From Arachnia rubra (GTDB taxonomy: Bacteria; Actinomycetota; Actinomycetes; Propionibacteriales; Propionibacteriaceae), in contig NZ_AP024463.1 in NCBI RefSeq assembly GCF_019973735.1, positions 2,294,001 to 2,358,000 on the forward strand: 64,000 nt of DNA, given 5' to 3'. Positions 1 to 64,000 of the stretch are shown one piece after another. Each line of letters opens with the position of its first letter. Positions within the stretch are counted from its first letter, which is position 1. The notes beneath the pieces were generated by a model that worked only from the letters and a program-made list of their open reading frames with translations, was not told the origin of the DNA and searched no databases. A program made the position numbers and the translations under genes.

Positions 1-105
1 CACACCGGCCCGCAGCACCTGCCAGCGGTCGGCCCTGGCGGGGCTGGGAAGCTCACCCGCAACCAGGGCATCACGCCAGGCCTTCAGTCGCGCATCGTCG
101 AGCAT
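1..105 (-). CDS. jetC: Wadjet JetC, SMC-like ATPase (TIGR02680), N-terminal fragment
   Basis: Reading leftward from an ATG at 105, an open frame of 35 codons runs off the window edge. Its start, MLDDARLKAWRDAL, is followed by RWQVLRAGV. That matches the opening of TIGR02680 proteins, large SMC/Rad50-like ATPases, where RWQPLRxGL is followed by a short stretch and the Walker A motif. The ATG shares one base with the TAA of the preceding gene (TAATG), so the two are translationally coupled. In DUF2397/DUF2398-type Wadjet systems this gene encodes the SMC motor that recognises and extrudes circular plasmid DNA. Only the N-terminus is present, so the family call rests on the short motif plus two recognisable operon partners. 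Confidence 0.72.
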   Translation of the reverse strand, partial: MLDDARLKAWRDALVAGELPSPARADRWQVLRAGV

Positions 106-1220
106 TAGTCGTCCTCGCTCAGGGTCAGTTCGGCGTCGCGGTAGCGTCCTGCCGCGGGGGTGAGAATCCAGTCTCCGGCCTCCAGCCTCAGCAAGCCGAT
201 GCCAGCCAGCCGGGCCGCCACGGCATCGCGGATCGCCTCTGGCGACTCCCGCAGCGCGGTAGTGAGCTGTTTTCCCTTGTCACGGTGGATGCGCTCCGCC
301 GCTGCCAGCACCTGTTCACCTGGCACCCGGTGGAATCCGCTGGCTTCCTGGCATAGGGAGTCGATCATGGCCAGCGACACCCAGTCCAGGGTGGTGGCGT
401 CAGGAAAACCACAGACCAGGCCCTGCGGCAGCTCCCGCGATGCGGGCAGGACCAGCACCAGGGCATCGCTGCGCACCTCAACCTGACCGCCCGTCAGCTC
501 CTCGGCTCTCTCGGCCAGCCGGCTGCGATGCGCCGCCAGGTAGTCGCGGTGGGACTCGGGGAGCTCAGCAGGATACAAGGCCTGGCATTCGACCAGGACC
601 CGTAGCAACTCCGCCCCCCGGGTGTCCTCACCGCCATCCGCGCGGCGCGCCAGGGCCAGGTCGACGTCATCGGTGTTCACCAGCAGCATCAAAGCATCAC
701 GATGCAGCAGATAGCCGGCACCGATTCCCGACCCGGTGCGTTCCCAGTCGTTCTGCAGCGTCCCGGGGGTGCGTTTCTCCAGCACTCCGTGGCCGGTCAG
801 CAGGTTGACGGCGGACAGCAGCCGCTGCCGGTCCGGCCGGTGGTTCGGGTCGTAGGGCCAGCTCCCGTTCATCTGGGCCAGCTGAGCGACGTCGTCGGAC
901 AGTTCCTGGAGGGTGAGTGACTCTCCGAGGCTGGCTTCCAGGCAGCTGGCGGCGTACAGGACAAGCACCAGCTGACCGCGGGGAATCGGCGTGGCCGCGG
1001 GCAGCGCGACGGCGCCGCCGATGGGTGGTCGGCGCAGCCGGTAGCAGCGGTTGTTGCCGGCTAGGAGATACCCGAGCCGTTTGGCCCAGACCTTCAGGGT
1101 GGGGGCGTGGCGATGCACCAGCACGTGCAATTCCGGATGCCGCCAGGGCGTGACGAGCGGACTCGCCAGCAGCCCCATGAAGGCGGCCTGGATCTCGGCG
1201 TGGTCATTGCCCAGCATCAT
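105..1220 (-). CDS. jetB: Wadjet JetB-like protein (DUF2398 / TIGR02678)
   Basis: The 371-residue protein fits the TIGR02678 (DUF2398) family: an N-terminal winged-helix-rich region with PxRGQLVLVLYAASCLE near residues 80-100, then an LLTGHGVLEKR helix-turn segment and a C-terminal wHTH ending in GRYRDAELTLSEDD. In Wadjet systems the JetB component is a kleisin-interacting (KITE-like) subunit of the SMC complex. The gene starts at ATG 1220 and overlaps the end of the upstream DUF2397 gene by 4 nt. Its own stop overlaps the ATG of the SMC gene, so all three are one tightly coupled operon. Family assignment is by remembered sequence character and cluster context; no key residues are defined for this subunit. 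Confidence 0.8.
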   Translation of the reverse strand: MMLGNDHAEIQAAFMGLLASPLVTPWRHPELHVLVHRHAPTLKVWAKRLGYLLAGNNRCYRLRRPPIGGAVALPAATPIPRGQLVLVLYAASCLEASLGESLTLQELSDDVAQLAQMNGSWPYDPNHRPDRQRLLSAVNLLTGHGVLEKRTPGTLQNDWERTGSGIGAGYLLHRDALMLLVNTDDVDLALARRADGGEDTRGAELLRVLVECQALYPAELPESHRDYLAAHRSRLAERAEELTGGQVEVRSDALVLVLPASRELPQGLVCGFPDATTLDWVSLAMIDSLCQEASGFHRVPGEQVLAAAERIHRDKGKQLTTALRESPEAIRDAVAARLAGIGLLRLEAGDWILTPAAGRYRDAELTLSEDD

Positions 1221-2707
1221 GCGGTGAACTCCACGAGGGCGTCGGCCAGCACCAGTCGTCCCTCATCGGTGACGCAGATGGCTGAGCGGGGCGGATCCAC
1301 GGGGGTCAGTTTCATGCTCCACCGCCCATCCGCGCTGGAGCCGGCACCTTCTGCTTCCCGGGCGGCGGTGAGCAGGCCGAGGAAGAGCCGGGTCTCCTCC
1401 GGGCCCAGGGCAGGCCACTCGCTGAGGTATGTTCCCGAGCGGGACACCAGACGGCGTTCGGCCTCCCGGAGCGCAGCCTGGTCGTGGGCGGCAGCAGCGC
1501 GCGCGAGAGCCCTGGCCTTCGAGCGGTCCACGACGCGGGGTGCCCGGCCGGATAGGGAACGGCTTCCCTGGGTGCGCAGCCTTTTGGAGACCGGCACCGG
1601 TGGCGCCTCCCAGGTGCTGGGGCTTCCGGGCACCTCGGGAGTCTCGAGCGCCAGGTGTCGCGCGGAGTACAGCCCGGTGCCTGCCGCGAAGACCTGCCAG
1701 GCGGTGGCGTCGTCCGTGGCCCGGGCCACCGCGTCAGCCAGGCGGGCCAGTTCCGCGGACCTGGAGACTGTACCGCCGGCCGACAACAGCGCCCGGTGCC
1801 CTCGGAGCACCGGAGTGACTGCGTCCCGCATCTGGCGTCGCAGCAAGGTGGCCTGCGATAGCTCGCCGCTGAACCAGCGTTCAAGCACAGCCACCACACC
1901 TGTCAGGTGGGTGGTGGCGTGCTCGAGGGTGCCGGTATTGATCTCAGCGCCAAGCCGCTGAAGAGTCAGGGCCCGCCAGGTCTCGGGGGTGATGGCCTCC
2001 AGCTCCGGCAGGCAGGCGGTGATGCGCCCGGACCAGGCATCCACGCCGGCACCCCAGGCATCGACATACGCGAGGATGGTCTCCAGCAGGCGTGTGATAC
2101 GGACCTGGTCGGGTATGCCACCGAGTGCCGCGGCCATCCGGGACTGCCACTGGCTGGCCTCCCTCGCCATGACATCCAGGGTGGTCTCGACGACGGAGAA
2201 CTCCCGGGAAGCGTCCTCAAGACGCTCACCGGCCAGAGCGTCCAGAGCGGCCCGGAGTCGGTCGGCGAGCACAGCGGGCGCCAGCAGGACCGCGGTGGAG
2301 CCGGGTCCGAGGTCCCTCTCGACGGCTCTGACAGCCTGGTTGAGAGCGGCCCCCGCCTCGGTGAGCTGGTACCTGTAGCGGTTGCGGAGGAACTCCTCCT
2401 CGGTGGTGGCCTTGTCCTGCCAAGCTTCGCAGGTGCCCCAGGCCACCAGGGATGCCAGCCGGTCGGTCAGGTTAAGCTCGCTGAGCAGTTCTGCCGCGGA
2501 ATCCGCAGGCAGCCGGGCACGAATCAGGGTGGTCAGTTCGTCATGTCCCACCCCGGTGAGCGAGACCTCCTGCTGGGCGGCGAGTACGTCGACGATGAGC
2601 CGGTACTGGCGGGCATGGGATCCGGCGAGATAGCTGGCTGCGCGTATCTCTCCTGGAATCGTCAGCAGGTTCCAGGGCGACGTCTCCCCTTGTCCAGCAT
2701 CAGTCAC
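1217..2707 (-). CDS. jetA: Wadjet JetA-like protein (DUF2397 / TIGR02677)
   Basis: The 496-residue protein belongs to the DUF2397/TIGR02677 family. It has the family's early YRLIVDVLAAQQE segment followed by a winged-helix region, a YQLTEAGAALNQAV helix, and a long helical middle ending in VPVSKRLRTQG. This is the kleisin-like subunit of the Wadjet anti-plasmid SMC complex. A GTG at 2707, preceded by GGTGGATTCC, gives a product starting VTDAGQGETSPWNL. An in-frame start at 2761 would add 18 low-complexity residues and is less likely. The gene is followed by jetB with a 4-nt overlap. It lies 78 bp downstream of the subtilase gene on the same strand, with only weak hairpin potential between them, so some read-through is possible. 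Confidence 0.8.
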   Translation of the reverse strand: MTDAGQGETSPWNLLTIPGEIRAASYLAGSHARQYRLIVDVLAAQQEVSLTGVGHDELTTLIRARLPADSAAELLSELNLTDRLASLVAWGTCEAWQDKATTEEEFLRNRYRYQLTEAGAALNQAVRAVERDLGPGSTAVLLAPAVLADRLRAALDALAGERLEDASREFSVVETTLDVMAREASQWQSRMAAALGGIPDQVRITRLLETILAYVDAWGAGVDAWSGRITACLPELEAITPETWRALTLQRLGAEINTGTLEHATTHLTGVVAVLERWFSGELSQATLLRRQMRDAVTPVLRGHRALLSAGGTVSRSAELARLADAVARATDDATAWQVFAAGTGLYSARHLALETPEVPGSPSTWEAPPVPVSKRLRTQGSRSLSGRAPRVVDRSKARALARAAAAHDQAALREAERRLVSRSGTYLSEWPALGPEETRLFLGLLTAAREAEGAGSSADGRWSMKLTPVDPPRSAICVTDEGRLVLADALVEFTA

Positions 2708-2785
2708 GGAATCCACCCTACCCAGGGTCAGGGGCATGGCCCCGGGGGTCCCGGGAACCACGCCCCTAGCCTGCGGCAGGCAGCC

Positions 2786-5700
2786 TCAGGTGATGCGGCC
2801 CGTCTTGGGCAGGCCAGGCCTGACCGGTGCTCTGGTCGGGTCGGCAGTCGGCTGCCCTGGCGTGGCTGGGGAACTGCCGGGATCCGCAGGCGCGTCCGAG
2901 GTTACGGACGGCGACGGGGCCGGGCCAGCTCCCTTCCTCACCTCACCGGTGATGGCCTCCGTGACTCCCTGGGCGTTGTCGAAGACCACCGCCATGTAGC
3001 CGAGCGGCTTCTGCTGGGTGGAGGCAGCTTCATTGAGCTCGAGGCTGAAGGTTTTCGCCTCGCCCCGGTTGACCTTGAAGAACTGGCCGTCGTTGAATGG
3101 TTTGTTCGCCGGGTCGTACTGAGCCCACTGATCGATCGTGTCGACGACTTTCTCATTCTTGATGTCGGTGACCGAGGCGGTGTAGCTGAATTTGCCTTTG
3201 ATACCGAGCTGGCTGGCCACAACCTGTAGCACCACGGTGCTCGAGTCCGTTGGTGAAAGGGTCATTGACCCGGAGGCATAGATATTCCCGGATGACAGAT
3301 CAGCCACGAACACCTCGGCGACGCCGTTGATCTCCTTGTCACGCACCCAGCCAGAATCCGCGCTGATGATGCGATAGTCAGCCTTGCCGTCGTTGTCATT
3401 GTCGATATCGACGTTGTATATGAGCTGGGCCGGGTTGGAGAACCGGGAGCTGGAGTTCAGGGCGAAGTTCACCGTCCGCAACGAGTCGTCGCCGTAGCTT
3501 GCCACGCCAACGCTGGCCAGGTCCTGGCCGCTGTCGATGTCATCGGGCACATCCGCCGGATCGCTCAGCCCCCATGTGTAGAGCGCGGTGTAGGCGTCAA
3601 CCGCGCCACCCTCGTTGGTGAAGGCCACATCGGTGCCCTTCGGAGTGAGGGTCGCTGCGGACTTGACGGTGGACAGTGAACGCGGCACCAGCAGGTAGGG
3701 CATGCTCAGCGTCTGCCCGCCACCACCGGTGAAACGCAGGTTTCCGGAGACCTCGTAGAACCAGGGAGAATTCGGGCTCGCGATGCTGCTAGGCACCTCC
3801 GACGCGGGCAGGGTGATCTTGACGTCCACATCCACGCTGTCACCCGCCGGAACCGTGACGCTCTCCTGGGCGAGCGAGACGGTGGCATTGAGCGATCTCC
3901 CGGAGGGCTGCACTGCAGCGGTGAGCTGGACCGTCTCGGTGCCCTTGTTGACGAGAGTCACCTTCCGGGTTGCCTCGAAGGTGGAGGCCGACTCGGCATA
4001 GCCGAAGCTGAGATTCGGCTCGCGCACGGCCACCCCGTTGACATCGGTGGAGTCCCCGTAGACGATGACCGAGGCTCCGACGGCGTCAGCTGGGTCAACC
4101 AGGCCACCAGCACGAGTTGTCTGGTAGTTGGCAATCTTCTCAGGATCAGCGGTGTTTACCACCGCTGCGGAGATCTCCTGGGAGCTCCAGCCGGGATGAG
4201 CCTGCTTCGCCAGGGCTGCGACCCCAGCCACGTATGGAGAAGCCATGGAGGTGCCGGATTTGACGTTGCCGAGGTCGCCAGTCCCCACAGCTGCGGACAG
4301 GATCGAGACGCCGGGTGCCGTCACATTCGGGCGCAGCGCCGAGTCACCGGTGCGCGGCCCCGATGAGCTGAAGCCCGCGACCTTGCTGAACTCAGGATTG
4401 GTGATGGAATCCGCAGTAAGCGCGACCTCCTTATCATGCGCCGCGATGAGTGCCTCGCCGTCGGAGGACTTAACGCCAAGCAGCGGGACGCTGACCCGCC
4501 ACTGTTCGCCAGTCTCGGGATTGCCGGTGATCAGCCCCTCATAGGGAGGCAGCTCATCGCTGTCATTGATCATGATGGCCCCGGCAAGTCCCCAGCGCTG
4601 GGCGTTCATGGCGCGCAGCACGCGGGCGCAGCCACCACGCTTGGTGACCACGATGGACCCGCGTGGAACGCTGGCGTATTCATCACGGTCGCAACCGGTG
4701 GACACCTCGTCTCCGGTCTTCAGGACGTGGAGTTTGGCGCTGGCAGGCAGGGCTGCCCCATTGATGTTCATGGCCTGGATCATCGTGCCATCGACGCTTA
4801 GCTGCGCAGCCGGGTAGTCCTGGATTGCGTCGTTGGCAGCGACGGAGATCACCCCGGAGGCCACTCCCGGTGAGCCGGTCAGATAGGGCTGCGGCCCCGA
4901 GTTGCCCGCCGATGCCACCACCACAATCCCAGCGGCGATGGCGTTGGAGACAGCTGTGGCATCGGGATCTGTGGCCTTGCCGAAAGCTGAGCCGAGTGAC
5001 AGGTTGATCACGTCCATGTGGTTCTTGACGGCCCAGTCGACGGCCTCGGTCGTCAGATCAGTCCCGCCCTCGCAGCCGAAAGTCTTCAACGCGTACAGGT
5101 CCGTCTCAGGAGCGACGCCGGGGCCGATACGGAATTCATTGTTGAAGGTGTTCTTGTCGTAGGGACCCTGGAAGGTGTCACCGTCCGCGGTCACTCCCGA
5201 GCCTGCGGCCGTGGCGGCCACGTGGGTGCCATGCCCGGCCTTCTCGCAGTCGATGGGGTTGGCGTCCGGCTGGGGAGTGTTGTACCCGTTGTAGGAGTCG
5301 CCGGCGAAGTCATACCCGCCTTTCAATCGGGAACCGTAATAGGGTATGGGATCTGCGGCTGCGGTGGCCTCGGCGAATGCGTCCGGAGTGCCCTCCCCTC
5401 CAAAGGTGGCATGGGTGTAGTCGATGCCGGTGTCGATCACGGCCACCTTGACGCTCTTGCCCGTATATCCGGCGCCGCCCGCACCCTGCCAGGCATCTGG
5501 GGTGCCGGCATAGGGCACGCTGACCCGATTGCTCCGCTCGCGCACCGGTATGGCGCGGACGGCCTTGACGCCGGATATCTGCTCAATGTCCGCCAGTCTT
5601 CCGCTATCAATGGTTACCCGCATCCCGTTGTAGGCCGACTGCATGCGCAGCTCCGGGTTCTCGGCGGAGCCCCCCAGAGCCGCTATCTGCGCGGCTACTT

Positions 5701-6007
5701 TGTCCTGGGTAGCGGAGAGCCTGTCCTGTATCTGTTTCTCCTCCGCCTCGCTCAGGGAACCCCCCGCGCGTGCCCTCACCACTGCGACTGGTTCCTCTTC
5801 GAGTTCCACCATGACCGTGACCTGTCCCTCCTCCTTCAGGAGTTTCTTGGCCGCCTCAGCGGGAATCTGGGTTTTGGGAGCCGACTCGATCAGATCGGAC
5901 ATGTTCTCTGGTTCTGCCTTCTCATCGGCCTCATCGGCAGAGGCCACCGCCGCGGGGATGAGAAGCACCAGAGCCCCCAGGGTGGCCAGTAGTCTGCTAC
6001 GCCGCAC
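2786..6007 (-). CDS. Secreted S8 subtilisin-like protease with PA domain and vestigial LPXTG
   Basis: The 1073-residue exported serine protease starts at GTG 6007 behind AGAAAGG. Visible in order: a signal peptide (residues 1-24, cleaved after ASA), an inhibitor-I9-like prodomain (about 60-160), and a subtilase fold with the triad Asp192 (AVIDTGID), His259 (GHGTHVAA) and Ser587 (GTSMASP), plus oxyanion Asn369. A protease-associated insertion of roughly 400-535 contains the disulfide-like pair CDRDEY...GGCARVL. Fn3-like beta domains follow, then a Pro/Ser/Thr-rich tail. The protein stops at PGLPKTGRIT: a sortase-like LPKTG with no following membrane helix or basic tail. A paralogue without the PA insert lies at 15777-18593. 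Probable role: extracellular proteolysis and peptide supply. Wall anchoring by sortase looks impossible as written. Confidence 0.93.
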   Translation of the reverse strand: MRRSRLLATLGALVLLIPAAVASADEADEKAEPENMSDLIESAPKTQIPAEAAKKLLKEEGQVTVMVELEEEPVAVVRARAGGSLSEAEEKQIQDRLSATQDKVAAQIAALGGSAENPELRMQSAYNGMRVTIDSGRLADIEQISGVKAVRAIPVRERSNRVSVPYAGTPDAWQGAGGAGYTGKSVKVAVIDTGIDYTHATFGGEGTPDAFAEATAAADPIPYYGSRLKGGYDFAGDSYNGYNTPQPDANPIDCEKAGHGTHVAATAAGSGVTADGDTFQGPYDKNTFNNEFRIGPGVAPETDLYALKTFGCEGGTDLTTEAVDWAVKNHMDVINLSLGSAFGKATDPDATAVSNAIAAGIVVVASAGNSGPQPYLTGSPGVASGVISVAANDAIQDYPAAQLSVDGTMIQAMNINGAALPASAKLHVLKTGDEVSTGCDRDEYASVPRGSIVVTKRGGCARVLRAMNAQRWGLAGAIMINDSDELPPYEGLITGNPETGEQWRVSVPLLGVKSSDGEALIAAHDKEVALTADSITNPEFSKVAGFSSSGPRTGDSALRPNVTAPGVSILSAAVGTGDLGNVKSGTSMASPYVAGVAALAKQAHPGWSSQEISAAVVNTADPEKIANYQTTRAGGLVDPADAVGASVIVYGDSTDVNGVAVREPNLSFGYAESASTFEATRKVTLVNKGTETVQLTAAVQPSGRSLNATVSLAQESVTVPAGDSVDVDVKITLPASEVPSSIASPNSPWFYEVSGNLRFTGGGGQTLSMPYLLVPRSLSTVKSAATLTPKGTDVAFTNEGGAVDAYTALYTWGLSDPADVPDDIDSGQDLASVGVASYGDDSLRTVNFALNSSSRFSNPAQLIYNVDIDNDNDGKADYRIISADSGWVRDKEINGVAEVFVADLSSGNIYASGSMTLSPTDSSTVVLQVVASQLGIKGKFSYTASVTDIKNEKVVDTIDQWAQYDPANKPFNDGQFFKVNRGEAKTFSLELNEAASTQQKPLGYMAVVFDNAQGVTEAITGEVRKGAGPAPSPSVTSDAPADPGSSPATPGQPTADPTRAPVRPGLPKTGRIT

Positions 6008-6172
6008 GCTTCTGCCTTTCTTTTATTCTTAGTGTGATTCTGGATGGCACAACCAAAGGTAGCGACATGTCGTCCAGATATTTTAGGTAGACCTTAATTC
6101 CATGGAACTGTTTTGTGAACCCCCTGTAGAGGGAAATGGCCATTCCATACCTTTTCTCACTATCCCTGCTAA

Positions 6173-6255
6173 CCTTCGGAGACGCCGGGGTGCCCCGCAA
6201 CAAGGGGCTGAGATCAAACTCGTCGAACCTGATGCAGTTCGCACTGACGAAGGGA
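6173..6255 (+). promoter_or_regulatory. TPP riboswitch (THI box) upstream of thiM
   Basis: Between 6173 and 6255 the leader has the conserved TPP aptamer pieces in order: GGGGTGCC, then GGGGCTGAGATCA, then GAACCTGATGCAGTT, closing with GACGAAGGGAG, which pairs with CCTTCGG at the 5' end (P1). The aptamer ends only 5 nt before the thiM ATG, and its GAAGGGAG 3' strand also contains the ribosome binding site. Ligand binding should therefore sequester translation initiation directly, giving repression of thiM-thiE-thiD-tenA when thiamine pyrophosphate is plentiful. Confidence 0.93.
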
Positions 6256-6260
6256 GCGTT

Positions 6261-7058
6261 ATGAACGTCGCATCTGTCCTCACACAACTCCGCGCCACGA
6301 CCCCGTTGGTCCATTGCCTGACCAACACCGTCGTGCCGCAGATCACCGCCAATGTCCTGCTGGCTGCCGGAGCGGCCCCCGCGATGATCGACCTTCCGGA
6401 GGAGGCCGGGATCTTCGCTGGGGTAGCCTCCGCCGTGCTCATCAATGTGGGCAATGGCTCCTCGGAGCAACATAAGGCCCAGCGGACAGTGGCACTGGCG
6501 GCACGGGATGCCGGGACACCCTGGGTACTCGACCCGGTGGCGGTCGGCTCCCTCCCCGTCAGGACCGCACTGGCACGAGAGCTACTGGCCTGCTCCCCCA
6601 CCGCCATCCGGGGCAACGCCTCCGAGATCCTCGGGCTGGCCGGGACCAGCACTGGAGGACGGGGTGTGGATGCCACCGATCCGGTGGAGGCTGCCGTGGA
6701 GGTGGCACAGGAACTGGCCGCCGAGCACGGCACCGTCGTCGCCATCTCCGGCCAGACCGATGTGGTCGTGAGTCCTTCCAGGACCACGCGCATCCACGGC
6801 GGCGACCCCCTGCTGCCGCTGGTGATCGGCACGGGTTGCTCGCTCGGCGCAGTGGTCGCGGCCGCCCTCGGCGCCACGCGCGAGCAGCCCTGTCCGCACG
6901 ACGCCACCGTCGCCGCCCACGCCCTGTTCGCAGCCGCAGGCATCGTGGCTGGCCGGGATGCGAAGGGCCCGGCGAGCTTTGAGGTGGTCTGGCGCGACGC
7001 GCTTTACGCGTTGACCCCGGATGAGGTAGCCGGGCTGGCCGCCGTTGAGGAGTCCTGA
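6261..7058 (+). CDS. thiM: Hydroxyethylthiazole kinase ThiM
   Basis: ThiM phosphorylates 4-methyl-5-(2-hydroxyethyl)thiazole with ATP, giving the thiazole phosphate used by ThiE. The 265-residue product is of normal length. It shows the family's VHCLTNTVVPQITAN start, the RGNASEILGLAG segment near residues 114-125, and the conserved GTGCSLGAVVAA (anion-hole/catalytic Cys loop) near residue 190. The ATG at 6261 is chosen over an upstream in-frame ATG at 6102 because the earlier start would translate the riboswitch; GAAGGGAG precedes 6261. The gene is first in a four-gene operon with ATGA/TGATG overlaps and is controlled by the TPP aptamer in its leader. Confidence 0.95.
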   Translation: MNVASVLTQLRATTPLVHCLTNTVVPQITANVLLAAGAAPAMIDLPEEAGIFAGVASAVLINVGNGSSEQHKAQRTVALAARDAGTPWVLDPVAVGSLPVRTALARELLACSPTAIRGNASEILGLAGTSTGGRGVDATDPVEAAVEVAQELAAEHGTVVAISGQTDVVVSPSRTTRIHGGDPLLPLVIGTGCSLGAVVAAALGATREQPCPHDATVAAHALFAAAGIVAGRDAKGPASFEVVWRDALYALTPDEVAGLAAVEES

Positions 7059-7711
7059 TGACAGTCGACTGGCGGCTCTACTACGTCACCGACCCGAGCC
7101 TGGCCGGTGGCCGCGACAAGGTGGCCAGCACCGTCGAGCAGGCCGTCCTGGGAGGGGCGACGGTGGTCCAGTTCCGGGACAAGGAAGCCGACGACCAGGC
7201 CTTCCGGCAGGGCGTGCTCGCCTGCCAGAAGGCCATCGAGAGGGCAGTGACCAAAGGCGCAGCCGGCGCGGAGCTGTTCGTCAACGACCGGCTGGAGGTC
7301 GCGACCCAGCTGGGGACGCACCTGCACATCGGCCAGTCTGACGGCGATCCGGCGCGAATCCGCGCGCGGCTGGGTCCTGGCCGGTTGCTGGGCATCTCGG
7401 TGAGTTCCCGCAGCGAGCTGGAGGCAGTGGTCCTGGGCGGCCACGCGGACGTGATAGGCCTCTCCCCGGTCTGGGACACCAGCACCAAGACCGACACCGC
7501 AGCTGCCCTGGAGCTAGAAGGGGTCCGGGAGCTGCTGGCGGCCAAGCCGGCGGAACTGCCGGCAGTGGCCATCGGGGGAATCACCATCGCCAACGCCGCT
7601 GAGGTCATCGCCACCGGGGTGGATGGCATCTGCGTGGTGTCGGCCATCGCCGCTGCCGCCTGCCCACGGGAGGCAGCAGCACAACTGAGGGCGCTCTGGG
7701 AGGAAGCATGA
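7058..7711 (+). CDS. thiE: Thiamine phosphate synthase ThiE
   Basis: ThiE condenses HMP pyrophosphate with thiazole phosphate to form thiamine monophosphate. The 217-residue TIM-barrel protein begins LYYVTDPSLAGG and carries the family motifs QFRDKEAD (near residue 32), FVNDRLEVA, HIGQSDGDPA (pyrophosphate binding) and a C-terminal AVAIGGITIANA phosphate-binding loop followed by VVSAIAAA. Its ATG overlaps the thiM TGA by one base, so it is coupled to thiM and shares the upstream TPP riboswitch. Confidence 0.95.
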   Translation: MTVDWRLYYVTDPSLAGGRDKVASTVEQAVLGGATVVQFRDKEADDQAFRQGVLACQKAIERAVTKGAAGAELFVNDRLEVATQLGTHLHIGQSDGDPARIRARLGPGRLLGISVSSRSELEAVVLGGHADVIGLSPVWDTSTKTDTAAALELEGVRELLAAKPAELPAVAIGGITIANAAEVIATGVDGICVVSAIAAAACPREAAAQLRALWEEA

Positions 7712-8556
7712 CGCCGAGAACCGCACTGTCCATAGCCGGTTCCGACCCGAGCGGCGGCGCCGGCATCCAGGCCGACTTGAAGACCTTCGCCGCCCTCGGG
7801 GTCTACGGAATGGCTGCGATCGCCGGCCTGACTGCGCAGAACACCCAGGGGGTGCGGGCGGCGTCGGCACTCGACCCCGGATTCGTCGTGGCACAGGTGG
7901 AGGCGGTCCTCGACGACATCGAGGTGCACGCGACAAAACTCGGGATGCTCACGAACACCGGGATCGCTCAGGCGGTGGCGGAACTGATCTTAAGGCGCCG
8001 GGAGGACTTCGGTTTCGTCGTCCTCGACCCTGTGATGGTGGCGACCTCGGGTGACAGGCTATTGACGGACGACGCTATAGCGGTGGTCCGCACCCAGCTG
8101 CTGCCGCTGGCTGACCTGGTCACCCCCAATGTCCCGGAGACCGCGGTGCTGACGGGTTCCCCGCCAGCCCGCAGCGCCGAGGAGCTTCTGGCCCAGACTG
8201 AATGCCTCGTCGCAGCGGGGGCGCACGCCGTGCTGGCGAAGGGCGGGCATCTGGAGGGTGAGGAGATGACCGACCTGCTAGTCACCGGCAAGGGCGCCAC
8301 CGCGTTCACCAGCTCGCGGGTGGCAACTCGCAACACCCACGGCACCGGTTGCACGCTGAGCTCGGCCATCGCTGCCAGTGCTGCCCGGGCGGGCACCGCT
8401 CCGGGGGACGTCGTCCCGCATCAGGTGGTGTCCGCTGCCCGCGACTTCCTGCACCGCGCCATCGCCGCCGGAGCCGACTGGCAGCTCAGCCGCTCCCCCA
8501 AAACCGGGCACGGTCCCGTGAACCACCTGATCAACCTCGCGAGAGAGTCATCATGA
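7708..8556 (+). CDS. thiD: Hydroxymethylpyrimidine/phosphomethylpyrimidine kinase ThiD
   Basis: ThiD phosphorylates HMP and HMP-P to HMP-PP, the pyrimidine substrate of ThiE. The 282-residue ribokinase-family protein opens with SIAGSDPSGGAGIQADLKTF, has VVLDPVMVATSGDRLL near residue 110 and VTPNVPETAVLTG near 138, and ends with the catalytic anion-hole loop NTHGTGCTLSSAIAA around residue 210. It overlaps thiE by 4 nt (ATGA). With TenA next, this gives a salvage route from degraded thiamine and imported HMP. Confidence 0.95.
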   Translation: MTPRTALSIAGSDPSGGAGIQADLKTFAALGVYGMAAIAGLTAQNTQGVRAASALDPGFVVAQVEAVLDDIEVHATKLGMLTNTGIAQAVAELILRRREDFGFVVLDPVMVATSGDRLLTDDAIAVVRTQLLPLADLVTPNVPETAVLTGSPPARSAEELLAQTECLVAAGAHAVLAKGGHLEGEEMTDLLVTGKGATAFTSSRVATRNTHGTGCTLSSAIAASAARAGTAPGDVVPHQVVSAARDFLHRAIAAGADWQLSRSPKTGHGPVNHLINLARESS

Positions 8557-9230
8557 GCTGGCACACCCGGGAGTTCGCTTCCAGAGCGTGGGACCATATC
8601 GCGCAGATCCGCGACCGCATCGACCACCTGCCGCTGTTGACGGAGCTGGCCGACGGCACCCTGGAACCGCGCCGTTTCGTCGAGTACATCATCCAGGACG
8701 ACTTCTACCTGCGCGGGTATTCACGCGCCCTGGCTCTGCTGGCCGCCCGGGCCCCGGATCCCAGGGCTCGCGCCTTCTGGGCGAGGAGTGCCGGAGAGGC
8801 CGTCGAGGGTGAGACGCTGATGCATGACGCCCTGCTGAACGATCCGCTGCTGGCCACGCCACACGCGAGGACAGCATCCCCCACCACCCGGGGCTACGTG
8901 AACTTCATCCAGGCAACGGTCGCCTACGAGCCGTACCCGGCCGGGGTGGCTGCGGTGCTCCCGTGCTACTGGGTCTACGCCCATGTGGGCCTGGGCTTGG
9001 CCAAGCGGGCCGCCGCCGTCAAGGAGCATCCTTATGGAAGCTGGGTAGCTGCATACGCCGACCCGGTCTTCCAGGAGACGACGGCGGTCGCAATCGAACT
9101 GCTGGACGAGGCGGCGGAGGCCGCCGACGATGCCACACGGGAGGTCATGCTGAGCACCTTCACGGACGCGGCGCGCTACGAGGAGCTGTTCTGGGAACGC
9201 AGCTATGCCCTGGAGGCCTGGACTCTATGA
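8553..9230 (+). CDS. tenA: Thiaminase II / aminopyrimidine aminohydrolase TenA
   Basis: TenA hydrolyses formylaminopyrimidine breakdown products (or thiamine) to HMP for salvage. The 225-residue all-helical protein has the TenA QDDFYLRGYSRALALL segment (about 48-64), the catalytic cysteine in VLPCYWVYAHVG (Cys138) and a C-terminal EELFWERSY helix carrying the catalytic glutamate. The ATG at 8553 overlaps the thiD stop (ATGA); a longer in-frame reading from 8349 only extends into thiD. It is the last gene of the thi operon. A small perfect inverted repeat follows at 9234. Confidence 0.94.
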   Translation: MSWHTREFASRAWDHIAQIRDRIDHLPLLTELADGTLEPRRFVEYIIQDDFYLRGYSRALALLAARAPDPRARAFWARSAGEAVEGETLMHDALLNDPLLATPHARTASPTTRGYVNFIQATVAYEPYPAGVAAVLPCYWVYAHVGLGLAKRAAAVKEHPYGSWVAAYADPVFQETTAVAIELLDEAAEAADDATREVMLSTFTDAARYEELFWERSYALEAWTL

Positions 9231-9233
9231 CTT

Positions 9234-9251
9234 GATCCGCAAATGCGGATC
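9234..9251. repeat. 8-bp inverted repeat GATCCGCA-AA-TGCGGATC
   Basis: An 18-nt element, GATCCGCAAATGCGGATC, has perfect 8-bp arms around AA. It begins 4 nt after the tenA stop and lies 92 bp before the binding-protein start at 9343. It has no T-run, so it is a poor terminator. Its position in the leader of the transport operon makes an operator plausible. It does not match the DtxR/IdeR consensus I know, so the regulator is unknown. Confidence 0.5.
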
Positions 9252-9342
9252 AGATGAGTACTCTTTGCCGCAGAAGTCATATAGATTATCTTCAACCTCC
9301 GCATCTGGTGGATCTTCCAGTCACGCTCTCCAAGGGAATCTC

Positions 9343-10509
9343 ATGGCTTTCCAGAAACTCGGCACCTCCCTATCCGCCCTCGCTCTGGCCGCGCTGCTGG
9401 CGCTGTCCGCATGTGGGTCGAACGGCCCCGCCACCTCGTCCTCCGCACCTGGCTCTCCGGCAACGATGGCGTCACAGTCTGGCTCCCCTCGTGTGGTCGA
9501 TGACGAACTGGGGCAGGTGACGGTACCGGCGGAGTCTAACCGCATCGCGACCACCGCCCCGGCCTACACCACGGCCGTCCTGCTGCTCGGCGGCGCCGAC
9601 AAGCTCGTCGCCCTGGAGGACAACTATGGGAAGAACGAGTGGATCAAAGGCAAGTACCCGCAACTGGCGAATCTTCCCGTCGTCTTCTCGGGGAACGAGG
9701 TCAACATGGAGGAGCTCCTGAAGCAGAGTCCCGACCTGGTGGTCTACGCGAACCGCTATGGGGAGAACAACCTCAGGCAGCTCCAGGACCTAGATATCGC
9801 AGCGGTCTCCAGTCCCAAGGGCAGTGACAAGGAGGGAAACAAGATCGACCAGCTGCGGGCCCGGCAGGTCTATCTGGGTGAGGTCATCGGCGGTGTGCAG
9901 CTGGACAAGGCCAACAAGTACTCGCAGGAGTATCTGGCGATCAAGTCCGAGATCGAGGCCAAGACGGCGAGCATCCCGGAGTCGGAACGTCCCACGGTCG
10001 TGCAGCTCTCCGGCGCGGGCGATTCCCTGCAGGCCAACAACGGCTCCGCCATCGGCCAGGAGCTCATCACCCTCGCGGGCGGCGTCAATGCCGGAGTTGG
10101 TGCGACGGGTGAGTCCAAGGGACCGTCTGGCCAGACGAAGATCGACCCGGAGCAGCTCCTCAGCTGGGATCCCGAACTGTTGCTGGTTGACAGCGCCCAG
10201 ATCAGGGACACCATCACGTCCGATTCAACGTTCTCGGGTCTGAAAGCGGTGAAGAACAACAACATCATCGTCATCCCGAAGGGCGCCATGGCCTGGGCTT
10301 ACAACGGCCCCGAAGAATACCTCAACATGTACTTCTTCGCCAAGGCAGTTCACCCAGAGCTGTTCAAGGACATCGACATGGAGGCCAAGACGAAGGCCTT
10401 CTACAAGGAATACTTCGGCTTCGATCTGGATGAGGCCGACCTCAAGCATCTTTTCGGCCTCTCTGATGGGCAGAGCGTCGAGGACGTCTTCAGCTTCCAC
10501 CGAAGCTGA
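9343..10509 (+). CDS. Iron-complex-type ABC transporter substrate-binding lipoprotein
   Basis: The 388-residue lipoprotein has the signal peptide MAFQKLGTSLSALALAALLA and lipobox LSAC|G, so it should be tethered outside the membrane. A Ser/Pro/Ala linker follows, then a TroA/FepB-type periplasmic-binding fold with VVDDELGQVTVP, RIATTAPAYTTAVLLLGG, SPDLVVYANRYGE and the late LSWDPELLLVDSAQI segment. The family binds ferric siderophores, haem or cobalamin; the sequence does not decide which. The start at 9343, behind CAAGGGAATCTC, gives a proper signal peptide. It is followed by permease and ATPase genes. The tenA-to-lipoprotein gap of 112 bp suggests its own promoter. Confidence 0.88.
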   Translation: MAFQKLGTSLSALALAALLALSACGSNGPATSSSAPGSPATMASQSGSPRVVDDELGQVTVPAESNRIATTAPAYTTAVLLLGGADKLVALEDNYGKNEWIKGKYPQLANLPVVFSGNEVNMEELLKQSPDLVVYANRYGENNLRQLQDLDIAAVSSPKGSDKEGNKIDQLRARQVYLGEVIGGVQLDKANKYSQEYLAIKSEIEAKTASIPESERPTVVQLSGAGDSLQANNGSAIGQELITLAGGVNAGVGATGESKGPSGQTKIDPEQLLSWDPELLLVDSAQIRDTITSDSTFSGLKAVKNNNIIVIPKGAMAWAYNGPEEYLNMYFFAKAVHPELFKDIDMEAKTKAFYKEYFGFDLDEADLKHLFGLSDGQSVEDVFSFHRS

Positions 10510-10545
10510 TCCAGCGATGACCACGCTGAGCGGGCGGAGACCCCG

Positions 10546-11481
10546 GTGAAGTCCCGGGACCACCGCCCGGCCCCCTTCTGGCTCGTCTTCGCTCTCGCAC
10601 TGGCAGCGCTGACCGCTATCGTCGCCGTCTCCTTCCTGGTGGGCCGCTATGCGATCGACCCTTGGGAGGCCGTGCGCATCATGGCCTCAAGGTTTCTCGC
10701 CGTGGAGCACACCTGGCGGGAGCTTGACGCCAAGGTGGTCTGGGAGGTGCGCTGGCCCAGGACCCTGATGGCGGTGCTGGTCGGGGCGGCGCTGGCCAAT
10801 CTCCTGTCCGGGGCCTTCTCCCCGCTGGTGCCCAGCCTCGCCTTCGGCATGGGTATCCTGGGTGTTCTCCTCGCCTACGCGCTGGCGAGGGTGAAGGGCA
10901 TGACCCCGACGATCATGCTGGTGCTGTCGGGGGTAGTCGTCAGTTCGATCTTCAACGCCGGGGTCTCGATCATGAAGTATCTGGCGGATCCCGAGGATGA
11001 CCTGCCCGCTATCACCTTCTGGCTGATGGGTTCCCTGTCCGGGATGCGGTGGGAGAACCTGGCCTTCGCCGCCCCCATCATCGTGGTGGGGCTGGCGGTG
11101 CTCATGGTGATCACCTGGCAGCTGAACCTACTGACGATGGGGGACGCTGAGGCGCGGTCACTGGGCGCCAACGCACAACGGACCCGGCTGATCGCCATCG
11201 TCTGCGCGACGGCGATGACCGCGACTGCGGTGTCACAGAGCGGTGCGATCGGCTGGGTGGGCCTGGTGATCCCCCACATGGCGCGTATCCTCGTCGGCCC
11301 TGACCACCGGAAACTGGTGCCGATTGCGGCCGTGCTGGGCGCGGCGTTCCTGCTGACCATCGACAGCCTGACCCGCACCGTGTCGGAGTCCTCTCTGCCC
11401 CTGTCGATCCCCACCGCACTGGTGGGGGCGCCGTTCTTCGCGATACTCCTGCGGCGTTCCAAAGGGGTGTGGACCCGATGA
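10546..11481 (+). CDS. FecCD-family ABC permease, apparently internally shortened
   Basis: The 311-residue membrane protein is clearly of the FecCD/BtuC family: WEVRWPRTLMAVLVGAALA, ITFWLMGSLSGMRWENL, LGANAQRTRL, then IGWVGLVIPHMARILVGPDH (the EAA-like coupling region) and IPTALVGAPFFAILLRR. Family members continue after VGAALA with a segment of the type SGAxxQxxxxNPLxxPxxLGxxxGA before the next helix. Here VGAALA runs directly into NLLSGAFSPLVPS, so about 30 residues, most of one transmembrane region, appear to be missing in frame. A GTG at 10546 is the start. A ten-codon ATG reading frame (10517-10549) overlaps it and could be a displaced original N-terminus. Function may be impaired. Confidence 0.85.
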   Translation: MKSRDHRPAPFWLVFALALAALTAIVAVSFLVGRYAIDPWEAVRIMASRFLAVEHTWRELDAKVVWEVRWPRTLMAVLVGAALANLLSGAFSPLVPSLAFGMGILGVLLAYALARVKGMTPTIMLVLSGVVVSSIFNAGVSIMKYLADPEDDLPAITFWLMGSLSGMRWENLAFAAPIIVVGLAVLMVITWQLNLLTMGDAEARSLGANAQRTRLIAIVCATAMTATAVSQSGAIGWVGLVIPHMARILVGPDHRKLVPIAAVLGAAFLLTIDSLTRTVSESSLPLSIPTALVGAPFFAILLRRSKGVWTR

Positions 11482-12287
11482 ACCCGGTGCTGCGCGTCAC
11501 AGACGTCGAGTTCGGCTACCACCCAGGCAAGCCCGTCCTGCGAGACATCAGCTTCGAGGTCTCGCCCGGTGAGGTGTTCATCATCCTGGGAGCCAATGGC
11601 TGTGGGAAGTCAACGCTGATGCGCACCATCCTGGGCGAGTGCAAACCCACCTCGGGACGCATCACAGTCGGTGGCGATGACGTGACGTCGCTGGGAGTAA
11701 AGCAGCTGGCGCAGCGGATGGCCATGGTTTTCCAGGACCACTCCGCGCCATTCCCGTTCACGGTCTTGGACGTGGTCAAGATGGGACGCACCCCGCACCT
11801 GCCGCCTTTCGCCTCCCCCACCAAGAAGGACAACGTCATCTGCCTGGAGGCATTGGAGACAGTGGGGCTCAAGGACTTGGCTTTCGAGCCGTACACGCAG
11901 CTCTCCGGCGGCGAGCGGCAGCTGGTCCTGATCGCCCGCGCCCTGGCCCAGCGTACCGGCGTGGTGTTGATGGACGAGCCGACCAGCCACCTCGACTACC
12001 GGAACGCGACCACTGTGATCTCCACCGCGCACACCCTTGCCCACGAGCAGGACAAGGCCGTCGTGATGATCACGCACCTGCCGGATCAGGCGTTCTATTA
12101 TCCATCGCGCGTCGCACTGATGAGGAACGGCCGGTTCTTCGCCTCAGGCCCGAGCGAGGCCGTGCTGACCAGCGAAAACCTCAGCAAGGTCTATGGCATG
12201 GACATGCTGGTCCTGACCGCCTCCGACGAGAATGGCAGACGATACCTGACCTGCCGGCCCGCCCTCAGCGATCCTCACGGCATGTGA
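11478..12287 (+). CDS. FepC-type ABC transporter ATP-binding protein
   Basis: The 269-residue ATPase of the iron-complex importer shows Walker A GANGCGKST, a Q-loop at VFQDHSAPF, the signature LSGGERQLVLIARALA, Walker B VVLMDEPTSHLD and the H-loop MITHLPD. The ATG at 11478 overlaps the permease stop (ATGA); a GTG at 11469 is an alternative start. It energises the transporter formed with the lipoprotein at 9343 and the shortened permease. A strong hairpin terminator follows 8 nt after the stop. Confidence 0.93.
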   Translation: MNPVLRVTDVEFGYHPGKPVLRDISFEVSPGEVFIILGANGCGKSTLMRTILGECKPTSGRITVGGDDVTSLGVKQLAQRMAMVFQDHSAPFPFTVLDVVKMGRTPHLPPFASPTKKDNVICLEALETVGLKDLAFEPYTQLSGGERQLVLIARALAQRTGVVLMDEPTSHLDYRNATTVISTAHTLAHEQDKAVVMITHLPDQAFYYPSRVALMRNGRFFASGPSEAVLTSENLSKVYGMDMLVLTASDENGRRYLTCRPALSDPHGM

Positions 12288-12294
12288 AAGCAAC

Positions 12295-12323
12295 GTGCCC
12301 CGGTCCCTCAGGGACCGGGGCAC
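12295..12323. terminator. 13-bp stem bidirectional terminator
   Basis: GTGCCCCGGTCCC, loop TCA, then GGGACCGGGGCAC form a perfect 13-bp stem. It sits between the convergent ABC ATPase gene (ends 12287) and ppdK (ends 12341). There is no long U-tract, but the stability and position fit termination of both transcripts. Confidence 0.85.
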
Positions 12324-12340
12324 AGGTCGTCCGATGTGGA

Positions 12341-14995
12341 TCAGTCTTCGCGCTGCTTCAGCACCGCCTTGGCCGCGGCGAACCGGGCGATGGGCACGCG
12401 GTACGGGGAGCAGGAGACATAGTTCAACCCGACGGACTGGAAGAACTCCACCGAGTCGGGGTCGCCGCCGTGCTCACCGCAGACACCTGTCTTAAGGTTC
12501 GGTTTGACGGCCCGTCCTTTGGCGACGCCGATCTCAACCAGCTGGCCCACACCGTTCACGTCGATGGACTCGAACGGGTTGCGTTCCAGCACCTTGCTCG
12601 TGACGTACTGGGTGAGGAAGCCGTTCTCCGCGTCGTCCCGGCTGATGCCGATCCCCGTCTGGGTGAGGTCGTTGGTGCCGAAGCTGAAGAAGTCCGCATG
12701 CTCCGCGATCTGGTCCGCGACCAGGGCAGCGCGCGGCAGCTCGATCATCGTGCCGACGGTCACCTCCAGCTGTTTGCCCGCCGCCTCCAGCTCCTCAGCG
12801 ACGGTGCGCTCCACGATCTCGCGTTGCACCTGGAGTTCCCTGGCCAGGGCGACGAGGGGGATCATGATCTCCACGCCGACGGTCTGGCCCTCACGTTCCA
12901 GCACCGCGAGGGCGGCACGGATGATGGCGCGGGTCTGCATGGCGGGGATTTCGGGGTACAGCATCGCCAGGCGGCAGCCACGGGTGCCGAGCATCGGGTT
13001 GAGTTCGTGCAGCCGTTTGACCTGGGCGAGGGTGGCGCGTGCCGCTTCCAGCTCCGAGGGGTCCCCGCCTGTCAATTCGAGGCGCTGCACCAGCAGCGAC
13101 TGCTCCACGAGGTTCGGCAGGAACTCGTGGAGTGGCGGGTCGAGGAGCCGTACCGTCACGGGCAGGCCCTTCATGGCGGTGAAGATCGATTCGAAGTCGG
13201 CCTGCTGCATCGGCAGGATCTCATCGAGAGCGTCTGCGCGGGCCTCCGGCGTTTCAGCGAGGATCATCCGCCGCACCGCAGGCAGGCGGTCGGCAGCCAT
13301 AAACATGTGTTCGGTGCGGCACAGGCCGATGCCCTCCGCACCCAGTTCACGGGCTTTGGATGCGTCCTCGAAGTTGTCGGCGTTGGCGCGGACCCCGAGT
13401 TCCCGGACCTCATCAGCCCAGGTGACCACACGCTGGAAGTCCTCGTTGATACGCGGCGGGATCAGCTCGATGGCCTGGCCGAAAACGTCACCGGTGGAGC
13501 CGTCGAGGGTGATGACCTCGCCCTCCCGGATCACCCTGTCCCCGACGGTGAGGGTGCGCCCCTTCGCATCAATGTGGATGCCGGAGGCGCCCGCGACGCA
13601 GGGTTTGCCCATGCCACGTGCCACCACAGCCGCGTGGGAGGTCATACCGCCATGGGCTGTGAGCACTCCCTGGGCGACGATGACCCCATGGATGTCGTCG
13701 GGTGTGGTCTCGTAGCGCACCAGCACGACCGGCTCGCCACGCCCGCCGCGTTCGGCGGCGGTGTCGGCGTCAAAGACCACCTCGCCGACAGCGGCCCCCG
13801 GGGACGCGGGCAGGCCCTTGGCGATGGGCTTCTCGCTGTGGGAGGGATCGATGGCGGGATGCAGCAGCTGGTCCAGCTGCGCTGGCTCGATCCGCAGCAA
13901 CGCCTCCTCTTTGGTGATGACCCCCTCGTCCACCAGGTCGGAGGCCACCTTCAGCGCTGCCGCGGCGGTGCGTTTGCCGTTCCGGGTCTGCAGCAGGAAC
14001 AGCTTGCCGTTCTCGACGGTGAACTCCATGTCCTGCATGTCACGGTAGTGGGCCTCCATCTTGCGCATGGTGGAGACGAGTTCCTCATAGGCTTCAGGCA
14101 GCACCTCGTTCATCTCCGCAAGCGGCCGCGGGGTGCGGATGCCGGCCACCACATCCTCGCCCTGGGCGTTGACGAGGAACTCGCCATAGAGTTCCTTCGC
14201 GCCGGTCGAGGGGTTCCGGGTGAAGCACACGCCGGTGGCGGAGTCGTCGCCACGGTTCCCGAAGACCATCTGCATGACATTGACAGCCGTGCCCAGGTCG
14301 GAGGGGATGTTGTTCGCGCGGCGGTACACCTCAGCCCGGGGGTTCTGCCAGGAACGGAACACGGCGTTCACGGCCCGGTGCAGCTGCTCGACAGGATCGG
14401 ATGTCCATTCACCACCCAGGTGATCGTTGCTGATCTCCTTGAAGGTGCCGACGAGCTCCTTGAGGTCATCAGGGCCAAGATCGGTGTCGAGTTCGACGCC
14501 ACGCTTGCGTTTCAACTCGGTCAGGGCGTCCTCGTAGGCGTATGCCGGGACGCCCTCGACTACTTCGCCGTACATCTGGATGAAACGCCGGTAGCAGTCC
14601 CAGGCAAAACGCTCATTGCCGGACTCCTCGGCGATGGCCGCCACCGAATCATCGGAGACACCAAGATTGAGGATGGTGTCCATCATCCCGGGCATGGAGA
14701 ACACAGCACCGGAGCGGACCGAGACCAGCAGGGGTTTCTCCGACCCGCCGAGCTTGCATCCTGTGCGTTCTTCCAGCCTGGCCAGGCCGGCGTTGATCTC
14801 GCCGGCCAGTCCATCCGGCCACTCACCGCCCCGCTTCATGGTCTCCACGCACGCCGTGGTGGTGACGGTGAAGGCGTCGGGGACAGGAACCCCGACGCGG
14901 GCCATCTCAGCGACGCCCGCCCCCTTTCCCCCGAGCAGGTTCCGCATGCTCGCGTCACCTTCCGAGAGGTCGTAGATGTAGCGCTTCTCGCTCAT
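12341..14995 (-). CDS. ppdK: Pyruvate, phosphate dikinase
   Basis: PPDK interconverts pyruvate + ATP + Pi and PEP + AMP + PPi, a gluconeogenic or PPi-linked glycolytic step. The 884-residue protein has typical full length: an ATP-grasp domain beginning LLGGKGAGVAEM (residues 20-31) with VSVRSGAVFSMPGMMDT, the phosphohistidine domain with GGMTSHAAVVAR (swivelling His454), and a TIM-barrel PEP/pyruvate domain with GTRGCRLAMLYPE, SFGTNDLTQ and the catalytic TGVCGEHGGDP (Cys839). The start ATG 14995 gives MSEKRYIYDLSEGD. The likely regulator PpsR is encoded at 39818. The gene is monocistronic, with a terminator at 12295. Confidence 0.96.
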   Translation of the reverse strand: MSEKRYIYDLSEGDASMRNLLGGKGAGVAEMARVGVPVPDAFTVTTTACVETMKRGGEWPDGLAGEINAGLARLEERTGCKLGGSEKPLLVSVRSGAVFSMPGMMDTILNLGVSDDSVAAIAEESGNERFAWDCYRRFIQMYGEVVEGVPAYAYEDALTELKRKRGVELDTDLGPDDLKELVGTFKEISNDHLGGEWTSDPVEQLHRAVNAVFRSWQNPRAEVYRRANNIPSDLGTAVNVMQMVFGNRGDDSATGVCFTRNPSTGAKELYGEFLVNAQGEDVVAGIRTPRPLAEMNEVLPEAYEELVSTMRKMEAHYRDMQDMEFTVENGKLFLLQTRNGKRTAAAALKVASDLVDEGVITKEEALLRIEPAQLDQLLHPAIDPSHSEKPIAKGLPASPGAAVGEVVFDADTAAERGGRGEPVVLVRYETTPDDIHGVIVAQGVLTAHGGMTSHAAVVARGMGKPCVAGASGIHIDAKGRTLTVGDRVIREGEVITLDGSTGDVFGQAIELIPPRINEDFQRVVTWADEVRELGVRANADNFEDASKARELGAEGIGLCRTEHMFMAADRLPAVRRMILAETPEARADALDEILPMQQADFESIFTAMKGLPVTVRLLDPPLHEFLPNLVEQSLLVQRLELTGGDPSELEAARATLAQVKRLHELNPMLGTRGCRLAMLYPEIPAMQTRAIIRAALAVLEREGQTVGVEIMIPLVALARELQVQREIVERTVAEELEAAGKQLEVTVGTMIELPRAALVADQIAEHADFFSFGTNDLTQTGIGISRDDAENGFLTQYVTSKVLERNPFESIDVNGVGQLVEIGVAKGRAVKPNLKTGVCGEHGGDPDSVEFFQSVGLNYVSCSPYRVPIARFAAAKAVLKQRED

Positions 14996-15141
14996 TCGCG
15001 TTTATCTCCCTTGATTGTTGCGACAGATCTGCCTAGTCATCCTCCACCTTAGCGGCATTTGACGACAACCCCCCAAAATGCGCAGGGTTACTCTCCCAGA
15101 GATGCACTTGGGATGTCTGGGCACACGGGTAGTCTCGACCC

Positions 15142-15600
15142 ATGCTGAAGCCATTGTCTGGAGTCGCTGGCATGGTGGTCATCATGTCCCTGGCTGCCTG
15201 TACCTCAGGAACCAAGGCTGAGCCTGAGGACCCTGGCTCTGGGGCGACTCCCTCGTCCGGGATATCGCAGCTCGTGAGCCCAGCTCCGGCCTCCACGTCC
15301 TCTTCCTATGTGGTCGTCTCGGAGCCACCGACAGAGCAGATGGATGCCATCCGCGCGGATCTGGAGGCCCGTGGCGTGGCCGGCTCTGAGCTGACGCTGG
15401 TCGAAGCCCGCAAAATCACCTGGAACAACGGCGCTCTCGGATGTCCCCAGCCTGGAGCGCAATACACACAGGCCCTGGTGGACGGCTGGTGGATCCTGGT
15501 GAAGGTGGGCGATACGACCTACGACTACCGCTTCGGCGACAGCTCCTCCCCTATGCTGTGTGAGAACGGCGGGACGTTCGAGTTCATCGCAGACAGCTGA
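15142..15600 (+). CDS. Small secreted lipoprotein of unknown function
   Basis: The 152-residue protein has a signal peptide and lipobox (MSLAAC|TSG), a Pro/Ser/Thr linker to about residue 60, then a compact domain with ITWNNGALGCPQPGAQYTQA and GWWILVKVGDTTYDYR, ending CENGGTFEFI. The CPxPGxxYxQAL-x-GxxIVL-x-YxYR arrangement recurs in small secreted domains of many bacteria, but I cannot give it a function. The two conserved cysteines (in GCPQ and LCENG) could form a disulfide. It is divergent from ppdK and has its own promoter region. A perfect 34-nt palindrome follows at 15677. Confidence 0.8.
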   Translation: MLKPLSGVAGMVVIMSLAACTSGTKAEPEDPGSGATPSSGISQLVSPAPASTSSSYVVVSEPPTEQMDAIRADLEARGVAGSELTLVEARKITWNNGALGCPQPGAQYTQALVDGWWILVKVGDTTYDYRFGDSSSPMLCENGGTFEFIADS

Positions 15601-15676
15601 TCCCCCGTGGCAGGCGCCAAGCACACCGGGCAACCGGGAGCCGCAGGCGATGAAAACAAAGATTAAATAAAATTTG

Positions 15677-15710
15677 AGGGGTGGTCCCGCCGGCCGGCGG
15701 GACCACCCCT
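15677..15710. terminator. Perfect 34-nt palindromic terminator
   Basis: Two 17-nt arms (AGGGGTGGTCCCGCCGG and its exact complement) meet without a loop. On the minus strand the palindrome is followed by CAAATTTTATTTAA, the expected tail for the subtilase gene ending at 15777. It also lies 77 nt after the lipoprotein on the plus strand, so it probably serves both convergent genes. Confidence 0.88.
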
Positions 15711-15776
15711 GTTGATTTTCGATTCTCCCTTCCCAGCGCAGAGCCCTGGGACAGGCCTTGCGCAGGACGGTCTCGC

Positions 15777-18593
15777 TTACCTGTCTAGCCCCGGATTATC
15801 CGGCGTGACCGGATCCGTCGGGTCGGTCTGGGACGGGCTGCCGGTCGGCTCTCCCGGACTCGCTGATGACGAGGGCTCTGGGGAAGTCGGCGTAACGGTG
15901 GGCTCGCTGCTGGGCGAGGGGGAAGAACCCCCATCGCCAGAGAGAGAACCGGTGACTGCCTCAGTGGTTCCTTGGCCATTGTCGAACACCACTGCCATCC
16001 ACCCCAGGGAGCCCTGTTCCTCATAGGCCGTCTTGTTGTATGACGTGTCCACGTCCTGGGACCCGCCGGGAGCGACTTGGAAGACCTGTCCGTCATTGAA
16101 GGGCCGGTTGCTGGGGTCGTAGAAACCGTGCTGGTCAGTACGGTCCCTCACGTCACTGCCGTGCATGAGGTTGCTGGTGTCAGCCCAGTATTCGATCTTG
16201 CCGTTCACACCGATCTCAGAGGCTTTGACCATGAGGATCACCGTGCTGGAGTCAGTGGGTGCAATGGTGCGGAACTGGGCCCGCTTGATGCGATTCCTGG
16301 CCAGGTCGCAGATGAAGACCTCGGGAATTCCGTTGTAATTCTTTCCCGTCACCTTGCCGGAATCCAGGCTGACCAGGCTGTAGTCGGCCTTGCCATCGCC
16401 ATTGTTGTCGATGGAGACCTCATATCTGTTGCTGGCTGCGTTCGAATGACGAGTGTGGCTGTTGATCGCGAAGGCCAGATGCTTCTCTCCCGAGATATCG
16501 CCGCTCTGCACACCCACGTTTGCGATGTCAACGCCAGCATCGTCTGTGGATTCATCTGCCAGGAGATCGTCCTGGGGATCGGTGATACCCCAGTTGAACA
16601 GCATGCCTTTGGCCTCGTAGGTGCCGTCCTGGTTCTGGAAGCTGATCTTGGAGGCATCTGAAGTCTGCCCGGTCACGTTGGTGGTGGAACGGGGAACCAT
16701 CAGGTAGGGAACATTCAAGGACCTGTCGCCAGAGGTGAACTCGACATTGCCGGAGGCCTCCTGGTACCGCAGCGACTTGTCGTTCTCCTGATAGCTGCTG
16801 GGGATCTCAGAGGCCTTGAGTGTGAGGTTCACCTCTACCTCAGCGGTACCGCCCGCGGGGATGGTGACCTGATCTGTATTCAGGCTGACCTGAGCAGGCA
16901 GGCTGCCGTCGGCTGCCTTGACCGACCCGCTGAAGGTCGCCTCCGAGTCTCCCTTGTTGACCAGGGTGATCGTGCGGGTCTCCTGGAAGGTGTCGTTCGA
17001 CTCATGATACCCGAAGCTGAGGACGGGGTCGCGCACCACCTTGTCGTCGATGTCGGTTGAGTCACCAAACGCCAGGACCTGGGCGGACGTAGCCTCAGTG
17101 GGATCGATGAGCCCCCCGCCACGGGTTGGGCTGTACCCGCTGACCTTGCCGGGATCGGCCGTTGAGACGAGCGCGCTGGAGATCTCCTGGGCATTCCAGC
17201 CTGGATGGGCCTGGACGGCGAGAGCGGCGACGCCAGCGACCTGAGGCGTGGCCATGGATGTGCCAGATCGGGGCTTAGCATCATTGCCTGAACCGACCGC
17301 AGCCGAGGAGATGTTCACACCAGGGGCGGCAACACCTGGGCGCAGCCCTGAGTCACCACTGCGAGGACCCGCTGAGCTGAAGGTCCCGTACCCCCCGTCC
17401 CTGGAGGGATCAGTGGCGGCCACAGAGATGACACCAGCTCCGACACCGGGCTCGCTCGTGATGTAGGGCTGCTCACCGGAGTTACCGGATGCGGCGACCA
17501 CAACCACCCCCGAGGCGACGGCATTGGCCGCGGCAATCGCTCCAGGGTCGGTTGCCTTGCCGAAGGCCGCGCCGATCGACAGGTTGATGACGTCCATCTT
17601 GTTCTTCACAGCCCAGTCAATGGCCTCCGGGATGAAGGTCGTATATCCCGTGCATCCGAAGACCCGTGCGGCGTAGAGATCGGCCTTGGGGGCGACGCCC
17701 GGACCCACCTTGAACTGGTTCTCGTGGGTCTTCTGGTCGTAGGAGCCCGAATACGCCTGGCCGTCAGCGAGGACGCCGCCTCCCCCGAGCGTGGCGGCGA
17801 CGTGGGTTCCGTGTCCCTGCTTCGTGCAGTCGAGGGGGTTGTTGTCGGGCTTCGGCTGGTTCTTGCCGTTGTAGTCGTCACCGACGAAATCGACGCCACC
17901 CTTGACGTGCGGCGCATCGGGTCCATACCAAGCTGGGTTGGGTTTGTCCTGAGCGTCTGCTGCCGCCTGCTCCTGGTAGGCGTCCGCAGTGCCGGGGCCG
18001 CCAAAGGTCGCGTGGGTGTAGTCGATGCCACTGTCGATGACGGCGACCTTGACGCCCTCTCCGGTGTAGCCAGTGGATCCGCCGGATCCCTCCCATATCT
18101 TCGGGACGCCGAGGGAGGGCACACTGGCAGTGTTGCTGCGCTCGTACACGGGGATGGAGTGCACGGCCTTCACCCCGGGCACGGACCTAAGCGATTCCAG
18201 CTCGTTGTTGTCGATGGTCACGCGCATCCCATTGAAGGCGGACTGCATCTGCCCCTCGACCTGTCCACCCTTGGCCTCAATGGCCTTGGCAACCTGTCCC
18301 TGGTCACTCTCCAGTTTGCTTTCTATGTCCTTCTCCTGGGCCTCGCTGAGCGATCCCTCGGTCTTTGCCTCCGTCACGGCGACGGGGTCACCCTGGAGTT
18401 CCACCATGACGGTGCTCTTGCTCTGGGACTCGAAGAACTCCTGTGCGGCGTCAGGACTGATCTCCCCATCAGGAGCCGGAACGGCAAGACCGCCTATGCC
18501 GCTCTCGCCTCCCGTCTCGTCCGCGGTGGCCACTGACACCGGAAGGACGAGTGTTAGGACACCCGCCGTGGCTAGTAGTTTCTTACTTCGCAA
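15777..18593 (-). CDS. Secreted S8 subtilisin-like protease (paralogue without PA domain)
   Basis: The 938-residue exported protease has a signal peptide ending VATA (about 24), an inhibitor-I9-like prodomain (about 55-155), triad Asp187 (AVIDSGID), His261 (GHGTHVAA) and Ser446 (GTSMATP), and oxyanion Asn371. Fn3-like domains and a Pro/Ser/Thr-rich tail ending NPGLDR follow, with no sortase motif. I prefer a TTG start at 18593: it follows AGGAAAGGCAGAACC, matches the leader of the paralogue at 6007 (GAAAGGCAGAAGC) and begins the signal peptide at MRSKKLLATAG. A longer frame from 18659 would put 22 extra basic residues first. About 150 residues shorter than the sister protein, mainly because the PA insertion is absent. 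Confidence 0.92.
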   Translation of the reverse strand: MRSKKLLATAGVLTLVLPVSVATADETGGESGIGGLAVPAPDGEISPDAAQEFFESQSKSTVMVELQGDPVAVTEAKTEGSLSEAQEKDIESKLESDQGQVAKAIEAKGGQVEGQMQSAFNGMRVTIDNNELESLRSVPGVKAVHSIPVYERSNTASVPSLGVPKIWEGSGGSTGYTGEGVKVAVIDSGIDYTHATFGGPGTADAYQEQAAADAQDKPNPAWYGPDAPHVKGGVDFVGDDYNGKNQPKPDNNPLDCTKQGHGTHVAATLGGGGVLADGQAYSGSYDQKTHENQFKVGPGVAPKADLYAARVFGCTGYTTFIPEAIDWAVKNKMDVINLSIGAAFGKATDPGAIAAANAVASGVVVVAASGNSGEQPYITSEPGVGAGVISVAATDPSRDGGYGTFSSAGPRSGDSGLRPGVAAPGVNISSAAVGSGNDAKPRSGTSMATPQVAGVAALAVQAHPGWNAQEISSALVSTADPGKVSGYSPTRGGGLIDPTEATSAQVLAFGDSTDIDDKVVRDPVLSFGYHESNDTFQETRTITLVNKGDSEATFSGSVKAADGSLPAQVSLNTDQVTIPAGGTAEVEVNLTLKASEIPSSYQENDKSLRYQEASGNVEFTSGDRSLNVPYLMVPRSTTNVTGQTSDASKISFQNQDGTYEAKGMLFNWGITDPQDDLLADESTDDAGVDIANVGVQSGDISGEKHLAFAINSHTRHSNAASNRYEVSIDNNGDGKADYSLVSLDSGKVTGKNYNGIPEVFICDLARNRIKRAQFRTIAPTDSSTVILMVKASEIGVNGKIEYWADTSNLMHGSDVRDRTDQHGFYDPSNRPFNDGQVFQVAPGGSQDVDTSYNKTAYEEQGSLGWMAVVFDNGQGTTEAVTGSLSGDGGSSPSPSSEPTVTPTSPEPSSSASPGEPTGSPSQTDPTDPVTPDNPGLDR

Positions 18594-18890
18594 GGTTCTG
18601 CCTTTCCTTGTGCGAGGGACCCGAACGGGTCCAAGACGGCTGCCGTCTCTTCCTCCCATCTCGGTATCTCCGGTCCGAATGGGAAAACAGCGCCGAATCG
18701 CACACTAGTCTTCGCACGGCCCACCACCAACCCCTGTATATGAGCCACATCCCGGCTATTCCCCCAGGACCAGCTCATACTCCTACATAACCCCTTGCCA
18801 GAAGCAGGATTCACGCGAAGACGAATGGTTCCTGAGAGCCAGGAAACACCTTAATAAGATTTAAAAATCAAAAGTTTTTAAATCAAATAG

Positions 18891-18926
18891 GTGGGGTCTT
18901 CCAGAGAGCTCTCTGGAAGACCCCAC
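18891..18926. terminator. Perfect 36-nt palindromic terminator of the PTS operon
   Basis: Two exact 18-nt arms (GTGGGGTCTTCCAGAGAG and its complement) form a very stable hairpin. Read on the minus strand it is followed by a T-rich run (CTATTTGATTTAAAAACTTTT) and lies 14 nt beyond the EIIBC stop at 18940, so it terminates the PTS operon. The 297 bp between it and 18593 are AT-rich next to the hairpin and otherwise hold only the leader of the subtilase gene; I see no gene there. Confidence 0.9.
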
Positions 18927-18939
18927 TTATTGGGAAAGG

Positions 18940-20706
18940 TCAGCCTGCGGTGGCGGCAACCCGTCGTCGCATCCCCTCCGCGTACTGCGCGGCCTCGAGA
19001 CCGGCGACAAGGTGCCACACCCCGTCCCCGACCTTCACCGCGGCGGTCAGTCCAGCCCGTTTCAAGGCATCGACGTCAACCTTGGAATCATCGGCAACCT
19101 CGACCCGTACCCGGGTCTCGGCTATGGGCTCGACGGAACGCACGTTCTCCTCCCCACCGAGCGCCGTGACCCACTGCTTGGCCTGATTGGTCTCGACGTC
19201 GCCGACCACGATCACACGCGGCTCGGGGGCTGCCGCATCCTCAGGTTCACCGGCCCGGCGGGCGGCGGCCTTCTGCTCTGGCGTGCGGTAGTCGAAGAGG
19301 AGCACCAGGGCGAAGCTCAGGAAGAACGCCGCGGCAATGGCGATGACGTAGAGGAACGTGGGCGAGAAGATCGGTATGGTCAGCAGCGAGGAGAAGACGA
19401 ACCCGCCGGCCTTGAGCCCGCCACCGAAGCCGATGATGATTCCGCCCAGGGCGCAACCGGCCAGCATCCTCGGATAGATCTTCTTGAACCGCAGGTGGAT
19501 GCCGTACAGGGCCGGCTCCGAGATACCACCGAGCAGGCCTGCGACCAGCGCGCCGGTGGCGGTCTGGCTCATTTGCTTGTCCCGGTCGCGGACAGCCAGG
19601 ACCAGCACGCCCGCAGCGGCCCCGAAGCAGGCGAAGTTCCAGGCGCCCATGGGACCCTCGATGTAGTCATACCCAAGCTGGTTGATGTTCAGGATCATGA
19701 TCGCATTGATGGGCCAGTGCAGTCCCAACGGCACCATGAACGGATAGGCCAGTGGGACGAGAATCGCGAACACGAACGGTGAGAAGCCGTTGATGGCCTG
19801 CAGGGCACCCGCCAGCCAGGCGCCGGCGAAGACCCCGATGGGACCGATGAGGAAAGCCGTCAGCGGAAGCATGATGAGCATCGCGAAGAACGGCACGAAA
19901 ATCAGCTGCAGGGAGTCGGGGATGATCTTTCTTAACAGCTTGTAGAGCGGGCCGAGTAGGCCCGCCATGAGCAGCGGCGGGAACACCTGGGAGCTGTAAT
20001 CGAAGATCGTCAGCGGGACGCCGAAGATATTGACGAGGGTGACCTCGCTCCCGGCGATGACGGCCTTGTATGCACTCGGGTCGCTCTTGAGATTCGCAAA
20101 TGCCGGCAGCATCACCAGCGCCATAACCGCGAAGCCGACCCAGGGATCGGCGCCGACCTTCTTCGTGGCGTTGTAGGCCACCATCAGGGGTAGGAAGACG
20201 AAGACCGACTGCCACATCAGGTTGATGAATGCCCAGTCGGGCGGCAGGGTCACGTCCGGCAAGTTCCAGTTCTCGATCACGCCCAGCGTGACCATCAGCG
20301 ACATAAAGGTGATGAATAGCGAGGCGCCGAGCAGAGCTCCCAAGATGGGGCGGAAAGAGTCCGAGAGAAACTCGAAGAACGAGTCCACCCAGGCGAACTT
20401 GCCACGGACACCACCCGCGCGAGCTGCTGCCTTGATCTCTTCATCGCTAGGCTGGCCGACATTCGCCATTTCCGGCAGGGCATTGATGTCGTTGTAGGCG
20501 TTCTGGACGGCACCACCCATAATGACCTGGAACCGGTTGCCGGCCTGTGGCACCGCACCCATGACGCCCTTGATCGACTCCACCTCCTCGACTTTCACAC
20601 CGGAGGAGTCGATCAGCTGGAAACGTAGCCTGGTGGCGCAGTGCGTCAGACTCTGGATGTTGCCCGGGCCGCCAACGGCCTTGACGATCTCTTGCGCAGT
20701 GGACAT
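18940..20706 (-). CDS. PTS sugar permease EIIBC (Glc/Bgl superfamily) with a second degenerate EIIB
   Basis: The 588-residue membrane permease imports and phosphorylates a sugar. EIIB at residues 1-85 carries the phospho-cysteine in SLTHCATRLRFQ (Cys23). EIIC (about 110-480) has many membrane helices and the EIIC motifs ISEPALYGIHLRFKK and PFMVPLGLHWPINA. The C-terminal 80 residues (about 507-588) resemble another EIIB (TALGGEENVRSVEP, AGLTAAVKVGDGVWHLVAG), but the CATRLR segment is replaced by IAETRVRV, so there is no phosphorylatable cysteine. The ATG at 20706 follows GAGGAGATCGTC; a longer frame starting at 20817 would overlap the EI gene. The gene lies 10 nt downstream of the EIIA-HPr-EI gene. 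Sugar specificity is not evident. Confidence 0.9.
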   Translation of the reverse strand: MSTAQEIVKAVGGPGNIQSLTHCATRLRFQLIDSSGVKVEEVESIKGVMGAVPQAGNRFQVIMGGAVQNAYNDINALPEMANVGQPSDEEIKAAARAGGVRGKFAWVDSFFEFLSDSFRPILGALLGASLFITFMSLMVTLGVIENWNLPDVTLPPDWAFINLMWQSVFVFLPLMVAYNATKKVGADPWVGFAVMALVMLPAFANLKSDPSAYKAVIAGSEVTLVNIFGVPLTIFDYSSQVFPPLLMAGLLGPLYKLLRKIIPDSLQLIFVPFFAMLIMLPLTAFLIGPIGVFAGAWLAGALQAINGFSPFVFAILVPLAYPFMVPLGLHWPINAIMILNINQLGYDYIEGPMGAWNFACFGAAAGVLVLAVRDRDKQMSQTATGALVAGLLGGISEPALYGIHLRFKKIYPRMLAGCALGGIIIGFGGGLKAGGFVFSSLLTIPIFSPTFLYVIAIAAAFFLSFALVLLFDYRTPEQKAAARRAGEPEDAAAPEPRVIVVGDVETNQAKQWVTALGGEENVRSVEPIAETRVRVEVADDSKVDVDALKRAGLTAAVKVGDGVWHLVAGLEAAQYAEGMRRRVAATAG

Positions 20707-20716
20707 GACGATCTCC

Positions 20717-23302
20717 TCACGCCTCGTCCAGCGGGACGAGGGCACGTACTTCAGCGGGGGTGGCACAGACGACCGCCCGGTCAGCAAGCTCCTTGCAACG
20801 CTCGCGTGAATACGCACGCACAGCCGCCTTGACCGAGGGGATCGCGGGAATGGAACAACTCAGCTCATCGACTCCGAGGCCGACGAGGATCGGCACCGCC
20901 TGCGGGTCGGAGGCGACGCCACCACACACGCCCAGCCACTTGCCGCGCTCATGGAGGGCCTCGGCGGCCTGTCCGATGAGAGCCAGCACAGCTGGGTTGC
21001 ACGGATCGACCTGGCTGGCCAGCTTGGGGTGGCCGCGGTCCATGGCGAGGGTGTAGCTGGTGAGGTCATTGGTGCCGACGCTGAAGAAGTCGCACCCATC
21101 CTCGGCCGCGAACTGCCTGGCCATGACCGCGACGGAGGGCACCTCCATCATGATGCCCACGCTGACCCGGTCCCACGCAGGCACTTTGGAACGTTCCTCA
21201 TCGAAGATCTGCTTCGCCCGGCGCCAGTCGTCGATGGTGGCGATCATGGGGAACATCACGTGCAGCTTGGCCCCAGCATCCGCGGAGGCCAGGATCGCCC
21301 GGATCTGGGTGCGGAGTACCTCGGGCTGCTCCAGGCCGACCCTGACGCCCCGGATCCCGAGGAAGGGATTCTCCTCGGCCGGGATGGGCAGGTAGGCCAG
21401 TGGCTTGTCCCCACCGACATCCAGAGTCCGGATCACCAGCGGCTGCTCGGGCTTGAGGGCCTTGGCGCAGTCGGTGTAGATCTGCGCCTGCTCCGACTCG
21501 CTGGGAGCGGTGGAGCGTCCCATGAACACGAACTCGCTGCGTAGCAGGCCGACGCCTTCCGCGCCCTTGCCCATGGCAGCAACCGCATCGTCCACTCCCC
21601 CGATGTTGGCCACCACCGCCACCCGATGGCCGTCGGTGGTGACGGCAGGCTCATCCTTGGCGGCCTCCTCGACCGCCTTGCGCTCCGCCATGCGCGCCTG
21701 CCGCTCCCGCAGCCGGGCGACCTCCTCGTCCGTGACGCCCATGCGCAGGGTGCCCTTCGACCCATCGAGGACCACCAGGGTGTCGTCGGCGATGTCGAGG
21801 GCCCGCGCCTCGATTCCTGCTACCGCGGGGAGGTCGAGGGACCGTGCGATGATCGCCACGTGTGAGGAGGCCCCGCCACCCGTGGTGGCGAAACCGACCA
21901 CGCGGCTGCGATCCAGTTGCGCGGTGTCGGAGGGAGTGAGCTCCTCGGCAATCAGGATGGTGTTCTCCGGCAGTTCCGCCTTCTCGGAACGCTGGCCGGT
22001 GAGCTCCTCAAGCACCCGCTGCCCGACGTCGCGCACATCGTTGGCGCGCCCGGCGAGCACCTCGTTCTTCAGGCCGGCCAGTTGGTCGGCGAAGGCGTTG
22101 AAGGCGCCACGCCAGGCGAACGCGGCGGACTTGCCCTTGTCGATGGCCGAGGCAGCCAAGTCGAGAAGCTCGGGATCACCCAGGATCTCCTGGTGGGCGG
22201 CGAAGATCGCGGCCTTCTCCTCGGAGGACTCGTCCGCCATCCGCTTCTGCAGGGCAGACAGGTCGAGCAAGGCCCGGTCGATGGCGGAGTTCAGCTTGCG
22301 CCGCTCCTTGTGACGGTCCTCGGCGAACTCCTCCACCACGATGTCCTCATGGTGGAGCTGAACCACACGCCCGATGCCGAGCCCCGGAGAGGCTGAGGCG
22401 CCGAGCAGCAGATTCCAGTCCCCCGACCGCGGGCCGGCAGCCTCCGCGACTGGCTCCGTGATGGTGGGCATGGGGGTGGTGTCCTCGGTGCTGACCACGC
22501 CACCGCTGGGCAGGGTTGGGCAATCCTCCCCAAGACCCTCGCGGATACCCTGGGATATGGCTTCCACGGCCTCGTTGGCATCTGCTCCATGCGCGGTGAC
22601 GACGACCTTCTCACCGCAGGCCACCGCGAGGCTCATGATCGCGACAATGGACTTCGCGTTCGCGGAGTCGTCGCCCCGGCGCAGCTGGATATCGGAGTGG
22701 TACTTCTTGGCCAACGCGACGAGGGTTGCGGTTGGGCGGGCGTGCAGGCCCGTTGGGTTCGGCACGATCAGGGCCTCCGAGACGGCGTCCACAGCGGCCC
22801 CCGACTCCTGATCGCCCTCCTCACGTGCTTTGAGCTCCGCCACGGCGGCCTCGTCGATTCCGGCGTTCACCAGACCCGTGACCGGGGTGATCCCGGAGAT
22901 CAGCTCGGTATTGGTAATGACCACCTGCGTGAGGAGCGACTTGGCATTGCGCCCCACGTCGTCGAGGTCAAAGTCGATGAGTAGATCTCCGGCACCAACC
23001 TGCTGCCCCTCTGCGACATGCGCCCGGAAGCCCTCACCGCCCAGGCGGACGGTGTCCAAGCCTATATGCATCAGGATTTCAAGGCCTTCGGCACTGCGTA
23101 TGGTGACAGCGTGGCGAGACGGTTGAAGGTCCACCACCTCCCCGCTGACTGGCGACGTCAGCCGGCCCTCAAGGGGATCGATGGAGAACCCGTCCCCCAC
23201 CATTTTCCTCGCAAAGACTGGGTCCGGCACGTCTCCTAAAGGCACCATGACGCCTGTCAGGGGCGCCCTGAGACTTACCCGCGCGGTCGACTCTGCACTC
23301 AC
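20717..23302 (-). CDS. EIIA(Glc)-HPr-Enzyme I fusion (multiphosphoryl transfer protein)
   Basis: The 861-residue protein joins three PTS steps. EIIA of the Crr type spans about 1-150 with phospho-site His79 in LEILMHIGLDTVRL. HPr spans about 172-262 with His187 in NPTGLHARPTA and regulatory-site-like Ser218 in ANAKSIVAIMSL. Enzyme I spans about 296-861 with phospho-His481 in TGGGASSHVAIIA, RTLDVGGDKPL, SVGTNDLTSYTLAMDR and CGGVASDP (catalytic Cys). It passes phosphate from PEP to the EIIB of the downstream permease. One polypeptide supplying both the general and the sugar-specific soluble parts suggests a dedicated phosphorelay. ATG at 23302 is preceded by GGAAAGGAAGTG. Confidence 0.95.
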   Translation of the reverse strand: MSAESTARVSLRAPLTGVMVPLGDVPDPVFARKMVGDGFSIDPLEGRLTSPVSGEVVDLQPSRHAVTIRSAEGLEILMHIGLDTVRLGGEGFRAHVAEGQQVGAGDLLIDFDLDDVGRNAKSLLTQVVITNTELISGITPVTGLVNAGIDEAAVAELKAREEGDQESGAAVDAVSEALIVPNPTGLHARPTATLVALAKKYHSDIQLRRGDDSANAKSIVAIMSLAVACGEKVVVTAHGADANEAVEAISQGIREGLGEDCPTLPSGGVVSTEDTTPMPTITEPVAEAAGPRSGDWNLLLGASASPGLGIGRVVQLHHEDIVVEEFAEDRHKERRKLNSAIDRALLDLSALQKRMADESSEEKAAIFAAHQEILGDPELLDLAASAIDKGKSAAFAWRGAFNAFADQLAGLKNEVLAGRANDVRDVGQRVLEELTGQRSEKAELPENTILIAEELTPSDTAQLDRSRVVGFATTGGGASSHVAIIARSLDLPAVAGIEARALDIADDTLVVLDGSKGTLRMGVTDEEVARLRERQARMAERKAVEEAAKDEPAVTTDGHRVAVVANIGGVDDAVAAMGKGAEGVGLLRSEFVFMGRSTAPSESEQAQIYTDCAKALKPEQPLVIRTLDVGGDKPLAYLPIPAEENPFLGIRGVRVGLEQPEVLRTQIRAILASADAGAKLHVMFPMIATIDDWRRAKQIFDEERSKVPAWDRVSVGIMMEVPSVAVMARQFAAEDGCDFFSVGTNDLTSYTLAMDRGHPKLASQVDPCNPAVLALIGQAAEALHERGKWLGVCGGVASDPQAVPILVGLGVDELSCSIPAIPSVKAAVRAYSRERCKELADRAVVCATPAEVRALVPLDEA

Positions 23303-23613
23303 AACGGCACTTCCTTTCCGGAGGGAGGGGCATGACCGGATTCACGCCTGCTCCCCGTGCTTCCAGCAGCCTAGTTGGCATCCGCGGGTTGGGGAACACC
23401 TTCGCAACCATTTCCTTTCTGACGCGGGATTACTCCTCTCGTTGCGGCCGTTACCGAATCGGAAGGTTAATTTTTGGTTAACTGCCCTTCGGCGGACACA
23501 GATGTGGGTTAATTTCAGGCCACGCGGAAGACATGGAAAGTCCTCGACCCGGCAGAAGAGCCGCAACGGGACGAACCAACCCTGTCCTTCCGCCAAGACG
23601 AAGGGACAATGAA
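23303..23613. promoter_or_regulatory. Divergent PTS / pilus promoter region with GGTTAA repeats
   Basis: This 311-bp gap between two divergent operons contains no credible gene. It has three copies of GGTTAA at 23465, 23476 and 23507. The first two starts are 11 bp apart, about one helical turn, which is typical of a side-by-side protein binding site. The region is locally AT-richer (GGTTAATTTTTGGTTAAC). No convincing -35/-10 pair could be fixed by eye. Confidence 0.45.
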
Positions 23614-24219
23614 GTGACCGAACCCTCCGCAATACCGCCCGAGGGAGTCCAGTTGCGTGCGCGTCGAAGCCCGCGGCTGATCGCGCTGGGGGTATTGCTC
23701 ATCGTGCTGGGGGCGCTTGGGGCCGCCGCCTTGTACACGACGGCGACCAGGCACCGGCAGGCCGTCGCCATGGCGAATGACGTGGTCCGTGGCCAGGAGA
23801 TCCGCCTGACCGACCTGACCATCCGCGAGGTGCCGGGCGATTATGAAGCCGGGATAGACCCGGATGAGCTGGAGAGCCTGGTGGGACAGCGGGTTCTCAC
23901 CGATCTGCCCGCGGGCAGTTTCCCGGCCCGGCGGCATCTGGGAGACCGGCAGTTCCCAGCAGGCAATGTCGTCGTCGGGCTGAAACTGGGTCCCGGCAGG
24001 ATGCCTAGCACGACCCTGGTGCCGGGGCAGAGGATCCAGCTGATCAACCTCGCAGAGAGTGCGGCGGTCGCCGAGGCCCAGGTCGCCACCCTGCCTAAAA
24101 AACTGGACGATGGCGTCACATGGCTGCTGGATGTCAGCGTCTCTGGTGAGCGTGCCGCCCAGGTCGCAGCCCTCATCGCCGCAGACCAGCTGGCCCTCAT
24201 CGCCCTCCAGGAGCCGTGA
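23614..24219 (+). CDS. SAF-domain protein, CpaB/RcpC-like pilus assembly factor
   Basis: The 201-residue protein has a short basic N-terminus, one membrane helix (LIALGVLLIVLGALGAAALY, about 20-42) and an extracytoplasmic SAF domain (VAMANDVVRGQEIRLTDLTI, RVLTDLPAGSFPARRHL). CpaB/RcpC proteins of Tad/Flp pilus loci have this layout, and the gene heads a cluster with TadA-, TadB- and TadC-like proteins. A GTG at 23614, 8 nt after AAGGGA, is chosen; a frame from 23533 adds 27 basic residues without a good ribosome site. Its stop overlaps the next start (TGATG). Confidence 0.75.
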   Translation: MTEPSAIPPEGVQLRARRSPRLIALGVLLIVLGALGAAALYTTATRHRQAVAMANDVVRGQEIRLTDLTIREVPGDYEAGIDPDELESLVGQRVLTDLPAGSFPARRHLGDRQFPAGNVVVGLKLGPGRMPSTTLVPGQRIQLINLAESAAVAEAQVATLPKKLDDGVTWLLDVSVSGERAAQVAALIAADQLALIALQEP

Positions 24220-25025
24220 TGTCGGTCATCGTCCTGACCGGTGGGCCGGGTGCCCCCGGGATTACCACGACCGCTCTTGGGCTCACGCTCCAATGGCCTG
24301 GCGATGTGATGCTCTCCGACTGCGACCGCGACCCGGCGCAGGCCATCCCGGCAGGCTATCTGCGGGGGCTTGACCTGGGAGGCAGAGGCCTGGCCACCCT
24401 GGCCCGGCTGCACCGCGAGGCCCGGGATTTCAGCCCGGACCTGCTCGGCCAGACTGTGCCCCTCACCGAGAACGACAGCTCCGCACGCCGCTTCCTCCCA
24501 GGGTTTGCCCAGCCGGGCGCAGTCCGGCTATTCGACCACATCTGGCCAGAGCTGGCTGAGGCCTTCGAGACCCTGGACGCCAAGGGAATGGATGTCATCG
24601 TCGACGCCGGGCGGCTCGGCCGCGAGGGCCTGCCGGTCGCGCTCCTGGAGGTGGCGGACGCGATCGGCTTCGTGCTGCAGAGCAATCTGAAGTCCCTGGC
24701 CGCGTCGCGGCTGTATCTGCCGCTGCTGGTGGAACAGGTGAACAGCCTCACCGCGGACCGTCCCCTGGGGCTGTTGATCACCGGCCCGGACCGTCCTTAT
24801 TCGGCACGCGAAATCACTGCCCAGTTCAGCGTCAGCTGCTGGGCACAGATTCCATGGGCACCGCACCCAGCCGGGGTCCTGAGCCATGGCCTGACGCCCC
24901 CTCGCCGGTTCCGCAGCTCGCCGCTGCTGAGCTCCTACCGGGCCACTGCCCTGAACCTCACCCAGCAATTGGAGCGGGACAAAGGACTCAGACGCAAGCT
25001 GCTGCTGGGAGAAGGTGCGCCATGA
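24219..25025 (+). CDS. MinD/TadZ-like ATPase-fold protein with degenerate P-loop
   Basis: The 268-residue protein has the MinD/CpaE arrangement: SVIVLTGGPGAPGITTTA at the N-terminus where KGGxGKTT is expected, SDCDRDPAQAIPAG as the A' aspartate region, VIVDAGRLG (Walker B-like) near residue 128 and GFVLQSNLKSLAASR. The P-loop has lost both signature lysines, so ATP hydrolysis is doubtful; TadZ proteins are often atypical in this way. TadZ localises the pilus machine at the pole. The gene overlaps the preceding SAF gene and the following tadA. ATG 24219 is preferred over an adjacent GTG at 24216. Confidence 0.72.
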   Translation: MSVIVLTGGPGAPGITTTALGLTLQWPGDVMLSDCDRDPAQAIPAGYLRGLDLGGRGLATLARLHREARDFSPDLLGQTVPLTENDSSARRFLPGFAQPGAVRLFDHIWPELAEAFETLDAKGMDVIVDAGRLGREGLPVALLEVADAIGFVLQSNLKSLAASRLYLPLLVEQVNSLTADRPLGLLITGPDRPYSAREITAQFSVSCWAQIPWAPHPAGVLSHGLTPPRRFRSSPLLSSYRATALNLTQQLERDKGLRRKLLLGEGAP

Positions 25026-26449
25026 CCAGCGATGCTTCCAAGCCACTCAGCCTGTCGGGGGCGTTCGCAGCCCTGGCCACCTCTGATTGGCATCCGTCGG
25101 CAGCACCTCGTCACCGGTTCTTGGATGAAGACCTGCCGCCCAGCCCCGACATCGACTGGCAGCTTGTGGTCTCGCTGCGCAGGCAGGCAGCCGAGCAGAT
25201 CGGGCAGGCGAGCGAGCAGTGGCTCACGGAACACGGCACCGTGATGCCTGAGGACGACCGGAAGGCGAGAGGCAGGGCCATCATCCGTGGGGTCGTGCAC
25301 GCCCATGCCGAACGCCTCAGCAGCGAGGGGGCAGCGCTGTGGCCCATGGAGCTGGAAAGCAGCTACGCCGAGGCAGTGACGCAGGCGATCTTTGGGTATG
25401 GGAGGCTCAGCCCGGTCCTCAGCATTCCGGAAGCTGAGAATATCGAGATCACTGGCTGGGACTCGGTGATGATCCAGTACGGCGACGGGCGCAGGGAGGA
25501 GCACCCGCCTGTGGCCGACTCCGACGAGGAGCTGATCGAGGCGGTGCGGTTCCTGGGTGAGACGGCGAATCCGCCACGTCCCTTTGATGACGCCCACCCG
25601 ACGATGACCGTGGCACTCGGAAGCCGGTTCCGCCTGCACGCCATCGGGTTCGGGCTGAGTCATCGTCCCTCCGTCATCATCCGGCAGCACACACTGACCT
25701 CCGTGAACCTGAGGGAGCTGACCGACACGGGCATGCTGCCGGTGCCGCTGGCCCGCCTGCTCGCACAGGCGGTGCTGGCCCGCAAGTCGATCGTGATCTC
25801 CGGTGACCAGGGCGCGGGGAAGACCACCCTGCTACGTGCCTTGATCGCGGAGATCCCTCCGACAGAGCGTTTCGGGACCCTGGAAACCGACTACGAGCTG
25901 CTGACCCACCTACAGCCTGGACGCCGTAACATGCTGGCGCTCCAGGCGAAGATGGGGCTCGGAGAGCAGCAGGGCGACCGGCATATCGGGGAGTGGAGTG
26001 TGGCCGATCTCATCCCTGAGGCGCTGCGCCAGAACCTGTCCCGGCTGGTCGTGGGCGAGGTCCGGGGCGCCGAGGCAGGCGCCATGTTCGAGGCGATGCA
26101 GGCGGGCGCCGGCACTCTGTCCACCACCCATTCGCATTCCGCCACCTCGACCATCGACCGGCTGGCGGCCCGCGTCGCCCTGGGCGGGGTCCTGACCGTC
26201 GAGGAGGCGATGCGGCAGATCGCCCACAACATCAACTTCATCATCCATGTGACGTTGCAGGACGACACCTGGCGCGGTGGGACCCGGCGACGTTTCGTCA
26301 GTGAGGTGCGACAGCTCACGGGGGTCATCGAGAACAACCGCCCCACCACCCATCTCGTGTACCGGGCTGGCCCGTCTCCGCTGTTCCAGCCGGAGGCGGG
26401 AATGTCAGCGGAGCTGGCTGCCTTCCAGGAGACGTCATGGGAGCGCTGA
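25022..26449 (+). CDS. tadA: TadA/CpaF-family secretion ATPase
   Basis: The 475-residue hexameric ATPase powers Flp/Tad pilus assembly. The N-terminal domain (about 40-220) includes FGYGRLSPVLSIPEAENIEI and a VIIRQHTLTSVNLREL segment. The ATPase has Walker A GDQGAGKTT (about 261-269), the ETDYELLTHLQPGR Asp box, Walker B-like LSRLVVGEVRGAEA and the His box GTLSTTHSHSA. These are diagnostic of CpaF/TadA within the GspE superfamily. The start at 25022 (ATGA overlap) is used; an upstream in-frame start at 24854 lies wholly within the previous gene. It overlaps tadB by 13 nt. Confidence 0.92.
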   Translation: MTSDASKPLSLSGAFAALATSDWHPSAAPRHRFLDEDLPPSPDIDWQLVVSLRRQAAEQIGQASEQWLTEHGTVMPEDDRKARGRAIIRGVVHAHAERLSSEGAALWPMELESSYAEAVTQAIFGYGRLSPVLSIPEAENIEITGWDSVMIQYGDGRREEHPPVADSDEELIEAVRFLGETANPPRPFDDAHPTMTVALGSRFRLHAIGFGLSHRPSVIIRQHTLTSVNLRELTDTGMLPVPLARLLAQAVLARKSIVISGDQGAGKTTLLRALIAEIPPTERFGTLETDYELLTHLQPGRRNMLALQAKMGLGEQQGDRHIGEWSVADLIPEALRQNLSRLVVGEVRGAEAGAMFEAMQAGAGTLSTTHSHSATSTIDRLAARVALGGVLTVEEAMRQIAHNINFIIHVTLQDDTWRGGTRRRFVSEVRQLTGVIENNRPTTHLVYRAGPSPLFQPEAGMSAELAAFQETSWER

Positions 26450-27291
26450 TCGCCGCTGGGAGCGGAGCCCTCGCCGTCGCAGGGGTGATCCTGCTGTTGA
26501 CGGGCCTGCGGCGCCGGGTGCAACCCTCCGCCGCAGGGGAACCGTTGTCTGCCCGGCTGGCAAATCGCTGGCGGATGATCACACCACGTGGCCGCGTCTG
26601 GATTGGAGCCTCGCTGACGGCTGGCGTCGTGACCGGCGTCAGTACCGGCTGGCTGGCAGCCCTGGTCCTGATCCCGGCTGTGCTGCTCGGCGTCCCCTAC
26701 CTGCTGAGTGAGCCCGCCAACCCGGAGGTGGACAAGCTGGCGGCTCTGGACCGGTGGCTGCGTTTCCTTGGACCCTCCATAGCCACAGGAAAATCCATCC
26801 GGGACGCCATCATCACCACCCGCAGCCAGGTGCCCAAAGCCCTGACAAGGCCAGTCGCCCGGGTGGTGGCCCGGCTTGACCTGGGCTGGACCACGAGTGA
26901 CGCCCTGATCACGATGGCCGATGAGCTCAAGTCCGCGGATGCCGACGGTGTGTTGGCTGCGCTGGCAATAGCCTCCTCCCGGGGCGGGGTCGGGGCCCGC
27001 CCGATGCTCGCAGCGCTAGCCGAGAACACCCAGATGCGGTTGCGGGCGCTACGCGAGATCGCCTCAGAACGCGCCAAACCCCGCGCTGTGGTGCGCCAGG
27101 TGGTGGTCATCACACTCGCGATTCTCGCCGGGGTGTGGCTGTTGTCCCCCGGATACTTCGCCCCCTATACGACACCCATCGGACAACTCCTGGCCCTGCT
27201 GCTGGTGGGGCTGTACGTGGGGGCGCTCCTGATGCTGCGGCGACGCACCCTGCCGAAACTGGGTGCACGTTTCCTGAGGGGAGGAAACTGA
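26437..27291 (+). CDS. tadB: TadB-like type II secretion F-family membrane protein
   Basis: The 284-residue inner-membrane platform protein has hydrophobic segments at about 2-22, 48-88, 228-245 and 250-270. A cytoplasmic loop (about 95-215) contains LRFLGPSIATGKSIRDAI and SSRGGVGARPMLAALAENT, the GspF/T2SF signature region in Tad systems. It should sit with TadC in the membrane and couple to TadA. It overlaps tadA by 13 nt and tadC by one base. Confidence 0.82.
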   Translation: MGALIAAGSGALAVAGVILLLTGLRRRVQPSAAGEPLSARLANRWRMITPRGRVWIGASLTAGVVTGVSTGWLAALVLIPAVLLGVPYLLSEPANPEVDKLAALDRWLRFLGPSIATGKSIRDAIITTRSQVPKALTRPVARVVARLDLGWTTSDALITMADELKSADADGVLAALAIASSRGGVGARPMLAALAENTQMRLRALREIASERAKPRAVVRQVVVITLAILAGVWLLSPGYFAPYTTPIGQLLALLLVGLYVGALLMLRRRTLPKLGARFLRGGN

Positions 27292-28175
27292 TGGGACTCA
27301 TGGGTTCCCTGATGCTGGCGGGGATGGTGATAGGCGCCGGGGTCCTGCTGATCGTCATCGGCACGTTGCGCTCACCTGTGCGACTGGCCGATGCCCTGGC
27401 GGTCCTGGATGGCACAACCCCCACACCACGAGAGGAAAAACCTGAAAGGCATGGGCTTGAAGCGGTCGGCAGCTGGTTGCAGTCCACATTGCATCTCCCA
27501 GTAAGCCGGAGACAGCAGCGGCTTCTTCTGCTGTCGGGACGGAGCGTCGCTGACTTCTTCGCGGAGAAGCTGGTGCTGCTGATAGCGGGAATGCTGGCTC
27601 CGGTGGTCTGGCTCGTCATGCAGGTTCTCCTGGGAAGCCCGGCCACTCCCATGCCCCTCATTCTGAGCCCACTGCTTGGAGTGGGAGGCTACTTCCTGAC
27701 GGATCTGAGACTTTCCAAAGCCTCCCGGCACGTGCGCAGGAGCACCGCCGAATCTGTCCATACCTTCTTCGACCTGGTGGCGCTGGAGCGACTGGCGAAT
27801 GCGTCCGCCACCCAGGCGGTCACCCAGGCTGCGACGATCTCGGATGCGCCGCTGTTCCGCCGCATGGCGGCAGGCCTGGAGAGATGCCGCCTGGAGCAGA
27901 CCACGCCCTGGCGTGAACTACACAGCATCGCTGACGAGTGGGATCTGCCGGAGCTGGGCGATTTCGCCGACATCATGCGCCTGGAGGAACAGGGCGCGGC
28001 TTTGGCGGAGACCCTGCAGGCCAGGGTTCGGGAGTTGCGGGAAGCCCATCTCTCGCAGCAGCGAACCAGGGCGCAGGAGGACACCGAGGCCCTGACGATA
28101 TGGATGACCCTGCCAGCGCTGATCCTGGGCCTGACGTTCATCATCCCGCCGTTGTTCATTCTCGTGGGTCGTTGA
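27291..28175 (+). CDS. tadC: TadC-like type II secretion F-family membrane protein
   Basis: The 294-residue partner of TadB has membrane segments at about 5-25, 95-135 and 270-292. The cytoplasmic T2SF region includes TAESVHTFFDLVALERLANA and LPELGDFADIMRLEEQGAAL with ETLQARVRELREAHL before the last helix. ATG 27291 overlaps the tadB stop (TGATG). A longer in-frame start at 27135 lies inside tadB and is rejected. Next comes an 85-bp gap before the pilin gene, which may carry processing or promoter signals. Confidence 0.82.
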   Translation: MGLMGSLMLAGMVIGAGVLLIVIGTLRSPVRLADALAVLDGTTPTPREEKPERHGLEAVGSWLQSTLHLPVSRRQQRLLLLSGRSVADFFAEKLVLLIAGMLAPVVWLVMQVLLGSPATPMPLILSPLLGVGGYFLTDLRLSKASRHVRRSTAESVHTFFDLVALERLANASATQAVTQAATISDAPLFRRMAAGLERCRLEQTTPWRELHSIADEWDLPELGDFADIMRLEEQGAALAETLQARVRELREAHLSQQRTRAQEDTEALTIWMTLPALILGLTFIIPPLFILVGR

Positions 28176-28260
28176 GGACCCGGGATGAACAGGTCCTGTG
28201 GAAAACGGATATTCCAGCTCACAACCAACCAAAATGACGATAGATAGGGAAGAAGGAAGC

Positions 28261-28440
28261 ATGTCCCCGATACTGATCCTCCTAGAACAGCAGCTGAACC
28301 GATTGATCCTTCCCCGCCGGGACGAGCGTGGGCTGTCGCAGTCCACGGAGAATGCCATTCTGCTGGCTGGAGCGGTGACCATAGCCCTGATTGTGATCAC
28401 GGTGATCACGAAATTCGTGGAGGCCAAACTCCCCAAATGA
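28261..28440 (+). CDS. Flp-type (class IVb) prepilin
   Basis: The 59-residue protein has the class IVb layout: a short charged leader ending RRDERG, then LSQSTENAILLAGAVTIALI as mature N-terminus and hydrophobic assembly helix. A prepilin peptidase would cut after the Gly, leaving a glutamate six residues in. ATG 28261 follows GAAGGAAGC; an upstream in-frame ATG at 28198 would lengthen the leader unnaturally. No TadE/TadF minor pilins or prepilin peptidase are encoded in the window, so this may be the only local pilin. Function by family and context. Confidence 0.75.
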   Translation: MSPILILLEQQLNRLILPRRDERGLSQSTENAILLAGAVTIALIVITVITKFVEAKLPK

Positions 28441-28447
28441 GGGTGCC

Positions 28448-31072
28448 ATGACCACAACACCCGGAAGGAATCCCGGTATGAAGCGAGTCGCAGCGGCTGT
28501 GGCCGCCGTCCTCACGCTCGTCCTGCTGTTGCTGGGTGTTCCCTGGCTGCTTGTCTGCTGGGGACGCGTGACGGATCTGGTCACGGTGGATTGGCGGACT
28601 GCTCTCCTACGCCCCGACGACGGCCGCATCACCCTGGGACTGCTGTCCCTGGTGGGCTGGCTGGCATGGGCCCTGCTGGCACTGACCACGGCTGGGGAAC
28701 TGCTTCGCACCGTGTCACGGGGAAGGATCAGGTTCAGCCTGCCGGGCACCAGCTGGCTCCGCCCGGCGGTTGCCCTGCTTGTCGCCACCGCACTATCACC
28801 GCTGTTTGCAGCCAACGCCACCCCTCTTCCCGACGGCGCACCCATGGCGATCGCGGCACCGGCCGAGGCCCAGCCCAGCGCACCCGGGGAACTGGCTCCC
28901 CAGGACGCCCAGCAGGAATCCGGCAGCTGGCGTGAGTACAGGGTGCGGCAGGGCGATGAGCTCTGGGACATAGCCGAACGCGAACTCGGAGCAGGCGAAC
29001 GATGGCGTCAGCTGGTGGCTGCGAACCCCGGGGTCGACATTGACCATCCACCGGCCCCGGGAAGAGTCCTGCGCCTGCCGTTGACGATCACGGTTGAGCG
29101 GGGCGATTCTCTCTGGCAGCTGGCGGATAGGCACCTCGGTGATCCCGAGCGCTGGCCTGAGCTGCAGGACGCCAACCAGGACCAGATCCAGGACCCCGAC
29201 GAGATCGACCAAGGATGGGTCCTGACCCTGCCCGGAGCCGATATAGCGGCCGCGGAAAAAACGTCGCCTGGTCCTCCGCCCACCGCCGGCACACCGGATC
29301 AGAGCCCACCCTCCGCTGAGCCGTCAGCACCGCCGGGGACCTCTCCGCCAGCAACCGCCCCAGCCTCCGAAACTCCCACAGCCTCCGAGAAGGCGGAATC
29401 GCCAGCGCTGGAGGATCGCGTCGATCTGTCCCATTACCTCGGGCCAATTGGCGGGCTGCTGGCAGCTGGTGTCATCACGGGCCTGTCGCTTCGGCGCCGG
29501 GGCGCCCTGCATGAACGTGCCATAGGGCGCCGCATCCTCCCCGTGCCGGCCTCTCTGGAACGGTTCTGGACCGCCCTGGGAAAGCGTGGCACCGAACCCG
29601 GCTCCGAGACCACCACTCCGGCATCGCCTACCGCAGTACTGCTGGGCTGGCGCGGCGAGGAGGAGATCTGGGTCGTCCTGGAGGAAAGCCGCTGTCTCTG
29701 GCTGTCCGGAGCCCAGCCAGAAGTCCTTGGCGCGACGGCCAGCGCTTGGACCAGCCTGCTCTGCGCGGAGTGGTCATCTGAGGTGGATGTGGTCGCTGTG
29801 CATCCCGAGGAATCCTGGGAGGAGACCGTCGACGATCCCCGCCTCACGGTGCTCTCCAACTCCGAAGAGGCCCTCGGGCAGTTGGAACAGCTTTGCGGCA
29901 GACGCAGGGTCGCACTCAGCTCGAATCCCCTCAAGGCCGTTCGCGCAGACCCCGACCGGGCTGCGGACTTCACCCCCACGGTGTTCATCTTCTGCGATCC
30001 CCTGACAGCGCAGCAGGCCAGCCGGGTCATCCGGGCAATTGAACTCGGCGATGTGGGCGTCAGCGTGATGGCTCCGCTGCGGGGACGGCCACCTGCGCTA
30101 GGCCGTCATCTCGATCTCAGGGATCAGCAGAAGGCAACGCTGGATGCGGGAGACACCTTCAACCCACAGCTCATCTCCGGACCTGCCCGGCATGCCCTGG
30201 TCAATCTGTTCGCCTCTTCAGTCAACCCCAGCTCGGAGCCCGCCCCATGGTGGCGCGACGATCCCCTTCCCCTCGATGAGAACCCGCTGCCCGGCAGCCG
30301 ACCCAAGGATCCGCACATGGCCGCCGAACCTGATTCCCCGACACTGCTTCTCCTAGGGGAGGTGGAGCTGGTGGCATGCGACGGGCAACGACCCCATAGG
30401 GCAGCAGGACGCTGCCTTGAATGCTGTGCTTGGTTGTTGTCCAATCCCGGGGCGACCCCCACGCAGATGCGCGAGTCGCTGATGGTCGCCGAGAGCACCA
30501 GGCGTTCCAATATGTCGCGGCTGCGCAGTTGGCTGGGCACCGGCCCAGACGGAGAGCACCTGCCAGATGCCTATTCCGGACGCATCCAGCTGGCCGACAC
30601 CGTCTCGAGCGACTGGGAGAGGTTCCAGTTGTTGCTCGCCGGCGGCGTCAACCGTGCAAGCGAGTCGCTGCTTGCTGAGGCACTCGCGCTGGTGAGGGGA
30701 GCGCCGCTGGGAAGCTTCGAGTTCCAATGGAGCTGGGCGGAGCAGCTGCGCAGCGACATGGTGAGCATGATCATCGACGCCGCTGCGATGCTGGCGGACC
30801 GCTGTATGGCGCGACGGGAACACGAGACCGCGGGTTGGGCCATCTCCCAGGGAATCCGCGCTGCCGGCGAGGTGGAGCCGCTGGTGGTGCGGCGCATCCG
30901 TCTGCTCGCCCAGGCTGGTGACCGGGCTGGGGTGGATAGGCAGGTGCTGCAGCTCACACGTGCGGCCCGGGCTGCCGGGCGGGATCTCGGGCAGGAGTCA
31001 GTGCTCATTATCCAGGAGGCCCTCCAGGCCTGCCGCAGTCAGCAGCGCCGGGAGGAGTCGATGGTCAGTTGA
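28448..31072 (+). CDS. Membrane LysM protein with C-terminal BTAD-like domain
   Basis: The 874-residue protein has three N-terminal membrane helices (about 10-120) and two LysM repeats (YRVRQGDELWDIAERELG from about 163, TVERGDSLWQLADRHLG from about 214). A Pro/Thr/Ser-rich spacer and another membrane helix (LGPIGGLLAAGVITGLSL, about 335) follow. A large cytoplasmic part ends in a domain like the bacterial transcriptional activator domain (about 630-870; LLLLGEVELVACDG, SRLRSWLGTGPDGEHLP). Such LysM-BTAD proteins recur in actinobacterial Tad loci and may link cell wall and pilus assembly. It starts 7 nt after the pilin stop and ends overlapping, tail to tail, the ECF gene by 8 nt. Confidence 0.78.
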   Translation: MTTTPGRNPGMKRVAAAVAAVLTLVLLLLGVPWLLVCWGRVTDLVTVDWRTALLRPDDGRITLGLLSLVGWLAWALLALTTAGELLRTVSRGRIRFSLPGTSWLRPAVALLVATALSPLFAANATPLPDGAPMAIAAPAEAQPSAPGELAPQDAQQESGSWREYRVRQGDELWDIAERELGAGERWRQLVAANPGVDIDHPPAPGRVLRLPLTITVERGDSLWQLADRHLGDPERWPELQDANQDQIQDPDEIDQGWVLTLPGADIAAAEKTSPGPPPTAGTPDQSPPSAEPSAPPGTSPPATAPASETPTASEKAESPALEDRVDLSHYLGPIGGLLAAGVITGLSLRRRGALHERAIGRRILPVPASLERFWTALGKRGTEPGSETTTPASPTAVLLGWRGEEEIWVVLEESRCLWLSGAQPEVLGATASAWTSLLCAEWSSEVDVVAVHPEESWEETVDDPRLTVLSNSEEALGQLEQLCGRRRVALSSNPLKAVRADPDRAADFTPTVFIFCDPLTAQQASRVIRAIELGDVGVSVMAPLRGRPPALGRHLDLRDQQKATLDAGDTFNPQLISGPARHALVNLFASSVNPSSEPAPWWRDDPLPLDENPLPGSRPKDPHMAAEPDSPTLLLLGEVELVACDGQRPHRAAGRCLECCAWLLSNPGATPTQMRESLMVAESTRRSNMSRLRSWLGTGPDGEHLPDAYSGRIQLADTVSSDWERFQLLLAGGVNRASESLLAEALALVRGAPLGSFEFQWSWAEQLRSDMVSMIIDAAAMLADRCMARREHETAGWAISQGIRAAGEVEPLVVRRIRLLAQAGDRAGVDRQVLQLTRAARAAGRDLGQESVLIIQEALQACRSQQRREESMVS

Positions 31073-33293
31073 GCAAAGTAAGCAGATGGGGCACCGCGGC
31101 CAGCACGCCTGCGACCGCGACCACGCAGCTGTCGTACCGGGTCCAGGCACTCTCCCCGAGCCAGGTCCGGGGTCCTGGAGCCAAGTAACCGCGCGAGTCC
31201 ATGGCGATCGTGAGCCTCCCGGCCTGCCTGACCGATTCGACGAGCAGGACAAGGCACAGCGCTCCCCATTCACGTGCCTTGCCAGTCAGTGACTTCCCGG
31301 GACCTATGCCACGAACCCGCCGTGCCTGCGCCATCTCCTGCCAGAGCACCGCGAACCTGTCGAGACGCCGCAGCGCCGCCACCACAGCCAGAACAGGACG
31401 TGCTGGCAGCCGCAGCCGCCCTCCAAGGTGATCCCCCAGCGCCGTGGGGTCGAGGAACGAGGCCGCCACCACACCAGGTAGCACGATGAAGGCGACCCGC
31501 AGCGCCGCCACCAGGGCGGGTTCCACCGCTCGCGGATCGGACAGAAGCCAGTTGGACCAGGCAACGGACACAACAGCGATGACCGGCGGCGCAAGCCACC
31601 TCAGTGGAAACCGGAATCTCAGCAACAGCATCCCCACGATGACCAGAGCTGCCACCCCGCCCCCGAGAGGCATGACTCCCTTAGTGAATAGCCCCGAGAC
31701 GGTGAGCATGATGGCCCCGAGAAGCAGGGAAAGCGGCCCAGCCCGCTCAAGCAAGCTCGCCGGTCCAGGCCGTCCCGGGTTTGCCTGAGAGCGTCCTCCC
31801 TGCTCCTGCTGCGTCACCTGCCCGACAGGCTCAAGGTGGACCTGTCGGTCCGTGAGCCGCACGAGGGAGGCGTCATGCGTGGCGACAAGCACTCCACTGC
31901 CTGCCTTCCGCGCCTCCAGCAGGACCCCCGCCACAGCGGCCCAGGCCAGGCGGTCAAGGCCCACCGTCGGTTCATCGGCCAGAAGCATCGCAGGACCATG
32001 GAGCACCGCACAGATCACCGCCAGGCGTCGCTGCTCCCCACCGGACAGGCTCAGGGGGTGACGCTCCTCCAAGCCTTCAAGGCCAACCGCAGCGAGCAGC
32101 CGCAGGGCCTTGAGCTCCAGCTGTTCCTGGGGCTGTCCCAGCGCCAGCGCTGTGACGGTCAGGCAGGACAGCACCGTGTCCCCCACCATGAGGCTCTCAG
32201 CAAACTGGGGTACCCAGCCCGCCCAGGCGGCCAGCTCCCGGGAGGTGAGACGTGCAGGATCATCGCCGTCCCTGACCCGGACCTCACCCGCGACCACGGG
32301 CAACGCTCCCAGGAGAACGGAGAGCAGGGTGGATTTTCCCGCTCCGCTGTCTCCTTGCAGCGCCACCAGCTCACCTGCCCGGAGCTCCATATCAACTCCG
32401 TCGAGCACTCTCACCGAGGGGTCGCGTTGCACGCTCCTCAAGGTGAGCGGCGGGGTCCGGTCGGCAACGACTCGCTGGGCACTCGCCACAGCCTCTCCAT
32501 GGCCACCAGGCCGGTCCGCTCCGAGAAGGACCTCAGTGGGCTCAGGGTCGGGCGCACCTGGGACCCAGAGCCCGAGCTCAAGCAGGTGGCTGTCGTGACT
32601 CTCCAACACCTCCTGCAGCGGTCCGTCGGCAATGACCCTCCCCGCATCGATCACGACCAGGCGTTCCACGATCCCCGTCCAGCCTGCGATGTCGTGATCG
32701 GCGACGACCAGGGTCGCCCCGATGCGAGCGCAGATGTCATCCACCGCGGCGCGGAGCTGGCCAGCTGACGGGGCATCGAGCATCGCCCCGGGCTCGTCCA
32801 GCAGGATCACCCTGGGGCTCATCGCCAGCACACCAGCCAGCGCCAGGCGCTGGGCCTGCCCACCTGAGAGGGCACCGGTCGAGTGCTGCGGCCCGTAGGG
32901 GAAGCCGACCAGCCCCAAGGCCTCGGATACCCGGTCGTGGATCTTGGGCCTCGGCAGGCCGAGATTCTCAGGCCCGAAGGCGGTATCGCGTCCCACGCTC
33001 TCGGCGACCACCGAGTCGAAGGGCTGCTGGCTGACCAGGCCCACGTCACTGCGGCCCGCCGCAGCAGGCAGGCCTCCCACCGTCACTTCGCCTGAGAGCT
33101 CACCTGGCGCGTGGTCTTCGAGCACCCCGGCGAAGGCACGCAGCAGCGTGGACTTCCCGGCACCACTTGCCCCTGCCAGCAGGACCCGCTCCCCCGCCGC
33201 GACCTTCAGGTCGATGCCATCGAGAAGAGGACGGCCAGCACCTAGGGGCCGCCAGGCCAGCGAGACCGCTCGCAGCTCACCTGGTTCAGCCAC
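31065..33293 (-). CDS. Fused ECF transporter module: two ATPases and EcfT (YkoD-YkoC type)
   Basis: The 742-residue protein carries the whole energy-coupling module. ATPase 1 has GASGAGKST (41-49), signature LSGGQAQRLALAG and ILLDEPGAMLD. ATPase 2 has GDSGAGKST, LSGGEQRRLAVICAV and LLADEPTVGLD. From about 520 comes an EcfT-type membrane domain with several helices and ALRRLDRFAVLWQEMAQARR, where the coupling A-rich helices lie. A GTG at 33293 (GTGGCTGA overlap with the S-component stop) is preferred over an in-frame start at 33329. With the YkoE-like S component and the TPP riboswitch, the substrate is most likely HMP or thiamine. It lies tail to tail with the LysM-BTAD gene, with no terminator between. 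Confidence 0.88.
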   Translation of the reverse strand: MAEPGELRAVSLAWRPLGAGRPLLDGIDLKVAAGERVLLAGASGAGKSTLLRAFAGVLEDHAPGELSGEVTVGGLPAAAGRSDVGLVSQQPFDSVVAESVGRDTAFGPENLGLPRPKIHDRVSEALGLVGFPYGPQHSTGALSGGQAQRLALAGVLAMSPRVILLDEPGAMLDAPSAGQLRAAVDDICARIGATLVVADHDIAGWTGIVERLVVIDAGRVIADGPLQEVLESHDSHLLELGLWVPGAPDPEPTEVLLGADRPGGHGEAVASAQRVVADRTPPLTLRSVQRDPSVRVLDGVDMELRAGELVALQGDSGAGKSTLLSVLLGALPVVAGEVRVRDGDDPARLTSRELAAWAGWVPQFAESLMVGDTVLSCLTVTALALGQPQEQLELKALRLLAAVGLEGLEERHPLSLSGGEQRRLAVICAVLHGPAMLLADEPTVGLDRLAWAAVAGVLLEARKAGSGVLVATHDASLVRLTDRQVHLEPVGQVTQQEQGGRSQANPGRPGPASLLERAGPLSLLLGAIMLTVSGLFTKGVMPLGGGVAALVIVGMLLLRFRFPLRWLAPPVIAVVSVAWSNWLLSDPRAVEPALVAALRVAFIVLPGVVAASFLDPTALGDHLGGRLRLPARPVLAVVAALRRLDRFAVLWQEMAQARRVRGIGPGKSLTGKAREWGALCLVLLVESVRQAGRLTIAMDSRGYLAPGPRTWLGESAWTRYDSCVVAVAGVLAAVPHLLTLLN

Positions 33294-33921
33294 GCTGAGC
33301 CAGATGCTCCCGGCCAGCCGGGAAGGCATTCAGCGCCCCGGTGGCGGCCATCGCCCTCACCAGCAGCCAGCCCCCGGCACCAGCCACCACGATGCAGGAG
33401 ATCACGGCACATCCGAGGGCTACAAGCCTCATTCCCATGGTGTATTCCCCCTGGTAGACCCACCATTCCCAACCACACAGCTCCAGGACGGCTGAGAGAG
33501 CACCAGCCAGCATTGCGGTCCAGAGGCGGAAACTCCGCCAGAGGAACACCGCGAGGATGATCTCGGCCCCGAGGGCCTGCAGCAGTCCCGAGACCATCAC
33601 ATTGAGTCCCCACTGATTCCCCAGGAGCGCCTCGACGGTGGCGGCCACGAGTTCGCACAACAGTGCCGCCCCAGGGCGGCGGACCACGAATCCACCCACG
33701 ACAGCCGGCAGCACCCACAGGCCGAGGGTCAGGCTGGCCAAGGGTGGGAAAGCCGCGTTCAACACCGTGGAAACCGCCGGGTACAGCAGCAGGTCCCACC
33801 CCCAGAACGCGACCCCTAGCGCAACGCCGAGGATCGCGAGGGTCACCAGGTCGACGGACCGCCACGCGAACGGTCCTCCGGCAGCGAACTGTGGTTTCGC
33901 CTTGCCGGCGGTTTCAGTCAT
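33286..33921 (-). CDS. ykoE: YkoE-family ECF S component (HMP/thiamine)
   Basis: The 211-residue membrane protein is the substrate-binding S component of an ECF transporter. After a short cytoplasmic start (RSVDLVTLAILGVALGVAFW) it has about five to six helices with the YkoE-like aromatic WGWDLLLY and WEWWVYQGEY and the small-residue LGNQWGLNVMVSGLLQALG. YkoE proteins take up the thiamine pyrimidine HMP (or thiamine). ATG 33921 follows AGGAGCTGAC. The gene is first in a two-gene operon behind a TPP riboswitch, which strongly supports the vitamin assignment. Confidence 0.88.
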   Translation of the reverse strand: MTETAGKAKPQFAAGGPFAWRSVDLVTLAILGVALGVAFWGWDLLLYPAVSTVLNAAFPPLASLTLGLWVLPAVVGGFVVRRPGAALLCELVAATVEALLGNQWGLNVMVSGLLQALGAEIILAVFLWRSFRLWTAMLAGALSAVLELCGWEWWVYQGEYTMGMRLVALGCAVISCIVVAGAGGWLLVRAMAATGALNAFPAGREHLAQRG

Positions 33922-34009
33922 GTCAGCTCCTGTGGTCTACCGGTTTTACCCGGACTCCTCAGGGAGACCGCGACGCAGGCACACCTGATTCACCCCGCGA
34001 TCAGAGATT

Positions 34010-34094
34010 CCCGACTCCCTACGCCGGTGCTAACCGGTTCAGGTTCGAGGGTCTGCGGTCTCCCGCACTCTCAGCGCTACTGCGCTCCCCTGTC
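34010..34094 (-). promoter_or_regulatory. TPP riboswitch upstream of the ECF transporter
   Basis: On the minus strand the order is ACAGGGGAGCG, GCGCTGAGAGTGCGGGAG, CCCTCGAACCTGAACCGG and TTAGCACCGGCGTAGGGAG. These are the canonical TPP aptamer elements (CTGAGA, ACCTGA, CCGGCGTAGGGA). It ends about 90 nt before the ykoE ATG, leaving room for an expression platform, unlike the compact arrangement at thiM. It should lower transporter expression when TPP is high. Confidence 0.93.
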
Positions 34095-34210
34095 GTGTGC
34101 TGCGAACATTACTCATCGCCATCCGCAACGCCAACATGACCGCACCGGATCGAGCGGCGGCCACCAGCACCTCCCGGTCCGGTGATCCCGCCTACTACGA
34201 TGGTCCGGTG

Positions 34211-36124
34211 ATGAGACGGCTGATGACGTGGGTGCTGCTCCTGGCAGCGGTCATCACTGGCGTTGTCGCCTCCCCTGCCCGGGCGGAGGGCAGCGTCGAT
34301 GTGAACATCAGTTCCGTCTCCCCGCAGCTGCTGGACCTGTCCCACCCGGACCAGACCATCACCATCAGCGGCACGGTGCGCAACAACACTGACCATTCCC
34401 TCAGCAAGGCCAGCGTCCATTTCTGGCGCTCCACCGCCCCCATCACGGAACACGACGACCTCCAGCAGACGCTCACCTCCGAGCCCACGCAGCCACTCGG
34501 CAGAAGGCTCGTGGGGGCCAACAACTACCAGGACCTGGGAGAGCTCGCGCCCGGAGCCTCGATGAGGTTCACGGTGAGCGCGACCGTGCAGGACCTGAAC
34601 CTGCCCAAGGCTGACAGCGCCTATCTGCTGGGGGTCCATCTGCGGGCCGACGCCCCTGACGGGAACCATCTCACGGCGGGACGGGGCCGCGTGCTGGCCA
34701 TCGCATCCAAGAAACCACTGCCGGTGTCGAATGTCGTCAAGCTCGCTGCCCAGCCGACCCTACTGGACGGCAGCGACTTCCAGAACGACTCCCTGGAGTC
34801 CCAGCTGGTCGGTGAGCTCTCCGAGCTCCTGGCCGCAGCCGAGAAGCCAGGCGCGTACACCCTCCTGGACCCGTCGCTGCTGGTGGAGGTCCGGGCCCTG
34901 GCCGAGGAACACACCGTGGCCGGAACCCGCACCCCGCCCAGCCAGAACGCACAGGATTTCTTGAATCGGCTCAACACCCTGATCAGTGCGGGACGGGTGA
35001 TGCGGCTGCCCTTCGGGAATCCCGACCTGGCGCGGCTCCACGCGACCGGGGACCTCAGCAGTTTCGAGACCGCACTCAGCTGGTCGGAGACCGCCCTGAA
35101 AACCGCTGAGCTCGGGGCCATAGCCGATGCTCCGCTTGTCGCGGACCTGGGGGACAACGACAGCCAGGACCTGGCGCTGACCCTCGCGCTCCACGGCTTC
35201 AAGAAGGTGTTCGGGAACAATTTCACCTCCAGCGGGATGATCAGCACCACGGACCACAGCGTCAAAGCCCACGCCCTGCGCGTGTCCTCCCTGGTGCTTC
35301 CCGGCATCGGCCCCGGCAACACCCTCACCGAGGCCCAGATCGCCGGCCGCCGCCTGGCGGAGGGACTGCTCGATGGCTCGCCGACGATCCATCTGGTGCG
35401 TTCCGCGGCGGACATCGACCGCGCCGCCCTGCTGGAGGGGGCCGAGACCGCCGCCACCCTCCCCGAACCCCGAGAGCAGGCGCGCTATGCGGACACCACC
35501 ACGCGGGCAACCCCATGGCCCAAGCTGCGATCCCAGATACAGGGGATGTTCGACTCATCCCAGCTCCTGGAGGAGGTCACTGGTACCGATCGCAAAGCCC
35601 TGAACGCGGCAATCGCGGCGCGCTCCTTCAGCAGCGGCTTCAATTCCGAGGCGGAGGCGATGGCGTTCGTCAGCGCCACCCCCAGCGAGAAACTGGATGC
35701 CACAAAGGTCAGGCTGAGCGTCTCCAGCCAGTTCGTGATGGGATCCGAGAAGAACGAATTCCCCGTCACGATCACCAATCCGTTACCCGTCAAAGTGACG
35801 GTGAAGGTGAATTTCACCAGCAACTCCCCCAAACGTATCTGGGTCGAATCATCGGAGCTGGTGACCCTGGAGCCGGGCGAGCAGCGGACGGTGAACGTCA
35901 CCCTCCACAGCGCCGCGAACGGTGTGGTGATGGTGCGGGCCCAGCTGGCGACGCAGGAGGGGACCCGCTTCGGACCGGAGGCGCCGGTGGAGATCACGGC
36001 GACCGGCCTGGGGCGCGTCGGCTGGATCATCATCATCGTCTCGGGTGCAGTAGTGGTGGGAGGCACATTCCTGCGTATCAGGGCGGTGCAACGGGAACGA
36101 GCCAGGGAGAGTCGTGAGCAGTAA
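34211..36124 (+). CDS. DUF6049-type secreted protein anchored by a C-terminal helix
   Basis: The 637-residue extracytoplasmic protein has a signal peptide (MRRLMTWVLLLAAVITGVVA..ARA, about 1-26), a beta-rich domain (VDVNISSVSPQLLDLSHPDQ), a central alpha/beta region and a late beta domain (VTITNPLPVKVTVKVNFTS, LEPGEQRTVNVTL). A single membrane helix near the end (IIIIVSGAVVVGGTFLRIRA) and a short basic tail follow. Proteins of this kind sit directly upstream of murJ in many Actinobacteria; function is unknown. ATG 34211 is chosen because it starts the signal peptide; an earlier start at 34097 would overlap the divergent riboswitch leader. It overlaps murJ by 11 nt. Confidence 0.82.
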   Translation: MRRLMTWVLLLAAVITGVVASPARAEGSVDVNISSVSPQLLDLSHPDQTITISGTVRNNTDHSLSKASVHFWRSTAPITEHDDLQQTLTSEPTQPLGRRLVGANNYQDLGELAPGASMRFTVSATVQDLNLPKADSAYLLGVHLRADAPDGNHLTAGRGRVLAIASKKPLPVSNVVKLAAQPTLLDGSDFQNDSLESQLVGELSELLAAAEKPGAYTLLDPSLLVEVRALAEEHTVAGTRTPPSQNAQDFLNRLNTLISAGRVMRLPFGNPDLARLHATGDLSSFETALSWSETALKTAELGAIADAPLVADLGDNDSQDLALTLALHGFKKVFGNNFTSSGMISTTDHSVKAHALRVSSLVLPGIGPGNTLTEAQIAGRRLAEGLLDGSPTIHLVRSAADIDRAALLEGAETAATLPEPREQARYADTTTRATPWPKLRSQIQGMFDSSQLLEEVTGTDRKALNAAIAARSFSSGFNSEAEAMAFVSATPSEKLDATKVRLSVSSQFVMGSEKNEFPVTITNPLPVKVTVKVNFTSNSPKRIWVESSELVTLEPGEQRTVNVTLHSAANGVVMVRAQLATQEGTRFGPEAPVEITATGLGRVGWIIIIVSGAVVVGGTFLRIRAVQRERARESREQ

Positions 36125-39100
36125 GACCAGTGGTGAAGTGAGCAGCACCCGCAAGTTGCTTTCCGCAAGCGCCCTGATGACAGCGGGAACGCTCGTCTCC
36201 CGGGGCCTCGGCATCCTGCGCACGATGCTGATCGCCTTCATCCTCGGCAACGGCACCCGGCAGGCGGACATCCTGTCCTTGGCCAACACCATCTCCAACG
36301 GCATGTACTTCCTGTTCGTGGGAGGTGCGGTCAACACGGTCTTGGTACCGCAGATCGTGCGGGCCATCCGCCATGACGAGGACGGCGGCGAGGCCTTCAC
36401 GAACCGGCTGATGACCGCCTTCATGCTGGTCATCAGCGTCGTCACCGTGGTCCTGACGGTCGCCGCCCCACTGATTACCTTCTTATATTCCTCAGACGCC
36501 TACCGCTCCGCTGACCTGGAGACTCAATACGCCTCGATGGTGGCGCTGACCTACTGCACTCTCCCGCAGATCTTCTTCTACGGCGTCTACACGATCCTGG
36601 GGCAGGTGCTCAATGCACGGGACCAGTTCGGTCCCATGATGTGGGCCCCGATCGCCAACAACGTCATTGGGCTCGCGGTGCTCGGACTCTACCTGGTGGC
36701 CTGGGGAACCGGCGGAGACCACTCGGGGGCCTTCACCAATGAGCAGACGCTGCTGCTCGGTCTCGGCTCCACCGCCGGTATCGCCGCCCAGGCGCTGGTG
36801 CTGATCCCGTTCGTGCGGAAGGTGGGATTCCGGTTCCGGCCCCGTTTCGATCTGAGGGGAACTGGACTCGGCAAGACATTCCAGCTCGCAAAGTGGACTC
36901 TCGGCTTCGTCCTGATCAACCAGATCGTCCTCATGCTGGTGACCCGCCTGGCCACCTCGGCAACAGCTGCTGGCACGGGCGGCGGCTCCAATGTTTACAC
37001 AAATGCCAACCTGATCTGGATGATGCCGCACTCCCTGATCACGGTCTCCCTGGCAACCGCGATGTTGCCGAATGCCTCACGGCTGGCCGCCGAGGGAGAT
37101 CTCGATGGCGTTGCAGCCGAGGCCCGCAAAACCATGCGGCTATCACTGATGGCCCTGATTCCTGCATCGGCAGTCTTTCTAGCGCTCGCCGACCCCCTGG
37201 CCACGTTGTTGTTCGGTCACGGCCAGGGCAGCCGCGACGCCGTGCTGATCGCCTGGGCGCTGGCGGCCTTCGCCCTCGGGACGGTGCCCTTCAGCGTCCA
37301 GTTCATCTGCCTGCGCACCTTCTACTCCCTGGAGAACACCAAGACCCCATTCCTGCTGCAGTGTGTCATCGGCAGCGTCAATGCCGGCGGCGCGCTCCTG
37401 CTGGTGCACCTGGTGCAGGATCCCTCCTGGACGGCCGCGGCGCTGGCCGCGGCATATTCCCTGGCCTACCTCGTGGGAGTCCAGCTCAGCTGGCGGCAGT
37501 TGAAACGCAGCCTGCCCAGCCTGGATGGCCGCGATCTCCTGATGCACATCGCCCGCCTCGGAATCGGGGCGGGCAGCGGAGCGGTGGTCGCCTGGCTCCT
37601 GTCGGGCTGGATCACCGGCGCCCTCCCCGGAGGGAAACTGGGGCCGCTGCTGGCTCTCGGCATAGGCAGCGGCCTGATCGGAGCCACCTTCTTCGGGGTG
37701 GGAAGACTGCTCAAGGTCCGGGAGCTTGCCAGCCTGGGAGACATGGTGCGTTCCCGGCTTGGCCGCGGCAAACCCTCCGACAAACCGGAGGAGGAACAAC
37801 CGGAACAGGAATCGGCACTCCCCAAGATCCCGACCATCGGGCCCGAGCCCGCCACCGTCGCGGCCCTGGCAGACGACCTCATGCCCACGGGCCTGCAGAC
37901 GGTCATCGCCGATGGCAACTTCAACGGCTGGAATGCGGCCCGCATCCCGGAGGAGTCCATGTCGGCGGCCCTCGAACTGCCCAGCCTGGTGCGGGACCTC
38001 AGCCAGGAGTCCACCGACGACATGCTGAAGACCAGGACCAGCCCGGCAGTGCGGGAAACCCCCGAGCCCGTCGAGCAGGACATGCATTCGCAGGTCATCG
38101 GGCCGGATGAGCCGTCGTTCTTCGAGGGCGTCGACGAGATCACCGCAGGACAGCGATTGATGAACACCGGCGACCTGCTGTCGACGCGGTTCCGCATCGA
38201 GGAACTGATCATGGTCCGGGACGGCATCGAGACGTGGCGCTCCCACGACCTGGTGCTCTCCCGCGACGTCGTGGCGCACGTTATACCAGCGGACAGCCCG
38301 TACAGCAATGACCTGCTGCAGGCGGCCCGCAAGGGCGCGATCGCCACCGACTCGCGTTTCCTGCGGGTCCTAGACGCGGTCAGTCTCGAGGATGATTCCC
38401 GCGGGCTCAGTGGGTACATCGTCTGCGAATACGCACAGGGCAGTTCGCTGGCGGAGCTGCTGAAACACGGACCGCTGAGCGCCCTTGAGGCAGCCTGGGT
38501 GGTGCGGGAGCTGGCCGATGCGCTCACCTCGCTGCATGGGCAGGGCCTGTTCCACGAGCAGCTGACCCCCGACAATGTGGTGATCACGAACCTCGGCGCC
38601 GTGAAACTGGTCGGGTTCGGCGTGGAAGCGGGTTTCCACCCGAACTCCTCAGTGAAATGGAGCGACCGCGAGGCCGCAGACGTGCGGGGACTCGCGAGCC
38701 TGCTGTACGCGATGCTGGTGCTGCGCTGGCCGGGTGGGAATGCCTGGGGCCTGGAGGCGGCCCCCGTCATCGCGGGCGAGCCGGCTCCGCCACACACCGT
38801 CGCCACCGGCGTCTCCCCGGCACTGGACCAGATCTGCACAGCTGCCCTGACCGAGCGGGGAGCGGCATCGGACCACAGGATCACGACCGCGTCCCAGCTG
38901 GCGGCGGCGCTCGCCTCCGTGCTGGGGACCGCGGATGCCTCCGCGGATCTGGAGGCCCGGGTCAGGCAGCCCCAGAATCCGATCCCAGGCAATCTGCGGC
39001 CTGCCACGCTCGAACCAATGCCCGCGCCCGACGCAGCGGCAACGCAGATACAGCCTGCGGTCAGCCAGCAGCCTCGCCAGAAAGTGGTGGAGACCAGCGC

Positions 39101-39770
39101 TGTGGAGGACGTGAAGTCCGCCAAAAACACCTACGAGGGTAGGCCTCTGCTCTGGATGGCGCTGCTGGCTGCCATCGCGACACTCGTAATCTCCCTGATA
39201 GTGGTCGCGATCAACAGTCTTGGCCCAAGGCCAAGCACCGGCGATTCCGCTGCGCCCAGCCCGGCGGCAAGCGAGTCGCAGGGAACCTCCGAGGCCGGCA
39301 CCGTCGTGCCGGTGGCCAGTGCGAATGACTTCGACCCGCGGGCGGACAACGGCAATGGTGAGGAGCATGCGGACCAGGCGAAGAACGCCATCGACGGCGA
39401 CGCTGGGACGGGCTGGTCCACTGTGAAGTACTGGACTTCGGCGATGGGCGGCGAGAAACCCGGTGTCGGCCTGGTCCTGGACCTCGGACAGCCCGTCCAG
39501 ATCGGTGAGGTCGAGGTGAACTTCGCCGCGGCCGGCGAGAACGTCGAGTTGCGGGTCCCAGCCAAGGAGGCGACAGACAAGGCCCCCATGGACCGCCAAG
39601 CCCAGTGGAAGGCGGTCGCTAACGCCGAAGGTGCTGCTGAGAAGACAGTGCTGAAGCCGTCGGAGCCGGTGACGAGCCGCTACCTGCTGGTCTACCTCAC
39701 GAAACTGCCGGAGGTCTCCAAGGACCGCTACTCGGCGACCATCAACGAAATCGTCGTCAAACACGGCTGA
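36114..39770 (+). CDS. murJ: MurJ lipid II flippase fused to a pseudokinase and an extracellular domain
   Basis: The 1218-residue protein begins (GTG 36114) with a MATE/MOP-fold MurJ region (about 15-560, around 14 hydrophobic segments; LVSRGLGILRTMLIAFILG). MurJ flips lipid II for peptidoglycan synthesis. An acidic linker (about 565-680) leads to a kinase-like domain (about 685-930) in which the catalytic loop reads FHEQLTPDNVVI instead of HRDxKxxN and DFG is GFG, so it is a pseudokinase. After it come a membrane helix (LLWMALLAAIATLVISLIVV, about 1010-1033) and a discoidin-like extracellular domain (NAIDGDAGTGWSTVKYW). The same layout is known for mycobacterial MviN, whose pseudokinase is phosphorylated by PknB and binds FhaA. 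Confidence 0.92.
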   Translation: MSSKTSGEVSSTRKLLSASALMTAGTLVSRGLGILRTMLIAFILGNGTRQADILSLANTISNGMYFLFVGGAVNTVLVPQIVRAIRHDEDGGEAFTNRLMTAFMLVISVVTVVLTVAAPLITFLYSSDAYRSADLETQYASMVALTYCTLPQIFFYGVYTILGQVLNARDQFGPMMWAPIANNVIGLAVLGLYLVAWGTGGDHSGAFTNEQTLLLGLGSTAGIAAQALVLIPFVRKVGFRFRPRFDLRGTGLGKTFQLAKWTLGFVLINQIVLMLVTRLATSATAAGTGGGSNVYTNANLIWMMPHSLITVSLATAMLPNASRLAAEGDLDGVAAEARKTMRLSLMALIPASAVFLALADPLATLLFGHGQGSRDAVLIAWALAAFALGTVPFSVQFICLRTFYSLENTKTPFLLQCVIGSVNAGGALLLVHLVQDPSWTAAALAAAYSLAYLVGVQLSWRQLKRSLPSLDGRDLLMHIARLGIGAGSGAVVAWLLSGWITGALPGGKLGPLLALGIGSGLIGATFFGVGRLLKVRELASLGDMVRSRLGRGKPSDKPEEEQPEQESALPKIPTIGPEPATVAALADDLMPTGLQTVIADGNFNGWNAARIPEESMSAALELPSLVRDLSQESTDDMLKTRTSPAVRETPEPVEQDMHSQVIGPDEPSFFEGVDEITAGQRLMNTGDLLSTRFRIEELIMVRDGIETWRSHDLVLSRDVVAHVIPADSPYSNDLLQAARKGAIATDSRFLRVLDAVSLEDDSRGLSGYIVCEYAQGSSLAELLKHGPLSALEAAWVVRELADALTSLHGQGLFHEQLTPDNVVITNLGAVKLVGFGVEAGFHPNSSVKWSDREAADVRGLASLLYAMLVLRWPGGNAWGLEAAPVIAGEPAPPHTVATGVSPALDQICTAALTERGAASDHRITTASQLAAALASVLGTADASADLEARVRQPQNPIPGNLRPATLEPMPAPDAAATQIQPAVSQQPRQKVVETSAVEDVKSAKNTYEGRPLLWMALLAAIATLVISLIVVAINSLGPRPSTGDSAAPSPAASESQGTSEAGTVVPVASANDFDPRADNGNGEEHADQAKNAIDGDAGTGWSTVKYWTSAMGGEKPGVGLVLDLGQPVQIGEVEVNFAAAGENVELRVPAKEATDKAPMDRQAQWKAVANAEGAAEKTVLKPSEPVTSRYLLVYLTKLPEVSKDRYSATINEIVVKHG

Positions 39771-39817
39771 GACCACCTTCACCGTAAGTTCTGGAGCCAG
39801 TCCGCTACGGTTCTGCC

Positions 39818-40696
39818 ATGACCGACGGTGTCCTGGAAATCCATGTGCTTGCCGACTCGACCGGGGAAACTGCGGTACGGCTGGCCAGAGCCGCCCGCGC
39901 ACAGTTCCCGGATGCGCATTTCGAGATCATCCGGCACCCCAGGCTGGGAAGACTGGAGGCCATGATGAAGGCCCTGAACACGCTGAAGGAACGCTCTGAC
40001 CAGCGGATCGCTGTCTTCTTCACGCTGGTGAATGCCGAGCTGCGGAGCCTGGTGATCAATGCCTGCAAGGATCTGGCGATTCCCTACACCGACCTGATGG
40101 GTGATGCGCTGCTGGCGCTGGAGGAGATCTCCGGGCACACAGCCGACGAGGTTCCCATGCGCCCCGTGGGAGTGGAAGCCGACTATTTCGTGCGGATCTC
40201 CGCGATGGAGTTCGCGATCCGCAACGACGATGGGGCAATGCCCGCCGCGCTGAGGGAGTGCGACATCTGCCTGGTCGGGGCCTCTCGCTCCGGCAAGACT
40301 CCCCTGTCGATCTATCTGGGCTATCTGGGATACAAAACGGTCAATGTGCCGCTGGTGCCTGGCATCCAGCCGCCTGAGGAGCTGTTCGGGATCGATCGCT
40401 GGCGCATCGTCGGGCTGACCATCGACGCTGAACGACTGTTGCAGATCCGGTCGCGGCGGGTGCAGGGCCTGGGTGGGTTCGGGACCCGGGATGGTTACGC
40501 CGACCTGGGACAGATCCTCGACGAGCTGGACGAGGTGAGCAACATCCAGCGCCGGCTGGGAGCCCCGATTGTGGACACGACAGGCCTGGCGCTGGAGGAG
40601 GCCGCAGCCCGCATCATCGACATCGTTGATGAGCGCGCCCGCCGCGCGGGCTCGCATCTTCGCCGCCCCGCGGGTCAGCTCCGGATCAAACCGTGA
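39818..40696 (+). CDS. ppsR: PPDK regulatory protein (bifunctional kinase/pyrophosphorylase)
   Basis: The 292-residue DUF299 protein (MTDGVLEIHVLADSTGETA) switches pyruvate phosphate dikinase or PEP synthase off and on by ADP-dependent phosphorylation and Pi-dependent dephosphorylation of a threonine next to the catalytic histidine. The family P-loop GASRSGKTPLS lies at residues 154-164, followed by YLGYKTVNVPLVPG and PEELFGIDRWRIVGLTID. The natural target is the dikinase at 12341-14995, whose GGMTSH motif contains the threonine before His454. It ends 4 nt from the convergent CDF gene, with no hairpin between. Confidence 0.93.
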   Translation: MTDGVLEIHVLADSTGETAVRLARAARAQFPDAHFEIIRHPRLGRLEAMMKALNTLKERSDQRIAVFFTLVNAELRSLVINACKDLAIPYTDLMGDALLALEEISGHTADEVPMRPVGVEADYFVRISAMEFAIRNDDGAMPAALRECDICLVGASRSGKTPLSIYLGYLGYKTVNVPLVPGIQPPEELFGIDRWRIVGLTIDAERLLQIRSRRVQGLGGFGTRDGYADLGQILDELDEVSNIQRRLGAPIVDTTGLALEEAAARIIDIVDERARRAGSHLRRPAGQLRIKP

Positions 40697-40700
40697 CTGA

Positions 40701-41639
40701 TTACAGGTCGGCGTGGGAGTAGCTGCGGGCGTCGTTGATGGGCTCAATGTGCCCAGTGACGGTCATCCTGGGGAATTCGGAGACGATCTCGTCGGAGAGA
40801 TCCTCCAGGAAGTCGTGCCCTTGTTTGACGCTCCACTCGTCCGGAACGAGCAGGTGGAATTCCATGAACTGACGAGTCCCGGAGACCCGGGTACGCATCA
40901 GGTGGAACCCCACCTCGGCACCGGCGCGGCTGCTCAGTATCGCACGTAGCCGCTCATTGTCCTCCTCGGGCAGGGACACATCCATCAGACCGGCCGTCGA
41001 CTCCTGCACCAGGGCGTAACCCGCAAAAAGGATGTTGACGCCCACAGCGATGGCGATCACCGGGTCCAGCCAGTCCCACCCGGTGAGCCACACCAGGACT
41101 ATCCCGGCCAGCACCCCGGCCGAGGTCCAGACATCGGTCATCAGGTGCTTGCCATCAGCTTTGAGGGCGATGGAGTGGTGACGTCTCCCTGCCCTGATCA
41201 GCAGCAGAGCGACAGCACCATTGAGGACGGAAGCCACCACTGAGATCGCCAGGCCAACCCCGACTGCCTCGAGGGGCTGCGGGACAAGCAACCGCTGGAC
41301 GGCGAAAATGCCGATGGAGATGGCGGCGATGAAAATCATCACACCCTCCACCGCCGCGGAGAAATACTCCGCCTTGGTGTGACCGAAGTTGTGGTTGGCG
41401 TCGGCGGGTTTCACCGCGATCTTCAGGGCGATCAACGCCACGACGGCGGCGACCAGGTTCACGATGGACTCGGCGGCGTCGGCCAACAGGCCCACTGATC
41501 CCGTGACCAGCCAGGCTCCGGCCTTCAGTGCGATCGTGGCAAGTGCAGTGGCCACGGCCAGCCAGCCATAACGGCTCAGGTCCGGTGCACCAGTGGATTG
41601 TTGAGAACTCAGCGACACACCTCCATGGTCAGTGCGCAC
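40701..41639 (-). CDS. Cation diffusion facilitator family transporter
   Basis: The 312-residue CDF protein exports divalent metal by proton antiport. It has six membrane helices with metal-site motifs LLADAAESIVN (helix II), NHNFGHTKAEYFSA (the HxxxAE after the first loop) and ADGKHLMTDVWTSAGVL (HxxTD, helix V). A C-terminal cytoplasmic ferredoxin-like domain contains MRTRVSGTRQFMEFHL. Such motifs suit Zn/Co/Fe-type CDFs; specificity is not clear. The start is uncertain: GTG at 41639 lacks a clear ribosome site, while a GGAGGT lies just before an internal GTG at 41618. Confidence 0.9.
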   Translation of the reverse strand: MRTDHGGVSLSSQQSTGAPDLSRYGWLAVATALATIALKAGAWLVTGSVGLLADAAESIVNLVAAVVALIALKIAVKPADANHNFGHTKAEYFSAAVEGVMIFIAAISIGIFAVQRLLVPQPLEAVGVGLAISVVASVLNGAVALLLIRAGRRHHSIALKADGKHLMTDVWTSAGVLAGIVLVWLTGWDWLDPVIAIAVGVNILFAGYALVQESTAGLMDVSLPEEDNERLRAILSSRAGAEVGFHLMRTRVSGTRQFMEFHLLVPDEWSVKQGHDFLEDLSDEIVSEFPRMTVTGHIEPINDARSYSHADL

Positions 41640-41709
41640 CAGATTGGAAGCAAGCCTTGATAGGTTCTGCTCGCCTTCTCCCGCTCCGCCTTGAGGGAAC
41701 CGGTTCTTT

Positions 41710-42330
41710 CTAGGCCCCGACCAGGGGAGGGTAGGGCTCGATCCAGGTGTGGGAGCGGTCAGTTGTCCATCTGGTCACATGGCCGAGGTGCTCGGTGGGT
41801 AGGTATCCGGCCTTGAGGTCCGCGACCGGCACCGGCAGGGCTCCTGTTAAGTCAGCGACCTCCGGGATCAGGTCGGTCACCACAGCCACCACCGGTATCC
41901 TGAGGCTCTTCCGGTTTGCCACCAGGGTCGCCAGCACCTCATCGCCGATCCCGCGAGCCACCAATACGATCGGCTGGTGCTGGGCAATGGGTTCCATCAA
42001 CTCCCGCATCGTGACGCCGGTACCGTCGATGATCAGCACACTGGCATCCTCTAGCTCGGCACGACCATGTGCGTCAGCGAATCCCAGAGCTGCAAGCCCG
42101 ATCTCAAGCCGCTCACCCCTTGGCTTCCCCTGGTCTGGCGTTTCCCCGGCAGCCGGCGCCGGCAGGTCGTCGATCTCGGACTGAGTCAGGTATTCGGGCC
42201 TCCCCTCGTCCCCACCTCCCGTGGACTCCCCCTCTAGCCGGCGCCGGCGGAGCATGTCCAGCCAGACGGCAAGCGCCAGCAGAAACAACCCAATGACCAG
42301 CGCCCACAGCAACCCGTCCAGCTCTCCCAT
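41710..42330 (-). CDS. Membrane-anchored protein resembling an isolated GroEL apical domain
   Basis: The 206-residue protein has one N-terminal membrane helix (LLWALVIGLFLLALAVWL, about 7-24), a basic RRRR stop-transfer, an acidic/proline linker (about 33-75) and one folded domain. Residues 92-197 follow the GroEL apical domain in order: LEDASVLIIDG (GroEL LESPFILLAD), MRELMEPIAQHQPIVLVA ([22 protein letters not shown]), DEVLATLVANR (GEALATLVVN), IPVVAVVTD (VKVAAVKAP), VADLTGA (IATLTGG) and HLGHVTRWTTDRSHTWI (DLGQAKRVVINKDTTTII). The equatorial and intermediate domains and all ATP residues are absent. The basic RRRR after the helix points to the domain lying in the cytoplasm. It sits next to the tRNA-Lys. 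ATG 42330 is used because a longer frame from 42591 reads through the tRNA. Function unknown. Confidence 0.75.
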   Translation of the reverse strand: MGELDGLLWALVIGLFLLALAVWLDMLRRRRLEGESTGGGDEGRPEYLTQSEIDDLPAPAAGETPDQGKPRGERLEIGLAALGFADAHGRAELEDASVLIIDGTGVTMRELMEPIAQHQPIVLVARGIGDEVLATLVANRKSLRIPVVAVVTDLIPEVADLTGALPVPVADLKAGYLPTEHLGHVTRWTTDRSHTWIEPYPPLVGA

Positions 42331-42396
42331 ACCCCAAGCCTGCCACGCCACAACCCGGTGTATGCAGGGAAGGCCAGCAGGTACTAGACTGTCTTC

Positions 42397-42469
42397 GCCC
42401 CTATAGCTCAGTTGGCAGAGCAGTGGACTTTTAATCCATGGGTCGCGGGTTCGAACCCCGCTGGGGGCA
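42397..42469 (+). tRNA. tRNA-Lys (anticodon TTT)
   Basis: The 73-nt cloverleaf has acceptor GCCCCTA pairing with TGGGGGC, D-arm AGCTCAGTTGGCAGAGC, an anticodon stem-loop with CTTTTAA (anticodon TTT, lysine), T-arm CGGGTTCGAACCCCG and discriminator A. No CCA is encoded. It lies at the boundary between chromosomal genes and the conjugative element, and its 3' half is the probable attachment core. Confidence 0.96.
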
Positions 42470-42817
42470 CGAGGGGGCCGCCGCAGCAGCAAACCCCCGG
42501 GCCGCGGCGGATCTCGTCCCCGCAGCCGCGACGGGCAGGTAGCCGGCATCATCCTGGGCGACGCGCTGCGGCAAGATGTCCCTGAGCTCAATCTGCAACA
42601 GCTCGGATGTCACGTACAGGTCATTGAGTGACCATCCGATCTCACCCCGCAGCTTCCTGCCAGCATTGGAGCCAGTCACTCCAAGCGCATCACCAAGCTG
42701 CTTCCGGGTGACTCGTCGCTGGAACATCAGGTTGTTCACGGCAATACCCACCGCCTCGTCGGCGCTGTAGGTACTGATGAGGCCCGCATCGCGAGCTGTT
42801 TCTAGGTCCCTGGCCAT
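42431..42817 (-). CDS. Xre-like HTH regulator whose 3' end lies in the tRNA gene
   Basis: The 128-residue protein has an N-terminal helix (MARDLETARDAGLI) and a lambda-repressor-type HTH (RRVTRKQLGDALGVTGSNAG, about residues 32-51) followed by LRGEIGWSLNDLYVTSELLQ. It resembles small regulators found at the ends of actinobacterial elements. ATG 42817 is preferred; earlier codons run into the divergent promoter. The last 12 residues (CPQRGSNPRPMD) and the stop are the antisense of the tRNA-Lys, so the ORF crosses the probable att core and would change its C-terminus when the element excises. Divergent from the HTH gene at 42899. Confidence 0.72.
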   Translation of the reverse strand: MARDLETARDAGLISTYSADEAVGIAVNNLMFQRRVTRKQLGDALGVTGSNAGRKLRGEIGWSLNDLYVTSELLQIELRDILPQRVAQDDAGYLPVAAAGTRSAAARGFAAAAAPSCPQRGSNPRPMD

Positions 42818-42862
42818 GAAGCACATCATAGACGACTGCGCACAAAACGCACAACATGACGA

Positions 42863-42891
42863 TTGACAAACAACTTGGACGCGCAGCACAC
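42863..42891 (+). promoter_or_regulatory. Possible -35/-10 promoter for a leaderless HTH gene
   Basis: TTGACA at 42863-42868 is a perfect -35 box. A weak -10 (GCACAC/CACACT) begins 17 nt further, which would place transcription start at about 42898-42899, the GTG of the HTH gene. No ribosome site precedes that GTG, so a leaderless mRNA is likely. Just upstream, CGCACAAAACGCACAAC forms a short direct repeat that could be an operator for the divergent Xre protein. Confidence 0.45.
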
Positions 42892-42898
42892 TAGGCGC

Positions 42899-43207
42899 GT
42901 GAGCGCGCGAAAAACACACGATGCCACCAAAAAAGAGTGGATCGGCACTGAAGAGGCGGCCGATTGGATCCCTGGTGCCTCGAAGCGGAGCGTCCGACAT
43001 TGGTGCGCCTCCGGGTTACTTCCGGGGGCGATTCAGTTGCCGTCGGGTCGGTGGCAGATTCCGTGGTCGGCTGTGGTTGCGGTGTTGGGGTTCGATCCTG
43101 CTGCGGGGTCGTCCGATGGGGTCGGGGTGTCCCCCTTCCCGGCCCTGCCGGATGATCCTGATGGGCGGGGCGGTGTGGATCCGTTACCTGGTGTTGAGGA
43201 GCCGTGA
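42899..43207 (+). CDS. Small HTH (excisionase/MerR-like) DNA-binding protein
   Basis: The 102-residue protein carries a winged-HTH of the excisionase/MerR type: WIGTEEAADWIPGASKRSVR, then HWCASGLLPGAIQLPSGRWQI and PWSAVVAVLG. An acidic Pro/Gly-rich tail follows. Such proteins act as recombination directionality factors or regulators. GTG 42899 is taken as start; a TTG at 42863 in the same frame coincides with a -35-like TTGACA and is unlikely. It ends 1 nt before the next ATG, so it is co-transcribed with the replication-like gene. Confidence 0.65.
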   Translation: MSARKTHDATKKEWIGTEEAADWIPGASKRSVRHWCASGLLPGAIQLPSGRWQIPWSAVVAVLGFDPAAGSSDGVGVSPFPALPDDPDGRGGVDPLPGVEEP

Positions 43208-43208
43208 G

Positions 43209-44372
43209 ATGTCGATCTGGGCGGTGAACTGGGCTTTTCAGTTGGATGTGCCGAATCAGACGCACAAGTTGGTGTTGTTGTCGTTGGCGAACTTCGCGGA
43301 TGATGAGGATGAGGCGTGGCCTCATGTCGAGACCTTGGCGAAGATGGCGTCGGTGTCGGTGCGTTCGGTGTTTCGGGCGTTGGCGGCGTTGGAGGCTGCT
43401 GGGTTGATCTCCCGGACGATGGGGTTGCGGGAGAACGCTGGGGGTGGGTTGCGGAAGTCGAATTCGTTGTACCGGCTGCATGTGCCGGATGAGGTGTCTC
43501 GGAGGGCTGGCCGGGGCGAGGGCCGCCCCAAGCTGCTGCGTGAAGCTCCTAGTGGGAGCCAACCTGACACTGGTGTCATGTTGGCTGCTGTCGCGGATAA
43601 AACCCCTAGTGGGAGCCAATGTGACACGGGTGTCACATTGGCTGACCAACATGACACTGGTGGCACCACCAACATGACACCAGTGTCAGGTCTCTATAAG
43701 GAAAACCCATCACATATAGAACCACCAACCCCCCTACCCCCCACGCCGCCGGCGGCGGCCGTGGTGCTGGCGGACGGGTCTGGTGGGGTCGGGTCAGGAT
43801 CTGAATCCGACTCCGACGTCGAAGATTCCCGGGGTGGTGTTGGCCTGCCGGCGGCTGGGTCGGCTCCGGCCGGTGGCCGGGCCGTCTCCCCCAACGCTGA
43901 CGGCGGTGTTGTGCCGGTGGGGCGTGATGTGGCGGCTGACTGGGTCTTGATCCGGCACGCGCTGCCGGAGCCGATGCAGGTCCTCGACGACGACGGCGTC
44001 GCTGTGGTGGCGCCGCTGCTGCGGGAACGCCTAGATGCAGGCTGGACCGCGGCCGATCTGCGGGCGCATCTGGCGGTGAATCCGATACCGGCCCGGGTCC
44101 GGCATCTCGCAGGCCTGGTGGCGCACCGCTTGTCGAAACTTCCGCCGGAAGGGGCTCCGAAGTCGTCGCCGTCCAAGCGGCGGGTACCGGATCCGCCGTC
44201 GATGCCGCCGTTGCGGCCGGAGGAGCGTCATCCGGTGGCGGTGCGGGCGGAGGAGGCTCGGGCGGAGGCGATCCGGACAGGATCGCCTGATGCAGGCCGG
44301 TCACGAGTTTGGTGGCTGATGCGTGAAATGGAAGCGGCCTCGAAGGCGGCGGAGGGTATGTCGGGGGTCTGA
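43209..44372 (+). CDS. Replication-initiator-like wHTH protein
   Basis: The 387-residue protein has an N-terminal winged helix of the kind found in phage and plasmid replication proteins (MSIWAVNWAFQLDVPNQTHK, then WPHVETLAKMASVSVRSVFR and ALAALEAAGLISR). A low-complexity middle (about 115-240) follows, then a C-terminal helical part (MQVLDDDGVAVVAPLLRER; AGWTAADLRAHLAVNPIP). The middle of the gene contains four palindromic repeats at 43565-43688 and then an AT-rich run. That is the lambda O plan, in which the initiator gene holds its own origin. No catalytic motif is visible, so an initiator role is inferred. ATG 43209 directly follows the upstream TGA. Confidence 0.62.
   Translation: MSIWAVNWAFQLDVPNQTHKLVLLSLANFADDEDEAWPHVETLAKMASVSVRSVFRALAALEAAGLISRTMGLRENAGGGLRKSNSLYRLHVPDEVSRRAGRGEGRPKLLREAPSGSQPDTGVMLAAVADKTPSGSQCDTGVTLADQHDTGGTTNMTPVSGLYKENPSHIEPPTPLPPTPPAAAVVLADGSGGVGSGSESDSDVEDSRGGVGLPAAGSAPAGGRAVSPNADGGVVPVGRDVAADWVLIRHALPEPMQVLDDDGVAVVAPLLRERLDAGWTAADLRAHLAVNPIPARVRHLAGLVAHRLSKLPPEGAPKSSPSKRRVPDPPSMPPLRPEERHPVAVRAEEARAEAIRTGSPDAGRSRVWWLMREMEAASKAAEGMSGV
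43565..43688. repeat. Four palindromic iterons (TGACAC-NN-GTGTCA), candidate origin
   Basis: Copies start at 43565 (TGACACTGGTGTCA), 43622 (TGACACGGGTGTCA), 43652 (TGACACTGGTGGCA, one arm imperfect) and 43675 (TGACACCAGTGTCA). The second sits in a 26-nt near-perfect palindrome (43616-43641, arms CCAATGTGACAC). The first and second are also preceded by the direct repeat CTAGTGGGAGCCAA. Immediately downstream (about 43690-43725) the sequence is AT-rich (CTCTATAAGGAAAACCC, CACATATAG), as expected for an unwinding region. Confidence 0.8.
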
Positions 44373-44444
44373 TTGTTGGGGTTCTCGTCTAGGTAATTGT
44401 CAGTTTGTGTTGATACTTGTTTTCGGGTTTACAGGAGGAAGATG

Positions 44445-44687
44445 ATGATGTTTTTGTTGGAGATCAAGGACGTCAAGTTTGATACGACGTTGTTGAATTT
44501 GATTTTGGATGGCTTGGGGGCTTTGATCGGTATTGGGGGCGGTGTGTGGGCTGTTTGGGGTTTGGTGCAGTTGGGGATCCAGTTCTTTGGTGAGCGCGAT
44601 GGTAGTGGGATGAAGACTGCGTTGAATCACATGATGGGTGGCGCGATCATTGCGGCGGCGGGAACTGCTTTGGTTGCTTTGCTGTGA
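44445..44687 (+). CDS. Maff2/VirB2-like small membrane protein
   Basis: The 80-residue protein has two hydrophobic segments (LLNLILDGLGALIGIGGGVW, and MMGGAIIAAAGTALVALL at the end) around a short polar FFGERDGSGMKTALNH. It resembles the Maff2-type small proteins that open the T4SS cluster of Gram-positive conjugative elements and occupy the VirB2 (pilin-like) place. Several ATGs (44442, 44445, 44448) follow AGGAGG; 44445 gives the best spacing. First gene of the transfer operon. Confidence 0.68.
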   Translation: MMFLLEIKDVKFDTTLLNLILDGLGALIGIGGGVWAVWGLVQLGIQFFGERDGSGMKTALNHMMGGAIIAAAGTALVALL

Positions 44688-44699
44688 GGTGTTGTCGTG

Positions 44700-45584
44700 A
44701 TGGTGTTGTTGGAGGCGTGGACGGATACGATTTTGCGTCCGATCTTGACGGATTTGTCGTCGGGGTTGGGTTCGATGTTCGGTTTGTCGATGGCTACCGT
44801 GCTGGAGTCCCCTGAGGCGTGGGGGGATAATCATGATGCTACTGCGCAGGTAGCGGGTTATGTGTCGACGATTTCGACTGCGTTGATGGAGACCGCTGCC
44901 GCTGTTGTGTTGGTGATCTTGTTTCTCATTGAAATGCATCGTGTGATGTTGATGACCGATGGGGATGGGGACACAAAACTTCGGATGAGTGTGTTCACAT
45001 GGGTCAAGTTTGGTGTTGTGTGGGCGGTGTTTCATCAGACCCCGGCTATTTTAGCGGCGATCTACCAGTTTGGCACGTCGGTGGCATCGGAAACCAACAA
45101 GCTATTCACCTCCGAGGTGTGGCCGGATCGTGATTTTGATGAGTTCTTGGGGGCGGTGAAGGATCTCGATTGGCTGGGACAGACCGTGTTGGTGGTGTTG
45201 ATGCTGCTGGCGTGGCTCATCAACAAAGGTGCTGTGCTGGGTGGATTCGCCTTGGTGGTGATGCGTTTCATTAAGTTGTACATTTATGGGGCTTTTGCTC
45301 CGGTGCCGATGGCGATGATGGTTTCAGACCATACTCGTTCGTTCGGGATTGGTTTCATCAAGAATTACGCTGCTACTGTGTTGCAGTCGTTTGTGTTGGT
45401 GATTCTTTTTGGGATTTACACGATTCTGACGACGCGGTGGGCTGGGGCTGCGATGACGGGCTTGCCTGAGGGGGGCGTGGCTGCGGCGTTCTCATTGGGT
45501 GGGAAGTTCATTTTCATGGGGATCCTGCTGGGGATGCTTGTGATGGGATCAGGGAAGATCGCAAGCGAGCTACTAGGAGGCTGA
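44700..45584 (+). CDS. VirB6-like polytopic membrane protein
   Basis: The 294-residue protein has about six hydrophobic segments (such as AAAVVLVILFLIEMHRVMLM, WLGQTVLVVLMLLAWLINKG, VLQSFVLVILFGIYTILTTR) and a last one near the C-terminus (FIFMGILLGMLVMG). Its length, topology and place between the Maff2-like and PrgI/VirB4 genes fit the VirB6-type channel subunit (CD0411/TrbL-like) of Gram-positive T4SSs. ATG 44700 or the adjacent GTG 44697 both follow GAGGTG. Codon use is notably TTG/GTG-rich. Confidence 0.75.
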   Translation: MVLLEAWTDTILRPILTDLSSGLGSMFGLSMATVLESPEAWGDNHDATAQVAGYVSTISTALMETAAAVVLVILFLIEMHRVMLMTDGDGDTKLRMSVFTWVKFGVVWAVFHQTPAILAAIYQFGTSVASETNKLFTSEVWPDRDFDEFLGAVKDLDWLGQTVLVVLMLLAWLINKGAVLGGFALVVMRFIKLYIYGAFAPVPMAMMVSDHTRSFGIGFIKNYAATVLQSFVLVILFGIYTILTTRWAGAAMTGLPEGGVAAAFSLGGKFIFMGILLGMLVMGSGKIASELLGG

Positions 45585-45585
45585 C

Positions 45586-46263
45586 ATGAGGAAATTTACT
45601 GGGCTACTGCTGGCGGCCACCGCTGTTGCGGGGCTGGTGTCGTGTGGGGCGTCGGTGGAGCAGGTCCGGAAGGATGCTGCGGAACGGCTGGATGGCATGG
45701 TTTTCATCGACGACAAGGACCAGGTGCGTTCGAAGCTGGAGGCCGCGAAGAGCGTTGACGAGGTGACCTCGGTGATCGATGCAGCAGCGGTGGAGGATCA
45801 GGCGGCGGCTGATAAGTATTGGCCGTGTGCTGAGCAGGCCGTGGCCAAGTTGAATTCTGGCGTGACGTGGACTGCTGCGTCCTCCACGACCGACGGCAGC
45901 AAGCTCGTGTGGGCGGCGCTTGCTCTCAGACCTGATGGGGTCGCGTCGATGGAGGTCACCGACAAGGGAGTCAATGTGGCTCATGAGCCGTTGAAAGGGG
46001 CGGTGTGGATCGAGAAGCTGGCCGGGAAAGTCACTGGGTGGAGCAGTGACGCAACCGAGTTGGTTTCGAAGCGGCGCGTGATCGGCGAGAAGAAACCTAG
46101 GTTCGATGGTCCGGGTAGCTGCGAGTTCCAGTTCAATTTGACGCTGACCACGTCCGCTGCGACTGAGGCGGTGCAGGTACGGATGGAGTACTACAAGACG
46201 TCCTACCAGCCGGGTTTGATCATTGACGGGGCGGCGTTCCGGGACCTGGAAAGTGGTAGGTAG
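45586..46263 (+). CDS. Conjugation-cluster lipoprotein
   Basis: The 225-residue protein has the signal peptide MRKFTGLLLAATAVAGLVSC|G with a clear lipobox, then a helical stretch (EQVRKDAAERLDGMVFIDDK, EVTSVIDAAAVEDQAAADKY) and a beta-rich domain (GVTWTAASSTTDGSKLVW; CEFQFNLTLTTSAATEAVQV). I do not recognise the family. It is set within 2 nt of both neighbours in the transfer operon, so it is probably a surface component of the T4SS. Confidence 0.7.
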   Translation: MRKFTGLLLAATAVAGLVSCGASVEQVRKDAAERLDGMVFIDDKDQVRSKLEAAKSVDEVTSVIDAAAVEDQAAADKYWPCAEQAVAKLNSGVTWTAASSTTDGSKLVWAALALRPDGVASMEVTDKGVNVAHEPLKGAVWIEKLAGKVTGWSSDATELVSKRRVIGEKKPRFDGPGSCEFQFNLTLTTSAATEAVQVRMEYYKTSYQPGLIIDGAAFRDLESGR

Positions 46264-46265
46264 AT

Positions 46266-46664
46266 ATGGCAATCGAAATGCGTGTCTATGCGGAGATCAC
46301 GGAGATCGATCCGAAAGTCATGGGGGGATTGACCTGGCGGCAAATGGGAGCGGTCGGAATTCTGGCGTTCGCTACTGCCGCTGTAGGGTTCGTGTTGTTC
46401 ATGGTTTTCGGTCTTGAGAGTATCCGAATGCTACCGTTCGCGATTGCTCCTGTAGCGGCCCCTGTGGGGGCGTGGGCATGGGTGAGACCTATGGGTATCC
46501 GCACGGAGAAATGGGCGCCTCATATGCTGCGCACGTCATTGTCGCCGAAGCGTCTTTTGTATTTGAATCATTCACCGAACTCGGAAGATTCTGTTCGATT
46601 CCCGGGAAGGAATAACCATGTTTCTTGGAAAGAAGCGAAACGACGGAAAGAAGCAGGAGCCTGA
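46266..46664 (+). CDS. PrgI-family (VirB3-like) membrane protein
   Basis: The 132-residue protein has two adjacent hydrophobic segments (MGAVGILAFATAAVGFVLFM and MLPFAIAPVAAPVGAWAW) after a short N-terminus (VYAEITEIDPKVMGGLTWRQ), then a basic cytoplasmic tail. This is the PrgI family pattern; PrgI precedes the VirB4 ATPase in Gram-positive T4SSs and corresponds to VirB3. It overlaps the virB4 start by 47 nt. Confidence 0.85.
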   Translation: MAIEMRVYAEITEIDPKVMGGLTWRQMGAVGILAFATAAVGFVLFMVFGLESIRMLPFAIAPVAAPVGAWAWVRPMGIRTEKWAPHMLRTSLSPKRLLYLNHSPNSEDSVRFPGRNNHVSWKEAKRRKEAGA

Positions 46665-49077
46665 CAGCAAGCCATCGGGGCGTCTGGAAGTCGGTCACGG
46701 CAGGAAACGCTCGAAACGACGTAACGGGAAGACGAAGAAGAAGTCGCGTTTGATGCGGCGGGCGCAGGAGTTTTTGTGGTATGAGTCGATGCTTGAATCC
46801 GGCGTGTGTGTTCTCGGTGGCGGCTTGTATTCCGCATGCTTGAAGTTGTCTGATATTAATTATCAGATGGCGACGGATGAGCAGCAGCATTCGATTCTGG
46901 AATCGTATGCTCAGTTGTTCAACAAGTTCGGGTCGGGTGAGCATTTGGCGGTCACGATCATGAATCGCCGTGTCGAGCGCCGTAATTTGGTGGGGCGTGT
47001 GTTGTTCCCGGAGCCCAGGTACGGGGATGAGTTCACGGCGTTGCGGAGTGATCACAATCGGATCGTGCACGCCAGCATCGGAGATCGGAAGTACGTGATC
47101 GTCACCGAGAAGTATTTGACGTTAACGGTGAAAGCGTCGGACCTCGAGGAAGCGAAAGCGCGACTGGATCGTCTTGTGACATTGGTGGCCAAACACATGT
47201 TGGGGTTATTGCAGTGCCGCGCGGAGCAGTTGGATGGTGTGGGCAGGATCGAGCTGCTACGGGAATGGACTCGTGGCTGCTACGCGAAAGGGTTCGACTA
47301 TGCCGCAATGGATTTGTCCGGTGCGACAACTCATGACGAGTTGGCTCCGCAGGCGGTGGAGTTGGGAGACCGGTCACGTCTGGTACTGGTGGGCGACGAA
47401 GGTGAGCTGCACTACCAAGTACTGGTGATGCGGGACTATCCGACCTGGGTGGCGGATACGTTGTTCACCCGACTCTCGGAGGTACAGACCGATCTCGCGA
47501 TCACGTTCGTGGTGGAGCCGATTGACAAGGTAGAAGGCAAACAGCTGGTGCGAACGTATCGGGCGGGGTTGTCGATGGAACGCCAGGACGCCCGCAGACG
47601 GGCGTTGAAGGCAGATATGGACCCCGAATATGACTTGCCCGAGCGGGTCATCAACGGTATGGAAGAAGTTCGTGATCTGCAGCAGGCGATGGATCAGCAG
47701 GATCAGCGGTTGTTCACCACCACCTTGGTGGTGATGGTACGAGCAGAAAGCAAGGAGGAATTGGCGAAACGTGTTGACCAGGTACGTAAAGCAGCCAAGG
47801 GCGAGTCGTGTGAGTTGTCGTTCTTGAAGTTTTGGCAGGAGGAAGGCTTCAACACCGCACTGCCGTTGGGGTTGTCGCTGGTACCATTTCATCGAACACT
47901 GACCACAGCGTCGGTGGCGGTAATGATGCCCTTTACGTCGCAGGAGATTTTGGACGACCAAGGGTTGTTCTACGGCATCAATTCCACCACTAGGAATCCG
48001 ATCATCATGGATCGACGAGCCACTAGGAACGGTAATGCGTTCAATCTCGGCACCAGCGGCTCTGGCAAGTCTTATTTCACGAAATGGGAGATCGTGGAGG
48101 TGCTGCTGGGGCGCCCGAAGGACGTGATCATCATCATGGATCCCGAAAGGGAGTACCGTGCCTTGGTGGAAGCCCTGGGGGGCACCGTCATCGATATCCA
48201 CGCCGGCTCAACGCATTCGATCAACCTGTTCGACCTGGTGCTGTCGAATGTTGAAGGCGATCCGATCCGGCTGAAAACCGAAGCTGTGTTGGGGATGCTG
48301 CAAGTACTGCTGGGCGGAAACACGGGTATCGATGCCGCGGCGAAATCTTTGCTGGACCGCTGTATCACAGCGTTGTACCGTCGCTGGGCGGAAACCCCGC
48401 CTGAGCAGCAGGAGATGCCTACGCTGCGGGATCTCTACCACGAAGTCCGCGGTCAGGGCGACGAGGTCGCGGCTCAAGTGGCTGCCGCTTTGGAGATCTA
48501 CGCTGTTGGGTCGTATTCCGGGTTCGCGCGGCAAACGAATGTGGATACCAAACATCGACTGGTGTGTTACGACACCAGTCAGCTCGGCCCGAGTCTGCAA
48601 ACCTTCGGGATGATGGTGGTTTTGGACTCGATCTGGAACACGGTACAGCGCAATTACGGTAGTGGAATCCGCAGTTGGCTCTACATGGACGAGTTCAGTC
48701 TGCTGCTGGCAAACGAGCATGCCACCCAACAGGTCACCCAGTTCTACCAGAGGTTCAGGAAGTATGGTGGATTGCCGACTGCTATGTTGCAGAACATCAC
48801 TGCCTTGCTCGAGAACCCGTCCGCGTGCCGGATGTTGAACAATGCTGAGGTGTTGTTCTTGATGGGGCAGTCTCATACCGATGCGGACGCATTGGCAGAG
48901 CTGTTGGGGCTCTCTGAGGACGAGATTCGTGCATTCACCGCCGTGGAACCAGGATGTGGTCTGCTGCGTGTCGGAGCCACCACGATTCCGTTCAATGGTC
49001 GTAAACCCCACGACGGGCCGTTGAACGTCTTGTTCTCCACAACCTTCGAAGAAACAGGGGCCGGTCGTGGTCAATGA
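46618..49077 (+). CDS. virB4: VirB4/TraE-family T4SS ATPase
   Basis: The 819-residue motor of the secretion channel has a basic N-terminus (GRKRSKRRNGKTKKKSRLMR), a VirB4 N-terminal domain and a C-terminal ATPase. The ATPase has Walker A GTSGSGKSY (about 478-486), VIIIMDPEREYRALVEALGG, Walker B-like RSWLYMDEFSLLL and the late FRKYGGLPTAMLQNITALL segment typical of TraE/PrgJ/VirB4. ATG 46618 follows AAGGAATAACC inside prgI. It overlaps the next gene by 11 nt. It powers T4SS assembly and DNA transfer with the VirD4-like protein at 51615. Confidence 0.93.
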   Translation: MFLGKKRNDGKKQEPDSKPSGRLEVGHGRKRSKRRNGKTKKKSRLMRRAQEFLWYESMLESGVCVLGGGLYSACLKLSDINYQMATDEQQHSILESYAQLFNKFGSGEHLAVTIMNRRVERRNLVGRVLFPEPRYGDEFTALRSDHNRIVHASIGDRKYVIVTEKYLTLTVKASDLEEAKARLDRLVTLVAKHMLGLLQCRAEQLDGVGRIELLREWTRGCYAKGFDYAAMDLSGATTHDELAPQAVELGDRSRLVLVGDEGELHYQVLVMRDYPTWVADTLFTRLSEVQTDLAITFVVEPIDKVEGKQLVRTYRAGLSMERQDARRRALKADMDPEYDLPERVINGMEEVRDLQQAMDQQDQRLFTTTLVVMVRAESKEELAKRVDQVRKAAKGESCELSFLKFWQEEGFNTALPLGLSLVPFHRTLTTASVAVMMPFTSQEILDDQGLFYGINSTTRNPIIMDRRATRNGNAFNLGTSGSGKSYFTKWEIVEVLLGRPKDVIIIMDPEREYRALVEALGGTVIDIHAGSTHSINLFDLVLSNVEGDPIRLKTEAVLGMLQVLLGGNTGIDAAAKSLLDRCITALYRRWAETPPEQQEMPTLRDLYHEVRGQGDEVAAQVAAALEIYAVGSYSGFARQTNVDTKHRLVCYDTSQLGPSLQTFGMMVVLDSIWNTVQRNYGSGIRSWLYMDEFSLLLANEHATQQVTQFYQRFRKYGGLPTAMLQNITALLENPSACRMLNNAEVLFLMGQSHTDADALAELLGLSEDEIRAFTAVEPGCGLLRVGATTIPFNGRKPHDGPLNVLFSTTFEETGAGRGQ

Positions 49078-51004
49078 ACGGCCCCGCCGATGGGGTGAGA
49101 TCCGCACTACCCGGCAGCGGACGTATCGCCTCGACCCGGATGATTCACCGCAGTCCCCCACACCCCGCTACGGTGGAATCATCACCGAGGTGCGGGGGAA
49201 TCAGGTCACCGAAACCACCACCCGGCGCCAGCGCTTGACTGAGGCCGCCCGGCAGGTAGGTGCCGATACCTTGACTGCCGGGAAAGTGGTAGGACGGCAC
49301 GTTGGCCGGGCAGGCAGATCTGCGGCCAGGAGCGCCGCGCGGCTCAGTGTGAACCAGCTAAGGCAGATCGATCGTCTGGGTCTGGCGGACACAGACGATC
49401 AGGCAGCAAGTCTTCTCCGCCAAGGCGCAACTCATGCACGTCGAACCAGCAAGTCGATAATCAAAGGCAGTATGCACGCTGCGAAGGTAGTCGCCAAACG
49501 ATTCCTGCCGGGTGTGCCGCCGGCCCCCAAATTGACCAAACATCAACCTGGCCTGATTGGCCGCCTCACCCGTAAGTTGATACGCGGCGGCACCAAGAAA
49601 TTCGTAGCTGCTGGACGGACCGGGATCCGTTCCGGAGTCAGAACAGCGGGTTCGTCCCTTCGCGCCGGGGGTTATCTTGATGCTGATCGGGCAGCATTCC
49701 GGGCCGCTCAAACGGCATGGCAGAAACCCACCCGGTTCGGCCTGAAACAAGCCGGACGGCCCGTGAAATGGGCTGCCAGACATACAGCACGAGCAGCAAT
49801 GCGAGCAACCGCCAGAGTCACCATGCTAGGAGCTAAAGCAGTTGTTGCGGCCATGGGCGCAGCCGGAGCTCTCCTTCCCGTACTCATCGGCATCATCGGT
49901 ATCGTCGCTGCCCTGTGCGCAATCCTGCCATCATTCATCACAGGCGCCGGCGCAGAGAACCACCGCCGGCAAGCAGCGCAGACGAGGTGCGTGGGCGGAT
50001 CCACTCCGGGACATGCAGTCACGGCCGCTGAGGTCGCCGAGTTCCTACCGAACCCGAATGGCAAGGACATCTCCTTGCTGCTCACTGCCGAGCAGCGGGC
50101 GACGGCGACGGCGATTGTGGAGGAGGGCCAGAAGGCTGGAATCCCGCCGAGGGGCTGGGCGATCGCGTTGATGACCGCGATGCAGGAATCAACAATGGGT
50201 GCCAACCCATCGACGAAGAAACCGAATGCTGATGTTGATGTGGGGGTGTTTCAGCAGCGGGCGAAGGTCGGCTGGTATGCCGACGGCGCGACGGTAGAAG
50301 AAAACACCAATATTCTCAATGATGTGCACTATGCGGCACGAACCTTCTACCTCGGCCATGATGTCGCGGTGCGTCACGGTGATGGGGCGGGCAGTGTCGG
50401 CTATCACATTCCCGGTTTGACGGATATCGAGGGATGGCAGTCAATGGATCTGGGCCAAGCGGCCCAGAAAGTCCAGGTGAGCGCTTTCCCTGATTACTAC
50501 TCGAAGCATGAAGCGACGGTGGCCTCGCTGCTGCCTACGATTCAAACCCAGGGCTGTACAGCGATCACAACCGGTAGTAGCCCTGCGGCGGGTGTGGATG
50601 ACTACGCCCCAGTCCGGCGCGACCGTGAAGGACTCGATGATTGGGCGTTCTATTGGGGGGAGTGTGTATCCTATGCTGCTTTTGCGGTCCGCACATACAG
50701 TCCGCACAAGGATTTCGTCAATAATTGGCGCGGCGCGCATTTTGGTAATGCAAAGGAATGGGACGAAGCCGCACGCAAGCTTGGTATCCGGGTTGATCAA
50801 ATCCCAACCGTTGGGGCTGTTGCACAGCACAGCCGAAACGGCTATGGACACGTGGCCTACATTACTGCTGTCCATGAGGACGGTACTTTCGATGTAAACG
50901 AGTACAATCATGGGCCGCGACACAAGTTCGGCACTCGCAGCCATGTTTCCATTCCTAAGGACTTCGATGTCGTCATTCATTTTGAGGAGCCGTTGGCATC
51001 ATGA
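49067..51004 (+). CDS. Conjugative cell-wall hydrolase (lytic transglycosylase-like plus CHAP)
   Basis: The 645-residue protein has a long basic N-terminal region (about 1-260; many Arg/Ala repeats such as GRSAARSAARLSVNQ), one membrane segment (AGALLPVLIGIIGIVAALCA, about 268-287) and an extracellular part. The latter contains an SLT-like helix with QEST (AIALMTAMQESTMG) and a CHAP amidase/peptidase domain with catalytic Cys533 (WGECVSYAAFAVR) and His595 (YGHVAYITAV). VirB1-like enzymes of this kind locally open peptidoglycan for the channel. GTG 49067 lies inside the virB4 end. The last 400 bp are noticeably AT-richer. Confidence 0.85.
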   Translation: MVNERPRRWGEIRTTRQRTYRLDPDDSPQSPTPRYGGIITEVRGNQVTETTTRRQRLTEAARQVGADTLTAGKVVGRHVGRAGRSAARSAARLSVNQLRQIDRLGLADTDDQAASLLRQGATHARRTSKSIIKGSMHAAKVVAKRFLPGVPPAPKLTKHQPGLIGRLTRKLIRGGTKKFVAAGRTGIRSGVRTAGSSLRAGGYLDADRAAFRAAQTAWQKPTRFGLKQAGRPVKWAARHTARAAMRATARVTMLGAKAVVAAMGAAGALLPVLIGIIGIVAALCAILPSFITGAGAENHRRQAAQTRCVGGSTPGHAVTAAEVAEFLPNPNGKDISLLLTAEQRATATAIVEEGQKAGIPPRGWAIALMTAMQESTMGANPSTKKPNADVDVGVFQQRAKVGWYADGATVEENTNILNDVHYAARTFYLGHDVAVRHGDGAGSVGYHIPGLTDIEGWQSMDLGQAAQKVQVSAFPDYYSKHEATVASLLPTIQTQGCTAITTGSSPAAGVDDYAPVRRDREGLDDWAFYWGECVSYAAFAVRTYSPHKDFVNNWRGAHFGNAKEWDEAARKLGIRVDQIPTVGAVAQHSRNGYGHVAYITAVHEDGTFDVNEYNHGPRHKFGTRSHVSIPKDFDVVIHFEEPLAS

Positions 51005-51594
51005 TGAGGTATTTGAAGGTCTTGGCTGCTGGTTCGCTTGGAGTGGTGTTTCTCGGGGCTTGTGGCGGGCCGGCCGAGGAGTCGGCGGTGGGGGTCTCGT
51101 CGGTGTCGAGCGTGGCCGTGGTTGCTCGAGGAGTAGCGGAGAGCCCAATTCCGGAGTTCGCCGACTCCCCGGCCCGGTGGGCCGCGGCGGAGTTCGTGCG
51201 GGCGGCGGCGACGCCGGATGCCCGACTGGACACCTCCCCGGCTGAGGCGTGGCGCCGAGCCGCGCCCTATGCAACTAGCGAACTTGCACCGCACCTCACC
51301 GAGGCCAAGGAGTCCGGCACCGTCCCTGGGTGGTGGCGGCGCTTGGTCGAGGCGGGCGGGTACGTCTCGATCGAGATCAGCAACATCACTGGTGATGAGT
51401 CTCAGGCTGCGCCGCCTCCGGGTAGTCCCACACCAACCGCTGCTCCGGGCGAGGAACTGCCGGTGGAGGTGATGTTCAACCGCACAGCCCACGCCCCTGG
51501 CCGTGTTCCTAGTCGGGGGGTGAAAACCCAGATTTGGGTTGTGACGGTCCGAGACGGCCTAGTGGTTGCTTTCAAACCAGAGTCCGGCGACTGA
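51001..51594 (+). CDS. Conjugation-cluster lipoprotein
   Basis: The 197-residue protein has the signal peptide and lipobox VVFLGAC|G. A Ser/Val linker follows, then a domain starting FADSPARWAAAEFVRAAATP with LTEAKESGTVPGWWRRLVEA and a beta part ending TQIWVVTVRDGLVVAFKPES. The tail recalls the NTF2-like fold of VirB8/TcpC-type proteins, but I cannot confirm it. The start ATGATG overlaps the previous stop, within the transfer operon. Likely a surface-exposed T4SS accessory. Confidence 0.68.
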   Translation: MMRYLKVLAAGSLGVVFLGACGGPAEESAVGVSSVSSVAVVARGVAESPIPEFADSPARWAAAEFVRAAATPDARLDTSPAEAWRRAAPYATSELAPHLTEAKESGTVPGWWRRLVEAGGYVSIEISNITGDESQAAPPPGSPTPTAAPGEELPVEVMFNRTAHAPGRVPSRGVKTQIWVVTVRDGLVVAFKPESGD

Positions 51595-51614
51595 TACAGG
51601 AAGAGGGTGTGGAA

Positions 51615-53318
51615 ATGGTGCGACGGCGTCGATGGCGGCGAATAGCAGCGTGGATCATTGGTCTGCTGCTGGCGGGGTCGATGTTCTGGGCTGCCGATGT
51701 ATTCAGCTGCGGTTTCCGTGCCGCTGGCGGGAGTCTGAATCTTCTGGAGAAGGTCTCGGCCGGGTTCTCGACGATGCGGGCGCTGCACAGTGTGTCGTGG
51801 GCTGCGGCGGATCTCCTAGCAGGCGGGGCTGTGGTGTTGTTTGCTGCTGCGGGGTGGTGTGCCTATCGGCTGGGTCAGCCGCAGCGGGCCGGGGCGGAGC
51901 ATGGCTCCGCCCGCTGGGGCAAGTCCCGGGATCTGCGGCCGTTCACGGACCCTGACATCGAGAAGAATGTTTGGTTGACGAGGGAGCATCGGATCCGCAT
52001 CACTAGGGCGGCGCGTCCGGAGCATCAGCGGAACCTCAATATCTTGTGCATCGGTTCGTCTGGGTCTGGTAAGTCTCGTTTTTTTGTGATGCCGAATCTG
52101 GATCGGGGTCTTTCGTCGGTGGTGGTGACGGATCCGAAGGGTGAGCTGCTGCGGCAGTGCCGCCCCGGCCTGGAGGAGGCCGGGTTCCGAGTGCGGGTGC
52201 TGAACCTAGTGAACTTCGCCGAGTCGGATGGGTTCAATCCCCTAAGCTATTTGCGTCCTGGGCATGAGCCGGAGGATGTGGCTTTGTTGGTGCGAACGAT
52301 TATTGCGAACACCAGTGTTCCGGGGCAGAAACCCTCGGGTGGGGATCCGTTCTGGGAACGAGCGGAAGCCGCGTTGCTGAACGCGTTGATTGCGTTTGTT
52401 GCCGCCACCGCACCGGCCGGGCAGCGGCATCTGGGTGAGGTGATGGACCTGCTGTCGCGGATGCAGGCCAGCAAGGACGACGCCTTGTCCCCGGTCGATG
52501 AGTTGTTCCTTCATGCGGCTGAGTTCGGTCAGGGGTCGGAGCTGCTCACCTATGCGGTGTCCCAGTATCGGGTGTATCAGCAGGCGGCGGCGAAGACGGC
52601 CGCATCAATTCTGGTCACTACCGGCGCAAGGCTTGCCCCGTTGCATATTCCAGCGGTCCGCCGCATCTTGGCGCAGGATACGTTGCGGCTTGATCGTGTG
52701 GGCTTCGAGCCGACCGCGGTCTTTGCGGTGATCTCGGATTCGGACAAGCAGTTCGCGTGGTTGTCGGCGTTGATGTTCTCGATGTTCTTCCAACGCTCGG
52801 TGTGGTTGGCGGATCAGCGGCCCGATGGGATGCTGCCGGTGCCGGTGACCTGTTGGATGGATGAGTTCGCCAACATCGGCCGGCTGCCGGACTTCGAGAT
52901 CTTCCTGGCCACCGTCCGTTCTCGAGGCATCTCGGCGGTGTTGATGATCCAGGCTTTGGGTCAGGGCAAAGCCCTCTATGGCGATGCCTGGACCACGATC
53001 ATGGGCAACTGCGACACCGTACTGTTCCTGGGTTCGCAGGACGCCGAGACCAGGAAGTGGGTGTCGGAGGCATTGGGTAAGGAGACAATCCGTACCGTGG
53101 ATTCGTCGATCTCGCATGGCCGCAGGGGCGGCTCCAGGAACGTCAAGACGATCGCCCGCGATTTGTTGAGTGCGGATGAGGTGGGGCGGTTGCCTGGTGG
53201 GGAGGCAATCGTATTGGTGCGGGGGCTGCCGCCGTTCCGGGGCCGGAAGCTGCGGCCTGTCACCGATGGGCAACGAACTCGACGTAAGGCTAGTGACATG
53301 GTGAGGAGTGGCAAGTGA
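51615..53318 (+). CDS. VirD4/TraG-family type IV coupling protein
   Basis: The 567-residue coupling protein links the relaxosome to the channel. Two N-terminal membrane helices (about 9-25 and 58-80) precede ARWGKSRDLRPF and the ATPase: Walker A GSSGSGKSRFF (about 147-157), VVVTDPKGELLRQCRPGLEE, Walker B-region CWMDEFANIGRLPDFEIF and LFLGSQDAETRKWVSEALG near the end. These are hallmarks of TraG/VirD4. ATG 51615 follows AGGAAGAGG; longer frames enter the previous lipoprotein. The stop overlaps the DUF4913 start (TGATG). Confidence 0.94.
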   Translation: MVRRRRWRRIAAWIIGLLLAGSMFWAADVFSCGFRAAGGSLNLLEKVSAGFSTMRALHSVSWAAADLLAGGAVVLFAAAGWCAYRLGQPQRAGAEHGSARWGKSRDLRPFTDPDIEKNVWLTREHRIRITRAARPEHQRNLNILCIGSSGSGKSRFFVMPNLDRGLSSVVVTDPKGELLRQCRPGLEEAGFRVRVLNLVNFAESDGFNPLSYLRPGHEPEDVALLVRTIIANTSVPGQKPSGGDPFWERAEAALLNALIAFVAATAPAGQRHLGEVMDLLSRMQASKDDALSPVDELFLHAAEFGQGSELLTYAVSQYRVYQQAAAKTAASILVTTGARLAPLHIPAVRRILAQDTLRLDRVGFEPTAVFAVISDSDKQFAWLSALMFSMFFQRSVWLADQRPDGMLPVPVTCWMDEFANIGRLPDFEIFLATVRSRGISAVLMIQALGQGKALYGDAWTTIMGNCDTVLFLGSQDAETRKWVSEALGKETIRTVDSSISHGRRGGSRNVKTIARDLLSADEVGRLPGGEAIVLVRGLPPFRGRKLRPVTDGQRTRRKASDMVRSGK

Positions 53319-53851
53319 TGAGTGAACATGTCGACAGCGATGCGGCTGGGGATGCGCGTGATGATGCGGTGGCCAGGTTGTCGCAGGAGGTGGCGCAGCA
53401 GAACGCCTTGTTGTTGCAGGTGATGGAGCGGTTGCAGCAGACCGAGGCCCGCACCACCAGCGTCCCCACTCGTGGTGGGAAGCAGGAGGTCGTGGTGTTG
53501 TGGCCGTGGAGCCTGGACCCGGCCCGGAGCGTGGAGGATTGGGACCGGTTGATCGTGTGGGTGGATGGGATCTGCGCGTCTCATGCGGTGACTGCGATCC
53601 CACCGTGTTGGCTGGCCCATCCCGACTTGGTGAATCAGCTCGAGGCACTCAGGTGCGCGTGGGAGACCGCCGCCGCACACCATCCTGGGCCAGAGTTGAT
53701 CTCTTGGTACACCTATAGCTGGCGGCCATTCCTGGCCTATGTACAGTCGGTGGATCGGTGCCGGAATGGGCATCATCAGCCGGATCCGGCGGCTACGGTC
53801 ACCGATGTTGGGTTCCATCCACTCGCCGCTGCCGAGGCTCCGGCGGAGTGA
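53318..53851 (+). CDS. DUF4913 family protein
   Basis: The 177-residue protein has a coiled-coil-prone N-terminus (VARLSQEVAQQNALLLQVME, about 18-37) and a C-terminal domain with LDPARSVEDWDRLIVWVDGI, HPDLVNQLEALRCAWETA and ISWYTYSWRPFLAYV. That is the DUF4913 pattern commonly encoded next to the TraG-like gene of actinobacterial conjugative elements. Function unknown; probably an accessory to the coupling protein or relaxosome. Last gene of the rightward transfer operon, followed by a hairpin terminator. Confidence 0.8.
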   Translation: MSEHVDSDAAGDARDDAVARLSQEVAQQNALLLQVMERLQQTEARTTSVPTRGGKQEVVVLWPWSLDPARSVEDWDRLIVWVDGICASHAVTAIPPCWLAHPDLVNQLEALRCAWETAAAHHPGPELISWYTYSWRPFLAYVQSVDRCRNGHHQPDPAATVTDVGFHPLAAAEAPAE

Positions 53852-53870
53852 ACTCGACCGGGTTGTGTCC

Positions 53871-53911
53871 CCGCCGGCCTTGGGCTGGCGGGGACACAAC
53901 CGTCTCATAGC
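53871..53911. terminator. 19-bp stem bidirectional terminator
   Basis: GGTTGTGTCCCCGCCGGCC, loop TTG and GGCTGGCGGGGACACAACC pair over 19 bp with one G-T wobble. It separates the convergent DUF4913 gene (ends 53851) and the relaxase gene (ends 53962). Its outer stem GGTTGTGT is also used by hairpins in the relaxase upstream region (60537, 60716). Confidence 0.85.
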
Positions 53912-53961
53912 AGCCCCAGCCAAGGGTGAGGTGGAATATTATTCCCCGTTTTGTTACCCCC

Positions 53962-56900
53962 TCAGCGTTCGGGTGCGTCGCGTTCGTGGCGGGGTGTGGG
54001 TTGTTCCGGCTGTGGTGTGTGTTGGTGTTTGAGGGCGGCTGTGTCGCGGATCCGGTCGATGAGGGGCCGGTCTTTGTCGGCCGCGATCGCACGGGCTTGG
54101 GCGTCGATGGTTTTGGCCCGTTGGGCTTCGAGGGCGCCTTGGTAGCGCTCGAGGCTGCGTTGTAGGGCAGGTTTGTTGAGATCCGCGGCACGAGCCCGGA
54201 GTTCGGTGATCTCTTGGTCGAGCGCGATCTTTGCTTGGATGGTTTCGATGAGGGGGGTGCCGGGTGCAGGGCGGAGGGTCTCGCGGGCGCGGGTCGCGGC
54301 GTCAAGGTCCATGGCCAGGGCCGCCCGTTCGGGGAGGGTCTCGAGGCGCTCGGTCAGGGCGGTGAGTTGTTGGCGGAGCTGCCATTGGTCGATGAGGTCT
54401 TGCACCGACCCTGTCTGCTGTGTCGGTTCCGCTGGCCGTATCGGTGGCGTGGGGTGCAGTGACTGAGACTTCTGCACCGCCTGCACTGCCTGCGCTGGGT
54501 GCGCTGTTTGTGCTGGGGGTGCCGATTCTGCTGGCTGTACCGGTGTCGCTGGGTGCCGCGGTTGTGGTGGGGTGATCGCCGCGGTTGGGCGGGTGATGGC
54601 GGCAGTGTGGAGGGGCTGATGGACGACGTCGTGCAGTGCCGTGTCGGGCACTGGGCCGGGTATCCGTGTGGGTGTGGGAGGCTGTGGGGCCTGGATGGGT
54701 GTGGGGGTGATGGGGATACCGAGGTGGGTGGCGAGGTCGTGAAGACGCTCCCCTGCACGGGGCCGGATCCGACTGCCTGAGTTCCGACGGCCTTGGACCT
54801 GCTGCTGGATTTCGTGGCTGACCAGGTCCCGCACCGCGTCCTGGTGCTGGGTGGGGGCGGCATCGCGGAGGGCGGCTGCGACCAGGTCGGTGTGGTAGGG
54901 CTGCTGATCGGCCGGCAGGTCGGCAATCAGCCGGGCGGCATGACGTGCCACACCGACGAGGATGTTGACGTTGCCGGCCAGGTCGCCGGCGTGGTCACGA
55001 ACCATGCCGACGAGGAGTTTCCCGGCGATGGTGGGGGCGGCATCCCCGAGCACCAAGGGCTTCTGTAGAGCTTCCGCGCCGCCGGGACGGGCTAGGAGTT
55101 CGGCGGGGTCCTTCACGGGCTGTCCGTCGGGTGGCAGGAGGAGGAAATCGTAGGCGGTGATGCCGTGGCGGACCAGGAGCTCATGGTCGCGGGCGGCGGC
55201 GGCCTGCCCGGCAGCATCGGTGTCGGTGGCCTCCCACACCCTCGCTCCTTGGTTGGCGATCGCCTGGGCTTGCTGCTCGGTGAGTGCGGTGCCGAGTGGG
55301 GCAACCCCAACCGCGCGGCCGCCAGTGGCGAGGGTGATGGCCAGGGCGTCGAAGGGTCCTTCTACGCGCACCAGGTCCGCACCCTTGGCAACCAGGTCCT
55401 GATACTCGGGCAAGCCAAAGAGGACCTCGCTCTTGTGGAACGCGCGGGTGGTGGGGGTGTTGAGGTATTTCGGCACTCGCGGGTCGGCGCCGGGACGGGC
55501 ACGGCCGACGAAACCGACCAAGTCGCCATCGAGGTTGTGGATGCCGAGGACGAGACGGTCACGGAACACATCGATGACGCCGCCGCCCTGGGCGGGTTTG
55601 GCAAGTCCGGCGTCGATGAGCTCCTGGTCGCTGGCCCCGTGGCGTCGGAGGTGTTGGACCAGCCGACTTCCTGCCGGCGCATACCCGACCACGATCTCGG
55701 GGTGGTCGGTCAGACCAGTCTTCAACCGTTCCTCGAGGTACTGCCGGGCAGCCGAGTCCTGGTAGTGGTCCTTGAAGAACTGGGCGGCCTGTTGGGTGAG
55801 GTCGAGGATCCGTTCCCGGCTGGTGAGGCCGATGAGGTCGCGTTCGAGCTCAGCGGCGGGCGTCAGCACCGGCGCGGTTGCGGGGGCCGCTTTGGTGGGT
55901 TCGCGGCGTGGCGGGGCCTTGGTGCGGGCGTGCTGGATGCGGTGGGCGGGTTCGGTGGCGGCGCGACGCATCCCACTGCTTGGTTCGGTGGTGGCTGGGG
56001 GTGCGGTGAGAACTGGTACCGGGACAGGAGGCGACGGCTCTACACCGCCATCGCTAGGAGCGTCGCCCGGGGTGGGTGTGGGGCGGCCGGTGCGAAGGTC
56101 GGAGGCGGCGGCGTGGAGGGTGTGCAGCCAGGTCGCTGCTTGGGCCCCGACGGCCTTGGATCTGGACGGGGCTGGCAGGGCGACGTTGGGGTTGGTGTGC
56201 TCGGTGAGGCCTCGCCAGGTTTCGATTTGCCCTGCGACCTGCTCCCAGCGAGCACGCTGGGCGGGCTCGTCGGGGACGGGGCCGAGATAGGTTGTGGCCC
56301 AGTCGGGTGGGTCGAGGGCGAGCGCTTGGCCGCGGGTGGTGATCGCGTCGGCGACCTGGTGGCGCATCTGGGTGAGCGCGGCCGCCCAGCTGCTCGGCAT
56401 GGCTGGATCGGTGGTGCCGTGGCCGGAGATCGCCCACGCGGGAGCACCGCACCGCTCCACCTGCCCGGGACGGGGGTCGAAGCGGCGATGGTGGGCTTCG
56501 ATCCACAACTGCTTCCGCAGCTCCTGCACCGCCACAAAGCCGAGTTCTGCACGGTCCACATCGCCCGCGAGGTTGCCGGGGCGTTCCGGCATGGTGGCGG
56601 CCTCCCGTTGCGTGGTTTCGCGGTACCACGACTTCCCGTCGAGGTCGGCGCGGGTGCAGGTCTCGTCTCGCAGCTGAGTAGCACGACGGGTTGCATCATC
56701 CCGGTCAGCGCGCAGCCGCTCCAAACGCGCATCCAGATTCTTCAAGAGCTGTTCGGGAGCGGCCGTGTCGGGGGTGCGGAGCAGCTGCCGGATGTGCCGG
56801 CGGATCTCGGTGATCGCTTTCGATGCGGCCTCGGCGCGGCCGCGGGCTGCGCGGAGTTGGATCGCGAGTTCGGCATCATCCAACGCCCCGTGGGGGCGGT

Positions 56901-59900
56901 GCTGCCAGGACGGCACCGCTTCGCCGCGTTTCGTGACTGCCGGCACGGCCTCGGTCTCACGGTGGGTGCGTTTCGTGGCTTTGAGTGCTTTGAGGGCGGT
57001 GGTTTTGTCGCAGGTGGCGGCATGGAGTTGGGCGGCGAGTTCTTGGTCGGTGAGGTGACTGAACCGGCGTACTGCATCCCGGTTCTGGCGGGCGTGCTGT
57101 TGGGCGAGGGTGAGGTGGCGGCGGATCCGCCACGCGATCAGTCCGGCCGGGGCCTCGACGCCGTCGGGCAGGTTCTCCGCGCACTCGTGGAGGATCCGGG
57201 CCGGGGTGAAACCTTGTTGTTCGGCGTCGTGGAGCGCTTTGTGGAGGCGGTGGAGCTGGGGAGATTCTTCGATCTGGCTCCACACCGCTGGATGCTCCCG
57301 CCGCAACGTCTGGTTGTAGCGGTGGGCATCGGCGCGGCGTTGCATATCGGCCAGGATGCGGACCAGGTGTGCGGGATGCCCGGCTTCGGCTTGGGCCTGG
57401 GCGATCAGCTCCCGCGCCGACGTGGCTTGCACATTTTTGGCTGCGGCGTGGCGGAGCATGTCCGGGGCGGTGTGGCCGTCGGTGATGGCCCATACCTGGT
57501 TGGAGTTACAGCCGCGGGTGAGCCCCACATACACGGCGTCATGCCCGATCGCGGTGGTGTCGAGGAGGAGGTGTGCTGAGTCGACGGTGCGGCCCTGGGC
57601 TCGGTGCACCGTCACGGCGTACCCCAGACTGCTCCATTGACGGACGTAGTCAGCGGGGAGGGTGCAGGTGCGGTCGTGGTCATCGACAACCTCGATGCTG
57701 CCGTCAGAGTTGATGGCCTCGACAGTCCAGCGGTCACCGTTTTTCACAAAGGACCGACCGGTGCCGGTGGCCAGGCGGCGGTCGTTACGTCGGGTGAGGA
57801 TCCAGTCCCCCACCCCGGCTTCTGCCCCGTCGGCCAGGGTGATCGTGGAGCTGACGTTGACGTGACCTTCGTCGATGCGGCGCTGCTGCGCCAACAGATT
57901 CAACGCGTTCACAGAACTGTTGGTGGTAGCCAGCAGCAACACGCGATCGCCCCGTTCGAGGTCCTTGGTCCATGCCTGGACCATGTGTTGATGGGTGTGC
58001 TGGGCGGTGCCGCCGTGGACCCGGCCCTGGGCCAGATACCATTCGACATCGCCCTGATCCCGCAACCTGAGCGACGCAGCCGCTTCGTGTTCGTCGGTGA
58101 AGCGGTGGAGGGTCTCGAGGCGGACGACGTCGGCCTCGTGGGTGAGCATCTTCAGGGCTCCGCCGGCGCCGATCGCCTGCAACTGGCGGTCATCCCCCAC
58201 GAGCCGTACGAATGCGCCGTTGTTGCGTGCGGTGCGGGTGATGGCGGCCAGATCGGTGGCCGAGGCCATGCCAGCCTCGTCGACGACGACCACATCGCCG
58301 GGCTGGATGTTGAGACGGCCTTGGCGATGTTCGTGGAGCCATTTCGCGATCGTGACGGATGGCATTCCGGTGGCGGTTTCGAGTTGTTCGGCGGCCGCTG
58401 CCGAGACCGTCACACCCCACGTTCGCGCTCCGGCGCTAGCGATTGCCTGGGTGGCAACACGCATGGCGGTGGTCTTCCCCGCACCTGCCGGACCAATGCC
58501 GACGGTGAGCACCTGGTCGCTGGTTGCGACTTGCTGGGCCAGGGCAATCTGGCCCGGATCGAGCTGTAGTTCCTGCTCCCCCACGACGGTGTCGAAGATC
58601 TCTTGGGTGGCGGCCGGCAGATTGATGTCGTGGGCGGCATCTACCAGGAGAGCTTCGGCTTCCAGGACCTGGGCGGAGGTGTAGAGCCGCGCCGCCGGCG
58701 GGGAGTAGATGCTGTTGCCGTCGGGGTTGAGGAGCTCGGGGAGGGCAGGTGTGGCCACGTCGGGGGTGATGGAGATCGACGCCTTCGTCAATGCGGCATC
58801 GAGCACGTCGTGGCGCAGCTCATCCGAGACCAAATCGGGTTGTGAGGCGGCCCACATATTGACTCTGGTCGAGACATGATTACGGTTCCACACCGACTGC
58901 CGGGCGCTCAACTCCGTCACGATTTCGGCTGCGACCTGGTCCACATGCACCCTTGAGCCAGGCTCTTCCGGATTCTGGACAGCAGCCGATGTGGTATCGG
59001 GTTCGGCGTCGAGTTGGGTGATGATCTCCTGCTGGATCTGCTCCGCTTCTGCTCCAAGATGGCCCCGCCACTGCTCACGCAATTCATCCCGCGTGATGGC
59101 CTGGGACTTCGGGATCCGGGTCTCCAATGTGGCCTGCTGCGCCAACGCGAGGTGGGTCTTCTTGTCGGGCTGGTGTCCGTGCTCGGCGGCGAACTCTGCG
59201 ATGAGTTGCTCGGTGCGGGCGGTGATTGCTGCCCGTCTGCCCGAGCAGCGCTCAATCAGGTCATCGCTGATCGCGGCGAGTTCCATGCCGCGGTAGTCGC
59301 CGCTGGGTGTGGTGCGTTCCCGTAGCTCCAACCCCAGCTGTTTCAGCTCATTCGCGAGCTTCTGGTTGTAGACCGATGAGGCGGTGACGGTGGCCTTGTA
59401 CAGCGACCGGGAGTCGATGGTGAGCCACCTCACTCGGCCTTGCTCGTTGGTGATCTGCACCCGATTGGCGACAACGACGTGGTCGTGGAGTTGCGGGTCG
59501 CCCTCCCGGGATTCCCAATGCCGGAAGCGGGTAGCGAGCAGCCCGTTGGTGGTGTGGAAGGCGATACCCTGGGCGCCGGTGCGGGCTCGAATGACTTCAT
59601 CCTCGAGCCACGTAATGGTTTGTTCAATGGCTGCTTCGTGCGCAGCCTCAAGTCGCTCGGCCTGCTCCGGGGAGCTGATTCCCCACGCCACCGACAACGA
59701 CTTCGGCGCTGAGAAGGTGAGGTCAAACCCGGCGACGGTGTTCTGCTTGCTGCTGAGTTCGCGGCTCATCCACTTCGCGACTTCGATGCGGCTCCCGCTG
59801 CGCCCATGCGCAGCTCTGAATTCGATCCCGGCGGTGCGCATCCTCACGCGGAGGCGCTCATCAGCCTCGAGTTCGCGACCCAAACGATGCTCTTCTGTGC

Positions 59901-60264
59901 TGAGAGCGTTGTCAATCGCTCGCTTCAGCGTACTGTCTGGGACCTGGTAGGCGGCGAATTTCCTGCCTAACCGGACGCTCTGGATGGCCTTCTTCGCGCT
60001 CACCCCGGCGGCGATCTGCTCAGCGATGAGCCGGTCTGCATCGGGATGCAGACCCTCCCCGAACAGGGCCTTCATCTGGGCCTCGGTTACCTCGCCCTCA
60101 ATGCCGAGAGCGGCCGCGCCGCGTCCCATCCACACCCCAGCTGGCGTGCCGGATTCGAGGTAGTAGTCGCCCAACTCCTGATCCTTGGAGCGGTGATCGC
60201 CACGTGCTGTGCAGGAGGTGTAGTACTCATACCCATCCCCGGCGCTGAGGCGGGAGATGGTCAT
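53962..60264 (-). CDS. MobF relaxase-helicase fused to a primase-type Toprim domain
   Basis: The 2100-residue protein starts ATG 60264 behind AGGCGG. The N-terminal TrwC-type relaxase has tyrosines at 12, 14 and 15 (GDGYEYYT), FDLTFSAPKSLSVAWG and the HUH-type metal site GDPQLHDHVVV (near 263). A RecD2/TraI-like helicase follows with Walker A GIGPAGAGKTT (about 588-598), VVVVDEAGMAS, LVGDDRQLQAIGAGG and YAVTVHRAQGRTVDSAHLLL. A charged helical spacer leads to a DnaG-like catalytic core (from about 1490; YLNTPTTRAFHKSEVLFGL), with Toprim VRVEGPFDALAIT (about 1631) and TDTDAAGQ (about 1680). The tail (about 1860-2100) is Pro/Gln-rich then helical. No CHC2 zinc finger is seen. It nicks oriT, unwinds, and may prime the transferred strand. 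Confidence 0.92.
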   Translation of the reverse strand: MTISRLSAGDGYEYYTSCTARGDHRSKDQELGDYYLESGTPAGVWMGRGAAALGIEGEVTEAQMKALFGEGLHPDADRLIAEQIAAGVSAKKAIQSVRLGRKFAAYQVPDSTLKRAIDNALSTEEHRLGRELEADERLRVRMRTAGIEFRAAHGRSGSRIEVAKWMSRELSSKQNTVAGFDLTFSAPKSLSVAWGISSPEQAERLEAAHEAAIEQTITWLEDEVIRARTGAQGIAFHTTNGLLATRFRHWESREGDPQLHDHVVVANRVQITNEQGRVRWLTIDSRSLYKATVTASSVYNQKLANELKQLGLELRERTTPSGDYRGMELAAISDDLIERCSGRRAAITARTEQLIAEFAAEHGHQPDKKTHLALAQQATLETRIPKSQAITRDELREQWRGHLGAEAEQIQQEIITQLDAEPDTTSAAVQNPEEPGSRVHVDQVAAEIVTELSARQSVWNRNHVSTRVNMWAASQPDLVSDELRHDVLDAALTKASISITPDVATPALPELLNPDGNSIYSPPAARLYTSAQVLEAEALLVDAAHDINLPAATQEIFDTVVGEQELQLDPGQIALAQQVATSDQVLTVGIGPAGAGKTTAMRVATQAIASAGARTWGVTVSAAAAEQLETATGMPSVTIAKWLHEHRQGRLNIQPGDVVVVDEAGMASATDLAAITRTARNNGAFVRLVGDDRQLQAIGAGGALKMLTHEADVVRLETLHRFTDEHEAAASLRLRDQGDVEWYLAQGRVHGGTAQHTHQHMVQAWTKDLERGDRVLLLATTNSSVNALNLLAQQRRIDEGHVNVSSTITLADGAEAGVGDWILTRRNDRRLATGTGRSFVKNGDRWTVEAINSDGSIEVVDDHDRTCTLPADYVRQWSSLGYAVTVHRAQGRTVDSAHLLLDTTAIGHDAVYVGLTRGCNSNQVWAITDGHTAPDMLRHAAAKNVQATSARELIAQAQAEAGHPAHLVRILADMQRRADAHRYNQTLRREHPAVWSQIEESPQLHRLHKALHDAEQQGFTPARILHECAENLPDGVEAPAGLIAWRIRRHLTLAQQHARQNRDAVRRFSHLTDQELAAQLHAATCDKTTALKALKATKRTHRETEAVPAVTKRGEAVPSWQHRPHGALDDAELAIQLRAARGRAEAASKAITEIRRHIRQLLRTPDTAAPEQLLKNLDARLERLRADRDDATRRATQLRDETCTRADLDGKSWYRETTQREAATMPERPGNLAGDVDRAELGFVAVQELRKQLWIEAHHRRFDPRPGQVERCGAPAWAISGHGTTDPAMPSSWAAALTQMRHQVADAITTRGQALALDPPDWATTYLGPVPDEPAQRARWEQVAGQIETWRGLTEHTNPNVALPAPSRSKAVGAQAATWLHTLHAAASDLRTGRPTPTPGDAPSDGGVEPSPPVPVPVLTAPPATTEPSSGMRRAATEPAHRIQHARTKAPPRREPTKAAPATAPVLTPAAELERDLIGLTSRERILDLTQQAAQFFKDHYQDSAARQYLEERLKTGLTDHPEIVVGYAPAGSRLVQHLRRHGASDQELIDAGLAKPAQGGGVIDVFRDRLVLGIHNLDGDLVGFVGRARPGADPRVPKYLNTPTTRAFHKSEVLFGLPEYQDLVAKGADLVRVEGPFDALAITLATGGRAVGVAPLGTALTEQQAQAIANQGARVWEATDTDAAGQAAAARDHELLVRHGITAYDFLLLPPDGQPVKDPAELLARPGGAEALQKPLVLGDAAPTIAGKLLVGMVRDHAGDLAGNVNILVGVARHAARLIADLPADQQPYHTDLVAAALRDAAPTQHQDAVRDLVSHEIQQQVQGRRNSGSRIRPRAGERLHDLATHLGIPITPTPIQAPQPPTPTRIPGPVPDTALHDVVHQPLHTAAITRPTAAITPPQPRHPATPVQPAESAPPAQTAHPAQAVQAVQKSQSLHPTPPIRPAEPTQQTGSVQDLIDQWQLRQQLTALTERLETLPERAALAMDLDAATRARETLRPAPGTPLIETIQAKIALDQEITELRARAADLNKPALQRSLERYQGALEAQRAKTIDAQARAIAADKDRPLIDRIRDTAALKHQHTPQPEQPTPRHERDAPER

Positions 60265-60320
60265 CACACCGCCTATCGTAGCTCATGGTCCGCTTCATGT
60301 ACTGAAAGTGCCAGTAGTGT

Positions 60321-60423
60321 GACGGCTGGAAGGGCCTTGAACCCCTTCTGTATTGAGGAGAAAGTAGGAGCGAAGCGACTTCCGAAATATGCTCAGAAGG
60401 GGTTCAAGGCCCTTCCAGCCGTC
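60321..60423. repeat. Perfect 30-bp inverted repeat with 43-nt spacer
   Basis: The left arm 60321-60350 (starting GACGGCTGGAAGGGCCTTGA, ending CCCCTTCTG) is the exact reverse complement of 60394-60423. The spacer 60351-60393 shows no gene. There are no matching flanking target duplications, so a MITE is not favoured. It lies 57 bp upstream of the relaxase start, where MobF oriTs are usually found. Confidence 0.85.
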
Positions 60424-60448
60424 TTGGACACGCGAAGCGTGTCCAAGA
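60422..60448. repeat. 12-bp stem, 3-nt loop hairpin
   Basis: TCTTGGACACGC, GAA, GCGTGTCCAAGA: a perfect 12-bp hairpin that shares its first two bases with the end of the 30-bp inverted repeat. Together the two form a compound structure directly upstream of the relaxase gene. Could be a relaxase-binding hairpin or a terminator. Confidence 0.8.
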
Positions 60449-60499
60449 TTTAACGACTTACCAAAGTGAGATGATCGCCTGACTTGAAGTGTTTTGAAA

Positions 60500-60750
60500 G
60501 TTGTACCTGCTCCGTCAGGAGTGGGTACAACTGGAAGTGGTTGTGTCGCCCTCGATGGGCGGCACAACCACCACAACCTGCGTCCCGGCAAGACAGCATC
60601 CGTGCAGCCAGGTCGGCTCCGCGAGGCGGATGGTCGGGCCTCGATGGCCCGGTCATCCGCAACAGCCCAGCCACCACGAAACCATGAACCCGACGGCGGA
60701 CTGGTTTGTGCACCGTGGTTGTGTGTGGCCTCGATGGCCTCACACAACCA
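60500..60750. repeat. Array of four long hairpins, three with TCGAT loops
   Basis: H1 60500-60531 (arms GTTGTACCTGCTCC, loop GTCA, two mismatches). H2 60537-60571 (left arm GTGGTTGTGTCGCCC, loop TCGAT). H3 60626-60660 (left arm GCGGATGGTCGGGCC, loop TCGAT). H4 60716-60750 (left arm TGGTTGTGTGTGGCC, loop TCGAT). H2-H4 have 15-nt arms with one or two mismatches and centres 89 and 90 bp apart. The stretch has no credible gene and separates the divergent relaxase and HTH genes, so it is a candidate oriT/regulatory region. H4 overlaps the -35 position of the HTH gene promoter (TAAACT at 60761). Confidence 0.8.
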
Positions 60751-60784
60751 ACAAGCGCGGTAAACTGTGCTTGTGCGGAAGACA

Positions 60785-61147
60785 ATGACGAAGACCAGTG
60801 CACGCAGCACAGTGCGCGGACGCTCCACCTCATTCGCTGAACGCGAACGACGCCTCGAGAACCTCGCGGTCGAGCACCTCGTGCTCACCGACAAGATCGC
60901 CGCCCTGGAGGCAGAACGCACCGAGATTGTGCGAAAGCTCTACAGCGAAGGACTCAGCCGGGGTGAGATCGCGCAACGACTCGCGGTCGAACTTCGCGCG
61001 GTCCCAACACGCAAACGCCTCACCGCTGAGGCTGCAACTGAGACTGAGGACAGCGACGATGACGGATCACCTGACGGAGCTGACAACAGCAGCGCAGAAC
61101 CCGGCGATCTTGACGAGGTTCCGTGCGAAAATTCATCGCAGTCCTGA
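60785..61147 (+). CDS. Small coiled-coil HTH protein, putative relaxosome accessory
   Basis: The 120-residue protein has a basic N-terminus, a long helix (FAERERRLENLAVEHLVLTD, then KIAALEAERTEIVRKLY), a short HTH (SEGLSRGEIAQRLAVE) and an acidic tail (EDSDDDGSPDGADNSSAEPG). It lies opposite the relaxase across the hairpin array, where MobF systems often encode a DNA-binding accessory protein. That role is inferred. ATG 60785 follows GGAAGAC; an in-frame upstream start at 60767 lacks a ribosome site. The HNH gene starts inside its 3' end. Confidence 0.6.
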   Translation: MTKTSARSTVRGRSTSFAERERRLENLAVEHLVLTDKIAALEAERTEIVRKLYSEGLSRGEIAQRLAVELRAVPTRKRLTAEAATETEDSDDDGSPDGADNSSAEPGDLDEVPCENSSQS

Positions 61148-61547
61148 CCTGGACTGCTGGCTTTGGACCGGCGCCATCAGCGGGAAAGGGCACGGCCGCT
61201 TCTGGATCCGCGACGACCTGGTGGTGATCGCGCATCGGTTCGCGTGGCTGGTCGATCAACTCGAACGCGGCCAGATCGTCACCAAGATGCCGGCAGTCAT
61301 CTCCCACGACTGCGACAACCCGATCTGCCAAAACCCTGCCCACCTGCGCGTCGGCACGGCGACGACGAACCGACGCGAATGGGCCGCGAGACGAGACGTC
61401 CCGGGGTCACCGCTGCGAGACCTTCGTGGAGCACGCGGCCGCGCCGAAGCGCTCCGCGACGCCGCCAAGACCAGGGCAACAGATCTGACAGCGGTGATCG
61501 ACGACGGCAAGGGCGCTGTCGATCGGCTGCAAGAACAGCTGTGGTGA
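61059..61547 (+). CDS. HNH endonuclease family protein
   Basis: The 162-residue protein begins MTDHLTELTTAAQNPAIL and carries CWLWTGAISGKGHGRFWI, a helix with AHRFAWLVDQLERGQI, and the HNH core VISHDCDNPICQNPAHLRVG (His, Asn, paired Cys, His), followed by a charged helix. This is the small HNH type found in phages and mobile elements, usually a DNA nicking or double-strand-cleaving enzyme. ATG 61059 is chosen since earlier in-frame residues lie in the preceding gene and look non-protein-like. It overlaps the HTH gene by 89 nt. Confidence 0.78.
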   Translation: MTDHLTELTTAAQNPAILTRFRAKIHRSPDLDCWLWTGAISGKGHGRFWIRDDLVVIAHRFAWLVDQLERGQIVTKMPAVISHDCDNPICQNPAHLRVGTATTNRREWAARRDVPGSPLRDLRGARGRAEALRDAAKTRATDLTAVIDDGKGAVDRLQEQLW

Positions 61548-61562
61548 CGGTGCAGGTGGGTG

Positions 61563-62120
61563 TTAGGCGAGGGCTCGTTGAATGCTAGATTTGCTGACCT
61601 GGAGGATGCGGGCGATCTGCGCCAACGAATGCCCATCGGCGCGGAGTTTTTGGGCAGCCTTGCAGCGCTCGGGGGTTATCACAGTGGGGCGGCCGCCGAT
61701 ACGGCCTTGGGCCCGTGCGTGTTCCAGGCCCCGCATGGTGTTTTCGCGGATCGTGTCAACGCGGAGCTGTGCAAGGACGGCCATGATCCCGATGATCGCC
61801 TGCCCCATCGGCGTGGAGGCATCGACGTCCAGGGCAGGTTCGGTGAGGCTGCGCAACCGGATCCCGCGGGCGGCGAGATCACGGATCACCTCGAGTGCGA
61901 TCCGTTCCGTCCCGGCGATCCGGTCCAGGGCCCGCACCAGCAGCGTGTCACCCGCTCGGAGGTAGTCCTGGCACGCTGCCCATTGCGGTCGCTGTGTGGT
62001 ACGGGCGGAGTGGCCGTGATCGACGAACACCCGTACCGCTCCAGCGGCCTCGAGCTCCGCTTGCTGCGCCTGCGGGTTCTGGTCACGCGTGGACACCCTC
62101 GCGTAGCCGATGATGCTCAT
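61563..62120 (-). CDS. Serine recombinase (resolvase/invertase family)
   Basis: The 185-residue small serine recombinase starts MSIIGYARVSTRDQNPQAQ with nucleophile Ser10. It has VDHGHSARTTQRPQW, GDTLLVRALDRIAG (the DRLxR-like motif reads DRIAG), a GQAIIGIMAVLAQLRVDTIR E-helix and a C-terminal HTH (GHSLAQIARILQVSKSSIQR). Family members resolve co-integrates or invert DNA. It could maintain the element as a monomer; it is too short to be a large serine integrase. Convergent with the HNH gene. Confidence 0.9.
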   Translation of the reverse strand: MSIIGYARVSTRDQNPQAQQAELEAAGAVRVFVDHGHSARTTQRPQWAACQDYLRAGDTLLVRALDRIAGTERIALEVIRDLAARGIRLRSLTEPALDVDASTPMGQAIIGIMAVLAQLRVDTIRENTMRGLEHARAQGRIGGRPTVITPERCKAAQKLRADGHSLAQIARILQVSKSSIQRALA

Positions 62121-62204
62121 CGCTCCGGTCCACCGTGACCGTGGTCGGGACGCGACGGTGTGGAACGGTGTCGGGGCCTGAGGCCTGTCGTCCTCGATGA
62201 CGAG

Positions 62205-62456
62205 TCATGCCGCGCTGACGGGAGCCTGCTCAGGCAGCGACTGGAAGAGCTGCCTCCACTCAGCACGCTTCGCCGCAACAGCTGCGTGATCTTCAGGGCT
62301 GATCTCCCACGCCTCCTGGCGGAGCTGGGCAGCCTGACGGATCCAGTAGTCATGCTCTTGCCTGGTCTTCGCCTGGTTGGCCCACATCACGTAGTGGCCA
62401 CCAATCCTGCTGCACAACTCATGCAAAGCGTCGTAGGCCATCACGGGGTCGTTCAT
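62205..62456 (-). CDS. Small hypothetical protein
   Basis: The 83-residue helical protein (MNDPVMAYDALHELCSRIGG, ARTRQ-type polar helices, ending LFQSLPEQAPVSAA) has no recognised family. ATG 62456 is supported by AGGAGG about 6 nt upstream; an in-frame start at 62474 would place that ribosome site inside the gene. It precedes the resolvase gene on the same strand by 84 bp. The 286 bp to its right (62457-62742) hold no gene I can support. Confidence 0.55.
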   Translation of the reverse strand: MNDPVMAYDALHELCSRIGGHYVMWANQAKTRQEHDYWIRQAAQLRQEAWEISPEDHAAVAAKRAEWRQLFQSLPEQAPVSAA

Positions 62457-62742
62457 CGTGGTCCTCCTCCTCACAGTGCGGGGGTCACTCCCCCAGTCTA
62501 CTTCGCCCCACCCTGCTGGACCTGTCCTTGCTCCGTCTGGCGCCGCAACAACTGGGGAACGACGAGGTCGGTCCAGAAAGGACTTCTCGGGGGTTTCGGG
62601 TCGTTGAGGGTGTGGGACGGGTTTTTGGGTCGCCTTGGCTGCTCTCCAGGGGTGCTGGCCGTGATGGGTGGGGGTGGTTCGTTATCGGCCGTTAGTGGAA
62701 CACGCCAGGCGCACCGCCACCCCGGCAGGTGCGTGTAGCCTC

Positions 62743-62943
62743 ATGGACGCAGCGGGCACAACGGACTTGGAAGAGCTGACCCACATCGTTCTTGGGCGGC
62801 CAAGCATCGGTACCAGGCCCGGGGCCTCACCCGTGGTACGGGCTCGGGTTCCTCAGGCCCTCAAGGACCGTGTGGCCGCTGTAGCCAAGCGTGAACACCG
62901 CAAGGAGTCAGATTGTGATCAGGCACGGCAGCCTCGGGGGTGA
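62743..62943 (+). pseudogene. Ribbon-helix-helix (CopG-like) gene, apparently frameshifted
   Basis: From ATG 62743 the frame reads a short N-terminus, then VRARVPQALKDRVAAVAKRE and HRKESDCDQARQPRG before stopping. The segment up to HRKES looks like an RHH antitoxin-type domain (beta strand VRARVP, helix A), but the expected second helix (SxIVRxAL) is missing in this frame. After the Glu codon, the +1 frame reads SQIVIRHGSL, which does resemble it. A one-base shift near 62910 would explain the break. Alternatively it is a short orphan ORF. Confidence 0.45.
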
Positions 62944-62968
62944 GGTGTGTCGTGGCTGCGCGCTGCTT

Positions 62969-63655
62969 CTAGTTGTAGTTGCGACGGTCTCGTGATGCTT
63001 CGAAACAGCGTCGATCGAGGTTGGTGTTCCAGATGCGGCGGGGGCTGGTGGGGCGGAGGCTACCTCCCGCGTAGTTGCCTTCCTGCTGGGCGTTTCTGTT
63101 GTACCAGGAGACTGTTTCGATCTTGGCGACGGCCGGGCTCTCTTGTCGCATGTCGAAGAGGGTGTCGAGAGTGGGGACCAAGTCGGTGTCGCGGGAAGCG
63201 AGGATGACCAGGTCGATGTCGGGTTGGAGGGCTTTGCGGAGGCATGTGAGAGCTACCAGGACATCGATGCCTTTCTCCTGGCCAGGTCCTTTAGGTATTT
63301 TGTGGCCGTTGGCGTTGCGGGCGGGGGTGCCCTGGGCGGTCAGCTGGAAGCTGTACTTCAGATCTCGTAGTTCGACGGTGGCTCCGTCGCGGCGCCACTG
63401 CTCAGCTTGGGCCGCGCATCGGCGACTCTGGTTCCAGTCGTAGTTGATGTGGGGCAGGCCACGGAAGGCGATCACTTCGATGAGGCTTGCTTCCGGATGG
63501 CCTGCTCGTTGTGCCTGGTTACGTTGGCGTATCGCGACGTCGGCGAACTGCTTGGGGTGGATGAGGGCATCGTGTTTGTGACCGTGTCGATCGAAGACAT
63601 CGTGTGCCGTGAGATGGACGTTCTGGTAGTCCATGACGATGACGCTGCGCAGCAT
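62969..63655 (-). CDS. NYN-domain (PIN-like) nuclease
   Basis: The 228-residue protein starts SVIVMDYQNVHLTAHDVFDR, the NYN signature with acidic Asp9. It continues with IEVIAFRGLPHINYDW, GQEKGIDVLVALTCLRKAL (second acidic residue) and DLVILASRDTDLVPTLD (third acidic cluster, SRDTD). NYN domains are metal-dependent RNases related to PIN domains; in mobile elements they may serve in defence or RNA control. ATG 63655 follows GAGGAGTTCGC. An intrinsic-terminator-like hairpin lies 25 nt upstream of the ATG. Confidence 0.85.
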   Translation of the reverse strand: MLRSVIVMDYQNVHLTAHDVFDRHGHKHDALIHPKQFADVAIRQRNQAQRAGHPEASLIEVIAFRGLPHINYDWNQSRRCAAQAEQWRRDGATVELRDLKYSFQLTAQGTPARNANGHKIPKGPGQEKGIDVLVALTCLRKALQPDIDLVILASRDTDLVPTLDTLFDMRQESPAVAKIETVSWYNRNAQQEGNYAGGSLRPTSPRRIWNTNLDRRCFEASRDRRNYN

Positions 63656-63671
63656 GCGAACTCCTCAAAAA

Positions 63672-63708
63672 GTGAAAAATCCCCACCAACCCTTACGAGC
63701 GGTGGGGA
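63672..63708 (-). terminator. Intrinsic terminator / attenuator before the NYN gene
   Basis: On the minus strand TCCCCACC and GGTGGGGA form an 8-bp stem around a 13-nt loop, followed by TTTTTCACTTTTT and then the NYN gene's GAGGAG. It would end transcripts of the gene at 63831-64000 and could attenuate the NYN gene. Confidence 0.65.
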
Positions 63709-63830
63709 GCAATGAAGCCAGTATGCATGATGTTCGCAGTCATGGCAAGGGCAGCCAGATGAGTTACTGCGGAAGCCGTGCCGCGCCACCGCATCCACTC
63801 ACCCTGACCTCTTGGTTGCTTTGGCGGGGG

Positions 63831-64000
63831 TCACTGCCCTGGGTCTTCTTCCTCTTCCCCTAGCTCAGCTAGCTCAGCGTCGCGTAGGGCTTTCTCCCGC
63901 TTGCGGGCAGCGAGTGTTTTGAGGATTGAGGGGATGCAGACCCTCAACGCGACGAAAGCTGTCACGGGTGGCAGCAGTCGCCACGGTGAGGGCTCGAATA
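63831..64000 (-). CDS. C-terminal fragment of a small membrane protein
   Basis: An open minus-strand frame enters from the right edge (first whole codon at 63998) and ends at TGA 63831. Its 55 residues include a hydrophobic stretch (WRLLPPVTAFVALRVCIPSI) and a charged tail (AARKREKALRDAELAELGEE, EEDPGQ). The pattern of a membrane segment followed by an acidic coiled tail looks like real protein. No family can be named from this part. Confidence 0.5.
   Translation of the reverse strand, partial: FEPSPWRLLPPVTAFVALRVCIPSILKTLAARKREKALRDAELAELGEEEEDPGQ

Follow-up and report, generated by a model that had tools for sequence, protein, structure and literature searches.

The gene studied here lies on the reverse strand of the window, as we call the whole stretch of 64,000 nucleotides that was analysed. 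Its product begins with an N-terminal hydrophobic helix; four arginines (RRRR) come next, and a linker leads to a compact domain at the C-terminus. The original prediction read this layout as a helix and a linker joined to a stand-alone GroEL apical domain, and that reading is upheld by sequence profiles, structure prediction and family-wide conservation. The features are as follows:

41710..42330 (-), whole gene: 206 codons plus stop, ATG start (from the open reading frame, its translation and relatives)
42259..42315 (-), core of the membrane helix, then RRRR: residues ~6-24, modelled helix 2-33 (hydropathy, charge bias, model)
42151..42198 (-), conserved linker motif PEYLTQSEIDDLPAPA: residues 45-60 (alignment A1, conservation by segment)
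41734..42114 (-), homologue of the GroEL apical domain: residues 73-199, corresponding to GroEL ~193-334 with 281-286 deleted
41980..42009 (-), equivalent of GroEL helix H: residues 108-117, in which M112 and I115 align with L234 and L237 (model and alignment)
41902..41943 (-), equivalent of GroEL helix I, spanning residues 130-143 (secondary structure of the model, alignment), with L133, V137, A138 and N139 aligned to GroEL L259, V263, V264 and N265
41914..41916 (-), codon of N139, at GroEL N265: the family's most conserved position
42397..42470 (+), tRNA-Lys(ttt): divergent, 66 bases upstream of the apical-domain gene

Do the neighbouring genes say anything about function? Downstream, in the same orientation, comes a gene of the cation-efflux family (PF01545). 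We examined 41 loci, some of them cut by contig ends. A tRNA-Lys(ttt) stands head-to-head with the gene, at most 1.6 kb away, in 21 of them. Relatives of Zincin_1 (23 loci) and SH3_3 (33 loci) occur mostly downstream, ahead of tRNA-Glu(ttc). DUF202 genes follow directly on the 3' side and on the same strand in six loci (L042, L043, L046, L061, L064 and L065), with a gap of up to 50 bases or a slight overlap, which in L046 is one base. Neither DUF202 nor Zincin_1 nor SH3_3 is adjacent to the gene in the window. We rejected an argument from operon logic: across the 41 loci these three neighbours provide no functional link, and the neighbouring genes as a whole give no hint of function.

Two other regions of the window were noted by eye. 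The genes at 42863-49077 (+), which start just past the tRNA-Lys, resemble a conjugative element and include a VirB4-like ATPase at 46618-49077; no second copy of the tRNA-Lys 3' end occurs in the window when up to three mismatches are allowed. A frame of 1218 amino acids at 36114-39770 (+) looks like a MurJ/MviN-like flippase fused to a kinase-like region, with a further domain at its C-terminus.

Homology to the GroEL apical domain

The protein is not a chaperonin but is derived from one. Searched alone, it matches GroEL models in NCBIfam (best E 2.2e-5) and, among solved structures, crystals of the GroEL apical domain (best E 3e-4). Its score of 22.9 bits is below the curated GroEL cut-off of 352 in NCBIfam, and P0042, a Microlunatus homologue, is likewise below the cut-off of TIGR02348 (61.6 against 582.1 bits). 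Profiles built from the family extend these matches. Alignment A1 consists of the window protein and 20 of its 22 relatives from the protein database and contains no GroEL; of the 60 related genomes, 58 have a full-length GroEL that its profile also picks up, with a best E per genome of 1.9e-15 to 2.8e-11. With the A2 profile (55 rows), full-length GroEL frames score about 100 bits; in other families of the order the best E per genome is 4.5e-29 to 2.9e-24, and the matches listed are long frames. All 57 rows of alignment A4 match NCBIfam GroEL models at E <= 0.001, and the A4 profile reaches a best E of 7.3e-28 against the PDB, where the best 60 of the 64 sequences matched at E <= 1e-5 are Group I cpn60.

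The same relationship appears when the search is reversed. TIGR02348 matches a family member in genome G120 over positions 173-332 (E 2.0e-16) and, more weakly, members in six further genomes among the 16 searched. The hhalign probability is 97.8 with A1 and 99.3 with 74 family rows. A viral library gave eight matches to E 0.001, six named GroEL/Hsp60 and two nameless. No Pfam family matches the window protein (E up to 1) or any of the 57 rows of A4, which is why annotation is missing.

Comparison with GroEL had been set beforehand as the check on the fold. In each of two structural comparisons the best 50 entries are Group I chaperonins. The model of the window protein aligns with GroEL 191-336 on 1jon, and that of the homologue aligns over 191-335. 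An unrelated Rossmann-like or swivelling fold is rejected, as the matches listed, 50 per comparison, are all Group I chaperonins. The proposed likeness to the GroEL apical domain is thus borne out by profile matches in both directions and by structure, and we regard the homology as certain.

Which parts of the chaperonin are gone? The prediction that the remainder is missing was correct: the protein has 206 amino acids, its matches to GroEL models are restricted to the apical part, and the equatorial ATP-binding domain, looked for in this chain, is absent. Both the ATPase and the ring-forming portions of GroEL are lacking. In GroEL numbering, residues 281-286, R197, R322 and everything past ~335 are absent as conserved residues; we take 281-286 to belong to the ring contacts. 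Over 80 family rows there are also new conserved positions, at 306 (D), 310 (G), 313 (P), 323 (W) and 331 (W). The organism's own genome has just two full-length GroELs detectable with TIGR02348, both elsewhere than the apical-domain gene, and carries one GroES.

Distribution, history and topology

The window belongs to a bacterial family that we code f1; named relatives come from [Pseudopropionibacterium] massiliense, Arachnia propionica, Microlunatus and Propionibacteriaceae bacteria. At E <= 1e-16 the A1 profile finds the gene in 136 of 198 f1 genomes. Short frames found with A2 add 11 more (G060-G064, G078, G079, G091, G111, G184 and G209), so that the carriers number at least 147 of 198. 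The survey of relatives that had been suggested finds the helix-linker-apical layout recurring across the bacterial family. The gene was not found in eight of nine g14 genomes or in the searched genomes of g26 (four), g31 (one), g32 (four) and g33 (one); these are G083-G090 (g14), G141-G144 (g26), G190, G191-G194 and G195. Setting lifestyle against presence of the gene could hint at function.

The A1 profile was also run on 24 genomes from three further families of the order; there it finds only frames of at least 538 amino acids, and one genome has no match. A search of 393 genomes of the class at E <= 1e-30, a threshold that would miss divergent members and did miss known ones in genus g8, returned three genomes of the own family and two 550-aa frames that we took as GroEL. 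One candidate, a 353-aa frame in G782 hit by a GroEL model, was rejected: by eye, the contig contains N and fuses a GroEL fragment to a CheR-like protein. Against the protein database, the A3 profile matches 368 proteins at E <= 0.001; among the 120 matches listed, the named ones are hypothetical proteins.

A quick tree puts 25 family rows together on one side of a branch with SH-aLRT 100, apart from 45 GroELs; by sequence the family is a single clade. Its branches are much longer than those of GroEL, too long for this tree to place the parent GroEL copy. The gene has been retained over a span in which members drifted to about 25-40% identity. With dN/dS of 0.11-0.44 in nine pairs, the family is, on this measure, under purifying selection. 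Some individual copies deserve mention. Genome G019 has two quite different family copies (G019:C71:1950-2582 and G019:C93:99-758). At G008:C1:805724-806358, in a genome that is 60% complete, the match to the family gene falls into three pieces; this copy may be broken or may reflect a sequencing error. A divergent full-length GroEL-like frame at G044:C10:89388-90962 scores 245 bits, under the GroEL cut-off.

On which side of the membrane does the domain lie? A strong N-terminal hydrophobic stretch is present in 71 of 73 rows, and the two rows without it (L031 and L036) are frames that start inside the gene. Lysine and arginine are commoner after the helix than before it in the same 71 of the 73, and 68 of the 73 have none before it. 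By the positive-inside rule, the positively charged side of a membrane helix faces the cytoplasm. The charge bias taken with this rule predicts an N-out/C-in orientation, which would place the apical domain in the cytoplasm. A second, weaker hydrophobic stretch (1.84-1.90) occurs in five of 73 rows, so single-pass topology is not proven. Our best reading is a single-pass inner-membrane protein carrying a detached GroEL apical domain on its predicted cytoplasmic face. Secreted proteins had been proposed as clients; because the domain is predicted to be cytoplasmic, such proteins could be bound only before their export.

Conservation of the groove and the juxtamembrane segment

As the groove we take the positions named in the GroEL mutant literature, plus N265; they were mapped on E. 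coli GroEL (L082). In the alignment the window protein has L, A, G and F at GroEL 199, 201, 203 and 204, M and I at 234 and 237, and L, V, A and N at 259, 263, 264 and 265. Of the eight hydrophobic substrate-binding positions, six thus carry a large hydrophobic residue (199 L, 204 F, 234 M, 237 I, 259 L and 263 V), while Y203 is replaced by G and V264 by A.

Over the whole family (80 rows, with sequence weights), N265 has the highest conservation, 0.98. The weighted fraction of large hydrophobic residues is 0.96 at L237, 0.92 at F204, 0.88 at L259, 0.85 at L234 and 0.79 at Y199, and then 0.45 at V264, 0.28 at V263 and 0.03 at Y203. Mean hydrophobic retention is 0.65 at the eight groove positions, 0.65 at the other 41 hydrophobic positions, which are presumably mostly core, and 0.10 at polar positions. 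Since the groove is retained no more than the other hydrophobic positions, part of its signal may be structural.

The Microlunatus types (n=120) nearly always keep Y199, S201, F204, L234, L237, E238, T261, V264 and N265. Three positions depart from GroEL in these 120: E replaces V263 in 118, D replaces Y203 in 102, and L259 has become R or Q in 40. V264 is retained only in these types and is A across most of the wider family. Over ten groove positions, the match to the GroEL residue in the Microlunatus types is 0.73, against 0.41 for the rest of the domain (p 0.009); over all 80 family rows the figures are 0.46 and 0.39 (p 0.26), so that the groove is not significantly better kept. The expectation that the hydrophobic residues of apical helices H and I would be conserved is only partly borne out. 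It stands for L234, L237 and F204, together with N265, and for the groove of the Microlunatus types. It does not stand for Y203 and V264 in the window protein, nor for the groove over the family as a whole.

The juxtamembrane segment is highly conserved. In the Microlunatus types, residues 26-65 are the best conserved part: 25 of the 40 positions reach at least 90%, and the mean majority fraction is 0.86, against 0.70 for the apical domain. In A1, motif residues 45-60 are the best-kept segment, at 0.79, while the apical domain has 0.66. A plain tether would scarcely be expected to keep its sequence so well; docking on the domain or binding to a partner may explain it. The model of P0042 has pLDDT 82-83 at residues 41-60 and 94-97 at residues 61-80, and predicts an ordered segment in this Microlunatus homologue. 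The linker of the window protein is not predicted to be ordered, its model having pLDDT 43-62 at residues 31-70. Within the linker motif, YLTQSEIDDLP (42163-42195 (-), residues 46-56) recalls what we take to be the N-terminal motif of flagellar FliM, probably by chance.

Candidate functions and relation to known chaperonins

The minichaperones known are laboratory-made fragments of GroEL, and it has so far, to our knowledge, been an open question whether a cell can make use of an apical domain on its own. Arguing by analogy with these fragments, we cautiously think it probable that the protein is an ATP-independent, membrane-tethered, peptide-binding minichaperone that works as a holdase or an adaptor. 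Its H/I groove would bind extended hydrophobic peptide segments without ATP and without encapsulation. Such segments could come from stretches that client proteins expose close to the membrane, or from the loop of a partner, and the protein would then act as a membrane-localised holdase or peptide-binding adaptor, much as isolated apical domains do in vitro. The extent of the domain, close to that of the active 191-345 minichaperone, counts for this reading, as do the largely retained N265, F204, L234, L237 and L259 and the groove conservation in the Microlunatus types. The loss of Y203, the changes of V263 to E, L259 to R or Q and V264 to A, and the family-wide groove result count against it. 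Ring avidity is reportedly important for GroEL minichaperones, going by the title of one study, and we count this against it too. The juxtamembrane segment might regulate the apical domain by docking on it, or might bind a specific membrane partner. A further, speculative and rather unlikely version is a minichaperone that gates itself, the juxtamembrane segment lying as a pseudo-substrate in its own GroES/peptide groove until displaced by clients or a membrane partner. If this were true, the family would be a natural bacterial chaperone made from a chaperonin apical domain alone, in which an intramolecular switch replaces the ATP-driven release cycle.

The most serious competitor, unlikely as it seems to us, is an adaptor for one fixed partner, in which the apical fold is only a scaffold and binding is through the juxtamembrane motif and a new family surface, namely DLxAGYxP and the Trp of the last strands. 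The new conserved positions at GroEL 306, 310, 313, 323 and 331 fit this idea, as do the weak groove conservation across the whole family and a juxtamembrane segment that surpasses the apical domain in conservation in the Microlunatus types. It has a precedent in the apical-like domain of the kinase PIKfyve, as described in an excerpt of PMC2846930. A pure scaffold would need none of the conserved N265, F204, L234 and L237, however, unless these are structural. Could the groove bind the GroES loop instead? We consider this improbable. An excerpt of PMC3514286 states that the GroES mobile loop contacts GroEL at L234, L237 and V264, and that N265A blocks GroES binding and leaves substrate binding intact. 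The family keeps L234 and L237 and conserves N265 above all else, and the genome has one GroES and two GroELs. Yet V264 is mostly Ala outside the Microlunatus types, N265 may be structural, and a lone domain would presumably lack the avidity of the sevenfold ring.

Two other explanations seem to us still weaker. A holdase outside the membrane that protects exported proteins would agree with the N-terminal hydrophobic helix, which resembles that of many exported proteins, and with the clients first proposed; the K/R bias in 71 of 73 rows, and the absence of such residues before the helix in 68, make it very unlikely. A decayed GroEL paralogue or a functionless chance resemblance is barely credible. 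Large parts of GroEL are indeed absent, the family evolves faster than GroEL, and whole genera lack it, but chance resemblance is already excluded by the match scores.

We found no account of such a bacterial family in the open-access papers searched, which yielded minichaperone constructs, PIKfyve and chaperonin reviews. The minichaperone reading gives a testable function to a family without a Pfam domain that numbers a few hundred proteins or more, and it offers a natural system for probing peptide binding without ATP or a cage.

How does the family compare with known systems? It shares a homologous apical domain with GroEL/Hsp60 (Group I) but lacks the equatorial domain and has at most a sliver of the intermediate domain; residues 281-286 are deleted, nothing follows ~335, and a membrane helix and linker are added. 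Fab1_TCP of PIKfyve/Fab1 is likewise an apical domain outside a chaperonin. According to the excerpted text (PMC2846930), however, the PIKfyve domain is closest to CCT3 (Group II), eukaryotic and part of a large kinase. The family protein is instead bacterial, stand-alone and Group I-like; a CCT3-like affinity was not seen, the best 60 of its 64 PDB matches being Group I cpn60. The family protein also resembles the engineered GroEL minichaperones (191-345 and 191-376). The boundaries of the domain nearly match those of 191-345 (1jon), a fragment that refolds proteins without ATP, as stated in an excerpt of PMC9138447, and by analogy ATP-free binding would be expected here. Unlike these constructs, the family protein is natural and membrane-anchored, and its groove has partly diverged. 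A bacterial family has retained a lone apical domain with near-minichaperone boundaries, tethered to the membrane, as a natural counterpart of the laboratory minichaperones.
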